Origin: Hahella sp.
Lineage (GTDB): Bacteria; Pseudomonadota; Gammaproteobacteria; Pseudomonadales; Oleiphilaceae
DNA: 64,000 nt
Assembly (NCBI GenBank): GCA_028280065.1
Contig: JANQMN010000132.1
Location: 48,983-112,982, forward strand
Reading direction: 5' to 3'
Positions 1 through 64,000 of the stretch are shown one piece after another. The position numbers and the translations under genes were made by a program. Under the pieces are notes generated by a model, which was not told the origin of the DNA, did no database searches, and saw only the letters and a program-made list of their open reading frames with translations. The number at the start of each line of letters is the position of its first letter. The first letter of the stretch is position 1.

Positions 1-338
1 GCCCATTCATCATCGTCGAGCATCGCTAATGAATCCGCCCGATAATCAACAAAAGCCGATTCCATTAAGGCATTGCGTACTTGAGATATTCCACGCTCCT
101 CAACCACAAAGGCCTTAAGCGGAAATCTGAATCCTTGTTGCTCATACCGCGCGACCGTTTTAATGCCTTCCTGTAATTCGGCGTCATTGTCCGCAACCAC
201 AACCTGCACATCAAAATCTACCCGTTGGTTTGCTATCGAATCCAGCAAACGCGTTAATCCCTTTGGACGTTTAAAAGTAGGGATGCCGATAACCACTAGT
301 GTTGGTTGGTTTGTAATGCTGTCTCTTATTTGGCCCAT
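1..338 (-). CDS. Glycosyltransferase family 2, N-terminal part (cut by window edge)
   Basis: Not in the ORF track because it runs off the left edge. Read on the minus strand from the ATG at 336-338, the frame stays open to base 1 (about 112 codons). It begins with a GT2-type strand (LVVIGIPTFKRPKGLTRLLDSI), followed by the VVVADND segment and an ERGISQVRNA stretch common in GT2 enzymes. It ends at LDDDEW, which is the nucleotide-sugar/metal-binding acidic motif. By family knowledge this is an inverting GT-A-fold transferase that adds a sugar from a nucleotide-sugar donor during polysaccharide synthesis. No strong ribosome site precedes the ATG. It sits near two other glycosyltransferases, so an exopolysaccharide role is inferred. 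The acceptor and sugar cannot be told. Confidence 0.8.
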   Translation of the reverse strand, partial: MGQIRDSITNQPTLVVIGIPTFKRPKGLTRLLDSIANQRVDFDVQVVVADNDAELQEGIKTVARYEQQGFRFPLKAFVVEERGISQVRNALMESAFVDYRADSLAMLDDDEW

Positions 339-544
339 TAAGCAAAAAGGTTATTGGTTTTAAAGCGATGCTTAGTTCAGTGTAAAACCACTGTTCATCT
401 ACTATCGATTGAGAAAAGATGCGTTGCCTGGGAAGTGGAGGATTCCGGTGCATCTCACGACCGTAGTTCCAGACTACAAAGTATGCTATAAGATTAGTAA
501 AGACTAACATATTATTCCAGCCACGGCCTATATAAGGAGGCGAC

Positions 545-1279
545 ATGGAAGAAACTGCGCTTTCCGGGCGATGTGTGGTCATTACCGGTGCCACTAGCGA
601 TATCGGACAGGCATTGTGTATGAGCATGGCGTCTGCGGGGGCAAGTTTGGTTCTGCTTGGACGCGATAAAACCACACTGGAATTTCTTGAAAAAAAAGTG
701 AGACGTCTAGCTGCTGGAGTTGCTATCTATGAGGTCGATCTCACCAGCGATGAGTCCATAGAAACATTTGTAAACCAACTGCGACTTGAGACTGATGCGG
801 TGGACGTTTTAGTACACGGAGCTGGCTCGTTCGAAATGGGGCCTCTGGCAAGTGCAGATGCATCTGAGTTTGACTTGCTGTTCAGAACGAATGTCCGTGG
901 CCCATATTTTTTGACGCAGTCCTTGCTACCGCTAATACGCCAAACCCCTGGTCAGATTGTATTTCTCAATTCGACGGTGGGTTTGGAAGCAAAAAAGGGT
1001 GTTGGGCAATATGCCGCAACCCAGCATGCCCAGCGAGCCGTGGCGGATTCGCTACGCGCTGAGATCAATAATGATGGGATTCGTGTCCTAAGCGTTTATC
1101 TTGGCAGAACGGCAACTGTCAGGCAGAAACGAATATTCGAACTTGAAGGTCGCACATACGAACCGGCGCTGCTACTGCAACCTGGTGACGTTGCCAAAAT
1201 GGTATTGGCTTCACTTTGCCTGCCGCGCACTGCCGAAGTTACCGAAATTCGGATGCGCCCCCTGGTCAAATCATATTAG
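545..1279 (+). CDS. SDR family protein with Lys-to-Gln change in the active site
   Basis: 244 aa, the usual size for a classical short-chain dehydrogenase/reductase. The Rossmann start is VVITGATSDIG (residues 11-21), a normal TGxxxGxG cofactor loop. Of the catalytic tetrad, Asn116 (RTNVRG), Ser143 (LNSTVG) and Tyr156 (QYAATQHA) are visible, but position 160, normally Lys in YxxxK, is Gln (codon CAG). The family normally needs this Lys to bind the ribose and lower the Tyr pKa. Either activity is reduced, or the protein has another role such as cofactor-dependent binding. The ATG at 545 has an excellent AAGGAGG ribosome site at 534-540. It lies between glycosyltransferases; a role in sugar or lipid modification is inference only. 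Confidence 0.85.
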   Translation: MEETALSGRCVVITGATSDIGQALCMSMASAGASLVLLGRDKTTLEFLEKKVRRLAAGVAIYEVDLTSDESIETFVNQLRLETDAVDVLVHGAGSFEMGPLASADASEFDLLFRTNVRGPYFLTQSLLPLIRQTPGQIVFLNSTVGLEAKKGVGQYAATQHAQRAVADSLRAEINNDGIRVLSVYLGRTATVRQKRIFELEGRTYEPALLLQPGDVAKMVLASLCLPRTAEVTEIRMRPLVKSY

Positions 1280-1350
1280 CGCTCAGAATACGCGACCGGA
1301 TAATTTGCTGGAGCATGCTCCGCACTCCATGGCTGCACCGACCAGCGTAG

Positions 1351-2271
1351 CTATATATTAATAACTTTAGACCACACGCGCTTCAGCAGCGTTATAGATT
1401 TTCGCAATAGTGATGGCAACCGCCATACTAATCGCCCTAATAGTTCCCGCTCGATTCGCAGTTTTTCAGCGAATGAAATTGGCGCTCTAAAGGGCATGGC
1501 GAGCCTATCCATCTCGCGCATTGTCCACTGCAAACGCCCGAATTCCATCTTGTAGGCGCCAAAGAAGGACACCCGATCTCTTTGATTCAACAATATTCCG
1601 GTTGATTCAGGGTCGAAGCGGCGATGAAACAATGGCTTAGCTATCTCGACAAATTTGCCGTGTAACGACATCTCCAACATCAGGTTAATATCGTAGGAAC
1701 GTACTTCCTTGTACGGCATTATCTTTTCCAGGGCAGACCGACGGAAGATACCGTTATATGCGCAGTTAAGCCCCTCCAACCAGTCCAGGGCTATTCCGAT
1801 TCGCTGGCTTGCTGCCTGATCTTCCAGCATGAGATTCTGGTAAAATAGGCATTCCTGCCCGGTATCCGACGAGAAAAGCATAGTTTGAGGGTAAGCTAAA
1901 ACAACGTCGTCGCGCGATTCAAGTACTTCAATACATCGCTCGAAAAAAGTCGGTTTGCAATGATCACTGCAGCTGGCCCATTTGAAATATTTCGATGCTG
2001 TCATTCCGAATACATCGTTGTAGTTCTTAAGTGCTCCACGATTGTAGGCATGACGATGATAACGAACTCGGGAGTCTATTTCGGCATAACGGCGGCAGAT
2101 GGTTTCGGTGTCATCAGTAGAAGCGTTATCTGCGATCAAGAGTTCGAAATTGGTGACGCTCTGGGACAGTATCGAGTCGATACTTTCCTCAAGCCACCGG
2201 CCGCCATTGTAGACTGGCATGCCGATCGCTAGCTGGGGCCTGATTTCCCCCCGACTATTTTCTACTGGCAT
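1351..2271 (-). CDS. Glycosyltransferase family 2
   Basis: 306 aa. The N-terminus carries the GT2 signature: AIGMPVYNGGRWLEESIDSI, then ELLIADNASTDDT with the nucleotide-binding Asp. The second acidic motif lies in KWASCSDHCKPTF. Related GT2 proteins usually have two or three acidic residues there (for example HDD), whereas here the first Asp is replaced by Ser. The C-terminal third is rich in Arg and Lys and may lie against the membrane. No transmembrane segment is evident. By family this is a cytoplasmic sugar transferase in polysaccharide assembly. It is divergent from the GT4 gene that follows on the plus strand, leaving about 100 bp for promoters. Substrate unknown. Confidence 0.85.
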   Translation of the reverse strand: MPVENSRGEIRPQLAIGMPVYNGGRWLEESIDSILSQSVTNFELLIADNASTDDTETICRRYAEIDSRVRYHRHAYNRGALKNYNDVFGMTASKYFKWASCSDHCKPTFFERCIEVLESRDDVVLAYPQTMLFSSDTGQECLFYQNLMLEDQAASQRIGIALDWLEGLNCAYNGIFRRSALEKIMPYKEVRSYDINLMLEMSLHGKFVEIAKPLFHRRFDPESTGILLNQRDRVSFFGAYKMEFGRLQWTMREMDRLAMPFRAPISFAEKLRIERELLGRLVWRLPSLLRKSITLLKRVWSKVINI

Positions 2272-2374
2272 CCAAATAGCTCCGTGTAATGTACAATTAA
2301 GCTACAGAAGTATATCCCAAACTGTTGAAATGGAATAACATGCGATGGTTTGAATCCGAGGATCAACCAGGCAC

Positions 2375-3514
2375 ATGGGAATCAAGAGACGCCGGCCTGT
2401 CAAAGTATTAAACGCCGTATGGCAACTAAGCGACGGAGGTATAGAATCATCTTTGGTAGAGGTTCTTCGCCATCTGGATCATCAAGAGTTCCAAATGGAC
2501 TTTTTGGTGGCCTCTCAATTCGAAGGTTACTACGATTCAACCGTGAAGAAGTTGGGGGCTCGTGTCATTCTGGGCAGGGATTCTTGGCATCATGGACGAA
2601 ACCTAAGGGAACTCGCCACGATCAACAAGCGATTCGGTCCTTATGATGTACTTCACGACAACATCCACGGTCACTACAGTGGCGCACCGCTACTTCGCGC
2701 AGCGCACCAACTTGAAATACCGGTTCGAATAGCACACAACCATACCATTCGACCAGAACAAGACTCAGTGTTACATCGGGCTGGCCATTCATTCTCCCGA
2801 TATCTGACCAATAAGCACTGCACGCATGGAGTTGCAGGATCGCGAGCCGCAGCTGTTTCACTGTTCGGACCAGGATGGGAATGCAATCCCCGTATCGAAG
2901 TACTTCCGCGGGGATGTAACTTTAATCCATTTCTAGCAAATGGCGATCCTGCCCAGGTGCGACAACACTTAGGTATTGGTGAGGGTGAGCTGGCGCTTGT
3001 GCAGGTCGGTACCTTTAATCGAGAGACAAATCACGAATTCATCCTCGCAGTGGCGTGGGAACTCAAAAAGCTCACACCAAACTTTCGAATCCTCCTAATC
3101 GGAGAAGGCCCGTTGCTAGAACATACCCAATGCCAAGTTGCGTATGCCGGTTTGTCGGACCATATCTGGTTCCTAGGCAGGAGACCGGACGTACCTTTGC
3201 TGCTGCCCGCAATGGACGCTTTTATTTTTCCGTCTCTAACGCAGGCTTTCAGCATTGCTGTAGTTGAAGCACAGGCAGCCGGACTCACCTGTTTTCTGTC
3301 CGATCAAATTGTCCCTGAGGTTGAAGTCGTCTCCGGTCTGCTTCGCCGGATCCCTTTGGAATCCGGGCCTGAGACGTGGGCGAAGGAAATCATCGCTAAT
3401 CGCAGCAAAAATGTCAGTCAAGCCGAAGTTCTTGAAAAATGCCTTGCGAGTAAACTAAATATTGATGTGTATATTGAGCGGTTTAAGCAACTCTACAATA
3501 GTGCTCTTGACTAG
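2375..3514 (+). CDS. Glycosyltransferase family 4 (EpsF-like)
   Basis: 379 aa, typical for a GT-B-fold retaining glycosyltransferase. The N-terminal acceptor domain begins VLNAVWQLSDGGIESSLVEV, the GGIE/GGAE loop seen in EpsF-type capsular and exopolysaccharide transferases. DVLHDNIHGHYSG and VRIAHNHT follow, also as in EpsF relatives. In the C-terminal donor domain, LVQVGTFNRETNH, LLIGEGPL, LGRRPDVP and AFSIAVVEAQAAGL match the canonical GT4 EX7E region (IAVVEAQAAG). An upstream in-frame ATG at 2345 is stopped at once by TGA, so 2375 is the first usable ATG; its ribosome site is weak. Inferred role: adding a hexose during exopolysaccharide repeat-unit assembly, consistent with the neighbouring GT2 genes. 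Confidence 0.87.
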   Translation: MGIKRRRPVKVLNAVWQLSDGGIESSLVEVLRHLDHQEFQMDFLVASQFEGYYDSTVKKLGARVILGRDSWHHGRNLRELATINKRFGPYDVLHDNIHGHYSGAPLLRAAHQLEIPVRIAHNHTIRPEQDSVLHRAGHSFSRYLTNKHCTHGVAGSRAAAVSLFGPGWECNPRIEVLPRGCNFNPFLANGDPAQVRQHLGIGEGELALVQVGTFNRETNHEFILAVAWELKKLTPNFRILLIGEGPLLEHTQCQVAYAGLSDHIWFLGRRPDVPLLLPAMDAFIFPSLTQAFSIAVVEAQAAGLTCFLSDQIVPEVEVVSGLLRRIPLESGPETWAKEIIANRSKNVSQAEVLEKCLASKLNIDVYIERFKQLYNSALD

Positions 3515-3565
3515 CTGGTTACCGTGATTTGATCAAATTGCGGCAATCTTTGAATTTTTGAGACT

Positions 3566-4789
3566 TTAGTCAGCGGTCAAAGTGGTGCTTTTTTTCGCTA
3601 TAACCAACTTAGCTAAGCTGTCAACAAACTCAAACCGGGGAAATTTCATGTCATTGGCCAGGAAAACCAATGCAACCTCCTGTTCGGGATAAATTCTGAG
3701 CAAGGCACTGTAGCCGGGTCCTGTGCCGATTTGTTGTAGGTAATCCGGCTCTTTCCGAAAGATCTTGAACGACATCGCATGGCTAATCTGCGGTTTATTG
3801 CGATAAGGAACCGCATGCCGGGTAAGTTTGCCGAGCAGGCTTTTGTTGACGAATGGTTGATGGTTAGTCAATAGCGCATTGGCGAGTTTCTGCAGGTCGG
3901 TAATGCTCCCCAGCAAGCCGCTTGGCGCGTCGTTTTTGGGATATACCGGGCGGAACCAGAAGCGTCCGTGGTCAATACGGTCCAGTAGTTCCATTTTATC
4001 CCAGTAGAAAAACGGCAATACGAAGGTTTCCATTGACCCGACCGGATGGGAGGCAATCGCCTGGCGGTCTTCAATGTAATCAAAACTGGAACCGTCCAAC
4101 ATAAGAGGCTGTAAAAGGCTTTGCTCGATGAAGTCTCGGTAGTCTTTGCCGCTCACCGCAGCTATCAGTTCTCCCAACAGCATATAGTTCACATCACTAT
4201 AGATGGGATAAGGCAACGGGTGTGGCTGGCGCAGATAATCCGCCAAAAGGGTGGTCATAAACTGCTTTTGGCTGGTGCTATCCGATATCCGGCTGTCCAT
4301 CCAGCCGATGACATCCGGGTAAGTATCGCCCATCCCCGAGGTATGATTGAGAAAAGTACGGACGGGCAACTGGTGCAATACCGGGTGCTGGCCGGCCAAG
4401 GCCGGCAAGTAATGGCCAATGGGCATATGGATATCGAGTAGCTGGTCTTGTTGTAGCTTCAGAATTGCCATGGCGGTGAAGAGTTTGGTTATTGACCACC
4501 AGCGAAAACGCGTTTGCTCAGTGACTGCCGCAGTCCGGTTTGGCCCCTGAAAACCGAAAATGCCCTGATGAATAATCCTGTCCGGCTTGAGCACCTGATA
4601 GGCCAATGCGGTGCGGTTGTTTTGGGTATATTGCTTGGCAAAGTTGTCCAGCTCTTCAAATGATGTCATTTGCTGGATTTCGGTATGATTGGCACAGGAG
4701 GCAAGAAAAAGCGAGAGTCCCAAGGCCAGCAAAAGTTTTTTCGCTGCGGAGAAGAAACTGGATGGATTGTCAGTGACTTCCTGTACCAT
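3566..4789 (-). CDS. Serine hydrolase (beta-lactamase class C/PBP4-like) lipoprotein
   Basis: 407 aa. A hydrophobic N-terminal segment ends in a lipobox (LASC, Cys32), so it is probably a lipoprotein facing the periplasm. The SxxK motif is S99-I-T-K102 inside RWWSITKLFTAMAIL. The second motif, normally Y-x-N, reads Y197-S-D199, with Asp in place of Asn (PIYSDVNYMLLGEL). Family members are DD-peptidases, esterases or beta-lactamase relatives; which applies cannot be told. The start codon is 13 bp after the stop of the upstream lipoprotein hydrolase gene, so the two are likely co-transcribed. There is no strong ribosome site, which suggests coupling to the upstream gene. Confidence 0.85.
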   Translation of the reverse strand: MVQEVTDNPSSFFSAAKKLLLALGLSLFLASCANHTEIQQMTSFEELDNFAKQYTQNNRTALAYQVLKPDRIIHQGIFGFQGPNRTAAVTEQTRFRWWSITKLFTAMAILKLQQDQLLDIHMPIGHYLPALAGQHPVLHQLPVRTFLNHTSGMGDTYPDVIGWMDSRISDSTSQKQFMTTLLADYLRQPHPLPYPIYSDVNYMLLGELIAAVSGKDYRDFIEQSLLQPLMLDGSSFDYIEDRQAIASHPVGSMETFVLPFFYWDKMELLDRIDHGRFWFRPVYPKNDAPSGLLGSITDLQKLANALLTNHQPFVNKSLLGKLTRHAVPYRNKPQISHAMSFKIFRKEPDYLQQIGTGPGYSALLRIYPEQEVALVFLANDMKFPRFEFVDSLAKLVIAKKSTTLTAD

Positions 4790-4802
4790 TGCTTTTATTT
4801 GC

Positions 4803-5534
4803 CTAAATCGGGCAGGGGGCTTGTTCTAGCCAGACGGAAAGAGCATTGTGCCAGACTTGCCAATTATGGCCTCCTTCCACCGTGACAAAGTTGCTTGACG
4901 GCACCAAGGACTTAACGACCTGGTGACCCGTGTGCAATGCATCCTCATGGCCACTGAGCAGATAGGTGTTCTCCGCGAATAGCGCCGTTTTTCGTTGTGA
5001 TTGAATCCACTGCCATAGCTCCCCATATTCGTTATCCGTGTTTTTAGGATGCCATTTGCCGACGCCGCCGGCCGCCGCAATATCCCCGAGCGTTTCCCGG
5101 TCTCCCAGAAAGGGAGCCAGCAGAATCAATCCATCTACCTGGTCTGTAAATTCTCTAGCGCTTAGGAGAGAACCGAGTCCGCCCATGGAAACTCCCAAGA
5201 CATAGACGGTTTGATAACCCTGTGCGTGCTGAAAGACCTGTTCCTGTAGATGCCTTAATAGCGACCTGTTCCGATAGTAGGCAAAGTAGGCGTCTGCATA
5301 GAGAATATCGATATCCCGGCAGGAAGCCGTCATTAACTCCGCTATGTTGTTGTCTCGGAAGCTGTCGAGGTCATCGCCTAAACCCGGTAGAAAAACCAAA
5401 AGTTTTTTGTTGTCTTCCTGTTTTTCCAGCCAGGCTGTTTCCATCTGGGTTTTGGCGGGTTTAAGTACTGAACAACCTGAAAAAATACAAATAGAAACAA
5501 GGATGATCAGGCCGTTCTTCAGGCACATATCCAC
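4803..5534 (-). CDS. Alpha/beta hydrolase lipoprotein
   Basis: 243 aa. The N-terminal signal ends in lipobox FSGC (Cys21). The alpha/beta-hydrolase elements are the oxyanion-hole strand LLVFLPGLGDDLDSF, the nucleophile elbow GVSMGG (Ser116) and a C-terminal EGGHNW with the likely catalytic His. Members act as esterases or lipases on small acyl substrates; the substrate here is unknown. It lies 13 bp upstream of the serine-hydrolase lipoprotein on the same strand. The pair may form a small envelope operon in which both products sit on the outer face of a membrane. Confidence 0.85.
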   Translation of the reverse strand: MDMCLKNGLIILVSICIFSGCSVLKPAKTQMETAWLEKQEDNKKLLVFLPGLGDDLDSFRDNNIAELMTASCRDIDILYADAYFAYYRNRSLLRHLQEQVFQHAQGYQTVYVLGVSMGGLGSLLSAREFTDQVDGLILLAPFLGDRETLGDIAAAGGVGKWHPKNTDNEYGELWQWIQSQRKTALFAENTYLLSGHEDALHTGHQVVKSLVPSSNFVTVEGGHNWQVWHNALSVWLEQAPCPI

Positions 5535-5637
5535 TTCCCTAAGTTGGTAATATTGCCTTGGTACGAAGGAACAAGCGGTGACCGATTACATTTGTGGTCC
5601 AATCCTGTGTAATACAGGGTGCTAAACCTTGGCCGTA

Positions 5638-5982
5638 TTAGTCGTCAGAGAGTTCATCCACTGCGGCCAGGGCCTGGGTGCCGTAAATCAGCGCGGGACC
5701 GCCGCCCATGAGTACGGCGACATCGATGGTCTCCACTAACTCCTGCCGGGTCGCGCCTGCTCTTAACGCGCCTGAAACATGTGAACCAATACAGCCGTCA
5801 CAGCGGGCGGCAATGGCAATTGCCGTTGCGATCAATTCCTTTTGCTTAACGCTCAATGCGCCTTCTGTTAATGCCGCTTTATGCAACCCCAGAAAAGCGT
5901 TCATGGTATCCGGGCTGGCTTCCCGATAGGCGCGACCCATCGCCCGCTGATCTTTGTTTATTTGGGCAAAACTCTTTGCCAT
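5638..5982 (-). CDS. Carboxymuconolactone decarboxylase/AhpD-like family protein
   Basis: The ORF track gives 205 aa, but its first ~90 residues are an out-of-frame shadow of the hydrolase upstream. The real start is the ATG at 5980-5982, preceded by an excellent AGGAGG site, giving 114 aa. The AhpD-fold signature is clear: C61-D-G-C64 followed by IGSHVSGALRAGATRQELVE, with the His three residues after the CxxC. The family includes alkylhydroperoxidase AhpD and gamma-carboxymuconolactone decarboxylase. The retained CxxC and His favour a peroxidase or disulfide-redox role. It is 37 bp downstream of the alpha/beta-hydrolase gene and probably co-transcribed with it. Confidence 0.88.
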   Translation of the reverse strand: MAKSFAQINKDQRAMGRAYREASPDTMNAFLGLHKAALTEGALSVKQKELIATAIAIAARCDGCIGSHVSGALRAGATRQELVETIDVAVLMGGGPALIYGTQALAAVDELSDD

Positions 5983-6019
5983 GGTTTCCTCCTGATTTAT
6001 TGCTTGATGGGACACTACA

Positions 6020-7108
6020 CTAGAGACCCTCCATTTCGTCAAATCCGCTGGAAAAATCCCCGCCCTGTAAAATGGATTCCAGTTCGTCGATAGAAGGAGA
6101 CTGCTGGCTGGGGATCTGATCCAGGTCGTCCATGAAGGCCATCGCATCCTGGGCTGTCTGGTAAGGGATTTCCTCCATGGGCAGGTGGCCGACGCCGGGG
6201 TAGCTGATGAACTTAAGGTTGCGTATATCGGCTTTCCATCGCTCGGCAATGGCAACGGGAATCCATGGGTCGACTTCGCCCCACATCAATAGGGTAGGAG
6301 CGCTAATACTGGCAAACGGCAATGGCCGTTCCTCCATCGCCGAGGCGGACATCATGGTTAGGGTTTTGTGATAAATGGCTTTTGCACCGGGGCGTTGAGA
6401 TAGATGGACATAGCGGTAGAGGGTGGCTCTACTGAGCCGTTTTTGGTCGCCGTACATTTCCTGAACGTTGCGGGTGACGAAATAGGGCGGTTGAATATAC
6501 CTGCTAACCGTTGAAATGACAGGAGTGGTTGCCAGTTGGAAAACCCAAGGACGTTCCTGAGGGTAGCCGGAAGGACCGATAAGAATGAGTTTTTCGACTT
6601 TTTCCGGATAGGTTGCCGCATACCTGGCTGCCAAATATCCCCCGAATGAACTGCCGGCGAGGCTAAATCGGCCCAACTCCAAATGCTCTATAAACTTGGC
6701 GAAGGTATTAAACACATAGTTTTCGTTAAAGTCGTCTATATCTTCCGGGCCGCCGGTAATGCCGTATCCGGGTAGGTCCAGGGAAATGACCCGGTAGCGT
6801 TTACTGAGCTGTTCTACCCAACCTTCCCAGGTATGCAATGAAGACATGATACCGTGCAAAAGCACTACCGTCGGACCCTCACCGATATCCTGGTAGTGAA
6901 TGTTGAGATTGTTGACTTCTTCAAATTTCGAAGTTTTATCCACGTACTTCTTTTGAAGCTCTTTCAGCGGGATGTCGGCAATTCCCAACGCATTTGCCAG
7001 TGTGGGAGATGCTTTCAATGCCGGTTTCATGGCCGTACAGCCGGATAACCAGACTAAACACAGGATAAGAATGAAACCTGCATGGAATCGAGTGCGCATA
7101 GAAGCCAA
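6020..7108 (-). CDS. Alpha/beta hydrolase lipoprotein with extended C-terminus
   Basis: 362 aa from a TTG at 7106-7108; the first ATG is three codons in, at 7099. An AGG about 7 nt before the TTG slightly favours it, but the choice is open. The signal segment ends in LSGC (lipobox, Cys24). The core resembles serine hydrolases: VVLLHGIMSSLHTW (oxyanion hole), DLPGYG, the nucleophile elbow AGSSFGG (Ser154), MWGEVDPW (acid) and GVGHLPMEE (His). A ~35-residue acidic tail rich in Ser and Gln follows the core. Likely a membrane-attached esterase or lactonase of unknown substrate. It heads a probable two-gene unit with the AhpD-like gene. Confidence 0.85.
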   Translation of the reverse strand: MASMRTRFHAGFILILCLVWLSGCTAMKPALKASPTLANALGIADIPLKELQKKYVDKTSKFEEVNNLNIHYQDIGEGPTVVLLHGIMSSLHTWEGWVEQLSKRYRVISLDLPGYGITGGPEDIDDFNENYVFNTFAKFIEHLELGRFSLAGSSFGGYLAARYAATYPEKVEKLILIGPSGYPQERPWVFQLATTPVISTVSRYIQPPYFVTRNVQEMYGDQKRLSRATLYRYVHLSQRPGAKAIYHKTLTMMSASAMEERPLPFASISAPTLLMWGEVDPWIPVAIAERWKADIRNLKFISYPGVGHLPMEEIPYQTAQDAMAFMDDLDQIPSQQSPSIDELESILQGGDFSSGFDEMEGL

Positions 7109-7296
7109 CGTCCAACCTATTGAAAAACACGTACCTTAAGGGTTAAGTCACTTAAATACAGTGATCCATTACCAAATTCTGTGACAAATGCACGCCGATC
7201 GGGCGGCTTTGCCGGTTGAATATAAGCAATACTAGCAGGTTGATGCTCAACGGCTACACTTAGGTGCGTCATAAACTCAGTATTCGAGGCAGGGTT

Positions 7297-9267
7297 ATGC
7301 AAGAAGATAGAGAACAACAGGCCACATTGTCCGGACCGGAACTTGAGGAACTTGCGGAACAGTTAAGGGCAATAGTGGATATTCAGGACCGCTCCCATGG
7401 TTTTCCCAAGAAAACCTATGCCAAGTGTTTTGTCGGCGCGGAAGCCGTGGTAGCCATGTTGGAGCAGGGGATGGCAAGCGATGCGGAAGACGCGCTACGA
7501 GTTGGGAACTTGCTTTGGTCGGCGGGTGTTTTCTATCACGTCCATAAAGACCATGAGTTTAAGAACGATTATTTGTTTTATCGATTTGTCACCGATCAGG
7601 ATCATGGCAGAGTCGAGACCAAACCGGAAGGCGGGAAAGTCAGTTGGGCGGATTTTATTCCCGCGATTACCCAAGATGAAAAGCTTTCCTTGCAACCGAA
7701 TCTACCGGAGCGGGACGCTGATTATGCAGAACTGCAACAAGTGGATTTGGATACCTGCGGCGTGTCGCCTTTAGATGCTCATAACTCCCGTTTGCTCGAC
7801 AACGTCCATCCGAAAAGCTGGAAGGATCCGACACCGAAGAAAAAATACAATCTGGTTGCCCTGGGTGGCGGAGCCGGGGGCCTGATCACTTCCGGTAGCG
7901 CGTCGGCATTGGGTGGTGCCAGCGCTTTGATTGAATCGCATCTGCTGGGCGGCGATTGCCTGAATGTCGGCTGTGTTCCGTCCAAGGCTTTGTTAAGTTG
8001 CGCCAAGATGGCCCACGCTGCCCGGCACGCCGGTGATTACGGAGTCCGGATCGACGGTCAAATCCATGTCGACTTTGCCGCGGTAATGGAACGTTTGCGC
8101 AAACTTCGCGCCGATATTTCGCCGGTGGATTCCGCTGAACGCTATGCCGATGAAAAAGGCGTGGATGTTTTTATCGGCAGGGGTAAGTTCACCAGTCCGT
8201 CGACAGTTGAAGTCAATGGCAAGACCTTGCACTTTTCCAAAGCGATTGTCGCCACCGGCGGATCACCGGCGATACCCAATATCCCCGGTATCGAATCGGT
8301 ACCCTATCTGACCAATGCCACGGTTTTTAACCTGACGGCTTTGCCAAAACGCTTGGCGGTTATCGGGGCGGGGCCGATTGGCTTGGAACTGGCCCAGGCC
8401 TTCCAGCGCTTTGGTAGTCAGGTGACAGTGCTGGCAAGATCCGATCGAATCATGCCGAAGGAAGACCCGGCTGCGGCGGATATCGTCCTCAGGCAGTTGC
8501 AGTCCGACGGGGTGGATTTTCGTTTTAACTTGCAATATCAATCCGTCGGCGAAGAGGGTGGGGTAATAAATATGAAGTTCCAGCAGGATGGCCGGAACCA
8601 GACTCTGGAAGTGGACGCCCTGCTCGTTGCGATCGGCCGCAAACCTAATGTTGCGAATCTGGGCTTGGAGGCTGCCGGTGTCGATTTTGATCAAAGGCTG
8701 GGGGTGAAGGTCAACGACCGGCTGCAGACCAGTAATCCGAACATCTATGCTGTCGGCGATGTCGCCACCCAATTTCAGTTTACTCATGTCTCGGATTTCA
8801 TGGCGCGTATTGCTTTACGCAATGCCTTGGCTTTCGGACGGGATAAGTTCTCCAACCTGTTGATTCCTTGGGCCACTTATACCGACCCGGAGGTCGCCCA
8901 TGTCGGATTGTACGAAAAGGATATGCAGGAGCGCGGTATAGATTACGCCTCCTTTACCAGGGAGTTTGATGATGTTGACCGGGCCATTGTCGATGGTGAT
9001 ACCCAGGGGTTCGTTAAAATCCACGTAAAGAAGGGTTCCGATCATATATTGGGTGCCACCATCGTCGGTAGCCATGCCGGTGATATGATCAGCGAAGTTA
9101 CCGTGGCCATGAAGAGCGGAATGGGCTTGGGGACGCTGGCGAGCGTGATTCATCCTTACCCGACTGCCGCTGAGGCTATTCGTCAGTGTGGCGATGCCTA
9201 TAACAGCACCCGGTTGACGCCCACCGTGAAAAGAATTCTCAGCGGCTTGATGAAAATTCAAAAGTGA
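7297..9267 (+). CDS. DEP domain fused to FAD-dependent pyridine nucleotide-disulfide oxidoreductase (MerA-like)
   Basis: The track starts at a GTG (7264). The ATG at 7297 has GAGG 7 nt upstream and is preferred, giving 656 aa. Residues ~15-100 resemble a DEP domain (DRSHGFPKKTYAKCFVGAEA, AVVAMLEQGMASDAEDALRV, then YLFYRF). After a linker, the flavoprotein begins with NLVALGGGAGGLITSGSA (FAD-binding). The redox-active disulfide GGDCLNVGCVPSK lies near residue 220, the NAD(P)H-binding GAGPIGLELAQAF further on, and AVGDVA and HPYPTAAEAIRQ follow. This matches the mercuric/dihydrolipoamide/glutathione reductase superfamily. The N-terminal metal-binding domain and C-terminal Cys pair of true MerA are absent. 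Function of the fusion unknown; a membrane- or signal-tethered reductase is inference. Confidence 0.9.
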   Translation: MQEDREQQATLSGPELEELAEQLRAIVDIQDRSHGFPKKTYAKCFVGAEAVVAMLEQGMASDAEDALRVGNLLWSAGVFYHVHKDHEFKNDYLFYRFVTDQDHGRVETKPEGGKVSWADFIPAITQDEKLSLQPNLPERDADYAELQQVDLDTCGVSPLDAHNSRLLDNVHPKSWKDPTPKKKYNLVALGGGAGGLITSGSASALGGASALIESHLLGGDCLNVGCVPSKALLSCAKMAHAARHAGDYGVRIDGQIHVDFAAVMERLRKLRADISPVDSAERYADEKGVDVFIGRGKFTSPSTVEVNGKTLHFSKAIVATGGSPAIPNIPGIESVPYLTNATVFNLTALPKRLAVIGAGPIGLELAQAFQRFGSQVTVLARSDRIMPKEDPAAADIVLRQLQSDGVDFRFNLQYQSVGEEGGVINMKFQQDGRNQTLEVDALLVAIGRKPNVANLGLEAAGVDFDQRLGVKVNDRLQTSNPNIYAVGDVATQFQFTHVSDFMARIALRNALAFGRDKFSNLLIPWATYTDPEVAHVGLYEKDMQERGIDYASFTREFDDVDRAIVDGDTQGFVKIHVKKGSDHILGATIVGSHAGDMISEVTVAMKSGMGLGTLASVIHPYPTAAEAIRQCGDAYNSTRLTPTVKRILSGLMKIQK

Positions 9268-9309
9268 CGGTAATGCGCCTGAAGAACTTTTGAAGCCCGA
9301 TGCGAAAGT

Positions 9310-11475
9310 TTATCGCTCAACCACCCGTTTCTCCCCGGATTGGATGATCACGGGTTCGTTGTCAGCGGGTTCGCTGCCACTGAAACGGAGCCGGTAGGAA
9401 CCGGCAGCGAGTTTTATCGGTTCGCCATTAACAGTGCCCGATGCCACCCAGCCACCGTCTTTGTCGAGCACATCATAGGCGCGTTGGGTACTCAGCAGCA
9501 TGCTGTTGTTCAGTTCCTGGGCATCCCGGGCGTCGAAATAATTGCCGCCGCCGAGTTTTGCCCACTCGGCGAAGGTGTCTCTGAGCATTCTTTCCTCTAT
9601 GCCGAAGCCGATAATGTTGACCCGGACGTCGATGCCTTTGTTCCTAAGCCTGCTAATGACTTCTGCGGGATCGCCTTCACAGGTCTCCTCTCCGTCGGTT
9701 AACAGCACTACCAGATGAGGTCCGGTAGCTCCGGTCAAATCCTGCGAAACCAACCGTAAGGATGCCGCAATCGGCGTTTTTGCGAGGTTTTTGGCATTAA
9801 TTCTGCCTACCTTGTCGATTACCTTTGCCTTGTTTAGCGGGGCTAACGGAACTTCCAAATCCGTGCGGCAGGAATCAGCCTCCTTGTGGCCAAATACCCG
9901 TAAGGCGAACAGATCGCCTTCGGATAGTGCCTCCTGGGTAAAATGGATGAGCGCTTGTTTTGCAATATCGATCCGGCGCTTGTCCGCCATTTTTTTCAGC
10001 ATACTGCCTGAAGCGTCCAAAATGACCGCAATTGCCGGCGAATAATTCTCCGTGCCTTTGCTCTGCAACACTAGCAGGGTGCCTGGTTCCTTACCGGGAA
10101 TAACGCTAATTGGCCGGCTGGCGAGCGTATTCCTCAGCTTGCCTGTGATATACCGGACTTCATAATTACCAGGATTGTTAGGCGCGTCCAACGTTAGTGT
10201 CTTTCCCCGCTTAACCATGGCGTAAGGGCCGTTGGCATAATTGTCGGCGCTAGCGGGAAGCACAGCGATATAGTCTAACTCGTTGCCCGGACCTTCCCAG
10301 GCGACCGAAAAGGCGGATCTTATTTCGACGGTGTCAGGCGCTTGCAACGAGGCAGTTGCAGGGAGGGCTTTAATCCTTTTGCGCGCTAATATCCGGTCGG
10401 ACTTTCCTGTCGCGTAGCGAACTTCGTAGTCACCGGGTAGTTCCGGGACCGTTAATGTCAGCGGATTACCTGACTTGGTATAGACAAAACTTTCGTAGGC
10501 CTTGTCGTTGGCGTCCGCTTCGGCAATCAAAATGTAGTCTAGAGGATTACCCGGTCCCTCCCAGGTAATCTCCAGTTTCGCACCGGAGACAATGGAATCC
10601 GCAGACTGAATATTGGCACTGGTTGCGGTGACGGTTAGTGCATGACTTGCCAAGGTTAGCGAATCCTGCCCTGAGCTATAGCGGACTTCGTACTCACCCG
10701 AGAAGTCCGGAGCGGTTAGGGTCAGCGTTGATCCGGATTTCGTATACTTGTAGTCGTCGTAAGCGCCTTCCTTCGCACCTTTCGGGACGATGGTGATATA
10801 GTCTTGCGGGTTGTTCGGACCTGTCCAGGTGACCTGAACCGGGCTGCCTGCAGATACGGTAGCCGGCGCTTCTAATGTCGCCGTGGTGGCAATGACTTGA
10901 ATGGCCCGGCTTACCACTGTTTTATAGCTTACGCCCATCGCATAGCGAAGTTCGTACCGGCCATCCTTGTCCGGCGCTTTCAGCGTAAGAGGGGAGCCCT
11001 TTTTGGTGTAAACATAAGTGCCGTAGCTACCCTCTTTGGCCCCGGATGCAACGATGGTAATGTAATCCTGCTTATTATCGGGGCCGGTCCAATGAATAGT
11101 GATATCCGAGCCGGCAGGCACCTGTTCCGGTGCTTGCAGCGTCGCATTGACAGGGGTGACCTTAAGGGGCCTGACCGCCAGTGTCGGGTAAGGGCGGTCG
11201 GCAGCCAGATAGCGGATTTCATACTCTCCCGGTAAATCCGGCACGGTCAGCGTCACCGGGTTCCTTTTCGCATATTGATACCGGTTATAGGTTCCTTCAG
11301 GACTGCCTACGGAGACAATGCTGATAAAATCGGCGGACTCACCCCCGGTAAAGGAGACCTTGATCTCCGATCCCGCCGGGGCTGCCTCTGGAGCGTCAAG
11401 GGTTACTTCAGCAACGGCTTGAAAAGCCAGGAAAAAAGTAAAGGCAAATAAAAAGACAAATCGCATGCTGAGCAT
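9310..11475 (-). CDS. Secreted VWA-domain protein with five tandem Ig-like repeats
   Basis: 721 aa with a clear Sec signal (MLSMRFVFLFAFTFFLAF, then AVAEV); a second ATG lies at 11466. Residues ~24-460 are five repeats of ~88 aa. Each has the order L-x-A-P, AGS-x-I-x-V-x-W-x-G-P, DYI-x-I-V, Y-x-Y-x-K-x-G-x-P-L-T-L, PG-x-YE-x-RY, and LA-x-R-x-I-x-V. Then comes a von Willebrand A domain with an intact metal site: ILDASGSM (DxSxS), a mid-domain Thr region (AKTPIAASL) and LLTDGEETC. The C-terminal ~70 aa resemble a short beta-rich carbohydrate-like domain. The protein probably acts in the periplasm or at the surface as an adhesive or scaffold. No neighbour suggests a partner. Confidence 0.85.
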   Translation of the reverse strand: MLSMRFVFLFAFTFFLAFQAVAEVTLDAPEAAPAGSEIKVSFTGGESADFISIVSVGSPEGTYNRYQYAKRNPVTLTVPDLPGEYEIRYLAADRPYPTLAVRPLKVTPVNATLQAPEQVPAGSDITIHWTGPDNKQDYITIVASGAKEGSYGTYVYTKKGSPLTLKAPDKDGRYELRYAMGVSYKTVVSRAIQVIATTATLEAPATVSAGSPVQVTWTGPNNPQDYITIVPKGAKEGAYDDYKYTKSGSTLTLTAPDFSGEYEVRYSSGQDSLTLASHALTVTATSANIQSADSIVSGAKLEITWEGPGNPLDYILIAEADANDKAYESFVYTKSGNPLTLTVPELPGDYEVRYATGKSDRILARKRIKALPATASLQAPDTVEIRSAFSVAWEGPGNELDYIAVLPASADNYANGPYAMVKRGKTLTLDAPNNPGNYEVRYITGKLRNTLASRPISVIPGKEPGTLLVLQSKGTENYSPAIAVILDASGSMLKKMADKRRIDIAKQALIHFTQEALSEGDLFALRVFGHKEADSCRTDLEVPLAPLNKAKVIDKVGRINAKNLAKTPIAASLRLVSQDLTGATGPHLVVLLTDGEETCEGDPAEVISRLRNKGIDVRVNIIGFGIEERMLRDTFAEWAKLGGGNYFDARDAQELNNSMLLSTQRAYDVLDKDGGWVASGTVNGEPIKLAAGSYRLRFSGSEPADNEPVIIQSGEKRVVER

Positions 11476-11613
11476 ATCGAAGATCCGGGAAAGTTAATGC
11501 GACTGACGAGCGTAACCGGAAAGTAGATTAGTCGTCGATGGCGGCTAAGTCCAGCAAGATGCATCGCTGTGGTGAAGCTGAAAGACGAAAGAACGCTTCG
11601 AGAAGTTTACTTG

Positions 11614-13158
11614 CTATTCCTCGTGATCGGGCAGCATGTCGCGAATTGCCAGGAATTCGTCGAAATTATCCAGCAAAATGTCGACTAGCCTGGGTTCGAA
11701 TTTGATTCCGGACTGCTCGACAATAAAGGCTTTTATCTGATCATTAGGCCAGGGCTTTTTGTAGCTGCGGGTCGAGCCCAAAGCGTCAAATACGTCGGCG
11801 ACCGCCATAAGCCGCGCTTCCAGGGGAATCTCTTCGCCCTTTAAACCTTCGGGATAGCCGCTGCCGTCCCAGTTTTCGTGGTGATATTGAGCCAGTCTGG
11901 CGCCGACTTTAGCGACCGTTGTGTCGGATTTGCGCAGTAACTCCCCGCCAATTTCCGCATGGGTTTTCATGATCTCCCATTCCTCGGCATCAAGTTTGCC
12001 CGGCTTGTGCAGAATGGTTTCCGGTATCGCAACTTTGCCAATATCATGCAGGGGCGCGGAAAACTTGATGGCTTTGATCAATGGCTCGGAGAGTCCGAGT
12101 TTAATCGCCATTTTTTCGCAGATCAGGGCGACCCGTTTAACATGCGCGCCGGTCTCCTTACTCCGGGCTTCGATGGCATCGCCCAGTATATACATGAGTT
12201 CCTTCTGGGTACGTTCGATTTCTTCCCTGGTCGCGATAGTTTCCAGGATCAATGCCAAGTTAGTGGCATACATTTCCAGCAGCCGGACCTTGAAGGGCTC
12301 CAGCTTTTCATGGAACTCTACATACAGAACCGAAGCGGTGTTCGCGGCTGTTTCATAGTAACCGACAAAACTCTGGTTATCGATGTATGCGGTTTTCTGA
12401 TTAAAAATTCGGCTGATGAGATCTTTTACTCTGGGATCAAGCGCTGCATCTCCCAGGTCGTCGCTTTGGTTCACATAACGCCCGGTGCAAGCCAGTATCA
12501 GATGTTTCTTGGCGTGAAAAATATCTTCTTCGGAGTGGGCGATATATAGCGCCGAGGAGTTTAACTCCATCAAATTCAGTAGATGTTCCAGCGCAGCTGT
12601 ACTGAAGGTGCGAAGCTCTCGCATTTTCAACATGAAGTTGGAGGCTTCGATCAGCTTGCGGAAACCTTCCAGACTTTTTTCGATGGTAATGATGTCGCGG
12701 TAGCCCCGGATCGCCGAGTAAACGCAGGTAATCATGCGGTCAGAGCTGAATTCGGTTTTATCCTTGTAATCGTTGATATCGAAATCTTTAACCACCTGGT
12801 GTTCCGGGGCCTTACCGGCCTGGCCGGTACGCAGGATAAGACGGATTTTTTGGTTTTTCAGTTCTTGGCGTATCCACCTCACCAGAGTCAAGCCGGCATC
12901 GTCGGTTTCCATGACCACATCGACAAAGGCCATGGCGATATTGTCTTCTTTTTTTAACAGTGTCTGGGCTTCTTTCGCGGAATAGGCGGAAATAAACTCG
13001 AGGGAACGATTCTCAACTTCCAGGTATTTAAGAACCAGGCGAGTAACCGAGTGGACGGATTCGTCGTCGTCAACAATCAAAATCTTCCATGTATCGCGCC
13101 TGGCCTGCGGCTGGTCGTCGTTATCGCTGGAAGCGCTAAACATTAGCTTGTCTCTCAT
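11614..13158 (-). CDS. Response regulator with DUF3369 and HD-GYP domains (predicted c-di-GMP phosphodiesterase)
   Basis: 514 aa. REC domain at residues ~24-145: ILIVDDDESV with acidic D30-D32, phospho-acceptor D80 in AFVDVVME, and a Lys in NDYKDKTE. The middle section (~160-330) matches DUF3369-type sensor linkers. The C-terminal HD-GYP domain has the HD pair in SAPLHDIGKVAIPETIL, HHENWDGSGYPEGLKG (the GYP signature) and VADVFDAL. All key metal and GYP residues look intact, so hydrolysis of cyclic di-GMP is expected from family knowledge. No histidine kinase is adjacent, so the cognate kinase is unknown. It is separated from the VWA gene by ~140 bp. Confidence 0.92.
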   Translation of the reverse strand: MRDKLMFSASSDNDDQPQARRDTWKILIVDDDESVHSVTRLVLKYLEVENRSLEFISAYSAKEAQTLLKKEDNIAMAFVDVVMETDDAGLTLVRWIRQELKNQKIRLILRTGQAGKAPEHQVVKDFDINDYKDKTEFSSDRMITCVYSAIRGYRDIITIEKSLEGFRKLIEASNFMLKMRELRTFSTAALEHLLNLMELNSSALYIAHSEEDIFHAKKHLILACTGRYVNQSDDLGDAALDPRVKDLISRIFNQKTAYIDNQSFVGYYETAANTASVLYVEFHEKLEPFKVRLLEMYATNLALILETIATREEIERTQKELMYILGDAIEARSKETGAHVKRVALICEKMAIKLGLSEPLIKAIKFSAPLHDIGKVAIPETILHKPGKLDAEEWEIMKTHAEIGGELLRKSDTTVAKVGARLAQYHHENWDGSGYPEGLKGEEIPLEARLMAVADVFDALGSTRSYKKPWPNDQIKAFIVEQSGIKFEPRLVDILLDNFDEFLAIRDMLPDHEE

Positions 13159-13354
13159 TCACCTCTCCGGACAGGCACAGAATTCCGATTGTCAGTTTCT
13201 CTTATACCAAGTGTAGACCGGGCTGGCTACTTCCACAAAGCATACAGCGTTGATCCGGTGGCGGGACTGGAGTGTAAAATATGCTCTACGTTCGTTTTCG
13301 GAATACTGGACTGGGTCAATTAACCTGGGTATCCCGCACTTTGCCGCCGTTAGA

Positions 13355-13368
13355 TTGATATTGATCAA
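13355..13368. promoter_or_regulatory. Perfect FNR/Anr-type box
   Basis: TTGATATTGATCAA matches the FNR/Anr consensus TTGAT-N4-ATCAA at every defined position. A fair -10 (AATAAT, 13390-13395) would start transcription near 13402. That puts the box centre about 41 bp upstream, the class II activator position. The CBS gene starts at 13422. This suggests oxygen- or redox-dependent activation of the CBS-transporter operon; the match is seen, the control is inferred. Confidence 0.6.
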
Positions 13369-13421
13369 GTGGTTAGCATGTTCAGGTTAAATAATGTTAG
13401 CGCCTAGATTAGGAGAAAGTT

Positions 13422-13880
13422 ATGGACTTATCCGGCTTGATCATTCCCACTGGAGTTGCCCGTCCGGGCACGCTTGTAAAAGATGTGTTTGCCAAATGTG
13501 TCGACGCCAACGTTCCCGGGATTCCGTTTTGTAATGAGAAAGGAGAACTGGTCGGCAAGGCTTCGATTCGGCATGTTCTTAAAATTACCTGCATTCCTGA
13601 TTTCATGGTAAAGCATGCCCGTCTGCTAGGTAACAATATCGACAAGTTGGCGATCAAAGATGACCATATCCAACATGTGATGCATCTTCCTATAGATGAT
13701 TTTGTTCTAAAAAAAATGGCAACTGCCAATCTGACAACGCCAACGACCAAAGCGTTGGCCATTATGGAAGAATTTGACACTACCTATATGTTCATTATCA
13801 ACGGTTCGCGTTACCAGGGCGTGGTCTCGATCATGGGAATTGCCAAGGTGATGCTGGAGGGGATGCAGGCAAGAGCTTGA
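13422..13880 (+). CDS. CBS domain protein
   Basis: 152 aa containing a CBS-pair-like fold: residues ~15-60 (LVKDVFAKCVDANVPGIPFC, KGELVGKASIRHVLK) and ~95-145 (TTKALAIMEEFDTTYMFIIN, YQGVVSIMGIAKVML). CBS pairs bind adenosine nucleotides and tune enzymes or transporters. An AGGAG ribosome site precedes the ATG. The transporter gene follows 50 bp later on the same strand, so this protein is probably its soluble regulatory partner (inference). A perfect FNR/Anr-type box lies 54 bp upstream. Confidence 0.78.
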   Translation: MDLSGLIIPTGVARPGTLVKDVFAKCVDANVPGIPFCNEKGELVGKASIRHVLKITCIPDFMVKHARLLGNNIDKLAIKDDHIQHVMHLPIDDFVLKKMATANLTTPTTKALAIMEEFDTTYMFIINGSRYQGVVSIMGIAKVMLEGMQARA

Positions 13881-13930
13881 AATAAGGTTACGAATCAGTT
13901 AGCCAAAAAATAAGATCAAGGGAGTACTGA

Positions 13931-15244
13931 ATGTTAACTGCTGACATGTATATTGCCGGTGGAATCCTGCTGGTGGCTTACATTTTTATTTTTAGCGAAA
14001 TGCTGCCCCGCAGCAATACGGCCATAGTGGGGGCCGTCGTTATGGTGGGTGCGGGCTCCTGGTTTGGTTTTTACACCCAGGAAGAGGCGGTTTTGGCGGT
14101 GGATGCCAACACCATTTTGTTATTGATGGCGATGATGGCAATCGTCGCCATGCTCAGGCCGACTGGGGGCTTCGAATATGTCGGCATCCGGATTGCGAAG
14201 CTGGCCAGAGGCAATCCAAGAGTTTTACTGGTATACCTCTGCTTCGCTGTCAGTGTTATCAGTATGTTTTTGGACAATGTCACGACCGTCATCATATTCG
14301 CACCGCTTACCGTCCTCATCACCCGTCTTCTTAACCGCAATCCAGCTCCCTATCTTATCGCCGAAGCCATACTTTCCAACGTAGGCGGTGCTGCGACCCT
14401 CGTGGGCGACCCGCCGAATATCATGATCGGCAGTACTGCCAGCCTCGATTTCATGTCTTTCATCGTACACATGGGCCCGATGGTACTACCCTCATGGCTA
14501 ATGACAGTTGGCGTTATTTTATTCTTGTTTCGCAAGCAGCTGGCGGACTCTCCGGAAGATGCCATGCTGGACATGGATCTGGATGAGCGCAAGGCGATTA
14601 CCGATCCCGTCGGACTTCGCAAGGTTTCCATCGCTTTGTTTGTCGTGATAATGCTGTTTTTCGTGCACCATATATTTCATCTTTTTCCCGCTTTTGTGTC
14701 CTGGGTTGGGGTGGCGATAGCCCTGTTGTGGATTAACCCGGACCCGGAAGAACTGTTCAAGGAGGTCGAATGGCCGGTGCTGTTATTCTTCGCCTCGTTA
14801 TTCATCATGGTGGGTGGCGTCGAGGCCTCTGGTATTTTGGACCTTATCGGCCATGCCTTGGCGGAGCGGACCGGCGATGTGAGTGCGCTTATGGTCAATG
14901 CTGTTTTGCTGATGTGGGTGGCGGCCATACTTAGCGCTTTAGTTGATAATATCCCTTTCACTGTAACCATGCTGCCCATTATTGCCGGATTGGAAAGCAA
15001 AGGAATCAATGTGCAACCACTCTGGTGGGCATTGGCGGTCGGCGTAGGATTCGGCGGTAATGCGACCCATATCGGCGCGACAGCAAACATTATTTGCGTT
15101 AATGAAGCAGAACGGTCGCAACACCCGAACTCAAGTATTTCTCCTATTCAATGGATGAAAGTTGGCTTTCCGGTGATGATTGTCAGCTTGGGAATGGCTA
15201 CCCTGGTATTTGTCGGATTGTTTTCCATTGTTTATATCGACTAA
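13931..15244 (+). CDS. ArsB/NhaD-type ion transporter (SLC13/IT superfamily)
   Basis: 437 aa with 11-12 hydrophobic segments. The hallmark motifs of the ion-transporter superfamily are present as two half-repeats: SMFLDNVTTVIIFAPLTVL with GGAATLVGDPPNIMIGS, and SALVDNIPFTVTMLPII with GFGGNATHIGATANII. These are the inverted-repeat membrane re-entrant regions of ArsB, NhaD and P-protein families. Sodium/proton exchange (NhaD-like) or anion export (ArsB-like) are both possible; there is no ArsA or ArsR neighbour, which weakens arsenite export. A GGGAG site precedes the ATG at 13931. Paired with the CBS protein in a likely FNR-controlled operon. Confidence 0.85.
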   Translation: MLTADMYIAGGILLVAYIFIFSEMLPRSNTAIVGAVVMVGAGSWFGFYTQEEAVLAVDANTILLLMAMMAIVAMLRPTGGFEYVGIRIAKLARGNPRVLLVYLCFAVSVISMFLDNVTTVIIFAPLTVLITRLLNRNPAPYLIAEAILSNVGGAATLVGDPPNIMIGSTASLDFMSFIVHMGPMVLPSWLMTVGVILFLFRKQLADSPEDAMLDMDLDERKAITDPVGLRKVSIALFVVIMLFFVHHIFHLFPAFVSWVGVAIALLWINPDPEELFKEVEWPVLLFFASLFIMVGGVEASGILDLIGHALAERTGDVSALMVNAVLLMWVAAILSALVDNIPFTVTMLPIIAGLESKGINVQPLWWALAVGVGFGGNATHIGATANIICVNEAERSQHPNSSISPIQWMKVGFPVMIVSLGMATLVFVGLFSIVYID

Positions 15245-15309
15245 TTTGAGGCCGTCAGATAATGTCGCGGGGACCTGGTAAGGTGCTATCCAATTCCCCA
15301 AGCTTCCAC

Positions 15310-15315
15310 TATAAT
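15310..15315 (+). promoter_or_regulatory. Possible -10 box upstream of the YbjN-like gene
   Basis: A consensus TATAAT lies 31 nt before the ATG of the 156-aa gene, giving a leader of about 25 nt. No good -35 hexamer is seen 16-18 bp upstream, so this rests on the -10 alone. Confidence 0.35.
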
Positions 15316-15346
15316 GCGCGGCATTTTTAGTTAGCCGGAAACAGCT

Positions 15347-15817
15347 ATGTCCACCTTGGTTTTTGTCAATCAGGAATCCATTCTCAAGTGGTTAACGGCC
15401 CTTGGCATTCAGCACTACATGTGCGGACAGTGCCAGGGAATCCACATTTCCGAGCTGCAAAGCCATGAAAACGTGTTGGAAAGCCGCATTTTTCTGGAGC
15501 AGGAATGCCTGATTTTCTCCACGGAGATCGATATTCTTAATGCCGAACTGCTGGCAATAAACGCTGAGTTACCCAAGCTAAACGGCACCTACGCGAATCT
15601 GAAAGCCTTTCTGGATATTTCAAACGAAGGTCCCGCGCGTTTGATTATTTGCGATACGCAATGGATCTCCGCCGGTTTGAGTAAGGACCAGTTTGGCGTA
15701 TTCGCCCACTCGGCTATCGAGGCGAAATTGGAGATATTGCGGTTGCTCGCCACCAGTGGATTTATCGGTACGGCTTTCGAAGCTGAGGATGCCCAGCATT
15801 CCAGTGCATTGCATTGA
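15347..15817 (+). CDS. YbjN-like small cytoplasmic protein
   Basis: 156 aa, no signal or membrane segment. The pattern of a short helix (ESILKWLTALGI), an Ile/Val-rich strand region (RIFLEQECLIFSTEI), an LLAINAELPKLNG loop and a C-terminal helix (FGVFAHSAIEAKLEILRLL) resembles YbjN/CesT-fold proteins. Some of these bind partner proteins as chaperones or modulators. The match is by overall pattern, not by a defined motif, so treat it as tentative. It stands alone, followed tail-to-tail by tlyA. Confidence 0.5.
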   Translation: MSTLVFVNQESILKWLTALGIQHYMCGQCQGIHISELQSHENVLESRIFLEQECLIFSTEIDILNAELLAINAELPKLNGTYANLKAFLDISNEGPARLIICDTQWISAGLSKDQFGVFAHSAIEAKLEILRLLATSGFIGTAFEAEDAQHSSALH

Positions 15818-15868
15818 CATCGCCCCTGTTTTCCATATTTTCCGAATTTTCTACTGCGACTTGAGGCG

Positions 15869-16636
15869 TTAGCGTCGTTGGGCATGAATAAAGAATTCGT
15901 GATTGCCGTCAGCGCCGGCGATAGCGCTTGCAAAGTAGGCTAAAGCCTTAAATCCTTCTGTTTTGTACGCCCCGCGAATAACTTGTTCCACCTTTTTAAA
16001 CAGCTTTGGATCTTTTACGATCCCGCTTTTGCCCAACTTGTCGGGACCGACTTCGAATTGCGGTTTCACCAAACACAAACAGCGACTTCCGGGCGGCAAT
16101 ATCAAAGCCAATTGCGGAACAATCAGACGCTGAGAGATAAAGCTGACATCCATTACCGCGAGATCCAGTTTGGGGATCTCTCCCAGTCTTTCTAAAAGGC
16201 TTGATTGCAGATTTTTAGCGTTGACGCCTTCCAAACATGTCACCTGTGGGTGTTTGCGTAGCTCGGGTGCCAGTTGATCATGTCCCACTTCTATTCCAAT
16301 GACGCGGGCGGCTTGCCGTTCCAGCAGAACCTGGGTGAACCCCCCGGTTGACTGGCCGATATCCAGCACTTGCCGGCCGCGAATTTCCTGCTGAGTTTGG
16401 TCGAGTGCCGATTGTAGCTTTAACGCTGCTCTCGAAACGTATTTTTGCAGCGAATTTTCGCGAATACGGAGATTGCTGATAACCGGAATTGAGGCACTGG
16501 GTTTGCGTAAAGTCGTCCAAGCGTTGCCAACTTGAAGTTCGACGAAGCCTCCCTCTATGAGTTCCTGCGCTTGGTTTCGGGATCGGCATAGGCGTCGTTG
16601 GACGAGTAACTTATCAAGGCGGCTTTTGTCAGACAT
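15869..16636 (-). CDS. tlyA: TlyA-family rRNA 2'-O-methyltransferase
   Basis: 255 aa. N-terminal S4 RNA-binding domain at residues ~1-60 (SRLDKLLVQRRLCRSRNQAQ, then LIEGGFVEL). FtsJ-like SAM methyltransferase domain follows, with KYVSRAALKLQSAL, motif I DIGQSTGGFTQVLLE, VIGIEVGHDQL, AVMDVSFISQRL and CLVKPQFEVGPD. The K-D-K-E catalytic set can be placed on KYVSR, DVSF, VKPQFE and the C-terminal HEFF region. TlyA proteins methylate cytidines of 16S and/or 23S rRNA and were earlier called hemolysin A. Motif I is DIGQS rather than the usual D-V/I-G-A/S-S. Convergent with the YbjN-like gene. Confidence 0.92.
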   Translation of the reverse strand: MSDKSRLDKLLVQRRLCRSRNQAQELIEGGFVELQVGNAWTTLRKPSASIPVISNLRIRENSLQKYVSRAALKLQSALDQTQQEIRGRQVLDIGQSTGGFTQVLLERQAARVIGIEVGHDQLAPELRKHPQVTCLEGVNAKNLQSSLLERLGEIPKLDLAVMDVSFISQRLIVPQLALILPPGSRCLCLVKPQFEVGPDKLGKSGIVKDPKLFKKVEQVIRGAYKTEGFKALAYFASAIAGADGNHEFFIHAQRR

Positions 16637-16743
16637 GGAGGTTCCGGAGCAATGGAGGAGAAAAAATATCCTCTTTCAGTGGCGGTGACAACCGCCTATT
16701 AGCGGGTACCCGCTGTCCGTTGAGGAATCCTGTAGTTTTGCTC

Positions 16744-16772
16744 TTGAGGCTGTCCCACCTCTTTGTTATGAT
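16744..16772 (+). promoter_or_regulatory. Sigma-70 promoter of 4.5S RNA
   Basis: -35 TTGAGG (16744-16749), 17-bp spacer, -10 TATGAT (16767-16772). Predicted start is near 16779, about 38 nt before the mature 4.5S RNA, consistent with a precursor trimmed at the 5' end. Spacing and position are what a strong stable-RNA promoter should show. Confidence 0.7.
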
Positions 16773-16816
16773 GCGCGCCTCGCTGAAAACGCGAAGAGCT
16801 GCCAGTCAGCTAATAT

Positions 16817-16928
16817 GGTGGGTCCTGCCGGTCCCTCCGCGACAATAAACCGTGAACCTGGTCAGGCCCGGAAGGGAGCAGCCACAACGGTGGACTTGGG
16901 CGCCGGAGTGTGGCTGGTAGGATTCATC
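16817..16928 (+). ncRNA. ffs: Signal recognition particle 4.5S RNA
   Basis: The conserved domain IV core is present: GTCAGGCCCGGAAGGGAGCA, with the GGAA-type tetraloop and the asymmetric internal loop that binds Ffh. The flanks pair as a long hairpin; TGGGTCCTGCCGG near the 5' end pairs along its full length with CTGGTAGGATTCA at the 3' end (13 pairs counting G-U). Length is ~112 nt, as in E. coli 4.5S RNA. It works with Ffh to target ribosomes making membrane proteins. ORF 16815-17054 of the track is a shadow of this RNA. The location just upstream of dnaX is common in gammaproteobacteria. Confidence 0.95.
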
Positions 16929-17078
16929 TCCAACTATCGCCCGGTTGCACCTGCCTCGATGAGTTTTCATCATAACCAAAGTTGTTCAACTTACTCAATT
17001 TCTATCAGGTGGACGGGTTATAGATCCCATGCTAATGTAGCCAGCTTACTCTAACCCAGCACTTCATCCCGGATTGGC

Positions 17079-19253
17079 ATGTCGTATCAAGTTCTCGCCC
17101 GAAAATGGCGGCCGCAGAATTTTCAGGAAATGGTCGGACAGGAGCATGTGCTCAAGGCGCTATCCAATGCTCTCGATCAGGATCGCTTGCACCATGCCTA
17201 TTTATTTACCGGGACCCGTGGAGTAGGCAAGACGACAGTTGCAAGAATTTTTGCGAAAAGTCTCAATTGCGAAACCGGGGTCACCAGTCAGCCCTGTGGG
17301 CAATGTGTCGTTTGTACCGAAATCGCCGAAGGAAGATTTGTCGACCTGATTGAAATCGACGCCGCCTCACGTACCAAAGTCGAGGACATGCGCGAACTGC
17401 TGGATAATGTGCAGTACGCGCCTACCCGTAGCCGCTTCAAGATATACCTGATCGACGAAGTCCATATGCTATCCAATTCCAGCTTCAATGCCTTATTGAA
17501 AACACTGGAAGAACCGCCGCCGCATATTAAGTTCTTGTTGGCAACGACTGATCCGCAGAAACTGCCGGTAACCATCTTGTCCCGCTGTTTGCAATTCAAT
17601 CTAAAGAACCTCTCGCCGGAGCGCATCGTCCGCCACCTGCAAAAAGTTTTGAAGGCCGAACAGGTGGAGGCCGAAGAAGCGGCATTATGGGAACTGGCGA
17701 AGTCCGCAGAAGGCAGTATGCGGGATGCGTTGAGCCTGACAGACCAGGCTATTGCCTACGGTAACGGTGTTCTGAAGAATACCGATGTATTGGAAATGCT
17801 GGGAACAATTGAAAAGCATGTCGTGCTGGATCTGGTCCAATTGATCGCCCAAGGCGATGGCGCCGAGGTTCTGGCAAAGGTAGAACATATTGCCGAGTTC
17901 AGCCCGGATTACGCCTATATTTTGCAGGCAATGGCCGAACTATTGCACAGGGTGGCGATTGAACAGTGTGTTCCCGGAGGAATCGACAACAGTTTTGGCG
18001 ATCAACGGCAAGTACAGGAGTTGGCACAGGCCATGACGCCTGAGGATTCGCAGCTCTTTTATCAAATCGCCCTGGTAAATCGTAAGGACCTGGTACTGAC
18101 GCCGGACCCTCGAGTGGGGTTTGAAATGGCATTGCTGCGAATGTTAACGTTTAAACCCAATATTCAATCTGGCCAAGAAGTTAACCGGAGTGCTGCCTCT
18201 TCCGGGCAGAAGCAACAAACCGCTACCGCTCCCGAAGATATTGATCAAGACGGAGAGCCGGAGAGGCAAAGCGTAACCATTAATCCCGTCAAGTCGCCGG
18301 TGACTGCAACTAGCGCCGATTCAAGTTCATCACGGCGATCTCAAGTTGAAAGCTCCCAGCCCGACGTAAAACCCGGTGCGTCTGTAAGACATCCAAAGGA
18401 TTCGGAAACTGTAGTTGAGCAAAGCAATACTCCCGATGCAGCGAAAGCGCTTCCATCGGCTAAGGCACCGTCTGATTCCGAGATAGGGGGCAAATCGGAC
18501 CAACCGGCAGATAGCGTTCAGCAAAATACCGACTCCGCAATTACTGAAGTTATATCCGGCAGCGGCGAAATTGGTTCCACTGGAGACACAAACACCAGTC
18601 TACCTGACTCGGGTGAAACTGATGCCGACGCTTTTGTAGAAGTCAAAAAATCTCCGGAATTTTCATTGGTAAACCAGAATAATCCCGATGCCGTACCCTT
18701 GGAGGAATATGCCGCCTGGGTGGGCGAAGCCGAAGAGGTGGATATTGGGGAAGATCCCATATTGCCGATATCTGAAGCGGCAATGGCAGCCGTGGCCGAA
18801 ACATCTTCAGACGCCACAGACCAAAATGAATTTTTCGGCGCCGCTAACAGTAGTGAACCACTGTTAACTGGCAAAACCTGGAGTGAAGTACTGCCGCAAC
18901 TGCAATTGACGGGGATGACGTTAAGCCTGGCGCAGCGTTGCGTACTCGAAGAGGCGTTGGGACAACGGCTGGAATTTGTTATCGATGCCGATCATGTCGA
19001 TTTCTTTACCGCCATGCAACGCAACAGACTGGCGGCGGCGTTGTCGGAATTTCTCGGCAAAAACGTTACACTTGACGTTCGTGTAGGTGCTTCTAAATGG
19101 CTATCACCATTGCAGCGGGCGGAAAACCGCCGGGCGGCATTGCAGGCTGAAGCCGAGGATGAAATTAAGAATGACCCCAATATTCTTCGTATGATGGAAG
19201 CTTTTGACGCCACCTTGGTGGCAGAGTCTATAGAACCGGTATTGAAGGATTAG
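17079..19253 (+). CDS. dnaX: DNA polymerase III subunits gamma/tau
   Basis: 724 aa. AAA+ clamp-loader core at residues 1-~370: Walker A GTRGVGKT (45-52), zinc cysteines C64, C73, C76 and C79 as in E. coli, Walker B LIDEVHML, and sensor 1 [18 protein letters not shown] long low-complexity linker (~375-600) rich in Ser, Asp and Glu leads to a C-terminal tau domain ([20 protein letters not shown], then [12 protein letters not shown]) that binds the polymerase alpha subunit. Domain positions are normal for the family. I saw no A-AAA-AAG slippery heptamer in frame near the end of the core, so a gamma form made by frameshift is not supported. First gene of dnaX-ybaB-recR-rnd. Confidence 0.97.
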
Positions 19254-19272
19254 GCGAACCAACGAGGTAGTT

Positions 19273-19599
19273 ATGATAAACGGTGACATGGGCAAGCTGA
19301 TGCAGCAAGCCCAGAAAATTCAGGAGCAGATGCAAAAAGCCCAGGAGGAACTTGCCAATGCGCAACAGCAGGGCGAAGCCGGCGGTGGCTTGGTAAAGGT
19401 GGTGATGACCGGACGCCACGATGTCAAAAAGGTTGAGTTGGATCCATCTTTGCTTCAAGAGGATAAAGAATTTCTTGAGGATTTGATTGCTGCGGCGGTA
19501 AACGATGCCGTGCGCAAGATAGAGAGTTATAACAAGGAGAAAATGGCTGGTCTGACCGCCGGTCTTGGCATTCCTCCCAACTTCAAAATGCCTTTCTAA
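19273..19599 (+). CDS. ybaB: YbaB/EbfC nucleoid-associated protein
   Basis: 108 aa, the standard length. It has an N-terminal Gln-rich helix ([20 protein letters not shown]), a beta core ([20 protein letters not shown]) and the closing helix [20 protein letters not shown], with the Gly-rich tail [14 protein letters not shown]. YbaB/EbfC dimers bind DNA as a tweezer-like nucleoid protein. A GAGG site precedes the ATG. The gene lies between dnaX and recR, the conserved order in many bacteria, and is surely co-transcribed with them. Confidence 0.96.
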
Positions 19600-19603
19600 C
19601 ACA

Positions 19604-20224
19604 ATGCCTGCCCGCCTTACCCCAGCCCTGGATCAGTTGGTGAAATGTTTGACATATTTGCCGGGAGTCGGTCCGAAGTCCGCCACACGCATGGCTCTGC
19701 ATCTGCTCGAAAGAGAGCAAAACAAGGGCGCGGAGCTTGCGATCGCCCTCAGTGAGGCGTTGACCAAAGTCGGCAGATGCCAGCGCTGTAACAATTTCAG
19801 CGAATCGGATTTGTGTTCTATTTGCAAAGATACGCGGCGGGAAGAAGGTTTGCTCTGTGTGGTCGAGGCGACGACGGATGTTATTGCGATCGAGCAAACG
19901 GCGGCCTTTCGAGGCCGCTATTTTGTTCTCAAGGGACATCTTTCGCCGCTGGACGGCATCGGTCCGAAAGAAATCGGCATCGACTTGCTTAAGGAAATTA
20001 TGGAAAAACAGACAGTAAAAGAATTGATTCTCGCCACCAGTGCAACTGTGGAAGGAGAGGCCACCGCACATTTTATCGGTGAGCTGGCGCAGTCAAGAAA
20101 CATCAAGGTTTCGCGGCTGGCCCAGGGTATCCCGATGGGAGGCGAATTGGGTTTGTTGGATTCGGGAACCTTAAGCCACGCCCTGGAAGATCGGAAATTC
20201 CTATTTGCTGATAGCGGTAACTAA
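19604..20224 (+). CDS. recR: Recombination protein RecR
   Basis: 206 aa from the ATG at 19604, which begins just after the ybaB stop. The track's 19565 start only adds ybaB-overlapping residues. Motifs: helix-hairpin-helix LTYLPGVGPKSATRMALHLL, a C4 zinc finger (CQRCNNFSESDLCSICKD), and a Toprim domain starting CVVEATTDVIAIEQT, with FVLKGHLSPLDGIGP and RLAQGIPMGGELGLLDSGTL. RecR acts with RecO (and RecF) to load RecA at gaps. The stop overlaps the rnd start (TAATG). Confidence 0.97.
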   Translation: MPARLTPALDQLVKCLTYLPGVGPKSATRMALHLLEREQNKGAELAIALSEALTKVGRCQRCNNFSESDLCSICKDTRREEGLLCVVEATTDVIAIEQTAAFRGRYFVLKGHLSPLDGIGPKEIGIDLLKEIMEKQTVKELILATSATVEGEATAHFIGELAQSRNIKVSRLAQGIPMGGELGLLDSGTLSHALEDRKFLFADSGN

Positions 20225-21444
20225 TGGCAGATCATACTCCACCTTCTAAATCAGACGAACTGATAAGGCTCGACTACCCGCATCAGTGGATTGCAAACCA
20301 GGAACAGCTGGAACAGGTGCTTGGCGCCATCCAAGGACCTGCGATAGCGGTCGACACCGAGTTTATGCGGACCAATACCTATTACCCCATCGCAGGGGTT
20401 ATTCAGCTGTTTGACGGACAGCGGCTGGTGTTGATTGATCCTCTCGAAATTTCGGATTGGCAGCCTCTTTCCCGCCTCTTCGCCTATCCAAGCATGATCA
20501 AGGTCTTGCATGCCTGCAGTGAAGATCTGGAGTTGTTTCAAAGTCTTGGCATTGCCTTGCCAACGCCTATGTTTGACACGCAGGTTGCGACCGCGCTGCT
20601 TGGAGGCGGGCTAAATGAAGGATTGCAAAAACTTGCCGCCCGTCTGTTGGACTTGCACTTGCCAAAACATGAAACCCGGTCCGATTGGTTGCAGCGCCCG
20701 CTGACGGAAAAGCAGATTCAATATGCTAAAGAAGATGTCATTATACTTTTGTCCCTATGGCAAAAATTGCAGATACAACTGCAGCAACAGAATAAACTGG
20801 AGGAGCTGTTCGCTGAAGGTGAGTTGACCATTCAGGAAGCGGCAGCACCTGCGCCTCCGGAGAAGATGTATCTGAAGCTGCGGGGTGGTTGGAAGCTGCA
20901 AACCGAAGCTCAGCAGCTGTTAGCCGCAGTGGCATGCTGGCGGGAACGAACGGCACGAACCAAGAACATCCCCCGGCGTTTTATTTGTAAGGATGACGAC
21001 TTGATTCAGCTGGCACTGCATCAGCCGAAAAATATGGCTGAGCTGACTAAATTGACGGCGATCCAAGGGGTTTCATTGCGGCAGTTCGGCAAGCCGTTGT
21101 TGGATATCATTCGCCAGTGGCCCGATCAGAAGAAAGACTTGAGCGATTTTGTCCGTATTCAGCCGCCGCTTCCGAAAAATATCAAGCCGCTTTATCAGGT
21201 GGTCAAGTCGAAGGCTCACGATATAGCCGAAGCCGCGCTGATCCAGCCGACCCTGCTGGCCAGCCGCTCGATGCTTGAAGAGTTGGTCTATTGGTATCTT
21301 CAGGATCAGCCGGAAAAACAACCCCAATTATTGCATGGATGGCGCGCAAAGCGAGTTGGGGAGGAACTGCTGAAAAAGCTAGATGAGGAATATGTGGATG
21401 AAGAACCGCTTAGTGAGCATCCTGAAAAGCCCCAAGAAGGATGA
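20224..21444 (+). CDS. rnd: Ribonuclease D
   Basis: 406 aa. DEDD 3'-5' exonuclease domain: IAVDTEFMRTNTYYPIAGVI (motif I DTE), HACSEDLELFQSLGI (motif II) and IQYAKEDVIILLSLWQKL (motif III Y-x3-D). Two HRDC domains follow (~residues 225-300 and 310-390). RNase D trims the 3' ends of tRNA and other stable RNAs. The ATG overlaps the recR stop by one base. The length is slightly above E. coli Rnd (375 aa). Confidence 0.94.
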   Translation: MADHTPPSKSDELIRLDYPHQWIANQEQLEQVLGAIQGPAIAVDTEFMRTNTYYPIAGVIQLFDGQRLVLIDPLEISDWQPLSRLFAYPSMIKVLHACSEDLELFQSLGIALPTPMFDTQVATALLGGGLNEGLQKLAARLLDLHLPKHETRSDWLQRPLTEKQIQYAKEDVIILLSLWQKLQIQLQQQNKLEELFAEGELTIQEAAAPAPPEKMYLKLRGGWKLQTEAQQLLAAVACWRERTARTKNIPRRFICKDDDLIQLALHQPKNMAELTKLTAIQGVSLRQFGKPLLDIIRQWPDQKKDLSDFVRIQPPLPKNIKPLYQVVKSKAHDIAEAALIQPTLLASRSMLEELVYWYLQDQPEKQPQLLHGWRAKRVGEELLKKLDEEYVDEEPLSEHPEKPQEG

Positions 21445-21709
21445 AATGTATCTATATGTCGACAAAAAGCAAGGCATGGAGATGGTTCCTGCAAGCCTCT
21501 TGGAAGTCTTTGGAAAGCCTGCACCGGTATTCGATTTGCTCCTGTCTGAAGCCAAAAAGCTCGCCAGAGCCGATGCTGTTGAAGTATTAAAAGCTATCGA
21601 AGAAAAAGGATTCTATCTGCAAATGCCACCAGCCCCTGAGCCGGAAGTATTAGAAGTCATCAAGGCCCGGGAAATGTCGCCGGCGGTTGGACGTGCAATC
21701 GAGGAGTGA
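21398..21709 (+). CDS. ycgL: YcgL domain protein
   Basis: The track starts at 21383, inside rnd. The ATG at 21398 has GAGG at 21385-21388 and gives MKNRLVSILKSPKKDEMYLY, which lines up with the start of Pseudomonas and E. coli YcgL (103 aa). LLLSEAKKLARADAVEVLKA and GFYLQMPPAPE are the other family marks. Function of YcgL is unknown; the domain is largely restricted to gammaproteobacteria. The first ~47 bases overlap the end of rnd. Confidence 0.9.
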   Translation: MKNRLVSILKSPKKDEMYLYVDKKQGMEMVPASLLEVFGKPAPVFDLLLSEAKKLARADAVEVLKAIEEKGFYLQMPPAPEPEVLEVIKAREMSPAVGRAIEE

Positions 21710-22158
21710 CGATCATTTCCGTTAATTGGTGGGAACAGCCTCTACAATCCTTAAACCGCGATCAGTGGGAAGCGCTTTGTGACGGTTGCGGGAAATGTTG
21801 CCTGCACAAGCTGCAGGATGAAGCGACAGAAAAAATTTACTTTACTGCCGTGGCTTGCCAGTTTTTAGATCAACAGGCGATTCGATGCAATTGCTATCGG
21901 GAAAGAGCCGAGCGTAATCCCGATTGCCTGGTGATCGACCCTGCCAATATTTCGGAACTGGCCCCCTGGTTACCTTTGACATGTGCCTATCGTTTGCGCT
22001 TTTTTGACCAGGCATTACCCGTCTGGCACCCGCTTCTGACCGGCCGAAAAGATAGCGTTGAAGAAGCCGGTCAATCCGTGCGCCATCGTTGTATCAGCGA
22101 AAACGCAGTGCAGGGGGACACAGATTGGGAAGAGCTTGTATTGGTTGACATGGTGTAA
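21706..22158 (+). CDS. ycgN: YcgN family cysteine-cluster protein
   Basis: 150 aa. CDGCGKCCLHKLQDE near the N-terminus is the YkgJ/YcgN Cys cluster; further Cys occur in RCNCYRERAERNPDCLVI and the C-terminal HRCISENA. These proteins probably bind zinc or an iron-sulfur centre; no activity is proven. The GTG start overlaps the ycgL stop (GTGA), so the two are translationally coupled. The ycgL-ycgN order is as in E. coli. Confidence 0.92.
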   Translation: MTIISVNWWEQPLQSLNRDQWEALCDGCGKCCLHKLQDEATEKIYFTAVACQFLDQQAIRCNCYRERAERNPDCLVIDPANISELAPWLPLTCAYRLRFFDQALPVWHPLLTGRKDSVEEAGQSVRHRCISENAVQGDTDWEELVLVDMV

Positions 22159-22249
22159 GGCATTGCATCACAAACTTTCGTCAAAAACGGATTCATCCGT
22201 CTGATGTAAAGACCGATTTGGACAAACTGGAAACAAGGATACAGCAAAC

Positions 22250-22636
22250 ATGTTGACTGATACCGAACTCCAACTCGCTTGGGTGATTTATTATGCCTCG
22301 GCACTGATTATGCTGCTGGCCTTGCGTCCTGTATTTGGTTGGTTTCGCCCGAAAGCGCTTGGCTACTTCTTATTCAGTATCCTTATCGTTCTGTTGTTGA
22401 CACCGGCGATAGCTTCCCCGGAGCAAAATCTATGGGCACCGGCACATATTGTCATGCTGTATAGTTTGTTAAATGACGAAATTCTTATTGCCACCCAAGC
22501 GGGGCTGTTTATGATCGGCGGCTGGTGTGTAGTTGGTTTATTGGCGGCTTTGCTACACATCATCAACAAGATGCGGCATTCCCATTCTCCCGGCCGGCAG
22601 CCGCAGAAAAAGCAGGGAAAAGCTTCAGCAGTCTAG
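22250..22636 (+). CDS. Small multi-pass membrane protein of unknown function
   Basis: 128 aa with three hydrophobic segments: ~9-27 (LAWVIYYASALIMLLALRP), ~38-56 (LGYFLFSILIVLLLTPAIA) and ~83-106 (AGLFMIGGWCVVGLLAALLH). A basic tail rich in His, Gln and Lys follows and probably faces the cytoplasm. Not recognised; no catalytic motif is visible. The ATG has AAGGA ~11 nt upstream. It may belong to the rnd-ycgL-ycgN unit, though a ~90-bp gap separates it from ycgN. Confidence 0.7.
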   Translation: MLTDTELQLAWVIYYASALIMLLALRPVFGWFRPKALGYFLFSILIVLLLTPAIASPEQNLWAPAHIVMLYSLLNDEILIATQAGLFMIGGWCVVGLLAALLHIINKMRHSHSPGRQPQKKQGKASAV

Positions 22637-22700
22637 AAGCTGCAATTCCAATGTTCTCGTTTAATGCTTATAAATCAAAAGCTTTTTAAGCAAAATTTAA

Positions 22701-22718
22701 GCATTTTGTTCAAAATGC
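22701..22718. repeat. Short inverted repeat between the membrane protein and VWA genes
   Basis: GCATTTT-GTTC-AAAATGC: perfect 7-bp arms with a 4-nt loop in an AT-rich gap. No T tract follows on the plus strand, so it is not a classical terminator. It could be an operator or a weak hairpin for the 22636 gene end. Confidence 0.4.
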
Positions 22719-22819
22719 CATTGTAGGCACTGAAAAACCTGCTATAAATAAACACATGCACTAGTCGCAATTTTACCTTCACTAGCTATCTTATCGATGT
22801 GCGCACAGCGAGATTAATC

Positions 22820-25033
22820 ATGTCAGAAAGGAATCTCCGTTCTTGGTGCCAGGGACTTAAGCCCTTGTTAGCCGTATGCCTTGTGAGCATGATTGGCCTT
22901 AGCGGTTTTACGGTCGGGCAAATAAATCTTCCGCCGCCTTCCGATGTGCGCGTCATTATCGATATCTCCGGGAGCATGAAAAAAAATGATCCCAAGAACC
23001 TGCGCAGGCCGGCATTAAACCTGGTAACCGAACTCCTTCCGGAAGGGGATAGCGCCGGTGTCTGGACTTTTGGTCAATACGTCAATGAACTGGTTCGGCA
23101 TCAACCGGTAGATGAGGGATGGCGTAAGTTAGCCAGGGACAAAGCAAAAGAAATTAATTCGGTCGCACTTTATACCAATATCGGCGCCGCCTTGGAAAAA
23201 GCCTCGGAAGATCTGCAAACCGGCCAGGACTATAGCAATACCCACTTCATTCTACTCACCGATGGCGTCGTCGATATTTCTCAAAATCCCGGAGACAACG
23301 TTACCGAACGGGAGCGGATTCAAACTGAAGTCGTTAAACGATTCAAGGCTTTAGGTGCAAAAATTCATACGATTGCGCTGTCAAAAAATGCCGACCTTAG
23401 CTTGATGAAACGACTGTCGTTGCAAACCGGCGGGATTAACGCTCTCGCCGAGACATCGGAAGAGTTGAGCCGGGTTTTTTTAGAGGCTTTCGAACGCGCT
23501 TCACCGGCGGAAGAAGTGCCGATTGAAGGGAACAAGTTCGACGTTGATTCCAGTGTCGAAGAGTTTACCGCCTTGATTTTCCGCGCCGAGGAGAACACGG
23601 AAACCGTTATTGTTGAGCCCACGGGGACCAAGTTTTCCGCTACCGAACATCCTGATTACGTTAAATGGTTTTCCCAAACCGGATACGACTTGATTACTGT
23701 CAAGCAACCCCTGGAAGGTGAATGGCAGTTGGAGGCGGAGCTGGCCCCAGGCAGCAAAGTGACGGTGGTCAGTAACTTGCGCCTGGTCGTGGAGCCGTTG
23801 CCGAGCAACTTTTTTGCCGGTGATCAACTTGAAATACGTGCCGGTTTTTTTGAGGACGGGCAGCAGGTTCTGAATCCCAGTTTCTTGGACTTGGTTGTCG
23901 TCGATGTCACGATTAAAACCGAAGACAACAAATCGGGAACCAAGACGATTTCCAAACCGGGCGAGCCCCCCGCGGATGGCGTATTCAAAGAAAAGATCAC
24001 CCGCTTGAAGAAAGTTGGCCGCTATCAGGTGATTGTACAGGCGGATGGCAGGACCTTTAAGCGCCAGGCGCGGCAGCTTATTAACCTAAATGCCCCGATG
24101 GCGGCGGAACTTGAAGCGACGGGAACCGGCGACGAAACCCGTTATCGAATCGTGGTTAGTGCGCTGAGCCCCAATATCAATATTGAAAATACCGGTGTCG
24201 TTTCCAAGATACGGGCTCCGGACGGCGGCAACCTGATAAAGGCAATTCCATTTAATGACGAAACCGGGCGGTGGGAGCTGGATGTAGAGCCTTCCCGCGG
24301 CGACGGCATTTATGAGGTTACCGTGAGAGTCGATGGTGTTACCCAGACGGATAATAAGTTCCGCTTCGAACCGGATATAATCATTGCAGAGTTCCCAAGG
24401 CAGGAGGCGTCTCCTAATGAATTTAAGTCACTGATTGATGAAGACCAGGCTGCCGGCATGAATGATATTCTGGCCCAGGAACCGGAACGTCTCGCCGCCC
24501 CCGAGCCGGTCCAGGACCCGCAACCGCAGCCGACCCCCGATGAAACGGCAACTACAGAAGAGCAAGAGGAAACCCCGCCAGAAGAAGAGGGGATTGACCC
24601 CATCCTGTTGGTGGCGGCAATTGGCGGCGGTACATTGCTGCTGATTATGTCCGGTTTAGGATTTTGGCTGTTTAAGCGGAAGCGCAGTGAAGACGATTTG
24701 ATCAAGAAGCGCACTGCGAAAAAAGAGAAGCCTGCTGAAAAACCACTGCAGGAAGAAAGAGAAGAGCCTGATTTAGAAGACGAAATCGAACAGCTTGAAC
24801 AACCTGAGCCCGTTCCGGAACCGGAAGTAGAAGACGACACGGATGACATGGAATTCTCATTGGAGGAACCCGAACCTTCCGATGACTTGGATATTCCCGA
24901 ACCGGAGCCCGAGCCGGAACCCGAGCCCGATCCGGAGCCGGAAGATGATGACGATGACGACGATGAGTTTAACCTCGAAGACTTCGACATCTCCGACACC
25001 GATGATTTACCTTCCCCGGATGATAAAAAGTAG
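22820..25033 (+). CDS. Membrane-anchored VWA-domain protein with acidic cytoplasmic tail
   Basis: 737 aa from the ATG at 22820; the track's 22799 start is a GTG seven codons upstream. Signal segment ~15-35 (LLAVCLVSMIGLSGFTV), then a VWA domain whose metal site is seen in VIIDISGSMKKND (DxSxS), a mid Thr (VALYTNIGAAL) and LLTDGVVDIS. A long extracytoplasmic beta region (~240-540) follows. A single transmembrane helix (ILLVAAIGGGTLLLIMSGLG) leads to a very acidic tail with EPEPEPEP and DDDDDDD runs. The VWA part faces the periplasm and the tail the cytoplasm. Related gammaproteobacterial proteins are uncharacterised; ligand unknown. Confidence 0.83.
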   Translation: MSERNLRSWCQGLKPLLAVCLVSMIGLSGFTVGQINLPPPSDVRVIIDISGSMKKNDPKNLRRPALNLVTELLPEGDSAGVWTFGQYVNELVRHQPVDEGWRKLARDKAKEINSVALYTNIGAALEKASEDLQTGQDYSNTHFILLTDGVVDISQNPGDNVTERERIQTEVVKRFKALGAKIHTIALSKNADLSLMKRLSLQTGGINALAETSEELSRVFLEAFERASPAEEVPIEGNKFDVDSSVEEFTALIFRAEENTETVIVEPTGTKFSATEHPDYVKWFSQTGYDLITVKQPLEGEWQLEAELAPGSKVTVVSNLRLVVEPLPSNFFAGDQLEIRAGFFEDGQQVLNPSFLDLVVVDVTIKTEDNKSGTKTISKPGEPPADGVFKEKITRLKKVGRYQVIVQADGRTFKRQARQLINLNAPMAAELEATGTGDETRYRIVVSALSPNINIENTGVVSKIRAPDGGNLIKAIPFNDETGRWELDVEPSRGDGIYEVTVRVDGVTQTDNKFRFEPDIIIAEFPRQEASPNEFKSLIDEDQAAGMNDILAQEPERLAAPEPVQDPQPQPTPDETATTEEQEETPPEEEGIDPILLVAAIGGGTLLLIMSGLGFWLFKRKRSEDDLIKKRTAKKEKPAEKPLQEEREEPDLEDEIEQLEQPEPVPEPEVEDDTDDMEFSLEEPEPSDDLDIPEPEPEPEPEPDPEPEDDDDDDDEFNLEDFDISDTDDLPSPDDKK

Positions 25034-25090
25034 CAGCGCCTTATAATACATAAATCGCCCGTCAGATTATTATACCAATGTGGGGATTCT

Positions 25091-25864
25091 ATGTGCGAGT
25101 TGCTTGGCATGAGCGCCAATGTGCCTACCGATATCTGCTTTTCCTGGGCCGGCATGATGGCCAGAGGCGGTCAAACCGGGCCGCATAAAGACGGCTGGGG
25201 AATCGCCTTTTATGAAGGAAAGGGATTACGGGAATTTCGCGATCCGAATCCCAGTTGCAGCTCCGAGATTGCCCGGTTTATAGTCGATTTTCCGATTAAG
25301 AGCCAAATTGTGATCTCACATATCCGGCAGGCGAATGTCGGGGATATCTGCTTGGAAAATACCCATCCCTTTATTCGAGAGTATGCGGGTCACTATTGGT
25401 GTTTTGCCCATAACGGACAGCTTGAGGGGTACCAGCAACTAACCGGCGAACGTTTCAAGCCGGTGGGAACCACCGACAGCGAACATGTATTCTGTTGGTT
25501 AATGGAACAGATTTCCCAGCGCTGTGAAAATCCTCTGAATACCGATTGCGTCGGCAAACTGCTGCGTGAATGTTGTCAACAGCTTCGCCGGCATGGCGTA
25601 TTTAATATGTTGTTATCCAACTCAAAAATTCTCGTTGCCTACTGCGGCACCAAGTTAAGCTGGATTACCCGGCAAGCGCCGTTTGGCAAAGCGCAATTGG
25701 CCGATGACCAGTTTGTGATTGACTTTGCCGAGCACACGGGGGCTAACGACCGGGTGACAGTGATTGCCACGTCGCCACTGACGGTTGACGAAGCCTGGCA
25801 TCAGATTGAGCCAGGTACAATGTTGGTATTTGAAGATGGCGCGCTTGTTGCGGAATGGAAGTGA
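25091..25864 (+). CDS. Class II glutamine amidotransferase (YafJ-like)
   Basis: 257 aa. It starts M-C-E-L-L-G-M, with Cys2 as the N-terminal nucleophile once Met is removed. HKDGWGIAFYEGKG, ISHIRQANVGDI and WCFAHNGQLEGYQ are the glutaminase-domain marks. No synthase domain is attached, as in E. coli YafJ, so the acceptor of the released ammonia is unknown. The gene is followed by the AT-rich remnant region, and the left edge of that island lies just after its stop. Confidence 0.9.
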   Translation: MCELLGMSANVPTDICFSWAGMMARGGQTGPHKDGWGIAFYEGKGLREFRDPNPSCSSEIARFIVDFPIKSQIVISHIRQANVGDICLENTHPFIREYAGHYWCFAHNGQLEGYQQLTGERFKPVGTTDSEHVFCWLMEQISQRCENPLNTDCVGKLLRECCQQLRRHGVFNMLLSNSKILVAYCGTKLSWITRQAPFGKAQLADDQFVIDFAEHTGANDRVTVIATSPLTVDEAWHQIEPGTMLVFEDGALVAEWK

Positions 25865-25873
25865 GCTAAGTTG

Positions 25874-26005
25874 CTATTTCGGAAGCTGAAGAATTTTTTC
25901 TGGGCTGCCACTTTTCTGGTCGTATGATTTGGTCAAAACAGGATTCTGAATCATTCTCACCTGGTTTCGAATTCTACAAACTAGCTCATCAAGCACAGTG
26001 TCAAT
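25874..26005 (-). pseudogene. Possible decayed C-terminal piece of an IS30-like transposase
   Basis: An open stretch of 43 codons on the minus strand contains LDELVCRIRNQVRMIQNP. It aligns loosely with the IS30-type C-terminal pattern L-N-x-R-P-R-K-x-L-x-F-x-x-x-P; Leu, both Arg, a hydrophobic pair and the Pro are kept. It lies on the same strand as, and downstream of, the HTH piece at 26068-26226. Both could come from one element with its DDE centre deleted. The match is weak and could be chance. Confidence 0.3.
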
Positions 26006-26067
26006 GAAGCCCCAATTCTCAGTTACTTAGAAAATATCTTAAGGTGCAACGTTAAGAAGCATGAGCG

Positions 26068-26226
26068 TTATCTTTTTTTAGGTTTAACTCCGCCATGATC
26101 ACATAAAATAGTGAATACAGATCCGGGCTTAGCATTAATTACTCGGCTTATATGGCTAGATCCAGCACCTTGTTTCCATAGGTCAAAAACCACGTCCTTT
26201 TCTTCTTGTGTGTATGTTCTTTTCAT
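26068..26226 (-). pseudogene. IS30-family transposase N-terminal fragment
   Basis: 52 codons, too short for the ORF track. The reading MKRTYTQEEK, then VFDLWKQGAGSSHISRVINA, then KPGSVFTILCDHGGVKP matches the N-terminal helix-turn-helix of one IS30 transposase subgroup (FDLWKxGxG, INAKPGSxFTIL, GGI/VKP). A TAA follows where a full transposase would run on for ~270 more residues. No terminal inverted repeats were identified. It is best read as a relic of an insertion element at the edge of an AT-rich island. A domesticated small HTH protein is possible but less likely. Confidence 0.7.
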
Positions 26227-26421
26227 TCTTTGGCTCGCAACAAATTAATCCGGCGGAATAAATGTTGCGGTGACCAATTGAACCTACACTTTGGTTATTC
26301 GCTATCCCTATCCCACTAGGTCTAGATCAGCATTTCTCGATTGCAGATTTTCATAGTTAATATTTTTAGGTCTGCTTCACGCCAACTGCAATGCTGGTTA
26401 ATCCCTGAAGGTCCTGTGAAG

Positions 26422-27831
26422 TCATCTAATCAGGCTAGATATTTTCATGGCCGTTCTTCGCCACCAAGGACTCACTTTCACAGCGAATTGGGTGTTTTGT
26501 ATCCAGGTTTCGCCTTCGTAAACTAGTTCGAACAATTCTTCATCAGGACAGTTTTGAGATTCAACTTGAAATTCAAAAGTCGCCAAACCTCCAGAAGGAA
26601 CATGCTTCTCTTTGAAAGACGCAGGACGGGTACCACTAATCCATGAAGAATGGCTTAACTGAGATTCTCTATCCCGGGGAGCAGCAGTACCAACTCTAAT
26701 AGGGTCAGCCTGCGTCCAAGTGTAAGGGCCAATATTTTTAGCTATTAACTTAATGTGCTTTCCTTTCAAGCAGGACTTGTGAGGAAGGATTTCAACCGCA
26801 TAAGCAAGAGGATGGCTTCCTCGAGACGCGGCATTACAACTTTGGCAAATTCTGGGGACGATACTGCCACCCATCAAAAGGCTAAGTCGAAAATCACGAA
26901 ATCGCTTGCCATTCCAAATTTCGTCCCAGCTTTCTTGCTGTAGATGGCCCATAATAAATAACTTATCGCGAGATCCATGACAGCAAGGAAAAACTCTACC
27001 CTCACGGTCGATAAAGGGAATTTCCCAAGGAACTCCGCATTTCTTAGTCTCTCCTTCAGCAAAAGCATCGTCACTGAAATAGAGTAGAGCCTGATTAGGA
27101 AAGTTACGTTCTAATTCCAGGCGTTCAGCCAATGAAGTTGTAATTTCGATATCATACTCATTGCACTTATGATGTATTTCATCCAAGAATTCAAATAAAT
27201 CAGGCTCATGGAGCAACTGATATTCAGAACACAAGACATTTTGATCAATTAGTCCCTGTAGAAAAAATCTTTTAGCCCCTAACTCAGCCAATATTTGCGG
27301 AAAGTTTGCTAAGTCTTTTATGTTTTCCTGCAAAAGAACTGACGAAACAGTCACTCTTTCAGGAAACCTGGTTACAGCCATAAAATTTTTTAGGCCAGTC
27401 AAAGCTTTGTTTACAAGCCCACCTCGGATAGATCGATAACCTTTAACCTCAGGGGAGTCGATAGAAAAATTGATATGACTAAGATAATCGAGCGATGCGA
27501 GTTCATTGGCAATTGATTCATTCAATAACGTACCGTTCGTGCTCATACCAAAGTGAATCTTTTCATGGTTAAGTTCTTTAAGGAAAGACAAGAAATTCTT
27601 GTTTAACAATGGTTCCCCGTAACCTGTCAAGTTGACACCATTGCAGAGCTTTGCGATAGGTACAATTTTTCCCCAGATTTCATCGCTCATATGATCCGGA
27701 TTATGGCTCGACAATGTATCTCCCGTCGTCAAAGAACACATTTTGCACTTTAAATTACACTTGCTTGTTGTTTCTATCTGGAGACTTTCAGGTGCATTGC
27801 GCACTAATAATGAATTATCGATAGTGGTCAT
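26422..27831 (-). CDS. Radical SAM/SPASM protein with C-terminal Ig-like domain
   Basis: 469 aa. The [4Fe-4S]-SAM motif is C25-x3-C29-x2-C32 (TSKCNLKCKMCS). The barrel follows with NLTGYGEPLLNK, FGMSTNGTLL and INFSIDSP. A SPASM-like auxiliary cluster region is seen in FPCCHGSRDKLF, GHLQQESWDEIWNGKRF and RICQSCNAASRG. Residues ~350-460 form a separate beta-rich domain (KNIGPYTW, VRVGTAAPRDRE, LSHSSWISGTRPAS, FELVYEGETWIQNTQF) resembling NBR1-type/next-to-BRCA1 Ig-like domains. SPASM enzymes modify peptides, proteins or sugars; no precursor peptide gene was found nearby. It is AT-rich and flanked by IS30 relics, so it was probably acquired. Confidence 0.85.
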   Translation of the reverse strand: MTTIDNSLLVRNAPESLQIETTSKCNLKCKMCSLTTGDTLSSHNPDHMSDEIWGKIVPIAKLCNGVNLTGYGEPLLNKNFLSFLKELNHEKIHFGMSTNGTLLNESIANELASLDYLSHINFSIDSPEVKGYRSIRGGLVNKALTGLKNFMAVTRFPERVTVSSVLLQENIKDLANFPQILAELGAKRFFLQGLIDQNVLCSEYQLLHEPDLFEFLDEIHHKCNEYDIEITTSLAERLELERNFPNQALLYFSDDAFAEGETKKCGVPWEIPFIDREGRVFPCCHGSRDKLFIMGHLQQESWDEIWNGKRFRDFRLSLLMGGSIVPRICQSCNAASRGSHPLAYAVEILPHKSCLKGKHIKLIAKNIGPYTWTQADPIRVGTAAPRDRESQLSHSSWISGTRPASFKEKHVPSGGLATFEFQVESQNCPDEELFELVYEGETWIQNTQFAVKVSPWWRRTAMKISSLIR

Positions 27832-28286
27832 GATGGAACGATTACTCCCAGAAGTAGTAGGTGTCAGGAACGACGATATCTTACGTAGGCATTTGGGGAT
27901 ACACCTTACACAAACTCATCTACAAACTTTCATCTGTGTTTAGCCTGGTACATTTTAGATGAGTAATGGTCAGTTGCGGACTCCTACAGCTAAATCCATT
28001 TAGGTCCGCTCAAGGCCATTACTAATCAGCAAAAGCCACTTCGGAGTCGCCTACCAAATCAATTCTTGTGTTAATTGGTCAGTGGAAGATTAAACTTCCA
28101 ACTCGCCATTACCCTAGTATTTGTGGAGTTTACGTCAGTTTGGATCTGCGTTCAGAGCCCTTTAGAACATTAGCCTTGAAATGAGAAGCGCTTACCCCAT
28201 AGCTTATAAAGTTACCCCTATTACTCCTTAAACAATGGTATATGCTCGCAGCTACGCGTGCGACATATATTTATTTGTTACGCCCT
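27832..28286. other. AT-rich intergenic region without recognised gene
   Basis: 455 bp between the radical SAM gene (its promoter side) and the end of the cysteine-hydrolase gene. Reading both strands I found no convincing ORF, RNA or terminator. A short hairpin, TGGAAG-attaaa-CTTCCA, lies near 28083-28100. No candidate RiPP precursor with a leader and Cys-rich core was seen. Confidence 0.5.
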
Positions 28287-28826
28287 TCATAGCACGATCC
28301 TGTTAGCATTGATAGCAGTTGCCCTGGAGCTATAGCTGGTAATGTTCTCCCAAGTGCAATTATGGTGCTTGGATATCGTGCTTGCGGGAATAATATCGTT
28401 ATCCACTGTTGTATGGCCATCAGCCATGATGGTAACGGTGTAGCCAAGAGAGAGGGAACACCTTACCGTGCTATCAACGCAAAACTCACTTTGCATGCCG
28501 CAGATAATTAGTTCGTTTGTGCCTAATCTATCTAGATGGCCTTTTAGATCGGTTCCCTTGAAAGAATCTGATGTCTTCTTTCTAATGTAGATGTCTGATT
28601 CAGCGTTTTTAAGTTCTTTTGGAAGCTGCCAGCCTTCGCTCTGATACCTCATGGGGTCTGATTCAGTCTCATGCTGAACAAAAATGACGGGCACTCCTGC
28701 TTGCCTTGCTCTGGCTACGACGTGATTGATGTTGTCCATTACACCAAGCGAATTAAATGTTGCTCCTTTGCCGTGGCAGAGAGCGTTTTGAACATCAATA
28801 ACTAGAATAGCTTTGCGATGGGTCAT
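28287..28826 (-). CDS. Isochorismatase-like cysteine hydrolase
   Basis: 179 aa. The D-K-C catalytic triad of the family is visible: Asp11 in LVIDVQNAL, Lys83 or Lys84 in YIRKKTSDSF, and Cys116 in CGMQSEFCVDSTVR. VIFVQHETES and ADGHTTVDND are further family features. Members hydrolyse isochorismate, nicotinamide, N-carbamoyl amines and similar compounds; the substrate cannot be told. No signal peptide, so cytoplasmic. AT-rich and lying inside the probable island; no operon partner. Confidence 0.9.
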   Translation of the reverse strand: MTHRKAILVIDVQNALCHGKGATFNSLGVMDNINHVVARARQAGVPVIFVQHETESDPMRYQSEGWQLPKELKNAESDIYIRKKTSDSFKGTDLKGHLDRLGTNELIICGMQSEFCVDSTVRCSLSLGYTVTIMADGHTTVDNDIIPASTISKHHNCTWENITSYSSRATAINANRIVL

Positions 28827-28956
28827 TCAAAATCCATTTGTTGCCGGCCTACACCACAAAACGGGCACGTTTCTCCGGCGTTAAAAGTGTGCACTCAGGA
28901 ATCGTGCTAGAAATTAATGCCGGACTGACGCCCGGCTTCTCCATGTACTTTTCTAC

Positions 28957-29922
28957 CTATTGAACCATTTCTTCGTCGCTGAAGAAATCGGCAAAGAGTG
29001 GGCTCGAAAGGTATCTTTCGGCATTGTCCGGCAAAATCACGACGATTGTTTTGTCGGCGTTTTCCGGCCGTTCCGCTATTCTCGCTGCTGCTGCAGCCGC
29101 AGCGCCACAGGATATTCCGCAGAGAATCCCTTCTTCTTTCATCAGTCGGTGGGCAAATTCCATGGCTTCTTCATTGCTTACCTGCTCAACGCCGTCCACC
29201 ATGGACAGGTCGAGGTTGTCGGGGATGAAATTCGCTCCGATACCCTGAATTTTGTGTGGTGCGGGGCTAAGTTCTTCCCCCTTGAGTTTTTGGCTGATCA
29301 ATGGCGAGGCGCTGGGTTCGACGGCAATGGAGGTAATTGCCTTGCCCTTGGTCTGTTTGATATAGCGGGAAACACCTGAAATAGTGCCACCGGTGCCTAC
29401 GCCGGCAACCAAGATATCAATTTCGCCATCCGTGTCGTGCCAAATCTCCGGCCCGGTGGTTTGTTCGTGGATCATCGGATTGGCGGGATTGGAGAACTGT
29501 TGCAAGAGCAAATGCGTGTCTGGATTTTCTTTAACCAGGCTTTCCGCTTTATCTACCGCGCCTTGCATCCCTTTGGGACTCTCCGTCAGGATTATTTCAG
29601 CGCCCAAGGCTTTCATGACTTTACGGCGTTCAAGGCTCATACTGGCCGGCATTGTCAGTTTGAGTTGGTAACCTCGGGCAGCCGCCACAAATGCCAGGGC
29701 TATCCCAGTGTTGCCGCTGGTCGGTTCCACCAAAGTCATTCCCGGTTTTAATATGCCGCGTTTTTCCGCGTCCCAGATCATGCTGGCGCCTATCCGGCAT
29801 TTGACGGAGTAGGCAGGATTTCGTCCTTCGATTTTTGCCAGCACCCGGCCTTGGGTAACGCGATTGAGGCGTACTAAAGGCGTGTTGCCGATGGATAAAG
29901 AGTTATCATCGTAGATGGGCAT
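28957..29922 (-). CDS. cysK: Cysteine synthase A (O-acetylserine sulfhydrylase)
   Basis: 321 aa, standard length. The PLP Lys is Lys41 in [13 protein letters not shown], the substrate loop is [13 protein letters not shown], the phosphate-binding loop is [14 protein letters not shown], and the C-terminal [14 protein letters not shown] also fits. It makes L-cysteine from O-acetylserine and sulfide. CysK-type (rather than CysM) is favoured by length and the [14 protein letters not shown] segment. An AGGAG site precedes the ATG at 29922. Its composition returns to that of the main genome, so the right border of the AT-rich island lies between 28.83 and 28.96 kb. Confidence 0.94.
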
Positions 29923-30125
29923 TGTTATTATTTCTCCTGTTTCGAATTGTTTTGATTGGCGATTTTTGCTATTCCAGAGGCAGTATTAGCCAGTCAATCC
30001 TCATGGCAATTAGATTACCATTCAGGATTTGGCTGTTCTCCTGGTAGCTATTCCGACAGGTTGTTGGTAGCTGTACTGCAAGATTGCTAATGGTTATAAA
30101 TTACTACACTTAAGGGTCGAGATTC

Positions 30126-30968
30126 ATGAAGTTTACAGGAACTGAAAATTACGTCGCAACGGAAGATATGCAAATGGCGGTAAACGCGGCTATTACGCTT
30201 CAACGTCCGTTGCTGATCAAGGGCGAACCTGGCACAGGGAAAACCATGTTAGCCGAAGAATTGGCGCAAGCGCTCGGTAAACCGCTGATTCAGTGGCATA
30301 TTAAATCGACCACTAAGGCGCAACAAGGGCTATATGAATATGATGCAGTCTCCCGACTTCGCGATTCCCAGCTAGGTGAAAACCGTGTGCATGACATCAA
30401 GAACTACATCAAACGGGGAAAGTTGTGGGAAGCCTTTACCTCTGAAGAACAGGTGGTTCTGTTGATTGACGAGATCGATAAGGCCGATATCGAGTTTCCC
30501 AATGACTTGTTGCTGGAATTGGATAAAATGGAGTTTCATGTGTATGAAACCCAGGAGCGCATCAAGGCAAGGCAGCGGCCCATCGTTGTCATCACTAGTA
30601 ATAACGAAAAAGAGCTTCCGGATGCCTTTCTGCGCCGCTGTTTCTTTCACTATATCAACTTTCCTGACCATGCCACGATGGAGTCCATCATCGAGGTACA
30701 TTATCCCGGAATCAAAAAAGCCTTGGTCAAGGACGCTTTAGATATCTTTTTCGACGTACGTAAAGTACCCGGTCTCAAAAAGAAGCCTTCCACATCGGAA
30801 CTCATAGATTGGTTGAAATTGCTGATGGCCGACGATCTTCCCAATGACGTTCTGCAAAATCATGATTCCAGCAGCGCCATTCCTCCTCTCTACGGGGCCT
30901 TGGTCAAGAATGAACAGGACGTTCAGTTACTGCAAAAGCTGGCTTTTATGTCGCGCCGCAAAGGTTAA
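30126..30968 (+). CDS. MoxR-family AAA+ ATPase
   Basis: 280 aa. Walker A is GEPGTGKT (33-40), Walker B VVLLIDEIDKAD, sensor 1 IVVITSNNEKELPDAFLRRC with an arginine finger, and a winged C-terminal part follows (KKKPSTSELIDWLKLL). MoxR ATPases act as chaperones that insert metals or cofactors or assemble complexes, usually with a VWA partner. The gene 36 bp downstream encodes such a partner. No substrate operon (oxidase, dehydrogenase) is adjacent. Confidence 0.92.
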   Translation: MKFTGTENYVATEDMQMAVNAAITLQRPLLIKGEPGTGKTMLAEELAQALGKPLIQWHIKSTTKAQQGLYEYDAVSRLRDSQLGENRVHDIKNYIKRGKLWEAFTSEEQVVLLIDEIDKADIEFPNDLLLELDKMEFHVYETQERIKARQRPIVVITSNNEKELPDAFLRRCFFHYINFPDHATMESIIEVHYPGIKKALVKDALDIFFDVRKVPGLKKKPSTSELIDWLKLLMADDLPNDVLQNHDSSSAIPPLYGALVKNEQDVQLLQKLAFMSRRKG

Positions 30969-31004
30969 TGCCGTGTCTGTTAGTAGAAACAGGAGGAGCG
31001 AACG

Positions 31005-32183
31005 ATGCTGATAAATTTCTTTATGACGCTACGGCAAATGAAAGTGCCGACATCCTTGCGGGAATTCCTGGATTTTCTGGAAGCGCTGCAACAGCGCTTG
31101 GCCTTTGCGGATATGGATGATTTTTATTACTTGAGCCGCGCCTGCTTGGTTAAAGATGAAAAACACTATGACAAGTTTGATCGCGCTTTCGCTGCGTATT
31201 TCAAAGGAATGGAGGAAATTGAAAACATTTTGGAAGCCATCATTCCGGACGAATGGCTGCGCGCACAATTTGAAAAGCAACTGACGGAAGAAGAAAAGGC
31301 CAAGATCGAATCTTTAGGTGGCTTGGAGGAGTTAATCGAGGCGTTTAAAAAACGCCTGGAAGAACAGCAAAAGCGCCATGAGGGCGGCAGCAAATGGATC
31401 GGCACCGGCGGCACCTCGCCATTTGGCGCCAATGGCTACAACCCTGAAGGATTCCGTATAGGGCAAAAGGATTCGCGTAACAAGAAAGCCATAAAAGTCT
31501 GGGAACAGAGAAGCTTTCGAGATCTCGACGACTCCATTACCCTGGGGATTCGAAATATCAAGGTAGCCCTAAGAAGACTGCGCAAATTCGCCCGTGAAGG
31601 CGCTCAGGAAGAACTTGATCTGCCGGATACTATTCACAGCACAGCGCAAAATGCCGGCTATCTTGATATTAAGATGGTCCCGGAACGACACAACGCAGTG
31701 AAGGTGCTGTTGTTTCTGGATATCGGTGGTTCGATGGATCCGCATGTGCGGGTTTGCGAAGAATTGTTTTCAGCCAGCAAGACCGAATTCAAACATCTCG
31801 AATACTACTATTTTCACAATTTTATTTATGAGTATGTGTGGAAAAGCAATATCCGGCGCATGAGCCAGACCATACCGACGTTTGATCTGTTAAACACCTA
31901 TAGCTCCGATTACAAAGTTATTTTCGTCGGGGATGCCAGCATGGCCCCGTATGAGATTACCCATGCCGGTGGCAGCATCGAGCATTGGAACCAGGAAGCA
32001 GGGGCAGTCTGGATGCAACGGGTGATCGAGAAATTCGATAAGGTGGTCTGGTTAAATCCGATTCCGGAGGATTACTGGGGCAGCGGTGGATCGTTGGGAA
32101 TTGTCAGGCAGCTAATCAGTGAGAAGATGTATCCGTTAACGATCCAAGGACTGGAGCAGGGCATGAAATATTTAAGTAAATAG
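31005..32183 (+). CDS. VWA domain protein, CoxE-like
   Basis: 392 aa. The N-terminal ~200 residues are helical and charged (MKVPTSLREFLDFLEAL; a KRLEEQQKRHEGG linker). The C-terminal half is a CoxE-type VWA domain with VLLFLDIGGSMDPHVRVCEE (DxGxS metal site) and VIFVGDASMAPYEI. It has no signal, so the protein is cytoplasmic. An AGGAGG site precedes the ATG. By family knowledge VWA and MoxR form a chaperone pair that activates client enzymes. The client is unknown here. Confidence 0.9.
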   Translation: MLINFFMTLRQMKVPTSLREFLDFLEALQQRLAFADMDDFYYLSRACLVKDEKHYDKFDRAFAAYFKGMEEIENILEAIIPDEWLRAQFEKQLTEEEKAKIESLGGLEELIEAFKKRLEEQQKRHEGGSKWIGTGGTSPFGANGYNPEGFRIGQKDSRNKKAIKVWEQRSFRDLDDSITLGIRNIKVALRRLRKFAREGAQEELDLPDTIHSTAQNAGYLDIKMVPERHNAVKVLLFLDIGGSMDPHVRVCEELFSASKTEFKHLEYYYFHNFIYEYVWKSNIRRMSQTIPTFDLLNTYSSDYKVIFVGDASMAPYEITHAGGSIEHWNQEAGAVWMQRVIEKFDKVVWLNPIPEDYWGSGGSLGIVRQLISEKMYPLTIQGLEQGMKYLSK

Positions 32184-32321
32184 GGCAAGGCTAACGGCAT
32201 TAAAATACATTATACTTTGGCCATTGCTTCGCGACTTTACTGAGCCTTTTCGTTTTCCTCTATTGGGTGTTTTCGCTTGCTGAATTTACCTTCCTTTGTA
32301 GAAGATAGCGCCTTTATTAGA

Positions 32322-33506
32322 ATGGATGCGTCGATCCCGGAGATTGAACAACTCCGGGGCATGATGACCAATCTGATGCGAATTCATATGCTCAGTACTA
32401 ACAAGTTCAATAATTTTGATGAACTCATAAACGAATACATTCTGTCCGGCATCGAAATATTTAGAATGGAGACCGGGATAGTCAGTCGTATCGACGATAG
32501 GCAGAGATATCATGTCATAGAGGTGGTAAGCCCGCTGAAGTCTTTGGAAAAGGGACAGGTTTTCAGAGTAGATGAAACTTACTGCCGAACGGTGTTTGAA
32601 AGCCAGCGAGTTGTCGGTATCCCCCATGTCGGGAAAATGGACTACATGAAATGTCATCCCGTTTACCAGGCACTGCGTCTGGAATCTTATCTTGCCGCAC
32701 CGATTTACGTAGGCGAGAAACTCTACGGTACATTGAATTTCACTTCCCTAAAACCACGCGCTTTCGGTTTTTCTCAACATGAACACAATCTTATATTACT
32801 AATGGCAAACTCCATTGGTGCTTATATATTGCTTCGTTCCAAGGAAGACAATCTGCTGGCGCTTAACGAGAAAATGAAGCGCTTTGTCGGTTATGTGGCG
32901 CATGACATGAGGAATCCATTAGGAGCTATCATTGGTTTTACGAAACTTGCCCAGCTGGATAACTTACCGACTAACAAAGTACAAAACCTTTTAGGGCGTA
33001 TTTTAGGTTCTGCAGAACGCGCCTTGGAACTGGTCACCACTATTCTCGAAAATGCCGCGCTTAGTTCGGGAAAAATCTCGTTAGATACTACCTCGGAAGC
33101 GGTGAGTCGATTGCTGGAAGATGCCGTAGATTTAGTTACGGACTTTGCCGATGACTGTCAAATTCGAATTTGCATTATTATTGAGCGCGAGTTGAGTGTT
33201 TCCTGCGACGCTAATCGCATTCGGCAGACGCTCATGAATCTGCTCGTAAACGCCATAAAGTATTCTCCAAATAGTGAGGATGTGAATATTAATGCCTTTT
33301 CTGAAGGCAAAAACTGCAAAATTCAGTTGGTTAACCTTATTGGCGCCGGGGAAGCAAAGCTTTTCGGGCATAGGAAGATTTACGATTCTATCGGATTTGG
33401 TCTGGACATCGTGCAAGAAGTGTTGAGAGCCCATGATTCACAATTAATAACACGGGAATTGGATGGCCAATATATTGCGGAATTTACTCTGCCACTTGCC
33501 TTTTGA
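32322..33506 (+). CDS. GAF-domain sensor histidine kinase with degenerate G1 box
   Basis: The track begins at a TTG (32277); the first ATG is at 32322 and neither has a strong ribosome site. GAF domain at residues ~30-185 of the track ORF (FRMETGIVSRIDDRQRYHVI, VDETYCRTVFES, LAAPIYVGEKLYGTLNF). HisKA H-box: FVGYVAHDMRNPLGAII (His209). N-box: RQTLMNLLVNAIKYSPNSE. The usual DxGxG (G1) is replaced by NLIGAGEAK, while a GFGLDIV (G2) remains. It may bind ATP poorly or atypically. No transmembrane segment and no adjacent response regulator on the same strand. Confidence 0.85.
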   Translation: MDASIPEIEQLRGMMTNLMRIHMLSTNKFNNFDELINEYILSGIEIFRMETGIVSRIDDRQRYHVIEVVSPLKSLEKGQVFRVDETYCRTVFESQRVVGIPHVGKMDYMKCHPVYQALRLESYLAAPIYVGEKLYGTLNFTSLKPRAFGFSQHEHNLILLMANSIGAYILLRSKEDNLLALNEKMKRFVGYVAHDMRNPLGAIIGFTKLAQLDNLPTNKVQNLLGRILGSAERALELVTTILENAALSSGKISLDTTSEAVSRLLEDAVDLVTDFADDCQIRICIIIERELSVSCDANRIRQTLMNLLVNAIKYSPNSEDVNINAFSEGKNCKIQLVNLIGAGEAKLFGHRKIYDSIGFGLDIVQEVLRAHDSQLITRELDGQYIAEFTLPLAF

Positions 33507-33522
33507 GGGGCTTAGTTTGAAG

Positions 33523-33548
33523 CCATGGCGTTTAGAAAATCGCCATGG
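33523..33548. terminator. Inverted repeat between convergent genes
   Basis: CCATGGCG-N10-CGCCATGG: perfect 8-bp arms overlapping the last codons of the HDOD gene and lying just after the kinase stop. No T tract follows on either strand. It may end transcription with Rho's help or protect mRNA ends. Confidence 0.4.
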
Positions 33549-34383
33549 ATTGGGGACTGAGAATGGATAGAATGTTTAACGCCTCCAGGTTGGAGTAATC
33601 GATAGCATTCTGCAGTGTTTGCCGGTCTATGCCCAGTCGGTTGAGTCTATCTTCCGTAACTAATTCTTCGAGTTGAAAGCGGTTCTGTTCGCCTAGTCCG
33701 ATGGCTGCCTGAAAGGCGATGTTCAATATCAAGGCATCTTTCGGGTCGGCACTGGCATTTGGATCATGCAGGTAGCCGACCGGTTCGCTGATCACACTCG
33801 GCAAACGCCAAATTTGCATCAGTTCCTTGGTGAGTTCCGGGTAAGTGAAGCCCAAAACTTCCATTTGTTTTTCCCAGGGCAGCCTGGCATCTTGTGGATC
33901 ATCTGTTGAGGCGCTTTTAGCCTTGTCGGGCAACTGATCAGCACAGATCATTTCGCCAAGATTTGCCAATAATCCGGAAACAAAGAGCCGCTCGGCATTC
34001 GGCAGACGTAAGGATTTTGCTATTTCCTTCGCTATTAATCCGGTATCCACCGATTGGCGCCAGAACCGGTCAAGGTCAATACAGTTGATTTTCAAATTTC
34101 CCAACGAATCGATGGCACTGTTTGCCAGTGCGAGATTGTAAACCGGCTCGGATCCGATCACGTTGATGGCGCGACTGACGGTATCGATTTTTGCGGCGAA
34201 ATTATAAAAGGCGCTATTGGCGATTTTCAGAATTTTTGATGTCAATGTGGGGTCGATTGACACGACTTCTGCTATATCGACGATTGTCGACGAGTCTGAG
34301 TCCAATAATTCCCGGAGTCGAATAGCCGTATCGGGAAGCAGGGGAATCTTGTCTGGATTGGCAAGCAACTGTTCGATATTCAT
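33532..34383 (-). CDS. HDOD domain protein
   Basis: 283 aa covering one HDOD domain: IPLLPDTAIRLRELLDSDSS, VVSIDPTLTSKILKIANSAF, RAINVIGSEPVYNLALANSA and LFVSGLLANLGEMICADQLP. HDOD proteins resemble HD hydrolases but lack most metal ligands and act in signalling, often tied to motility or biofilm control. It lies between a GAF kinase (convergent) and prsR (same strand, ~110 bp upstream), so a link to the PrsK/PrsR system is possible. Confidence 0.9.
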   Translation of the reverse strand: MNIEQLLANPDKIPLLPDTAIRLRELLDSDSSTIVDIAEVVSIDPTLTSKILKIANSAFYNFAAKIDTVSRAINVIGSEPVYNLALANSAIDSLGNLKINCIDLDRFWRQSVDTGLIAKEIAKSLRLPNAERLFVSGLLANLGEMICADQLPDKAKSASTDDPQDARLPWEKQMEVLGFTYPELTKELMQIWRLPSVISEPVGYLHDPNASADPKDALILNIAFQAAIGLGEQNRFQLEELVTEDRLNRLGIDRQTLQNAIDYSNLEALNILSILSPQSMAIF

Positions 34384-34493
34384 GAAATATTCGATTTTCC
34401 GGAGTTTATGGTGTTTTTCTCAGAACCTAAATCAGTATAGACAGGATTTAGAGAATAGGAACGGTGCGTGGATTATCTGGTCCGGCGTCACGG

Positions 34494-35852
34494 CTAATTA
34501 TCCTGGGTGGGAATATTGTATTTGTCTGTCAGGCTATACAGCGTAGGGCGGGTAACGCCGAGTATTCGGGCAGCTTTAGACATATTGTAGTTGCAGGTAT
34601 CCAATGCCTGCTTAATAACGGATTTTTCCGCCTCCTCCCTGACCTGGCGTAAATTAAATATGTCCTTTACCTCACCTTCCACATGGGCAAGTTCCAGATC
34701 TTCGGCATTGACCCTTTTGCCTTCAGACATAATGGTGGCCCGTTTGACTTTGTTGATCATTTCCCGAACATTGCCCGGCCACGGATAATTCTGGATTTTC
34801 GCGATAGCTTCGTCCGTAAAGCTCAGTGTGCCTTTGTCATGCTGCTTGGAGAAATTCTTCAACAGGGCCTGGGCGATCACCTGCGCATCGCCTTTACGTT
34901 CGCGGAGCGGTGGCACATTGATAGTGATTTCACTGACGCGATAATACAGATCCTCGCGGAATTCGCCCTGGGTGATTTGCTTACTCAAATCCTGGTGAGT
35001 AGCGCAGATTACGCGGACATCGACAGGAATTTCCTTGGTGCCTCCAACTCTTTCGATGACGCGCTCCTGCAGGAAGCGCAACATTTTTGCCTGGAGCGGC
35101 ATCGGCATATCGCCGATTTCATCCAAAAAAAGCGTACCGCCGTTGGCCATTTCAATTTTGCCTTTCTTCATTTGGGTGGCGCCGGTGAAAGCGCCTTTTT
35201 CATAGCCAAATAGTTCGCTTTCCAACAGATTTTCCGGAATCGCCGCGCAGTTGATCGCGGCGAAGTTATGGTCCCTTCGAGGGCTTAAATCATGCACCGC
35301 CCGGGCCAACACTTCTTTACCGGTGCCGGTTTCGCCGAGAATCAAGGTGGTGACGTCCGCCGGTGCGATTTTTTCCACTGTGCGGCATACATCCAGCATC
35401 TCCGGACTGGAGGCGATAATCCCTTTAAGGCGGGAGGTGGACTTGGTTTCCTGTAGTTCACGGTTTTCCTGTTCCAGTTCAAAATGGCGGAAAGCACGGT
35501 TCACCACAAATGCCAGGATGTCGGCGTCCAAGGGTTTTTGATAATAGTCCGACGCTCCCATCCCGACAGCCTTGACCGCGTTTTCGCGTTCTTCCCGGCC
35601 GGTTACCACAATGATCTTGGTTAATGGAGCCAGAGTGAGGATTTCTTGTAAAACGGCAAAACCTTCGGACGAACCGCCCGGGTCCGGAGGAAGTCCCAGG
35701 TCCAGAGTAACGACCTGCGGTTCTATCCGGCGCAGCTGAGCAATGGCTGACTCCCGATCATCGGCAACCACCACTTCCGTATCTTCAAAACACCAACGCA
35801 TTTGGCTTTGTAAGCCAGGATCATCTTCAACAATGAGCAACTTCTTTTGCAC
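34494..35852 (-). CDS. prsR: Sigma-54-dependent response regulator PrsR (XrtA/PEP-CTERM system)
   Basis: 452 aa. REC domain with D10/D11, phospho-acceptor D51 ([14 protein letters not shown]) and K107. AAA+ domain with Walker A GETGTGKE (173-180), the sigma-54 contact loop GAFTGA (220-225) and [13 protein letters not shown]-terminal Fis-type HTH ends [20 protein letters not shown]. The length, the [10 protein letters not shown] motif and the adjoining kinase of PrsK type identify the regulator of PEP-CTERM/exosortase A exopolysaccharide genes. It is predicted to activate -24/-12 promoters after phosphorylation by PrsK. About 215 bp separate it from prsK. Confidence 0.92.
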
Positions 35853-36068
35853 GTTAAAACCCTGTCTGGTTCTTAGGATGAAGGTCGGTTCGTATTGGTA
35901 ACATTAAAGATGGGACTAAACCGGGTACTCGGCGCCGGCTATCTAACCATGCCCACTGCAAATAACTCACAGCAATAGAATCGAACCGAGGAGGAGAAAA
36001 CGGGGTTTATATTAGCAGTGTTGAAATTCTTTACAAGAGTTTCCAGCAAATCCGCCCGGTAAATTAGA

Positions 36069-38162
36069 TCAGATGGCCTGCTCCGCAAATGTCCTGCTGC
36101 TTGAAGTCGCTTGTACCAGCGGTACCTTGATAGTGAAGCAGGTGCCCACCCCGAGTTCGCTGGTCACATCCAGCGATCCGCCGATTTTACGGATGTACTC
36201 CCGGCTTTGATAAGCGCCAATGCCCATACCGGTGAGACCTTTGGTACTCGAAAAAGGTTTAAACAGTTCTTCTTTGATGAACGTGTCGCTCATACCGGAG
36301 CCGGTGTCCTGGATAAATATGACCGCCCATCCCGTGCTGACTTTAATCGAGATGCTGACTTCTCCTTCCTTGGCGGTTGCATCCTGGGCATTGTGTACCA
36401 GGTGCACGAGCACGCTCTGGAGCTTTTCCCGGTCAGCCACGATGCGTACTTTTCTGTCATCGCCGATGAAATTCGGCACCGGACTTCTCTTTGATTCTTG
36501 CTCGACCACAGCCTTAACCAACTCCGTTAAATCGAATTGGCTGATATCGTCCTTGGAGACAGGGTTACGTATCTGTTGTAACAGATGATTCATTTTGTCC
36601 AACGCATGCTCCGTGGTTCGAATCATATCGTCGACAAATACCGGATTGGTTTTGTGTTTTTCCGAGTTATTCACTAACAAGGAAAGCTGCGCAATAATGG
36701 TCTTTAGATCGTGCACCATAAAGGCGGATGTACGATTGACTGCCTCGAATTGTTTGGACTCGGATAGTCTGGCTTGGGTATTTAACAGCGCTAAATAACT
36801 TGCCGCTTGACGGGCGACGGTTTTTAGTAAGTCGTAGTTTTCCCAATTCAATTCGATTTTGGTCATGGGTTCGGCGATTAATGCGAAGCCGATCATTTCT
36901 TCGCCGACAAAGAAAGGCACCAATAGCCAGGGTTTCTGGACTGACCAGATGCAATCAGGAATCTCGACCAATTGATAGCGAGTCGGATCGTTCTGATATT
37001 CTTTCAAGTCGACAACCCAGTCGCTGCGACTCATCAGTTCGATGAGTTCGGCATGCAAGTCAATTTTGTCGAACTTTATTTCGGGCATGTTCCAGAAAGC
37101 CGTGGCTTGGTAAGCTTCGTCTTCATTTTTTAGCCATAAAGCACCGGAGCGGCTTTCGACCAACTGCGACATTACCCGAATCGCCCGAACTTCCAATCGT
37201 TCGGCGGATTCATCTGCGGTAAGTAAACCGGTGGCTTTCAGCCACTCTTCACGGTAGTCGTATTTGTAGTCGAAAAAGTGTCTGCTGATAAACACCATCA
37301 TCCTGGCGCGGAGTCTTGACGATCCGCCAATCAACAGCAGGAAGAGGGTTGCGCCAAAGAAGAATATGATGAGAAAAGCTTCTGACCAGTCGCCGCCGAC
37401 CGCATTAATATAATAGCCTCCTGCAGCCATGATAAGCAGGTACAGCCCTGCAAACACCAGAACACTGGTGTGGAAGATGAACTGGCGGGAAATCTGCACA
37501 TCTATGGGCTGTTTGCGGGCATTCACCATGGTAAGCGCAACCAGAGGCGCGCAAATCACATAAATGACTCCCCTGGCGTCCCAAAAAGCCTGAGAGATTT
37601 GATTAAACAGCAGGGCGTCTGAATAAAGCACAAAGTCATAAATAAACATTGTTCCCAGCGACAGGCACAGGTAGCGGGTGTTTTTGCGCTTATACCCCAT
37701 AGCATTGCGCCAGACCTGTTCCAGTAGAACCAATCCTCCCAAGGGCACCAGGATCTGGCCGATTAACAACCCCTGACCGGATATCAACGGCGCATCGGTA
37801 AACGCCCGGCTGCCGCCGGCGAGCAACATGCTGGCTAAAATCAGGCTAATCGCCAGCACCACAGATTTTTGCACAAAGTTGTCAGTGCTAAACAACCCTT
37901 TGTTAATTCCCCAAAGGATGAGAAGCATGCCGATCCAACCTGCGCTTCTGAGCACTTCGAACGAGTAACGCACCGCAAATGGGGGAGTATCGAAGGCCTC
38001 CTGACAGGCCACGATGCCAAGCCAGATGGAAGTGACCAAACAGGCGCCGAACAGCGCGCGGTCGGCAAGTCGCCGCCAATAGCCTTTGGCTAACAGAACG
38101 ACTAAAAGAAAATAAACCAGTGCGCCGGTAGCATGACTAATAGCGCCAAATGTAATATTCAT
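36069..38162 (-). CDS. prsK: XrtA/PEP-CTERM system membrane histidine kinase PrsK
   Basis: 697 aa. The N-terminal ~290 residues hold about eight hydrophobic segments (for example ALVYFLLVVLLAKGY, GLYLLIMAAGGYYI and AFLIIFFFGATLFLLLIGG). A GAF-like region follows (~310-470), then the kinase: H-box AFMVHDLKTIIAQLSLL, N-box SVLVHLVHNAQDATA, G1 IQDTGSGMSD, F-box KPFSSTKGLTGMGIGAYQ. Everything needed for activity is intact. PrsK proteins are found with PrsR in bacteria that sort PEP-CTERM proteins through exosortase XrtA. The signal sensed is unknown. No exosortase gene is in the window, but glycosyltransferases at 0-3.5 kb may belong to the regulon. Confidence 0.93.
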   Translation of the reverse strand: MNITFGAISHATGALVYFLLVVLLAKGYWRRLADRALFGACLVTSIWLGIVACQEAFDTPPFAVRYSFEVLRSAGWIGMLLILWGINKGLFSTDNFVQKSVVLAISLILASMLLAGGSRAFTDAPLISGQGLLIGQILVPLGGLVLLEQVWRNAMGYKRKNTRYLCLSLGTMFIYDFVLYSDALLFNQISQAFWDARGVIYVICAPLVALTMVNARKQPIDVQISRQFIFHTSVLVFAGLYLLIMAAGGYYINAVGGDWSEAFLIIFFFGATLFLLLIGGSSRLRARMMVFISRHFFDYKYDYREEWLKATGLLTADESAERLEVRAIRVMSQLVESRSGALWLKNEDEAYQATAFWNMPEIKFDKIDLHAELIELMSRSDWVVDLKEYQNDPTRYQLVEIPDCIWSVQKPWLLVPFFVGEEMIGFALIAEPMTKIELNWENYDLLKTVARQAASYLALLNTQARLSESKQFEAVNRTSAFMVHDLKTIIAQLSLLVNNSEKHKTNPVFVDDMIRTTEHALDKMNHLLQQIRNPVSKDDISQFDLTELVKAVVEQESKRSPVPNFIGDDRKVRIVADREKLQSVLVHLVHNAQDATAKEGEVSISIKVSTGWAVIFIQDTGSGMSDTFIKEELFKPFSSTKGLTGMGIGAYQSREYIRKIGGSLDVTSELGVGTCFTIKVPLVQATSSSRTFAEQAI

Positions 38163-38275
38163 ATAGAGAATTGATCAGACATCCCAATCGTAAGGCTAGT
38201 TTGCCTTGCAAGCCGCTGCAACCGGAGGAAGGGCTTCCGGGCCGCCTATTGAGCACTACGAAAGTTACCGTTTGG

Positions 38276-38509
38276 TTAAAGTGATTCGTCAAGTATGCTA
38301 AAAGACAGGAACGCGGTAAACAGAATCGTGCCGACTACCACGGGTAAAGAGGGATTTACCAGCATAAAAGTTCCCGAAACCAGCCATATGTTTTTTACCT
38401 GTTGCTTCTTTAATCGGTAAGGCTTGCTTGTGCGCCGGTCTTTATAATTTGGGTATTTTCGATTTGGGCAAGCAAACTTGGTGCGAAGCAAACTATCAAT
38501 TAAATCCAT
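38276..38509 (-). CDS. Small membrane protein of unknown function
   Basis: The track lists 142 aa, but the ATG at 38507-38509 has a GAGGGG site 6 nt upstream, giving 77 aa, and the upstream part shows no protein-like pattern. The protein has a basic soluble half (RTKFACPNRKYPNYKDRRTS) and a hydrophobic C-terminus with a Pro break (VNPSLPVVVGTILFTAFLSF) ending DESL. Probably two short membrane spans with the N-terminus in the cytoplasm. Not recognised. It lies ~110 bp upstream of prsK on the same strand. Confidence 0.55.
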   Translation of the reverse strand: MDLIDSLLRTKFACPNRKYPNYKDRRTSKPYRLKKQQVKNIWLVSGTFMLVNPSLPVVVGTILFTAFLSFSILDESL

Positions 38510-38621
38510 TCTGAACCCCTCATTCAGCACCGCTAAGGCTAGGCTCTGCTGATAAATGGTTACCGCCTTGTCGGACAGATAATGGCTTCCGGCAGAGGCT
38601 ACAACAAAATGTCCACAGAAC

Positions 38622-38894
38622 CTAGTAGTAGCATAGTACAAAGCCGGCGTCAGTAAATCCTGTATGGTTAAAAAGTAATCTTTTAGGGGTTGCTCGCCAG
38701 GCATCCTGATAACCTACCCAATCTTTGGCGGCATTGGTGACGGCCGGGATGGTTTCCTCACAGCCGACGACGCTGCCCAAGTTAAATCCCCAGGGATCAT
38801 AGCCCAGGCTCCCTACAGGCTTGTCAATGGCGCTAATCTTTTTGTCGAGATGGCTGGAGACCAGCAGGTTTTTCAGCTTTGCACGTATACTCAC
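38622..38894 (-). pseudogene. Possible lysophospholipid acyltransferase remnant (N-terminal)
   Basis: 90 codons from a GTG. Residues ~20-45 (ISAIDKPVGSLGYDPWGFNL) resemble the N-terminal lead-in of bacterial 1-acylglycerol-3-phosphate acyltransferase-like proteins, where a (D/E)KP...GxDPxGF stretch precedes the HX4D domain. The catalytic HX4D never appears; the frame loses any similarity and stops. It reads as a truncated, decayed gene. Confidence 0.4.
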
Positions 38895-39362
38895 AGTGAT
38901 TAGCGACTAAGTCACCCTGGCTGGGAGGAAAAGAAATACCGGAGTGACAATATAAGCAATGGCGATTTGTTGAGCAGTAGAAAGGGCAGGTTAAAACCTG
39001 AATATCGAACTTTGGTGTCATGGGTTCGGTCGATTTAATCCAATATGGCGACTGACGCATGCATACCGCACAGGCGGACTACTACTACAAGGTGCTTGAC
39101 CGAATATCTGAGAGTAGGGGAAAAAGGGCCGGGTTCTAGGGGAGAACCCGGTAGTCAGGTGTGAGTAGTATCCATGAAAGACTTCCTGCGTTGCTGGCCA
39201 GATCGCTCTGTCAGCCTATTAAGTATCGTACTCAAAGCGTAAAATGCAATGGCAATTGAGTGTTTTTTAAGCATAGTTTTTCATGAAAAAGTCACTCTAA
39301 ATCGCTAAACGGAGTAAGCCAAGCAACCTTCCAAATACAAATGAGAATAGAATATCCCACAT
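38895..39362. other. Intergenic region, only weak ORFs
   Basis: A 75-aa minus-strand ORF (38833-39060) with Cys pairs (LTCPFYCSTNRHCLYCHSG) lies here, but no ribosome site or family match supports it. The hairpin at 39129-39151 is the one clear structure. Nothing else was recognised. Confidence 0.45.
39129..39151 (-). terminator. Rho-independent terminator-like hairpin
   Basis: CCGGGTTCT-5-AGAACCCGG, perfect 9-bp arms. On the minus strand it is followed by CCCTTTTT, so it probably ends transcription of the minus-strand gene at 39363-40382, about 210 bp after its stop. Confidence 0.6.
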
Positions 39363-40382
39363 TCAGACGACGCTATCCTTTGCGTTTAGTTGCCCCTTCC
39401 AGCTTTGTCTCGCAACCTGTTCTTTGGCAACCTCCAAAATGTCAGTCACCAATCCTATGAGTTGGTGATCGAAATCCAAAAAAGAGCCATTAGAATGGTC
39501 GTCGAAACGATGAATCGCGGATTTCCATGCCGCTAGATCCTCCGGCATCTGCGCGTCTTCCAACAAATTGGCAATTGCATCCACGACGATATCGGCAACG
39601 GTATCTTCCATATGTTCCGCTAACTGGGAGCCGACGATGGGAATTGTTTGAATCCGCTTCAAGTCGGCATTGGTTTGCAGCGCAAATCCTACGCTGTGCC
39701 GCAGTTTATTGGCTAATACATTATCCTGGTCTTCGCGCATGCTGGCAGCCAGATTCGTGATCATTTGCTCCCATGACGTCGCCAGACCCGGTAATCGCGG
39801 TTCAACAATCCTGGCCAGGATTTTTTCGCCAAGCTGGGTGTCCTGCTGTAAATCTTCCTGTATGCCGGTAATCACCTTGACCACAACTCTGTCACTGAGT
39901 TCCTCCAGGAACACGTTGTAATAGAAGCTGATGAAACTGAATACCCGGGTATTGGTAAAATCGATGATGCCATATTTATGTAGCCGGTAGATGATAGAAA
40001 AAATTCGCAGGAATCGAAGTAATCTGGTGGAGCCAAGGGGAATGCAGCCCAGTAGGTCATACCAGTGCAGGAATGGGAAAAAGTACCAGCGTTCATAGAT
40101 TTTTTCTTTAACGGCAAAATACCAGCGGACCACAAACTCGGTTAAAAAAATGGCGATGAATCCAAGGTCGATGAGGAGAAAGTTGGCATGGAAAAACTGC
40201 ATTTCGTCATAGATGCCCGGGGTATAGTCCCGCACCAGTGAGGCAACGAGGTCGGTTGCAAACAAAGCATCGATAATGATTAGCGTGAGGTTGATAATCA
40301 ATAGGCCGAGCATCATCAAGTCCACGGCAATCCAGACGCCCTGTCTGCTATCCTTGAGGTGTTGATAATCGATTTTCAGCAA
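39363..40382 (-). CDS. Voltage-sensor-like membrane protein without a pore domain
   Basis: 339 aa. Four membrane segments fill residues ~15-140: S1 (VWIAVDLMMLGLLIINLTLI), S2 (LLIDLGFIAIFLTEFVVRWY, with the acidic Glu), S3 (WYDLLGCIPLG, with Asp) and an S4-like RLLRFLRIFSIIYRLHK with Arg at every third position. This is the charge layout of voltage-sensor domains. No selectivity filter or S5-S6 follows. Instead a ~200-residue soluble helical region appears (VITGIQEDLQQDTQLGEKIL and beyond). Could be a proton channel, a sensor, or a non-channel relative. Divergent from the phasin gene. Confidence 0.65.
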   Translation of the reverse strand: MLKIDYQHLKDSRQGVWIAVDLMMLGLLIINLTLIIIDALFATDLVASLVRDYTPGIYDEMQFFHANFLLIDLGFIAIFLTEFVVRWYFAVKEKIYERWYFFPFLHWYDLLGCIPLGSTRLLRFLRIFSIIYRLHKYGIIDFTNTRVFSFISFYYNVFLEELSDRVVVKVITGIQEDLQQDTQLGEKILARIVEPRLPGLATSWEQMITNLAASMREDQDNVLANKLRHSVGFALQTNADLKRIQTIPIVGSQLAEHMEDTVADIVVDAIANLLEDAQMPEDLAAWKSAIHRFDDHSNGSFLDFDHQLIGLVTDILEVAKEQVARQSWKGQLNAKDSVV

Positions 40383-40456
40383 ATGTACGTCCTTACATAA
40401 TGAATGTCCCGTTCACAGCATAGTGGAGGGCTACTCAGAATACGATATGCCGTGCT

Positions 40457-40473
40457 AAACTCTTAAAGAGTTT
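40457..40473. promoter_or_regulatory. Inverted repeat upstream of phasin gene
   Basis: AAACTCT-TAA-AGAGTTT: perfect 7-bp arms 23 bp before the phasin ATG, in the intergenic space shared with the divergent membrane-protein gene. It is a reasonable operator for a dimeric repressor such as the PhaD-like TetR protein encoded next door (inference). Confidence 0.45.
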
Positions 40474-40495
40474 TCTCTATACTGACAGGTTGACT

Positions 40496-40894
40496 ATGAC
40501 CGACGAAGATACTTCGCAAAAACATCTTTCAAAAAAAATAAAAGATTCGGCAAGGCAGATATGGCTGGCTGGATTGGGAGCATATAACAAAGCGGAAGAA
40601 GACGCCGGTAAAGTGTTCGATAAACTGGTGCAGGAAGGTGAAGATATCGAAAAGAAGACCCGTGGTGTGTTTGAGAAACAATTCAAGATTGTTGAGGATC
40701 GGGTAGACGTGGTCCGTGATAAGGCAAACACCACAATGGACAAACTGGAAAACGTTTTTGATTCCAGGGTATCCAAGGCGCTGGACCGCTTACGGGTTCC
40801 CAATTACCTGGAATATAAAGAACTGAAAGAGGAAGTCGAGCAGCTTAGAGAAAGGCTTGCCGAATTAGAAAAGAAACAAGGTGGAGGAGAGTGA
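40496..40894 (+). CDS. Phasin (PhaI/PhaF-type granule-associated protein)
   Basis: 132 aa from the ATG at 40496 (track start is a TTG two codons earlier; AGG lies 7 nt before the ATG). The head carries SARQIWLAGLGAYNKAEEDA, then KVFDKLVQEGEDIEKK; the W-L-A-G-L-G-A-x-x-x-A-E-E-x-G pattern is the signature of PhaI/PhaF phasins. A long amphipathic helix and a C-terminal coiled coil (YKELKEEVEQLRERLAELEK) follow. It lacks the basic AAKP-rich tail of PhaF, so is closer to PhaI. Phasins coat polyhydroxyalkanoate granules. Convergent with a PhaD-like regulator. No PHA synthase is in the window. Confidence 0.85.
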   Translation: MTDEDTSQKHLSKKIKDSARQIWLAGLGAYNKAEEDAGKVFDKLVQEGEDIEKKTRGVFEKQFKIVEDRVDVVRDKANTTMDKLENVFDSRVSKALDRLRVPNYLEYKELKEEVEQLRERLAELEKKQGGGE

Positions 40895-40965
40895 TATTCT
40901 CTCCTTTTTCTGACCCAGGCAGCACCAAGTGAGGGATTACCGTTAAATCAACCCTCACGATGCGC

Positions 40966-41586
40966 CTAAATATACTGTTCGCTGACCTCCATCAACAGGG
41001 CTTTGTCCTCGGGCCGTAAATGCGGCGCTACCGCACTCATTACCTGATAAACACCTTTGGCCAGATCAATATCCGAATCTGAGCCGATGTGCCCCAACAT
41101 GTCAAAACTTGGCCAATAGGTTGAAATCAATACTATATTGCGGCATAGGGCTTCCAGCTCAGCATTGGTGGCCAGGAGGATTTCCTGTCGCTTCAAGCTT
41201 AAGCAGATTTTCTGTGTGGCATCGAATTTTTTTTGCAGGATTTTCTTGAATTTAAAACGAATCTTTTCGTAGCGCTGGAGAATATTTACCAAATCTTTAT
41301 ACAGAAACCGGTATTTGGCGATGCATTCAAACACAAGATGCAGCGATAGCCAGTAGTCCTCAACGCTGAAATCAGCATCGTCCGGCATATCCAGAAGCTC
41401 AGTGATTTCATGTTCATAACGGCCAAAAAGTTCGACAATGATTTCCGTCTTGTTTTTGTAGTGGTAATAAAGGTTGCCCGGACTGATATCCAGTTCATCG
41501 GCGATTTGTAACGTCGTTACGTTTGGCTCTCCGAAAATATTAAAGAGTTCCAAACTGACGTGTATGATGCGCTCCCGGGTCTTCAT
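40966..41586 (-). CDS. TetR-family regulator, PhaD-like
   Basis: 206 aa. The N-terminal HTH has LFNIFGEPNVTTLQIADELD and ISPGNLYYHYKNKTEII. These stretches and EDYWLSLHLVFECIAKYRFL closely follow Pseudomonas PhaD, the regulator of the pha cluster. The ligand domain diverges in its second half. By analogy it would control phasin and related genes in response to a CoA intermediate. Next to, and convergent with, the phasin gene, supporting the assignment. A helix-packing TetR regulator of another pathway remains possible. Confidence 0.82.
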   Translation of the reverse strand: MKTRERIIHVSLELFNIFGEPNVTTLQIADELDISPGNLYYHYKNKTEIIVELFGRYEHEITELLDMPDDADFSVEDYWLSLHLVFECIAKYRFLYKDLVNILQRYEKIRFKFKKILQKKFDATQKICLSLKRQEILLATNAELEALCRNIVLISTYWPSFDMLGHIGSDSDIDLAKGVYQVMSAVAPHLRPEDKALLMEVSEQYI

Positions 41587-41646
41587 TGTTTATGATCACT
41601 ATCCCATTAGATGGTCTCAATAGTATCGGATTGATATTAAATTACA

Positions 41647-42489
41647 TCAGGTCAAGTCAAAATCCGCCCAAATCGGACTATGGTCCGAGGGCTTTTCCAT
41701 ACCCCGAATATCCAAGGCGATACCTGCATCCCGGCATCTAGCTGCTAGATTTGCCGAGGCTAATATTAGATCAATACGGAGCCCTCTGCGCGGAGAATCT
41801 TCAAATCCGCGGCTACGATAATCAAACCAGCTGTAGCTGTCGGACAGGTCGGGGTATTGCTTCCTGAAAGTATCGGTTAGTCCCCATTCCAGGAGGTTTT
41901 CCAGCCATTCCCGTTCTTCCGGCAGAAAACTGCACTTTCCGGTTTGGAGCCAGCGCTTGCGGTTTTTTTCGCCAATTCCGATGTCAATATCCTGGTGAGA
42001 TATATTCATGTCACCCATCAGTACAACTTCCGATCCTGTTGGCAACGCATCTAAAAAGGTCCGTGTCTTTCGATAAAAATTCGCCTTATTGGGAAATTTT
42101 TCGGGGTGATTGCGGTTTTCTCCCTGCGGGAAGTAGCCGTTTGCTACACTGAATTCACCCGACTCGGTTTTATAATGCCCGCAAATCCAGCGGCGATGAT
42201 CGTCCTCGGTCTCCTCCGGAAATCCTTTTTCGACAGAAAGCAGTTCCGGCGCAGGGCGTTTGTTTGATGCGTTGGGGAGCCGGGTAAGCAGCGCCACACC
42301 ATAATGACTTTTCTGACCGAATACGTCGGCTCTATATCCCATGGCTTCGACGTCTTCCATGGGAAACAGCAGGTCTTGGACCTTGATTTCCTGCAGTCCG
42401 ATGATGTCCGGCGCATAGTCCTCTATCAGACGGTGCAACTGATGTAGGCGGGCGCGTATTCCATTTACGTTGAAGGACACTATTCGCAT
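41647..42489 (-). CDS. xthA: Exodeoxyribonuclease III
   Basis: 280 aa. EEP-fold nuclease: MRIVSFNVNGIRARLHQLHR, DIIGLQEIKVQDLLFP (catalytic Glu), GDMNISHQDIDIG (Asp-x-Asn), and DHSPIWADFDL with the C-terminal Asp-His. These match E. coli Xth (AP endonuclease, 3'-5' exonuclease; base-excision repair). Stands alone: the TetR gene ends 60 bp downstream and the HD gene begins ~46 bp upstream on the same strand. Confidence 0.93.
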   Translation of the reverse strand: MRIVSFNVNGIRARLHQLHRLIEDYAPDIIGLQEIKVQDLLFPMEDVEAMGYRADVFGQKSHYGVALLTRLPNASNKRPAPELLSVEKGFPEETEDDHRRWICGHYKTESGEFSVANGYFPQGENRNHPEKFPNKANFYRKTRTFLDALPTGSEVVLMGDMNISHQDIDIGIGEKNRKRWLQTGKCSFLPEEREWLENLLEWGLTDTFRKQYPDLSDSYSWFDYRSRGFEDSPRRGLRIDLILASANLAARCRDAGIALDIRGMEKPSDHSPIWADFDLT

Positions 42490-42535
42490 ATTGGCAATTT
42501 AATCCTTTGAGCAGAAGAAAGTTCAGCCAAGACGT

Positions 42536-44035
42536 TTAACCGGACGTTCGCTTGGCGGTTGAGGGAAAATTCTGTATTTTCGGCTTCTCATAGAAGTGCA
42601 CGATGTTACCATCGACGAACTTGTCAAAAAACCGGCTTTCGTCGGCAATGAGGGAATAATAGGGTTTTTCCCCTGCAGTTATCGGCTGCCGGTTTAGTAC
42701 CTTAATGGCATTGAAATTATTGCCTATCTTGGAGAATTTGGCTTTCAACTCGCAAGTGACGATTTGCTCCTGCTCAATCGCATTGAATTGCGCCACTTTT
42801 AACCGTTTTTCCAATAGATTTTCCTCCTTGATGTTCTCAACGCTATGCAGATGTCGTAGCCGTTTCCGATGGACCATCATGGCGGAGTAGGTATTCGGAT
42901 ACTGGCGGGCAATGATACGAAACTGTTCCCAAAAATAGTTATCGGTAAGATATTGAAATTCTTCTATATTGGTTAAACTGGATTCCAGGTAACTGTGAAC
43001 GCTGGGCTGTTGCAAAACTTCTTCGATTGCTTTGCGAAGCAGCCAGTCAAAGCCAATGGAAGTCTTGTGTCCATACACTTTACGGTACATCTGGTGGCGC
43101 GAGTAGACAAAATCCTCCAGAGCACCTAACGCTTTATGAGTTATGGCCAACCCCATCCAATTGGCCTCGCTATCCCAACCGACGTGCAAGTTTTTCAGTA
43201 GATGGTCGAGATTGAAGCCGCCTATTGTAACGGATGAATGAAAGCCGTCGCGGAGCATGTAATCCGCTCTATCCGCGTCTATTTCCCCGGAAATGATGAG
43301 TTTTAGTAGGTTTTTTACGTGTTCGTGGGCGTTTTCAGGTGCTTTTTCAGTATCGGTCAACAATGGCCATAAGGCTTGCACATGGAGTTTGAACCGAGTG
43401 CTCACCAGACCGGTTGTCGTTTCCATCAGTGCCATGACATCTTGGGCCTGAATGCCTCCCAGTTGACAAATGTTCCAATCCAGAATGGTAGATGCGCAAC
43501 GCACTGAATAGTGTTCGTGTTCCAGGCAGATCGGCTCATGGTGGTAAAGAGAATCATGGGGGGAATCTCGCCAAAGCGCCCGGAACATACCGGGCGTTGC
43601 TAAAAGATCGGCGATTGTGGGAACTTTGGCAAACTGATGGGAGAAACTGCTGTGACCGCAGTCATGGAGCAGACAAGCCAGACGAACCAGCTTATTAAAG
43701 TAGTTGATGGCCTCCAGTTGCTTTGCGGTAATTCTGAAATCCACTTGAGTGGCGGCTTCAGAGTTTTTGCCGGAGCGGCGCAGGCAGTTCTCAATCAGGC
43801 CGCGGTAAATTCGATGACCCACATGCAGCGTTCCGATACTGTGCAGAAAACGCGAATGGGTCGCGCCGGGGAAAACCAAGGAAAGAATATCATTCTGACA
43901 AATGTTACGCAGACGCTGGAATAAGGGGTGGTCGATGACCAGGACCTCATGACGATAAAGGGAGATTCCGCCATGAACGGGGTCCATGATAAGCCGGTTA
44001 CCGACACCCAAAAGTTCATTGATTGCTTGGTGCAT
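42536..44035 (-). CDS. HD-domain phosphohydrolase (dGTPase-like superfamily)
   Basis: 499 aa. The metal-binding HD motifs are H in THSRFLHSIGTLHVGHRIYR, HD in LACLLHDCGHSSFSHQFA and D in DADRADYMLRDGF. It opens with LIMDPVHGGISLYRHEVLVI, LFQRLRNICQNDI, typical of deoxynucleotide triphosphohydrolase-like HD proteins of the SAMHD1/YdhJ type. The substrate may be dNTPs or another phosphoester. No signal, cytoplasmic. Ends ~46 bp before xthA on the same strand, so the pair may be co-transcribed. Confidence 0.88.
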   Translation of the reverse strand: MHQAINELLGVGNRLIMDPVHGGISLYRHEVLVIDHPLFQRLRNICQNDILSLVFPGATHSRFLHSIGTLHVGHRIYRGLIENCLRRSGKNSEAATQVDFRITAKQLEAINYFNKLVRLACLLHDCGHSSFSHQFAKVPTIADLLATPGMFRALWRDSPHDSLYHHEPICLEHEHYSVRCASTILDWNICQLGGIQAQDVMALMETTTGLVSTRFKLHVQALWPLLTDTEKAPENAHEHVKNLLKLIISGEIDADRADYMLRDGFHSSVTIGGFNLDHLLKNLHVGWDSEANWMGLAITHKALGALEDFVYSRHQMYRKVYGHKTSIGFDWLLRKAIEEVLQQPSVHSYLESSLTNIEEFQYLTDNYFWEQFRIIARQYPNTYSAMMVHRKRLRHLHSVENIKEENLLEKRLKVAQFNAIEQEQIVTCELKAKFSKIGNNFNAIKVLNRQPITAGEKPYYSLIADESRFFDKFVDGNIVHFYEKPKIQNFPSTAKRTSG

Positions 44036-44381
44036 AGCTAGAAGTGCGTATAAACCTTAATCACCTGAGTTAGTATGATAATTCTAATTTTCAAGTCTAT
44101 TTTGCGTAATTAGTGCATACTTTCATTGCAACTTCAGTGAATATAGAAGGAACCTGAAACCGGGAACCTAACAAAAATTTACGAAGGAAAGCTGCGTTAG
44201 TTAACGCGTACACAAAAGTAATAGGGCGTTTATTTAGAGTTTCTTCTACACTCATGAAGAAAAACAAAGAAAACTAAATAAAAATGTCAAACAGGCTTGA
44301 GAATAGCAGATCAGGGTGCATCCTGGCTTGCGAAAAATAACAATAACGACAGGCAGACAGCTAGAAATGTGAGTAGCTTTG
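44036..44381. other. Intergenic region with divergent promoters, no gene seen
   Basis: 346 bp AT-rich region between the HD hydrolase start and the REC-PP2C gene. No ORF or RNA was recognised. It must hold the promoters of both divergent genes; none stands out. Confidence 0.5.
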
Positions 44382-45575
44382 ATGGCCGATTTTGAGGAAA
44401 CCCTTTTGATCATCGACGAGGATGCGAAATTCTCTCGTCATATAAAAGAACATTTCGACTCGCAAGGGTTTTATGTTCAGGTTTTTTCATCAATCAACGG
44501 CTATTCCATCGATCAGGCGAAAGTTTCTCCAGACATCATCATCGCCGATATTGATTCCGATTCGCTCCGAACGCTGACCCTCAGTATCAAGGTTTTTAGT
44601 CCCCAACCGCCTATTATCGTGATCAGCCGTCATGCTGATAGCGAAACCATATTACAAGCGCTACGCGCCGGTGCCGATGATTTCCTGGATAAGGGCCAAC
44701 TCGACATTCTGGCATTGGATCAGTCTGTCCACCGCCATCTGATTGGCGTTCGACTGCAACGGGAAAATCAGGCCATTCGTCACAGGCTGGAGGTTACCAA
44801 CAAGGAATTACGCGCCGGTCTGGAGGAGTTGCGGGCGGATCAAAAAGCCGGTCGGCATGTGCAGATGAAAATGCTCCCGGACCGGAATATTTGCGTTGCC
44901 GCTACTGAATTCGATTATTGTCTTAAGCCTTCGCTCTATCTAAGTGGCGATTTTTTCGATTATTTCCGCCTGAGTGAGACGAAGGCGGCGTTTTATTTTG
45001 CGGATGTTTCCGGCCATGGCGCATCTTCTGCGTTCGTGACGGTGCTTTTAAAGAATCTAACCAACCGCTTGCAACGTAATCTAAGAAGGAAATCCAGCGA
45101 TGATATTCTGCATCCGGACCAATTTTTGGACCGGGTGAATAAAGAGCTAATGGCGACAGATTTGGGAAAACATTTGACTATGTTTGTCGGTCTGATGGAT
45201 TTTCAGGAGCGGACTTTGACGTATTCCATTGGTGCGCAATTTCCCATGCCGATATTGACTAATAACGGCAAGACCCAATATTTAGAAGGAAGAGGGCAAC
45301 CGGTAGGGCTGTTTGACTCACCGACCTTTCCTCTTTACGAGGAGCGACTGGAAGCTGGATTTTCATTAATTTTGTGTTCGGACGGGCTTCTGGAAGTCAT
45401 AAATGCCAAGTCGTTGGCAGAAAAGGAAGCTATCCTTATTGAAACGGTTAAAGGAGCCAGACACACTATTGAAGGATTGGAACGTGCTTTTGCATTGGAT
45501 CAGATTAGTGAACTTCCGGACGATATTGCCATCCTTTTGATCAAAGAATCGACGGTGTCCGACTCCAGGGTGTAA
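44382..45575 (+). CDS. Response regulator with PP2C/SpoIIE phosphatase domain (RsbU/HsbR-like)
   Basis: 397 aa from the ATG at 44382 (track start is one TTG codon upstream). REC domain at ~5-125 (LLIIDEDAKFSRHIKEHF, PDIIIADIDSDS, GADDFLDKGQ). A helical linker (~130-165) leads to the SpoIIE-type PP2C domain with SGDFFDYFRLSETKAAFYFA, DVSGHGASSAFVTVLLKNL, LILCSDGLLEV and LPDDIAILLI, the metal-binding Asp residues in place. It probably dephosphorylates the STAS protein encoded immediately downstream. In Pseudomonas aeruginosa the HsbR/HsbA pair of this kind affects motility and biofilm. Confidence 0.9.
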   Translation: MADFEETLLIIDEDAKFSRHIKEHFDSQGFYVQVFSSINGYSIDQAKVSPDIIIADIDSDSLRTLTLSIKVFSPQPPIIVISRHADSETILQALRAGADDFLDKGQLDILALDQSVHRHLIGVRLQRENQAIRHRLEVTNKELRAGLEELRADQKAGRHVQMKMLPDRNICVAATEFDYCLKPSLYLSGDFFDYFRLSETKAAFYFADVSGHGASSAFVTVLLKNLTNRLQRNLRRKSSDDILHPDQFLDRVNKELMATDLGKHLTMFVGLMDFQERTLTYSIGAQFPMPILTNNGKTQYLEGRGQPVGLFDSPTFPLYEERLEAGFSLILCSDGLLEVINAKSLAEKEAILIETVKGARHTIEGLERAFALDQISELPDDIAILLIKESTVSDSRV

Positions 45576-45578
45576 TTG

Positions 45579-46079
45579 ATGTTAGGTTGTAAAATTCTAC
45601 AAGCAGAGGAAAGCGGTATATATATCCTCAAGTTTACCGGGGAAGTACGTCTAAATCTCTGTTCAACCTTGGATCTGGTGATTGACAGAATGCGTGAGGA
45701 CGATCATTTTCTCACCGTGGTTATAGATCTGACAGATGCTTCGGTAGTGGATAGCACCACGTTGGGGTTGCTTGCCAAGATCGGCATTTTTGCCCGCAAG
45801 ACGCATAAAATTCTGCCAACCATTATTTCCACAAACCCTGATATTACCCGGCTGGTTTACTCAATGGGGTTTGACGAGCTGTTTATTATTGTGGAAAAAG
45901 CCGCCACCCAGATAGAACAACTCGATGAGATTCCTGTCTTGAGTGCTTCAGAGCACGAGGTTCGGGAAAAAGTATTAGCCGCACATAAGGTGCTCATGGA
46001 TCTCAATGCGGATAATAGAGAAGCATTCAAAGATCTGGTCAAAGCCCTGGAAGCCGAGCAGCAAAGCCAGGCCTCCTAG
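45579..46079 (+). CDS. STAS-domain anti-anti-sigma factor (RsbV/HsbA-like)
   Basis: 166 aa from the ATG at 45579, 3 bp after the stop of the phosphatase gene. STAS core: ESGIYILKFTGEVRLNLCST, then VIDLTDASVVDSTTLGLLAK, where the Ser in DST is the phosphorylation site. The wording and layout are close to HsbA-type proteins. A C-terminal ~45-residue helical extension follows. The unphosphorylated form would bind an anti-sigma factor; that partner is not in the window. Its last bases are followed by gpsA ~95 bp later. Confidence 0.9.
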   Translation: MLGCKILQAEESGIYILKFTGEVRLNLCSTLDLVIDRMREDDHFLTVVIDLTDASVVDSTTLGLLAKIGIFARKTHKILPTIISTNPDITRLVYSMGFDELFIIVEKAATQIEQLDEIPVLSASEHEVREKVLAAHKVLMDLNADNREAFKDLVKALEAEQQSQAS

Positions 46080-46113
46080 CCCCCCAACGCGAGTTCTCCC
46101 AATCCCGTCGGAA

Positions 46114-46128
46114 TGCATAACTTATGCA
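46114..46128. promoter_or_regulatory. Palindrome upstream of gpsA
   Basis: TGCATAA-C-TTATGCA, perfect 7-bp arms. A -10-like TATAGT lies at 46140-46145, with the palindrome just upstream where a regulator would act. No good -35 is seen, which fits an activator-dependent or repressed promoter. The binding protein is unknown. Confidence 0.4.
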
Positions 46129-46175
46129 GTAGAGCATGTTATAGTGCTCGTCCGAATTGACAAGGATCTGATACC

Positions 46176-47240
46176 ATGGCCGAACAGCTTGAAAACATAA
46201 AAGTTTGTGTTTTAGGAGGGGGTAGTTTTGGTACTGCCATTGCCAATATTGCGGCTGCAAACGGTTATCCTACTTACCAGTGGATGCGGGACGACGAACG
46301 GGTCAATGAAATAAACCGGGAGCATCGAAATAGCAAGTACCTACCTGACGCAAAACTAACTCCACGACTAAAAGCCACGGCCAATCTGAAAACAGCGCTT
46401 GCGGGTACGCGTCTGGTGTTTGTTGCCATTCCCAGTAAGTCATTCCGGGAAGTCGTGCAGGAGGCAAAAGCCCATGCCGACGCCAGGCAATTCTGGATCA
46501 GTACCACTAAAGGTATTGAGGAAACGGCGTTTCACCTCATGAGCGATATTTTCCGCAACGAACTTCCGGATTGCGCCAACGGTGTATTAAGTGGTCCCAA
46601 TCTCGCCAAGGAAGTGGCTAAGGAAGCCCTAACCGCAACAGTCATCGCCAGTAGCAGCGAACAGCTTCGCGGTCTGGTGCAAGAAGTGTTGAGCAATAAG
46701 TATTTTCGCGTTTATGCCAATACCGATATGTATGGCGTCGAACTGGGTGGTGCGTTAAAGAATATTTATGCCATTATTTCCGGTATGGCGGCTGCCCTGG
46801 ATCAGGGAGAGAACACCAAATCCATGTTGATTACCCGGAGTCTGGCCGAAATGAGCCGGTTTGCGGTGGTGATGGGGGCGAACCCACTCACCTTTTTAGG
46901 GCTTTCCGGAGTCGGAGATTTGATTGTGACCTGTACCTCCTCGCTAAGTAGAAATTATCGAGTGGGGTATGCCCTGGCCAAAGGGGATACTCTTGAGCAC
47001 ATTTGCGATAGTCTTGGCGAAGTCGCCGAAGGCGTTAACACCACCCGGACGGTGCACCTCAAGGCGGTAGAGATGGGGGTGGCCATGCCGTTGGTAGAAG
47101 GGCTTTACAAGATTATTTATGAAGGGGTGCCGGTGGAGAAAGTAATTCGGCAACTCATGCTGCGCGAGCAGAACAGCGATGTAGAGTTCATTTTGCCGCG
47201 GGTTGAAGACCAAAATTTGTCTATAACCGGAGGTGTATAG
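46176..47240 (+). CDS. gpsA: NAD(P)-dependent glycerol-3-phosphate dehydrogenase
   Basis: 354 aa. The nucleotide-binding loop is [16 protein letters not shown], with WMRDDE following. [42 protein letters not shown] and [20 protein letters not shown] are the catalytic and substrate regions, including the conserved Lys in GALKN. It makes glycerol-3-phosphate for phospholipid synthesis in the cytoplasm. It starts the gpsA-sixA-radical SAM-DUF1285 run. Confidence 0.96.
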
Positions 47241-47245
47241 ACATT

Positions 47246-47719
47246 ATGGCCATAGTATATTTAATGCGGCATGGTCAGGCGGAAAGTTTTGCTGGCAGTG
47301 ATCAAGAGCGCCCGCTCACGGCATACGGCGTGGCCTACACCCGGCAAATTGCCTCTCAGTTACTGGCGGTTATCGAGAAACAGCGATTTTCCTTACCCCA
47401 GTTGATCCACAGTCCCTATAGAAGGGCGGTTGAAACTGCCGATATTGTAGAGGATGTTCTTGGCGGACTCGAAACCCGTTTGACATTGCCCGGTATCACA
47501 CCGGACGACTCTCCGAAGGAAGCATTTGAGCGTCTGGAGAATTATGCGGAAGCGCCATTTATTCTGGTGACGCATATGCCGCTGGTGGCCGCAGTGGGCT
47601 CGCTGGTTGAGCAGGGCAATATGTATGAAGGCCTGCCTTTCCAAACGAGTGAAATCCGTGCCTATGAAATGGCTGCATGGGGTGCCGGCTGCGGCACCCT
47701 GAGTTTTCGTTTGTATTAA
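47246..47719 (+). CDS. sixA: Phosphohistidine phosphatase SixA
   Basis: 157 aa. Histidine phosphatase signature: YLMRHGQAES, an IHSPYRRAVETADIV helix and VTHMPLVAAVGSLV with the second His. SixA removes phosphate from Hpt or Hpr-type phosphohistidines. It begins 5 bp after gpsA. Confidence 0.9.
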   Translation: MAIVYLMRHGQAESFAGSDQERPLTAYGVAYTRQIASQLLAVIEKQRFSLPQLIHSPYRRAVETADIVEDVLGGLETRLTLPGITPDDSPKEAFERLENYAEAPFILVTHMPLVAAVGSLVEQGNMYEGLPFQTSEIRAYEMAAWGAGCGTLSFRLY

Positions 47720-47738
47720 CCAATTCTGTTTTAGAATC

Positions 47739-48632
47739 ATGATCATACCAACTATCGACTACATTGAACCCGTATTCCGGCCCCCCAGTGAAGCGAATTC
47801 CTTTATTTTGCAGGTAACCAACGGATGCTCCTGGAACAAATGCACCTTTTGCGAGATGTATACGGCGCCGCAAAAGAAGTTCCGCCCGACGAAAGATGAT
47901 CAGGTTTTGGCGGATATTCGTTCTACTGCCTCCAACTGGCCGGGAGTCCGCAAGGTTTTTTTGGCCGATGGCGACGCCATGGCGCTTTCGTATCGTCGCC
48001 TCGAGCAAATTCTAATTTGGCTGAATGAACACTTTCCTAATCTGCAACGCGTTTCCTCTTACTGTCTGCCCCGAAACTTAAAAAACAAATCTATTGAGGA
48101 GCTGCAGTCGCTAAATAGGCTGAAGTTGGATTTACTCTATGTCGGCGCTGAATCAGGCGATGATCTGGTGTTGGATAGAGTGCAAAAAGGTGAAACCCGG
48201 GAATCCACGATTGCGGCGTTGGAAAAAATCAAAACCGCGGGATTGCGCAGTTCGGTGATGATTTTGAATGGCCTGGGAGGCACCAGGTATTGGCGCCAAC
48301 ATGCAATGAACAGCGCCGCCCTGGTAAATGCGGCGCAACCGGATTTTCTTGCCACTCTGGTTGTCTCCTTTCCCATGGGTGACCAGCGCCTGAAACAACA
48401 TTTCCCGGAGTTTCAATTACCCGATCAACAGCAACTGTTCGAGGAGGTGAAACTGTTTTTGGAGACCACTGAACTACAGGATACGGTGTTTCGTAGCGAT
48501 CACGCGTCCAATTATCTGATACTGAAAGGCCGATTGGGAAAAGACAAGGAAACGATGCTGGAACAGATAAATTTTGCTATTCAGCGACCTGACGCTGCGG
48601 GTTTACGCCAGGAGTGGCAGAGAGGATTGTAG
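47739..48632 (+). CDS. Radical SAM protein with CX4CX2C motif
   Basis: 297 aa. The Fe-S ligands C30, C35 and C38 occur in TNGCSWNKCTFCEMY, a CX4CX2C spacing also seen in Elp3-type and COG1032-like proteins rather than the canonical CX3CX2C. KVFLADGDAMALSYRRLEQI, YVGAESGDDLVLDRVQKG and a Gly-rich NGLGGTRYWRQHA follow. There is no B12-binding domain. Substrate unknown. 19 bp after sixA and immediately upstream of a DUF1285 gene. Confidence 0.85.
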   Translation: MIIPTIDYIEPVFRPPSEANSFILQVTNGCSWNKCTFCEMYTAPQKKFRPTKDDQVLADIRSTASNWPGVRKVFLADGDAMALSYRRLEQILIWLNEHFPNLQRVSSYCLPRNLKNKSIEELQSLNRLKLDLLYVGAESGDDLVLDRVQKGETRESTIAALEKIKTAGLRSSVMILNGLGGTRYWRQHAMNSAALVNAAQPDFLATLVVSFPMGDQRLKQHFPEFQLPDQQQLFEEVKLFLETTELQDTVFRSDHASNYLILKGRLGKDKETMLEQINFAIQRPDAAGLRQEWQRGL

Positions 48633-49226
48633 GTGGATTCTGACTTACCCAAACGCACGGCAGAAGAGCTTCAGTCAGTCCTTGAATCCATTTCCGACCA
48701 GGATGCGCAGCGTAAACCGCTGGAACAGTGGCAACCTGTTCGTGAAGTAGAGGTTGACATCCGCATAGATCGACATGGCGTTTGGTGGTATCAGGGTCGT
48801 GAAATGCAGCGGGAAGCACTGGTTAAGTTGTTCGCCTCGATATTACGCAAGGAAGAAGACGGCTATTTTCTGGTAACGCCGGTTGAAAAAGCGCGGATTG
48901 CGGTTGAGGATGCGCCCTTTCTGATGGTTGACTGGGAACAGTACCTGGATTCGGATAAGCAATCGATGTGGGTGCTTGCCACCAACTTGGGGCGAAAAGT
49001 ACTTCTATCCGCCGAGTATTCGCTAACGCTGAAAAACACGGAATCTCCTGACGACCAGGCGGTGCCCTATGTGAACTTGGATCGAGGGCTCACGGCTAAG
49101 GTAACTAGGAACCTGTACTATCAGCTCATCGAAAATGGGCAACAATCTAAACGGGGCAACGACGTCGAGATGTATATTGAAAGTGCAGGGGAAAAGTTTG
49201 TTTTGGGGGTATTCGGCGATGATTGA
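48633..49226 (+). CDS. DUF1285 domain protein
   Basis: 197 aa from a GTG placed directly after the preceding TAG. REVEVDIRIDRHGVWWYQGR, REALVKLFASILRKEEDGYF, LVTPVEKARIAVEDAPFLMV are the family pattern. No enzymatic activity is known. Short beta-rich cytoplasmic protein, probably translated by coupling with the radical SAM gene. Confidence 0.88.
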   Translation: MDSDLPKRTAEELQSVLESISDQDAQRKPLEQWQPVREVEVDIRIDRHGVWWYQGREMQREALVKLFASILRKEEDGYFLVTPVEKARIAVEDAPFLMVDWEQYLDSDKQSMWVLATNLGRKVLLSAEYSLTLKNTESPDDQAVPYVNLDRGLTAKVTRNLYYQLIENGQQSKRGNDVEMYIESAGEKFVLGVFGDD

Positions 49227-49270
49227 TAAGCTTCATACAGCCGAATGCTGGGTTGCTGCTGATTCCATAT

Positions 49271-49307
49271 AACCCTTAACTCAGACGAAATTACTGAATT
49301 AAGGGTT
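49271..49307. terminator. Hairpin between convergent genes
   Basis: AACCCTTAA-c-TCAG pairs with CTGA-a-TTAAGGGTT around a 9-nt loop, with one mismatch. It lies between the ends of the DUF1285 gene (+) and ETF-QO (-), so it may stop both. No strong T run follows. Confidence 0.5.
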
Positions 49308-49364
49308 AGTTATAGCGATATATTACAATAGGTTACTGCTATCTTTATAAGTGGATTCTAATGC

Positions 49365-51020
49365 CTACATGTTTGGATAATTCGGCCCGCCACCGCCTTC
49401 AGGCGTTACCCACACAATATTCTGCGATGGGTCTTTGATATCGCAAGTCTTGCAGTGAACGCAGTTTGAGGCGGCTATTTGAAATACCTTATTGCCTTCG
49501 TCATTCTCCACAACTTCATATACTTGCGCCGGACAATAGCGCTGCGCCGGTTCGTCATATTTCGGCAAATTGACATTGATCGGAACGTTTGGATCTTTCA
49601 GAGTCAAATGACAAGGCTGGTCTTCTTCATGAGCGGTGTTGGACAAAAACACCGAACTCAGTTTGTCGAAAGTCAGGACGTTGTCAGGCTTGGGATAATC
49701 GATCTTCTTGCATTCCGCAGCCGGTTTCATGGCTGCATGGTCTTTGGTGAGATCGTGGAAGGTAATCGGCAGGCTGCCGCGCAGGATGTTCTGCTCAAAG
49801 AAAGCCACCGCACCGCCGATGATATTACCGAACTTATGCATTGCCGGACCAAAATTACGGTCGTTGTAGAGTTCCTTGCCCAGCCAGGATGCATCGTATT
49901 TTTCCGTGTAGCTGGTAAGTTCGGTTTTACCTTCAGCACCGCCTTTGATGGCTTCGAAAACCGCTTCCGCGCCCAGCATGCCGGATTTCATCGCGGTATG
50001 CGTGCCTTTGATCTTGGAGCCGTTTAACGTTCCGGCATCGCAGCCAAGCAGTAAGCCGCCGGGGAAGGTCATTTTAGGCAAAGAGTTGTGACCGCCTTTG
50101 GTGATGGCCCGCGCGCCATAGGATACCCGTTTGCCGCCTTCCAGGTATTTTTTAATTTCAGGATGGGTTTTCAAACGTTGAAACTCGTCAAAGGGGGAAA
50201 CGTGTGGGTTCTTATAGGCAAGGTCTACGATCAAGCCTACATAAACCTGATTATTTTCAGTGTGATACAGGAAAGATCCACCTGTTGAGCCTGATTCCGT
50301 AAGCGGCCAGCCCGTGGTGTGAACAACCAGGCCTTCCTTATGTTTTGCGGGATCAATATCCCATAGTTCTTTGATACCTATGCCATAGTGTTGCGGATCC
50401 TTGCCCGCATCGAGATTGAACTTCTCGATAAGGTTTTTGCCGAGATGTCCTCGACAGCCTTCACAAAATAGTGTGTATTTGGCATGCAGCTCCATACCGG
50501 GAACATAGCTTTCCTTCTGATCACCTTCCTTGCTGACGCCCATATCCCCTGTTACGACACCTTTAACGCTGCCGTCATCATGGTACAGGACTTCCGCCGC
50601 CGGGAATCCCGGATAAATTTCGACACCCAGACCTTCGGCTTTTTCGCCGAGCCAGCGGCACAAATTATTTAAACTGATGATGTAATTTTCATGGTTATGC
50701 ATGTTGCGGGGGACAAAGGCGTTCGGTACTTTGATTGCCGAATCCTGACCGCGCAGGATGAATATATCGTCGCCTGTGACAGGCACATTTACCGGCGCCC
50801 CTTCTTCTTTCCAATTTGGAAATAATTCGTTCAGCGCTGTCGGTTCAAATACGGTCCCGGCCAGAATATGCGCGCCGACTTCAGAGCCCTTTTCCACGAC
50901 GCAAACAGTGATTTCCTGTCCGCTTTCCTGGGCTAGTTGAAGGAGTCTAATAGCCGCTGACAATCCAGCAGGCCCCGCGCCGACGATCAGGACGTCAAAT
51001 TCCATCGATTCGCGTTCCAC
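49365..51020 (-). CDS. etfD: Electron transfer flavoprotein-ubiquinone oxidoreductase
   Basis: 551 aa from a GTG with AGGAG 7 nt upstream. FAD loop VLIVGAGPAGLSAAIRLLQL, ubiquinone region GAHILAGTVFEPTAL, second flavin segment LLLGCDAGTLNGSKI, and the C-terminal 4Fe-4S cluster cysteines in YCPAQVYEV and NCVHCKTCDIKDPSQNI. It passes electrons from ETF to ubiquinone in the inner membrane. Divergent from etfBA, which shares a 475-bp control region holding the PsrA-type palindrome. Essential for LiuA and other acyl-CoA dehydrogenases. Confidence 0.97.
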   Translation of the reverse strand: MERESMEFDVLIVGAGPAGLSAAIRLLQLAQESGQEITVCVVEKGSEVGAHILAGTVFEPTALNELFPNWKEEGAPVNVPVTGDDIFILRGQDSAIKVPNAFVPRNMHNHENYIISLNNLCRWLGEKAEGLGVEIYPGFPAAEVLYHDDGSVKGVVTGDMGVSKEGDQKESYVPGMELHAKYTLFCEGCRGHLGKNLIEKFNLDAGKDPQHYGIGIKELWDIDPAKHKEGLVVHTTGWPLTESGSTGGSFLYHTENNQVYVGLIVDLAYKNPHVSPFDEFQRLKTHPEIKKYLEGGKRVSYGARAITKGGHNSLPKMTFPGGLLLGCDAGTLNGSKIKGTHTAMKSGMLGAEAVFEAIKGGAEGKTELTSYTEKYDASWLGKELYNDRNFGPAMHKFGNIIGGAVAFFEQNILRGSLPITFHDLTKDHAAMKPAAECKKIDYPKPDNVLTFDKLSSVFLSNTAHEEDQPCHLTLKDPNVPINVNLPKYDEPAQRYCPAQVYEVVENDEGNKVFQIAASNCVHCKTCDIKDPSQNIVWVTPEGGGGPNYPNM

Positions 51021-51157
51021 AATAATTCTCCTGTTTGCTACACAACATTTTTAAGTTTTTGTTAGTGGGCTCCGAATTTTTGCAGACCCGGAACTCGTGG
51101 TAAAAACCCTGGAAATAAAATGGATCAGAGCGTGAAAAGCATAACCCATTTCACAAC

Positions 51158-51177
51158 TCAAACAAACGTTTGTTTGA
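51158..51177. promoter_or_regulatory. Perfect 20-bp PsrA-type palindrome between ETF-QO and etfBA
   Basis: TCAAACAAACGTTTGTTTGA is fully self-complementary. It contains the C/GAAAC-N-GTTTG/C pattern bound by the TetR-family fatty-acid regulator PsrA in Pseudomonas and relatives, whose known targets include ETF genes. It lies 138 bp before the ETF-QO start and 319 bp before etfB. The match is seen; regulation by PsrA is inferred. Confidence 0.6.
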
Positions 51178-51495
51178 ATTTTTACCTCAAATCCATTTTA
51201 ATTATCGGCTGGCAGGATATCCCTGCGCTTATCTGGTAGCTATTTAACGTCAAGAAAACGGCGTGATTATTGAGCTGGAACAATTGACCTTACAATTCAA
51301 TGCGTTCAGTATTAGGCTGCCCACGAAGAGAGGCTGACTGACCTAAGCCGGAAATAGTTGCACCTGTGCACGAGACCGCCGCTGCTAAATTCAAGGTAGT
51401 CTCAGGCCTGGTTGCAGGTCACATTTCTATACCCAGATCCTGGGTTGTTTGGGAACAGCTTCAGACATAAACATCACACAATAAACGAGGAATCT

Positions 51496-52245
51496 ATGAA
51501 GGTTCTGGTACCTGTAAAACGAGTAATAGATTATAACGTCAAAGTACGCGTTAAAGCCGATAATACTGGCGTTGACCTAAGTAACGTCAAAATGGCGATG
51601 AACCCATTTTGTGAAATCGCTGTAGAAGAAGCGGTGCGTTTGAAAGAGAAAGGTGTTGCATCTGAAGTTGTGGTCGTCTCGATAGGCCCGAAAGCAGCAC
51701 AGGAACAGATTCGTACCGCATTGGCGTTAGGCGCGGATCGCGGTATCCACGTCGAGACGGATGAAATCGTTCAGTCTCTCACGGCCGCGAAAATCCTGAA
51801 AGCGGTGGTGGATAAAGAAGAGCCCCAATTGGTCATCGTTGGTAAGCAGTCCATCGATACCGACAACAATCAGACCGGCCAAATGCTGGCTGCATTGTGC
51901 GGTTATCCGCAGGGGACCTTCGCTTCCGAAGTCAATGTTGACGGCGACAAGGTCGAAGTTACCCGCGAAATCGACGGCGGGAACCAGGTGGTCAGCCTGA
52001 ATCTGCCTGCCGTTATTACCACTGACCTGCGGTTGAACGAACCGCGTTATGCATCGCTTCCGAATATAATGAAGGCTAAGAAAAAGCCGATTGAAAACAC
52101 TTCCGCTGCGGATTTAGGGGTCGAGCTTAAAGCTTCCCTAACCACGGTTAAGGTTGAACCGCCTCCCACCCGCCAGGCTGGTATCAAGGTTGGTAGCGTG
52201 GCAGAGCTGGTTGAAAAGCTGAAAAATGAAGCGAAGGTGGTGTAA
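51496..52245 (+). CDS. etfB: Electron transfer flavoprotein beta subunit
   Basis: 249 aa from the ATG at 51496, with GAGG 5 nt upstream; the track's earlier start is unsupported. [49 protein letters not shown] and [20 protein letters not shown] are ETF-beta marks (AMP site and interface). It accepts electrons from acyl-CoA dehydrogenases. 2 bp before etfA. Confidence 0.97.
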
Positions 52246-52247
52246 TC

Positions 52248-53177
52248 ATGAGTGTCTTAGTAATTGCTGATCACGATAATGCAGTCCTGAAACCGGCCAC
52301 ATTGAACGTGGTGACTGCTGCGCAACAGATTGGTGGCGATGTTGTGGTTTTGGTCGCCGGTGAAGGTTGCGGCGCTGTTGCCGAAGAGGCAGCCAAGATT
52401 GCGGGCGTAAGTAAAGTACTTGCCGCGGATAATGCCGCTTACGGTCATCATCTGGCCGAGAACTTCGGGCTCCTGATTGCGGAACTCGGTAAAGACTACA
52501 GCCATATTCTGATGTCAGCCAGCACCAGCGGCAAGGATATTCTGCCACGGGTTGCTGCGCTGTTGGATGTTGCGCAGATTTCTGAAATCATCAAGGTGGA
52601 ATCCGCCGATACCTTTGTTCGTGCAATCTATGCGGGTAACGCCATTGAAACGGTACAATCTGCCGATGCAATCAAGGTAATCACGGTGCGGGGAACCGGT
52701 TTTGACGCCGCCGCTGCGGAAGGTGGTTCGGCAGCGGTAGAAGCGGTAGACGCTGTGCATGACGCCGGGATCTCAGCCCACGTCAAGGAAGAACTGGCGA
52801 AATCCGACCGTCCTGAGCTGACCAGCGCTCCTGTCGTGATTTCCGGAGGCCGTGGCCTGCAGAACGGCGACAACTTTGAGTTGTTATACAATCTTGCCGA
52901 CAAGCTCGGCGGTGCCGTCGGCGCAACCCGTGCTGCCGTGGATGCCGGATTCTGCGCCAACGATATGCAAGTCGGTCAGACTGGTAAGATCGTTGCTCCT
53001 CAGCTCTACATTGCCGTTGGTATTTCCGGGGCTATCCAGCATCTTGCCGGCATGACAGACAGTAAAGTCATTGTCGCCATCAACAAAGACGAAGAAGCGC
53101 CGATCTTCCAAGTTTCCGATTATGGGTTGGTAGCCGATCTGTTCGAAGCTGTCCCTGAGCTTACCGATAGCCTTTAG
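52248..53177 (+). CDS. etfA: Electron transfer flavoprotein alpha subunit
   Basis: 309 aa. The FAD-binding C-terminal domain has [55 protein letters not shown] and [19 protein letters not shown], all ETF-alpha marks. It forms the ETF heterodimer with EtfB. A clear terminator follows its stop. Confidence 0.97.
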
Positions 53178-53193
53178 TTGCCGCTTTAGTGTA

Positions 53194-53220
53194 AAAAGGG
53201 AGCCATAGTAGCTCCCTTTT
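53194..53220. terminator. Bidirectional rho-independent terminator
   Basis: AAAAGGGAGC-CATAGTA-GCTCCCTTTT: perfect 10-bp stem, 7-nt loop, with T-rich sequence after it. It serves etfA (+) and the convergent HD-GYP gene (-). Confidence 0.9.
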
Positions 53221-53284
53221 GCTTTTCTATTTAGTAGGCTGACGGTAACAATAGGGCTGCAAGAAATTTCGGTTTGGCAGCCAG

Positions 53285-54562
53285 TCATTGCGTCCGATCC
53301 CGATAACTGCGAATCACGCTTTCGATTGTTCCCTTTATGGAAGCATTGTATTTTTTAGCCGGTACAGTTGCCCGAATAAAATAAGGCTGGCCGTCCTCAT
53401 CCAAACAATCTTCATCTTTTAGGTCGATCATTTTATGGCCGTTTGAGCCATCTTCCTTGAGTAGCATCACCAAGGGTTTAAGGCGGTGATTCGGGCTGTT
53501 TTCAACGACGATGCCGGTTTCACCGGTACTGAGTTCCACCAGGCTGCCGGGGGGGTAGACACCGACCATGCGGATAAAGGCTTCGACCAGATCCTTGTCG
53601 AAGAAACTGTCGCGGCTGTTATAAATGATGCGTAACGCATCCAATGGTGACATACCTTCCTTATAACAACGGTCGCTGGTGATCGCGTCGTAGGCGTCCA
53701 CAATTGCAATTAATCGCGCGTAAGTGGGGATTTTGCTGCCGATAAGACTTTCGGGATAGCCATTGCCGTCGATGCGTTCGTGATGGTAAAGCGCCGTGTC
53801 CGCAATGATTTCCGGGACGTCTTTTTCTTCGCTTAATATTCGGTGGCCATGGGTTGTATGGCTCTGCATGATGCCGAACTCCGCATCGCTAAGCTTTCCC
53901 GGTTTGTTCAGAATCTCCTCAGGCACCAGCATCTTGCCGACATCGTGCAGCAGGCCGCACTCGCCGAGCAATTCAAGTTTTCGGGCATCGTAGCCAAGTT
54001 GTCTCCCGAGCCCGATGGCGAGTATGCAAACCCGCAAGGAGTGCTCTGCCGTGTATTCATCTTGATCTTTAATCCGCGTCAACCAGAACAACGCATTGTG
54101 ATTTGCGAGAATACTGTCCACACAGGCGGAAACCAGGGGTTTGACACCAGTAAAATCTATTCGATCCTTGTGCTTGATGGATTCGAGTACAGTGCCGAAT
54201 TTGCCGCGCATTTCCTGATAAATTTGCGCACTTCGCGGCAGTTCTTCTTCAAACGACCGGGTGTCGTCGGTGGTTTCTATGGTCTGGTTGTAATCGATGT
54301 CCTTAAACCAAGCATCGGTCATAACATCGATGTAGACGTATTCGCACTGCTTTTGCAGCGCTTTCAATTGATCAACACTGTTAATGGTAAAGCCCTGGAA
54401 CAGAAAGCCGGTCTCAACCCAGGGAATGTCCAACTTTGTGACACGCATGCCTATGCGCAGCTTGTCGGCGGGAACTTTCATTTCTTTCGGGTAACGAATA
54501 TTCCTGCTTTGTTGCTGCGGTTTTTTGTCTTTTTGTCGTCTGAAGAAACGCAGGATTGACAT
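53285..54562 (-). CDS. HD-GYP domain protein (predicted c-di-GMP phosphodiesterase)
   Basis: 425 aa. N-terminal DUF3391-like region (~28-90, VPADKLRIGMRVTKLDIPWV). HD-GYP domain at ~165-345: EHSLRVCILAIGLGRQLG, LLHDVGKMLVPEEILNKPG and ALYHHERIDGNGYPESLIGS (GYP motif intact), then IVDAYDAITSDRCYKEG. It should degrade cyclic di-GMP. No receiver domain or kinase neighbour. Convergent with etfA. Confidence 0.93.
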   Translation of the reverse strand: MSILRFFRRQKDKKPQQQSRNIRYPKEMKVPADKLRIGMRVTKLDIPWVETGFLFQGFTINSVDQLKALQKQCEYVYIDVMTDAWFKDIDYNQTIETTDDTRSFEEELPRSAQIYQEMRGKFGTVLESIKHKDRIDFTGVKPLVSACVDSILANHNALFWLTRIKDQDEYTAEHSLRVCILAIGLGRQLGYDARKLELLGECGLLHDVGKMLVPEEILNKPGKLSDAEFGIMQSHTTHGHRILSEEKDVPEIIADTALYHHERIDGNGYPESLIGSKIPTYARLIAIVDAYDAITSDRCYKEGMSPLDALRIIYNSRDSFFDKDLVEAFIRMVGVYPPGSLVELSTGETGIVVENSPNHRLKPLVMLLKEDGSNGHKMIDLKDEDCLDEDGQPYFIRATVPAKKYNASIKGTIESVIRSYRDRTQ

Positions 54563-54682
54563 ACGGCTGCTGAAATTAACCCTGACAGAATGTAAAAGAT
54601 GTTGTGCGAAAACAGTGGCTACCGAGTAAGTGTATAGCCAGAATGCGAAATTCGCACGTGTGTACGCCGATTTCCCGGAATT

Positions 54683-56680
<1,998 letters not shown>

Positions 56681-56693
56681 AATTGATATTTCC

Positions 56694-57581
56694 TTAACTC
56701 GCCAAAGCTACTCCGACTTTGGAGTGGTTTGGGTGTCCGATGTGCAGGCTAATCCAGTTTCCGGTATCAACCAGGCTTTGCAAGTCTATACCGGTTTGCA
56801 TTCCGCAGCCATGCAGCATGTAAACAACGTCTTCCGTCGCAACGTTGCCGCTGGCGCCTTGCGCATACGGACAGCCGCCCAATCCGGCGACGGAACTGTC
56901 GATGGTGCGAATGCCGAGTTCGAGCGCACGGTCGATATTTGTCAACGCCTGCCCATAGGTATCATGAAAATGCACGGCAAGCTGGGTTTCCGCGATCTCG
57001 CTAAGAAGCAGTGTTAAAAGCGCTTGAGTCGGTAGTGGGGTGCCGACTCCGATTGTGTCGCCAAGGGAAACCTGATAGCAACCCAGTTCCAGCAACTGCC
57101 GTACTAGGCTGAGAACCTTGACCGGGTCGGTTGGTCCGTCGTAGGGGCAGGCAATGATACAACTGACGTAACCCCGGACAGGAATAGCGGCGGATTTTGC
57201 TTTGGCTATAACCGGGCGAAATCGCTCGATTGACTCGGCGATGGAACAGTTAATGTTGCGTTGGGTAAAGCCTTCGGAGGCGGCGGTAAAAACCGCCACT
57301 TCATCGGCCTTGACCTCAACCGCCGCCTCTACGCCTTTAAGATTTGGAGTTAGGGCTGCATAACAAACATCCGGTAGTCTTTTTAATTGATTGAATACCC
57401 TATCGGTGCCGGCCATTTGCGGTACCCATTTTTGCGCAACGAAGCTACCGGCTTCGAGATGCCTGATTCCTGCCCCGGTGAGCTTTTCAATCAGGGTGAT
57501 CCGGGTTTCCGCAGGCAGTATCTTGGCCTCGTTTTGCAGACCGTCCCTTGGGCCGACTTCAACAATTTTTACTTTATCCAC
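56694..57581 (-). CDS. liuE: Hydroxymethylglutaryl-CoA lyase
   Basis: 295 aa. HMG-CoA lyase marks: KIVEVGPRDGLQNEAKILPA, EAGSFVAQKWVPQMAGTDRV, YQVSLGDTIGVGTPLPTQAL and VAGLGGCPYAQGASGNVATE with the catalytic GGCPYA Cys. Cleaves HMG-CoA into acetyl-CoA and acetoacetate. 15 bp after liuD in the same operon. Confidence 0.96.
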   Translation of the reverse strand: MDKVKIVEVGPRDGLQNEAKILPAETRITLIEKLTGAGIRHLEAGSFVAQKWVPQMAGTDRVFNQLKRLPDVCYAALTPNLKGVEAAVEVKADEVAVFTAASEGFTQRNINCSIAESIERFRPVIAKAKSAAIPVRGYVSCIIACPYDGPTDPVKVLSLVRQLLELGCYQVSLGDTIGVGTPLPTQALLTLLLSEIAETQLAVHFHDTYGQALTNIDRALELGIRTIDSSVAGLGGCPYAQGASGNVATEDVVYMLHGCGMQTGIDLQSLVDTGNWISLHIGHPNHSKVGVALAS

Positions 57582-57596
57582 ATCAACTCCATGAAC

Positions 57597-59738
57597 CTAT
57601 TTAACTTCGGCCGGGGCAACGGCAATGAGCCGCTGTTGGGCCTCGACTGTGTCGCCTTCGCCGCAGTAAATCTCTTCAACCAAACCGTCATAGGGAGCAT
57701 ATAGCGAATGTTCCATTTTCATCGCTTCCATCACCAATAGGATTTCGCCTTTCATTACCTGCTGGTTAGGCGTGACGGCAAGTTTGGTTAACCTGCCACT
57801 CATGGGCGCGGTTAACTCCGCGTCATTCCTAGAGCCATGATGTGCAATCATTGACTGATCGGTTGGCAGCTCAAATTCAAAGGAGTCACCCCGATCAAAT
57901 AAAGTGAGTTTATTGCTGCCAATATGACAGATATACCGGGATTTAGCGCCATCGGCTCTGATGATAAGCCAGGGTTGATCGAGACTGGCCTGCACCAGGT
58001 GCTTTTGTCCCAGATAGGTGACCGTCAGTTCACAGGCGTTCGGTCGATTGTTATGTATTTCCAGTTCCAGCAGATAGTGGTTCGCTTTGCACCAGAGTTC
58101 CAAGCCGGTCTGTGCCGGAAGATTTACTCTCAAAGACGATCCGCCATGCCAAGGGTTGAATGGATCTCCGGAAATTTGTGATGCCTTAGTCCTGGGAGAA
58201 CTGTTCTGTGATATCCAGGTTAATGCCGCAGCTGCAATTACCATGTCGCCGGAAGGCTGCGATTCGGCGCATAGCGCTTCATGGTGTTGCTCGATAAAGT
58301 GCGTGGTTAGCCGTTCAGCATGAAAATCCGGTTCGACAATTATCCTCGATAGGAAGTTGGCGTTGGTGGTAATACCACTGATACAGGTGTGATTCAGGGC
58401 ATTTTCCAACGTTTGGATAGCGGTTGTACGGTGGTCACCCCAAGCAATCAGCTTCGCCAGCATGGGATCGTAATAAACAGATATTTGATCGTTAACCTGG
58501 ATTCCGGCATCCCAGCGTATAAAAGACTGGCCGGAATGCCGAGGTAAAATACCAAATTCGGTGAAATCTCGACGACCGCCTGCGGTGCCTTGAAACGCAG
58601 GATCATCAGGAAGCGTCATTGCGCAAATCGTCCCGACCGCAGGGAGAAAGTTTTGGCTGGCGTCTTCCGCGTATAAGCGCACTTCGATGGCGTGTCCCAA
58701 TGATTCGATCTCGTGCTGTTTGAGCGGCAGCGGTTCTCCCAGGGCAATTTTTAGCTGCCAGACAACCAGATCAATCCCCGTGATCAGCTCTGTTACCGGA
58801 TGTTCGACCTGCAGCCGGGTGTTCATTTCCATGAAATAGAAGTTTTCATCCTTGTCTACCAGAAACTCCACCGTTCCGGCGCCGCAATACTGTATCGCTT
58901 GACCGCAACGTAGTGCGGCTTCGCTCATCGCTGACCGGGTTTGCGCGGATAATCCAGGTGCCGGGGCCTCCTCAAGCACCTTTTGGTGCCGGCGTTGTAT
59001 AGAGCAATCCCGATCCAGCAAGGTAACGCCTTCGACATGACTGTCGAAGAACACTTGCACTTCGACATGACGCGGCTGTTCGATGAGTTTTTCCAGTAAT
59101 ACCTCGTCACTACCGAAAGCGCCGGCTGCCTCCCGCTTGGCAGCATCCAATTGTTGACGAAAGTCTGCTGCTGCCGTTACAGCACGCATACCTTTTCCAC
59201 CGCCGCCTTTGCTGGCTTTGATCAGTAACGGAAAGCCGATTTCCAGCGCTTTTGCATAAAGTTGATCGGCCTGTTGTTGCCGGCCATGGTAGCCGGGAAC
59301 CAACGGGACATTCGCTTCCGCCATCCGCGCCTTGGCATGAGCTTTATCTCCCATGGTTTGGATCGCCGAATAACCGGGCCCCACGAACTTAATTCCGGCG
59401 GCTTCACAGCGCTTGGCAAACTCTGCGTTTTCGGAAAGAAAACCGTAGCCGGGATGAATTAAATCAATCTCCCGGCGGGCGGCAATGTCCAGAATCCTAT
59501 CCTGATTCAAATAAGTATCTGTGGGCAGAACACCCTCCAGCGGGTAGGCTTCATCGGCTAAATCCACAAACCGGGCTTTACTATCCGGATCGGCAAAAAC
59601 CACGACACAGGTAAAACCAAAGGGCTTCGCGCTGGCTATGATGCGGCAGGCAATTTCACCACGATTAACAATCAGTAGACGTTTGCCAGTTCCAGTGAAA
59701 CTTCGAACGCTATCGGTCAAAACGTTTACTCCTTTCAT
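57597..59738 (-). CDS. liuD: Methylcrotonyl-CoA carboxylase, biotin-carrying alpha subunit
   Basis: Track length 715 aa from a TTG; the ATG at 59738 overlaps the liuC stop as ATGA. A TTG at 59720 has a good GGAG site and is a serious rival start. Domains in order: biotin carboxylase (LLIVNRGEIACRIIASAKPF, KASKGGGGKGMRAV, EMNTRLQVEHPVTELITGID) and a C-terminal biotinyl domain with EAMKMEHSLYAPYDGL, where the Lys carries biotin. With LiuB it converts 3-methylcrotonyl-CoA to 3-methylglutaconyl-CoA. Confidence 0.95.
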   Translation of the reverse strand: MKGVNVLTDSVRSFTGTGKRLLIVNRGEIACRIIASAKPFGFTCVVVFADPDSKARFVDLADEAYPLEGVLPTDTYLNQDRILDIAARREIDLIHPGYGFLSENAEFAKRCEAAGIKFVGPGYSAIQTMGDKAHAKARMAEANVPLVPGYHGRQQQADQLYAKALEIGFPLLIKASKGGGGKGMRAVTAAADFRQQLDAAKREAAGAFGSDEVLLEKLIEQPRHVEVQVFFDSHVEGVTLLDRDCSIQRRHQKVLEEAPAPGLSAQTRSAMSEAALRCGQAIQYCGAGTVEFLVDKDENFYFMEMNTRLQVEHPVTELITGIDLVVWQLKIALGEPLPLKQHEIESLGHAIEVRLYAEDASQNFLPAVGTICAMTLPDDPAFQGTAGGRRDFTEFGILPRHSGQSFIRWDAGIQVNDQISVYYDPMLAKLIAWGDHRTTAIQTLENALNHTCISGITTNANFLSRIIVEPDFHAERLTTHFIEQHHEALCAESQPSGDMVIAAAALTWISQNSSPRTKASQISGDPFNPWHGGSSLRVNLPAQTGLELWCKANHYLLELEIHNNRPNACELTVTYLGQKHLVQASLDQPWLIIRADGAKSRYICHIGSNKLTLFDRGDSFEFELPTDQSMIAHHGSRNDAELTAPMSGRLTKLAVTPNQQVMKGEILLVMEAMKMEHSLYAPYDGLVEEIYCGEGDTVEAQQRLIAVAPAEVK

Positions 59739-60517
59739 TGCCAATTCGGGGGGCGTTTGTCGAAAAAGGCGTTGACGCCTTCCTGGCCTTCTCCGCCAAC
59801 CCGGAGTTTGGCGATCATACTGCTGGTGAAGTGGTGCATCGCCCTGTTCAGCGGCGCATTTTGTACGTGATGCAATAGTGTTTTCGCGGCACTCATTGCT
59901 TCAGGGCCGTTTTGCTTTAGGCGCTGACAAAACCCGGCGACTTCCGCGTCCAATCGTTCCGGTGCAACTGCTATGCTGAGAATACCCAGGTTTACGGCAG
60001 TTGAAGCGTCTAACACTTCGGCGGTTAGGGTGTAGCGGGACATCTGCCGGTTGCCGATACAGCGGTTCACGTAGGGACTGATCACCGCCGGTACCAAACC
60101 GAGTTTTACTTCACTCAAACAAAACCGGCTATCGGTCGAACCGACTGCCAGATCGCAGCAGCAGACGAGTCCCAAAGCACCGCCGTAAGCACTGCCCTGA
60201 ACCCTCGCAATAGTAGGTTTGCTGCAGTGATACAGGGCTTCCATCAGGTCGGCGAGATTTTCCGCGTCAGCTTGGTTTTCCTCGACACTGGCATTCACCA
60301 TCGAGCGCATCCAATTTAAGTCTGCGCCTGCGGAGAAGTTCTTGCCAGCAGCCGAAAGCAGCAAAACCCGGACATCCCGGGACGTGTTAACCATCTTGAT
60401 CCGTTTGATTAACTGCGTGATGATGTCGCCATCGAAGGCATTATGTTTCTCCGGCCGGTTCAGCCGCAGCTCGGCTATACCGTTGTCGACGGTATATTGA
60501 ACACTGGACATGGTCAC
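59735..60517 (-). CDS. liuC: Methylglutaconyl-CoA hydratase
   Basis: 260 aa crotonase-fold enzyme: IAELRLNRPEKHNAFDGDII, GKNFSAGADLNWM, VQGSAYGGALGLVCCCDLAV and FCLSEVKLGLVPAVISPYV. The oxyanion-hole loop and acidic residues of enoyl-CoA hydratases are present. Its place between liuB and liuD assigns it to methylglutaconyl-CoA hydration. It starts 2 bp after the liuB stop. Confidence 0.93.
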   Translation of the reverse strand: MTMSSVQYTVDNGIAELRLNRPEKHNAFDGDIITQLIKRIKMVNTSRDVRVLLLSAAGKNFSAGADLNWMRSMVNASVEENQADAENLADLMEALYHCSKPTIARVQGSAYGGALGLVCCCDLAVGSTDSRFCLSEVKLGLVPAVISPYVNRCIGNRQMSRYTLTAEVLDASTAVNLGILSIAVAPERLDAEVAGFCQRLKQNGPEAMSAAKTLLHHVQNAPLNRAMHHFTSSMIAKLRVGGEGQEGVNAFFDKRPPNWQ

Positions 60518-60519
60518 TC

Positions 60520-62127
60520 CTACATACGGAACACGCCGAAGCGCGTTTCGGGGATGGGTGCATTCAGCGACGCCGAAATGGCTAGGCCAAGGACCTCACG
60601 GGTATCCGCGGGATCGATAATGCCGTCGTCCCAAAGCCTGGCAGAGGCATAATAGGGATCGGATTGCTGTTCAAACTGGGCAAGGGTAGGGGCCATGTAC
60701 GCTTGTTTGTCGCCGTCAGTCCAGCTTTGGCCCTGACGCTTCAGGGCGTCTTCTTTGACCTGGGCCAGGACGCCTGCCGCCTGCTCGCCGCCCATGACAC
60801 TGATTCGGGCGTTCGGCCACATCCATAAAAACCGGGGATTATAACCGCGCCCGCACATTCCATAATTTCCCGCGCCGAAACTGCCGCCGATAATGACGGT
60901 AAACTTGGGGACTTCCGCACAGGCGACAGCCGTGACCAGCTTAGCTCCATGTTTTGCGATGCCGCCTTCCTCATAGGCTTTGCCAACCATGAATCCGGTA
61001 ATATTTTGCAGAAACACCAGGGGGATTTTGCGTTGACAACAAAGTTCGACAAAGTGCGCGCCTTTCAGGGATGATTCACTAAACAGAATACCGTTGTTGG
61101 CCAGAATGCCTACCGGATATCCGTTTATCCGCGCAAAACCGCAGACCAGGGTTGGTCCGTAGAGGGCTTTGAATTCGTCAAAATCGGAATCGTCAATCAG
61201 GCGGGCAATGACTTCACGAACGTCATAGGGAGTTTTCAGATCTTCCGGGACGATTCCCCGAACCTGTTCAATGGGATATCGAGGCGGTAAGGGCGGTTCG
61301 ATATCGATTGCAACCTTTTTCGTGTGGTTTAACCGGCGTATCGCCCGGCGGGCCAGCACCAGGGCGTGGGTGTCGTCTTCCGCCATGTAATCGGCGACAC
61401 CGGACGTTCGGCAATGCACTTCGGCACCGCCTAATTCTTCCGCCGAAACCTTTTCCCCGGTAGCGGCTTTTACCAACGGAGGGCCGGCCAAGAATATGGT
61501 CGACTGATCCCTGACCATTATGCATTCGTCCGCCATGGCGGGAACATAGGCACCGCCTGCCGTACAGAGACCCATGACCACGGCGATTTGCGGTATGCCG
61601 GCTGCCGACATTCGTGACTGCCGGTAAAAAATATGGCCGAAGTCTTCTTTGTCCGGAAAAACCTGGTCCTGTTTCGACAGATTCGCGCCGCCGGAATCCA
61701 CCAGGTAAATACAGGGCAATCGATTCTGTTCGGCGATTGTCTGGGCGCGGATATGCTTTTTCACCGTCAAGGGGTAGTAGGTCCCGCCTTTCACCGTGGA
61801 ATCGTTGGCAACAATCATGCACTCGACTCCTTCCACTAGGCCGATGCCGGCCACCGCGCCTGCAGCGGGTACGGATTCATCATAGACCTGATAAGCGGCT
61901 AGTTGACCTACTTCTAAAAACGGTGAACCGGGATCTAGCAGCTTGTTGATTCTCTGGCGTGGCAGAAGCTTGCCTTTTTCCAAGTGGCGTTTTCGCGCCT
62001 TTTCTCCGCCGCCTAAGGCAATTTCTGCAACCGTGGCGCGCAACCGTTCCACCTTTTCCAGCATGGCCGTTTGGCGCAGCTGAAATTGTTCGGAAGAGGT
62101 GTCAACTTGGGTGGCCAGAATGCTCAC
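60520..62127 (-). CDS. liuB: Methylcrotonyl-CoA carboxylase, carboxyltransferase beta subunit
   Basis: 535 aa, starting with GTG that overlaps the liuA stop (TAGTG). Carboxyltransferase marks: [60 protein letters not shown] and [19 protein letters not shown]. Pairs with LiuD. Confidence 0.95.
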
Positions 62128-63296
62128 TAGCGCGTCTCCTGAAACAGTTCGCGGCCAATCAGCATACGTCGAATTTCGCTGGTCCCCGCGCCAATTTCAT
62201 AAAGCTTGGCGTCCCGTAACAGTCGGCCTGTCGGATAATCATTGATATAACCGTTGCCGCCAAGAATTTGGATGGCTTCCAAAGCCATTTGGGTGGCTTT
62301 CTCGGCGCAATAAAGAATCACGCCTGCGGCATCCTTGCGGCTGGTTTCGCCCCGGTCGCAAGCGCCGGCGACTGTGTAGAGGTAAGCCCTGCAGGCATTG
62401 AGGGTGGTGTACATATCCGCCACCTTGCCTTGAATCAGTTGGAACTCACCGATGGATTTGCCAAACTGCTGGCGCTCATGGATATAAGGCACGACTACAT
62501 CCATACAGGCTTGCATAATGCCAAGCGGACCGGCAGCGAGCACCACGCGTTCAAAATCGAGTCCACTCATCAACACCTTTACGCCTTGGTTTTCACCGCC
62601 CAGGATATTCTCAGCAGGTACCAGGCAATCCTCGAACACAAGTTCACAGGTGTTTGAGCCGCGCATTCCCAGCTTATCCAGTTTCGGCGAGCGGCTAAAT
62701 CCCGGGGTATCCCGCTCGACGATGAAAGCGGTAATACCCTGCGGTCCTTTATCCATGGCGGTTTTGGCGTAAATGATATAGGTATCCGCATCGGGACCGT
62801 TGGTGATCCACATTTTTGCACCGTTCAGGCGGTAATGGTCAGCTTGCTTGTCCGCCCGCAGTTTCATGCTAACAACGTCGCTGCCGGCATTTGGCTCGCT
62901 CATTGCCAACGCCCCGACATGTTTACCGCTCACCAGGTCCGGCAAATACTTTTGCTTTTGTGCGGCTGTACCATTTCGATAGATCTGATTGACGCATAGG
63001 TTGGAGTGCGCACCATAGCTTAGCGCGACGGCACCCGAGGCGCGGCTGATCTCCTCCATGGCCAAAACATGGGCCAGGTACCCGAGGCTGCTCCCGCCAT
63101 ACTCTTCACTCACGGTAATACCCAGTAACCCCAAATCGCCGAAACGCTGCCAAAGATGGGTGGGAAATTCGTTGGAGCGATCAATATCGTTGGCAATCGG
63201 CGAGATTTCTTTCTGGGCAAAGCTCTTTACCTGGTCCTGAAGGAGGTCCAGGATTTCACAAAGATTAAAATTGAGCGTCGGGTAGGTGACTGACAT
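62127..63296 (-). CDS. liuA: Isovaleryl-CoA dehydrogenase
   Basis: 389 aa acyl-CoA dehydrogenase: [60 protein letters not shown], and the C-terminal [20 protein letters not shown]. The Glu in [10 protein letters not shown] places the base on helix G/K as in isovaleryl-CoA dehydrogenases. It feeds electrons to ETF. First structural gene, 7 bp after liuR. Confidence 0.95.
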
Positions 63297-63303
63297 AGAA
63301 AGG

Positions 63304-63690
63304 TTACTCCACAGATGGTGATTCGGAATGGCTGCTTAACAAACGTTCCTTCACGGCTTCCAGCTCCTCTTGCATATGGCGAATATCCTGTAGTTGCTGG
63401 TTCAATAGCTGCTGCCGCTGTTCGATTTTTTGTAATAACAGGTGGGTTTGTTCGCGATTATCGGTGGCTGGATCATAGAGAGCGATAATCTGTTTGGATT
63501 CCGCAAGGCTGAAGCCCAAGCGCTTGCCCCGCAGAATCAACATCAAATGGACCCGGTCTTTTTCCGCGTAAATCCGCGTCTGCCCTTGCCGCTGGGGTTG
63601 CAGCAATCCTTCCGCCTCGTAAAAACGGATGGTGCGGGTCGTTATGGAAAACTCTTTAGCAAGATCGCTAATACTGAAGGTGCGTGACAT
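63304..63690 (-). CDS. liuR: MerR-family regulator LiuR of leucine degradation
   Basis: 128 aa. Mer[44 protein letters not shown], then [20 protein letters not shown] and a C-terminal coiled coil ([20 protein letters not shown]). It has no Cys cluster, so it is not a metal sensor. First gene of the liu operon; its product should bind the palindrome at 63730-63745 just upstream. Confidence 0.94.
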
Positions 63691-63719
63691 GATGTTGTTT
63701 TTTTAATCGAGTTGGCGTT

Positions 63720-63748
63720 ATTGTGTATTACGTTTACGTAAACGTCAA
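63720..63748 (-). promoter_or_regulatory. liu promoter
   Basis: -35 TTGACG (63743-63748), 17-bp spacer, -10-like CACAAT (63720-63725, 4 of 6). The LiuR palindrome covers the -35 and part of the spacer, the usual MerR-type arrangement, but the spacer is not the 19 bp typical of MerR-activated promoters. Confidence 0.5.
63730..63745. promoter_or_regulatory. LiuR operator palindrome
   Basis: ACGTTTACGTAAACGT is a perfect 16-bp palindrome 40 bp before the liuR start. It resembles the CGT/ACG-rich inverted repeats known for LiuR in gammaproteobacteria. It fits autoregulation of the whole liu operon. Confidence 0.7.
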
Positions 63749-63824
63749 CTGATTGAGCCGTATTGACAGCATTGGGACTGAATGTTTGTTAAGCGTGATA
63801 CAAGAAGCGAGCGTGGATAGCGGA

Positions 63825-64000
63825 TTAGCTTTTACGGGCCTGCAACTGTTTAAGCATGCGTTCGTTAAGGTCGTTCCAGAGGCTTAGTTTGTTGGATTGT
63901 CCAACTTTCTTTCCCAGCCCCCGTTGTTTGGCCAGCCACAATCCATCGCCGTTAAAGCTATAGATTGGGTAAAGATCCGTGCGCTGTGAACCAGGTTTTA
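63825..64000 (-). CDS. 3' end of an unrecognised gene (cut by window edge)
   Basis: On the minus strand the last 58 codons of a frame are visible, ending in TAA at 63825-63827. It includes DLYPIYSFNGDGLWLAKQRG and QSNKLSLWNDLNERMLKQLQ. It is absent from the ORF track, because the start lies outside. The sequence is protein-like (amphipathic C-terminal helix, a short strand region with Gly-Asp-Gly), but I recognise no family. Confidence 0.6.
   Translation of the reverse strand, partial: KPGSQRTDLYPIYSFNGDGLWLAKQRGLGKKVGQSNKLSLWNDLNERMLKQLQARKS

Follow-up and report, generated by a model that had tools for sequence, protein, structure and literature searches.

Prokaryotic voltage-sensor domains (VSDs) are, by the account of a 2023 review that drew on database searches, in every case joined to a K+, Na+ or Ca2+ pore, and no Hv-type protein was found in bacteria (PMC10377628). 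A gene on the reverse strand of the 64,000-nucleotide stretch of Hahella sp. DNA analysed here (the window) raises the question of whether bacteria also possess voltage sensors that come without a pore. The gene (39363–40382) encodes a 339-aa protein in which the original prediction had recognised a four-helix, sensor-like region carrying an S2 Glu, an S3 Asp and an S4 with Arg at every third position, followed by no S5-P-S6; it had offered a proton channel or a voltage-linked regulator as possible functions.

The open reading frame is a real gene, present in one copy per genome and with relatives in many families of Gammaproteobacteria. It occurs once in its own 6.7-Mb genome (contig G000:C116), and 33 of 58 relatives carry a single orthologue each, mostly full-length and 36–60% identical, with the two most divergent at 31%. 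Family matches were found in 68 of 295 genomes across the order and, scattered, in 10 of 369 across the class (with its own genome counted and one match being a short fragment), and a draw of 399 genomes from the phylum gave 20 hits, every one of them inside the class Gammaproteobacteria. Searching plasmid records yielded further orthologues in Halomonas and Acinetobacter baumannii. Translation probably begins at a TTG codon. This TTG and a ribosome-binding region containing AAGGA about 8 nt 5' of it (40383–40400, reverse strand) are common to the same-genus orthologues L002–L005, where the upstream sequence is AAGGAGCG, and this conservation argues that the start is probably right. An A. baumannii orthologue (L149, 5752–6798), which lies directly upstream of minCDE, is annotated 'preprotein translocase subunit SecA'; judged by its sequence, which resembles a pore-less VSD, the label is a misannotation, and the public annotation of that record is corrected here.

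As a single sequence, the focal protein matched nothing useful in Pfam, NCBIfam or the PDB, and an imelysin-like match (E 0.06) was set aside as helical noise. We describe the protein through an alignment of 79 non-redundant homologues (<90% pairwise identity, median identity 34%), in which eleven positions are invariant, R123 and R126 among them. The four membrane segments, all on the reverse strand, were placed by conservation together with the helices of an AlphaFold model described below. S1 (residues 15–42; 40257–40340), for which Nav S1 sequences were also consulted, contains D21 (78/79), N31 and D38 (77/79), and the N-x6-acid spacing of the latter two recurs in Nav channels of related genomes. 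S2 (residues 68–93; 40104–40181) contains D72, the charge-transfer aromatic F79, E82, R86 (Arg in 64/79) and W87, and S3 (residues 99–116; 40035–40088) contains P103, H106-W107-Y108-D109, G112 and P115, of which P103, W107, Y108 and P115 are invariant. The predicted S2 and S3 charge pattern is borne out by the motifs F79-x-x-E82-x-x-x-R86 and W107-Y-D109: position 82 is acidic in all 79 homologues (Glu in 66, Asp in 13), as is position 109 (Asp in 70, Glu in 9), while the aromatic position three residues before E82 is Phe in 59, Tyr in 10, Leu in 9 and Trp in one. S4 (residues 117–136; 39975–40034), which was also aligned to Kv S4 by hhalign, bears R120, R123 and R126, retained in 78, 79 and 79 of the 79 homologues, so that the S4 arginines are conserved as a voltage sensor would have them. 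The every-third-position spacing holds for these three residues but not beyond them, where S129, R133 and K136 follow, and a set of only three regularly spaced gating arginines counts against the voltage-sensor reading.

Comparison of profiles relates this region to known channels. A family profile built from the pore-less proteins alone detected second loci in six genomes (G335, G328, G755, G709, G987 and G1006), matching across S2–S4 with E between 3e-5 and 7e-4 per genome, and the two of these loci that were read, L042 in G335 and L043 in G328, are true TVGYGD potassium channels. Alignment of the family with these two K+ channels by hhalign scored 67.6 through S2–S4 (probability 96%; E 3.3e-9, an E-value from a single-pair comparison that weighs less than the controls), and alignment with 30 Nav channels scored 43.5. 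In those controls, 20 column-shuffled profiles reached at most 19.9 against the K+ and 27.1 against the Nav channels, and reversed profiles reached 17.9 and 19.5. Sub-cut-off matches to Pfam Ion_trans were obtained for 24 of the 79 members (best E 1.2e-4), and a sequence-profile search of the PDB with the deep VSD alignment matched nothing. To judge by the conserved arginines and the profile match to bacterial K+ channels, the resemblance to a voltage sensor is beyond chance, and S1–S4 is almost certainly a VSD homologous to known voltage sensors. Bacterial six-transmembrane (6TM) K+ channels are the likely evolutionary source of the family. In a separate observation, a distant relative of 261 aa (P0002; L168, 6209–6994, reverse strand) has S1–S4-like segments and a helical-looking tail without a pore. 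Used as a query, it retrieves numerous genuine K+ channels as well as the pore-less family, and because it matches both groups the series leading from channels to the pore-less sensor appears continuous; P0002 looks like another, shorter kind of bacterial VSD protein lacking a pore, one that connects the family with K+ channels.

With a pTM of 0.45, the full-length AlphaFold2 (AF2) model was not well enough defined for a fold search, and the VSD alone (the first 182 residues) was modelled with the 79 sequences, giving a pLDDT of 89.4 and a pTM of 0.72. The helices comprise S1 (4–42), two short outer helices, S2 (68–93), a kinked S3 (101–111, as short helices at 101–105 and 107–111), S4 (117–136) and a long helix at 146–180. 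Foldseek against the PDB gave a best E of 0.78 and TM of at most 0.42, so that no individual match is significant; by our own count 27 of the 40 matches are voltage-gated channels, including all of the top 14 (CavAb, TPC1, NavAb, KCNQ and the KvAP VSD among them), none of them individually significant. Our reading of the model is that of a VSD whose S3 is unusual. On the choice that the original prediction had left to structure prediction, between a VSD and an unrelated helical bundle, the model sides with the former in its confidence and in the kind of structures it resembles, but not through any match significant alone.

The predicted absence of S5-P-S6 holds across the family. After residue 145 the mean hydropathy stays at or below 0.6, whereas the S5 and S6 segments of Nav channels encoded in the same genomes reach about 2.3; neither a transmembrane segment nor a selectivity-filter motif was found after S4 in the 79 homologues. 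A PF00520 search of the genome matched other genes and left the focal gene unmatched. What follows S4 instead is the long helix (residues 146–180; 39843–39947, reverse strand) with the motif E160-E161-x-S163-D164-R165, in which E160 is invariant and E161, S163, D164 and R165 are each conserved in at least 96% of the 79 homologues; we propose it as a coupling helix. Beyond it lies a C-terminal region (residues 181–339; 39366–39842, reverse strand) that conservation, hydropathy and a low-confidence helical model suggest is mostly helical and soluble. P248 and G251 are invariant in this tail and W328 is present in 77 of 79 homologues, and because protein length in the family is nearly constant (327–371 aa) the tail is integral to the protein. 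It matched no family in Pfam or NCBIfam. Neither database gave a phosphatase match for the focal protein, and Pfam gave none for 27 full-length homologues. In one genome (G810), only the C-terminal region was found, encoded by an ORF of its own that lacks the VSD (L172, 2851–3408, reverse strand).

What is established is that the gene exists, that its S1–S4 is homologous to VSDs and shows their residue pattern, that no pore follows and that the full-length architecture is conserved. Our preferred explanation, to which we assign a probability of roughly 55%, is that the protein is a pore-less VSD protein whose S4 would move with voltage and reposition the cytoplasmic helical tail by way of the post-S4 helix. 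A change in membrane potential would carry R120, R123 and R126 past a charge-transfer centre formed by F79, E82 and D109 of S2 and S3; the displaced S4 would tug on the conserved helix that comes next, in the region of E160–R165, and thereby change where the mostly helical cytoplasmic tail sits or how active it is, with the tail as the presumed output. Both the voltage-driven movement of S4 and the role of the tail as effector are what we infer from this arrangement. As predicted, the architecture of VSD, no pore and helical tail fits that of a voltage-linked regulator with a soluble C-terminal region, but no effector-domain match or conserved partner that would tie the tail to a known output was found.

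Conservation bears directly on a rather unlikely alternative, in which the VSD would be a vestige of a K+ channel that serves merely as a membrane anchor, senses no voltage and keeps its S4 arginines for folding or lipid contacts, while the tail acts independently. Domains that derive from VSDs but have little or no voltage sensitivity are known, as in eukaryotic CNG channels, and one homologue persists in G810 as the C-terminal-only ORF. S2–S4, however, is the best-conserved part of the protein, with a mean entropy of 0.8–1.7 bits against 2.2–3.1 bits in the tail, and the residues kept are exactly those of charge transfer.

The proton channel offered by the original prediction is disfavoured by two residues, and we regard it as improbable. 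Such a channel would be Hv1-like, with the VSD conducting H+ while S4 is in the up position and the tail serving in dimerisation or regulation, and the shared plan of four transmembrane segments, an S4 with three arginines and then a polar residue, and a cytoplasmic helical tail is in keeping with it. Position 31 is presumably that of the Nav Asn and of Asp112 in Hv1, a placement that, like those relative to Shaker and NavAb, follows from the general features of these families and from the published text on the Hv motif (PMC10377628). It is Asn in 70 of the 79 homologues, the focal protein included, Ser in two and Asp in seven, and these seven, which are in the proton channel's favour, form a Moraxellaceae branch (L100–L106) from which the Acinetobacter-like L099 and L149 differ in having no Asp at this position. 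In S4, the family motif RxLRxxR is close to the RxWRxxR of Hv proteins (PMC10377628), but the Trp is replaced by Leu (72) or Phe (7) at position 122 in all 79. With both the S1 acid and the S4 Trp of Hv1 missing, a proton channel is unlikely; Ci-VSP has the same two absences, and no proton-selective current was measured there (PMC10377628). Nor did any Hv1 structure appear among the 40 Foldseek matches to the PDB.

The genomic neighbourhood was compared across 44 loci, and no partner recurs universally; neighbours change by lineage. In the window, a phasin gene (PF05597; 40490–40894, forward strand) is divergent from the focal gene, as is also the case in L054 and L059, and within this genus the association with phasin is probably a coincidence. 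In these two loci, the family gene is followed by a gene for a C92 papain-like enzyme (Peptidase_C92) and an acyltransferase gene. At the focal locus the C92 gene was not found and the acyltransferase gene (PF01553-type) is a remnant (38625–38894, reverse strand) of the one that is intact in L054 and L059 between the C92 gene and prsK, so that the cluster has apparently degenerated here. Further along, 36069–38162 (reverse strand) gives a strong match to PrsK, a histidine kinase of the XrtA/PEP-CTERM exosortase system, and the next gene is also kept in the same order in L054 and L059; on the other side, 42536–44035 (reverse strand) encodes a 499-aa HD-domain protein with weak matches to Pfam HD (below cut-off) and dGTPase models. 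In Marinobacter-like genomes, and likewise in a second family (f279), the gene directly following the family gene encodes an amidase. In Moraxellaceae, minC and minD come directly after the family gene at all eight loci, a minE-sized ORF follows at seven, and an acyltransferase gene is upstream at seven.

Because the neighbours differ in this way (phasin; Peptidase_C92 and acyltransferase; amidase; minCD), we rejected a function based on operon membership. A voltage sensor within a min cluster is nevertheless suggestive, since membrane binding by Bacillus subtilis MinD needs membrane potential (PMC10913488), although a link of the family gene to the cluster through membrane potential is only suggestive. 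From the minCD and acyltransferase neighbours in this one lineage, we tentatively propose the cell envelope or division as the process controlled. The neighbourhoods also speak to whether the protein could be an accessory subunit that senses voltage and regulates a pore or transporter encoded by another gene. The genome does encode separate Ion_trans channels, and a VSD needs an output; yet no channel or transporter was seen as a recurrent neighbour across the 44 loci, the recurrent neighbours examined being an acyltransferase, an amidase, the C92 enzyme and minCD, and we consider an accessory role quite improbable. A non-VSD four-helix bundle resembling a sensor by chance, to which the weak Foldseek scores and atypical S3 might point, is ruled out for practical purposes by the profile homology to Kv channels measured against shuffled and reversed controls, the invariant arginines with their counter-charges and the S1 motif spacing.

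The family is, at the level of sequence, a clear exception to the rule that prokaryotic VSDs come with a pore. No report of pore-less bacterial VSDs or of this gene was found in the open-licence literature, a body that excludes most subscription papers and bioRxiv and so leaves priority unproven. It is conceivable, although we hold it to be doubtful, that Gammaproteobacteria contain a widespread and undescribed class of pore-less voltage sensors in which a new helical output region turns the membrane potential into a signal in the cytoplasm and which, within the min cluster of Moraxellaceae, tie control of envelope or division to potential. The family is in any case a candidate for the reading by bacteria of their own membrane potential without an ion current.

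Pore-less VSD proteins are already known in eukaryotes, namely Hv1, VSP and TMEM266. Bacterial 6TM K+ channels (Kv/Kch, TVGYGD; for example L042 and L043) share with the family described here a homologous S2–S4, including W-x-D-L-L-x-C-I-P and the S4 R-x-x-R, and a short S3–S4 loop, but continue into S5-P-S6 where the family has about 200 mostly helical non-membrane residues. BacNav channels such as NavAb share the S1 N-x6-acid pattern and, to judge by the model, a VSD-like fold, with a weaker profile match, and differ in having a pore domain. Hv1/VSOP is alike in its pore-less VSD, three S4 arginines and cytoplasmic helical tail, whereas the bacterial protein has Asn31 in place of the S1 Asp, no S4 Trp and a tail that runs to about 200 aa, where Hv1 has a short coiled coil. 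TMEM266 (C15orf27), to which PMC13095418 refers, is an animal VSD-only sensor with a cytoplasmic tail, and at that level resembles the bacterial family. Ci-VSP and TPTE likewise combine a pore-less VSD with a cytoplasmic domain, and the Hv1 filter acid and Trp are absent from the bacterial family as from Ci-VSP, but in place of a PTEN-like phosphatase the family has a tail that matched no Pfam or NCBIfam family. The bacterial proteins would offer a second origin of pore-less VSDs for comparison with Hv1 and VSP.
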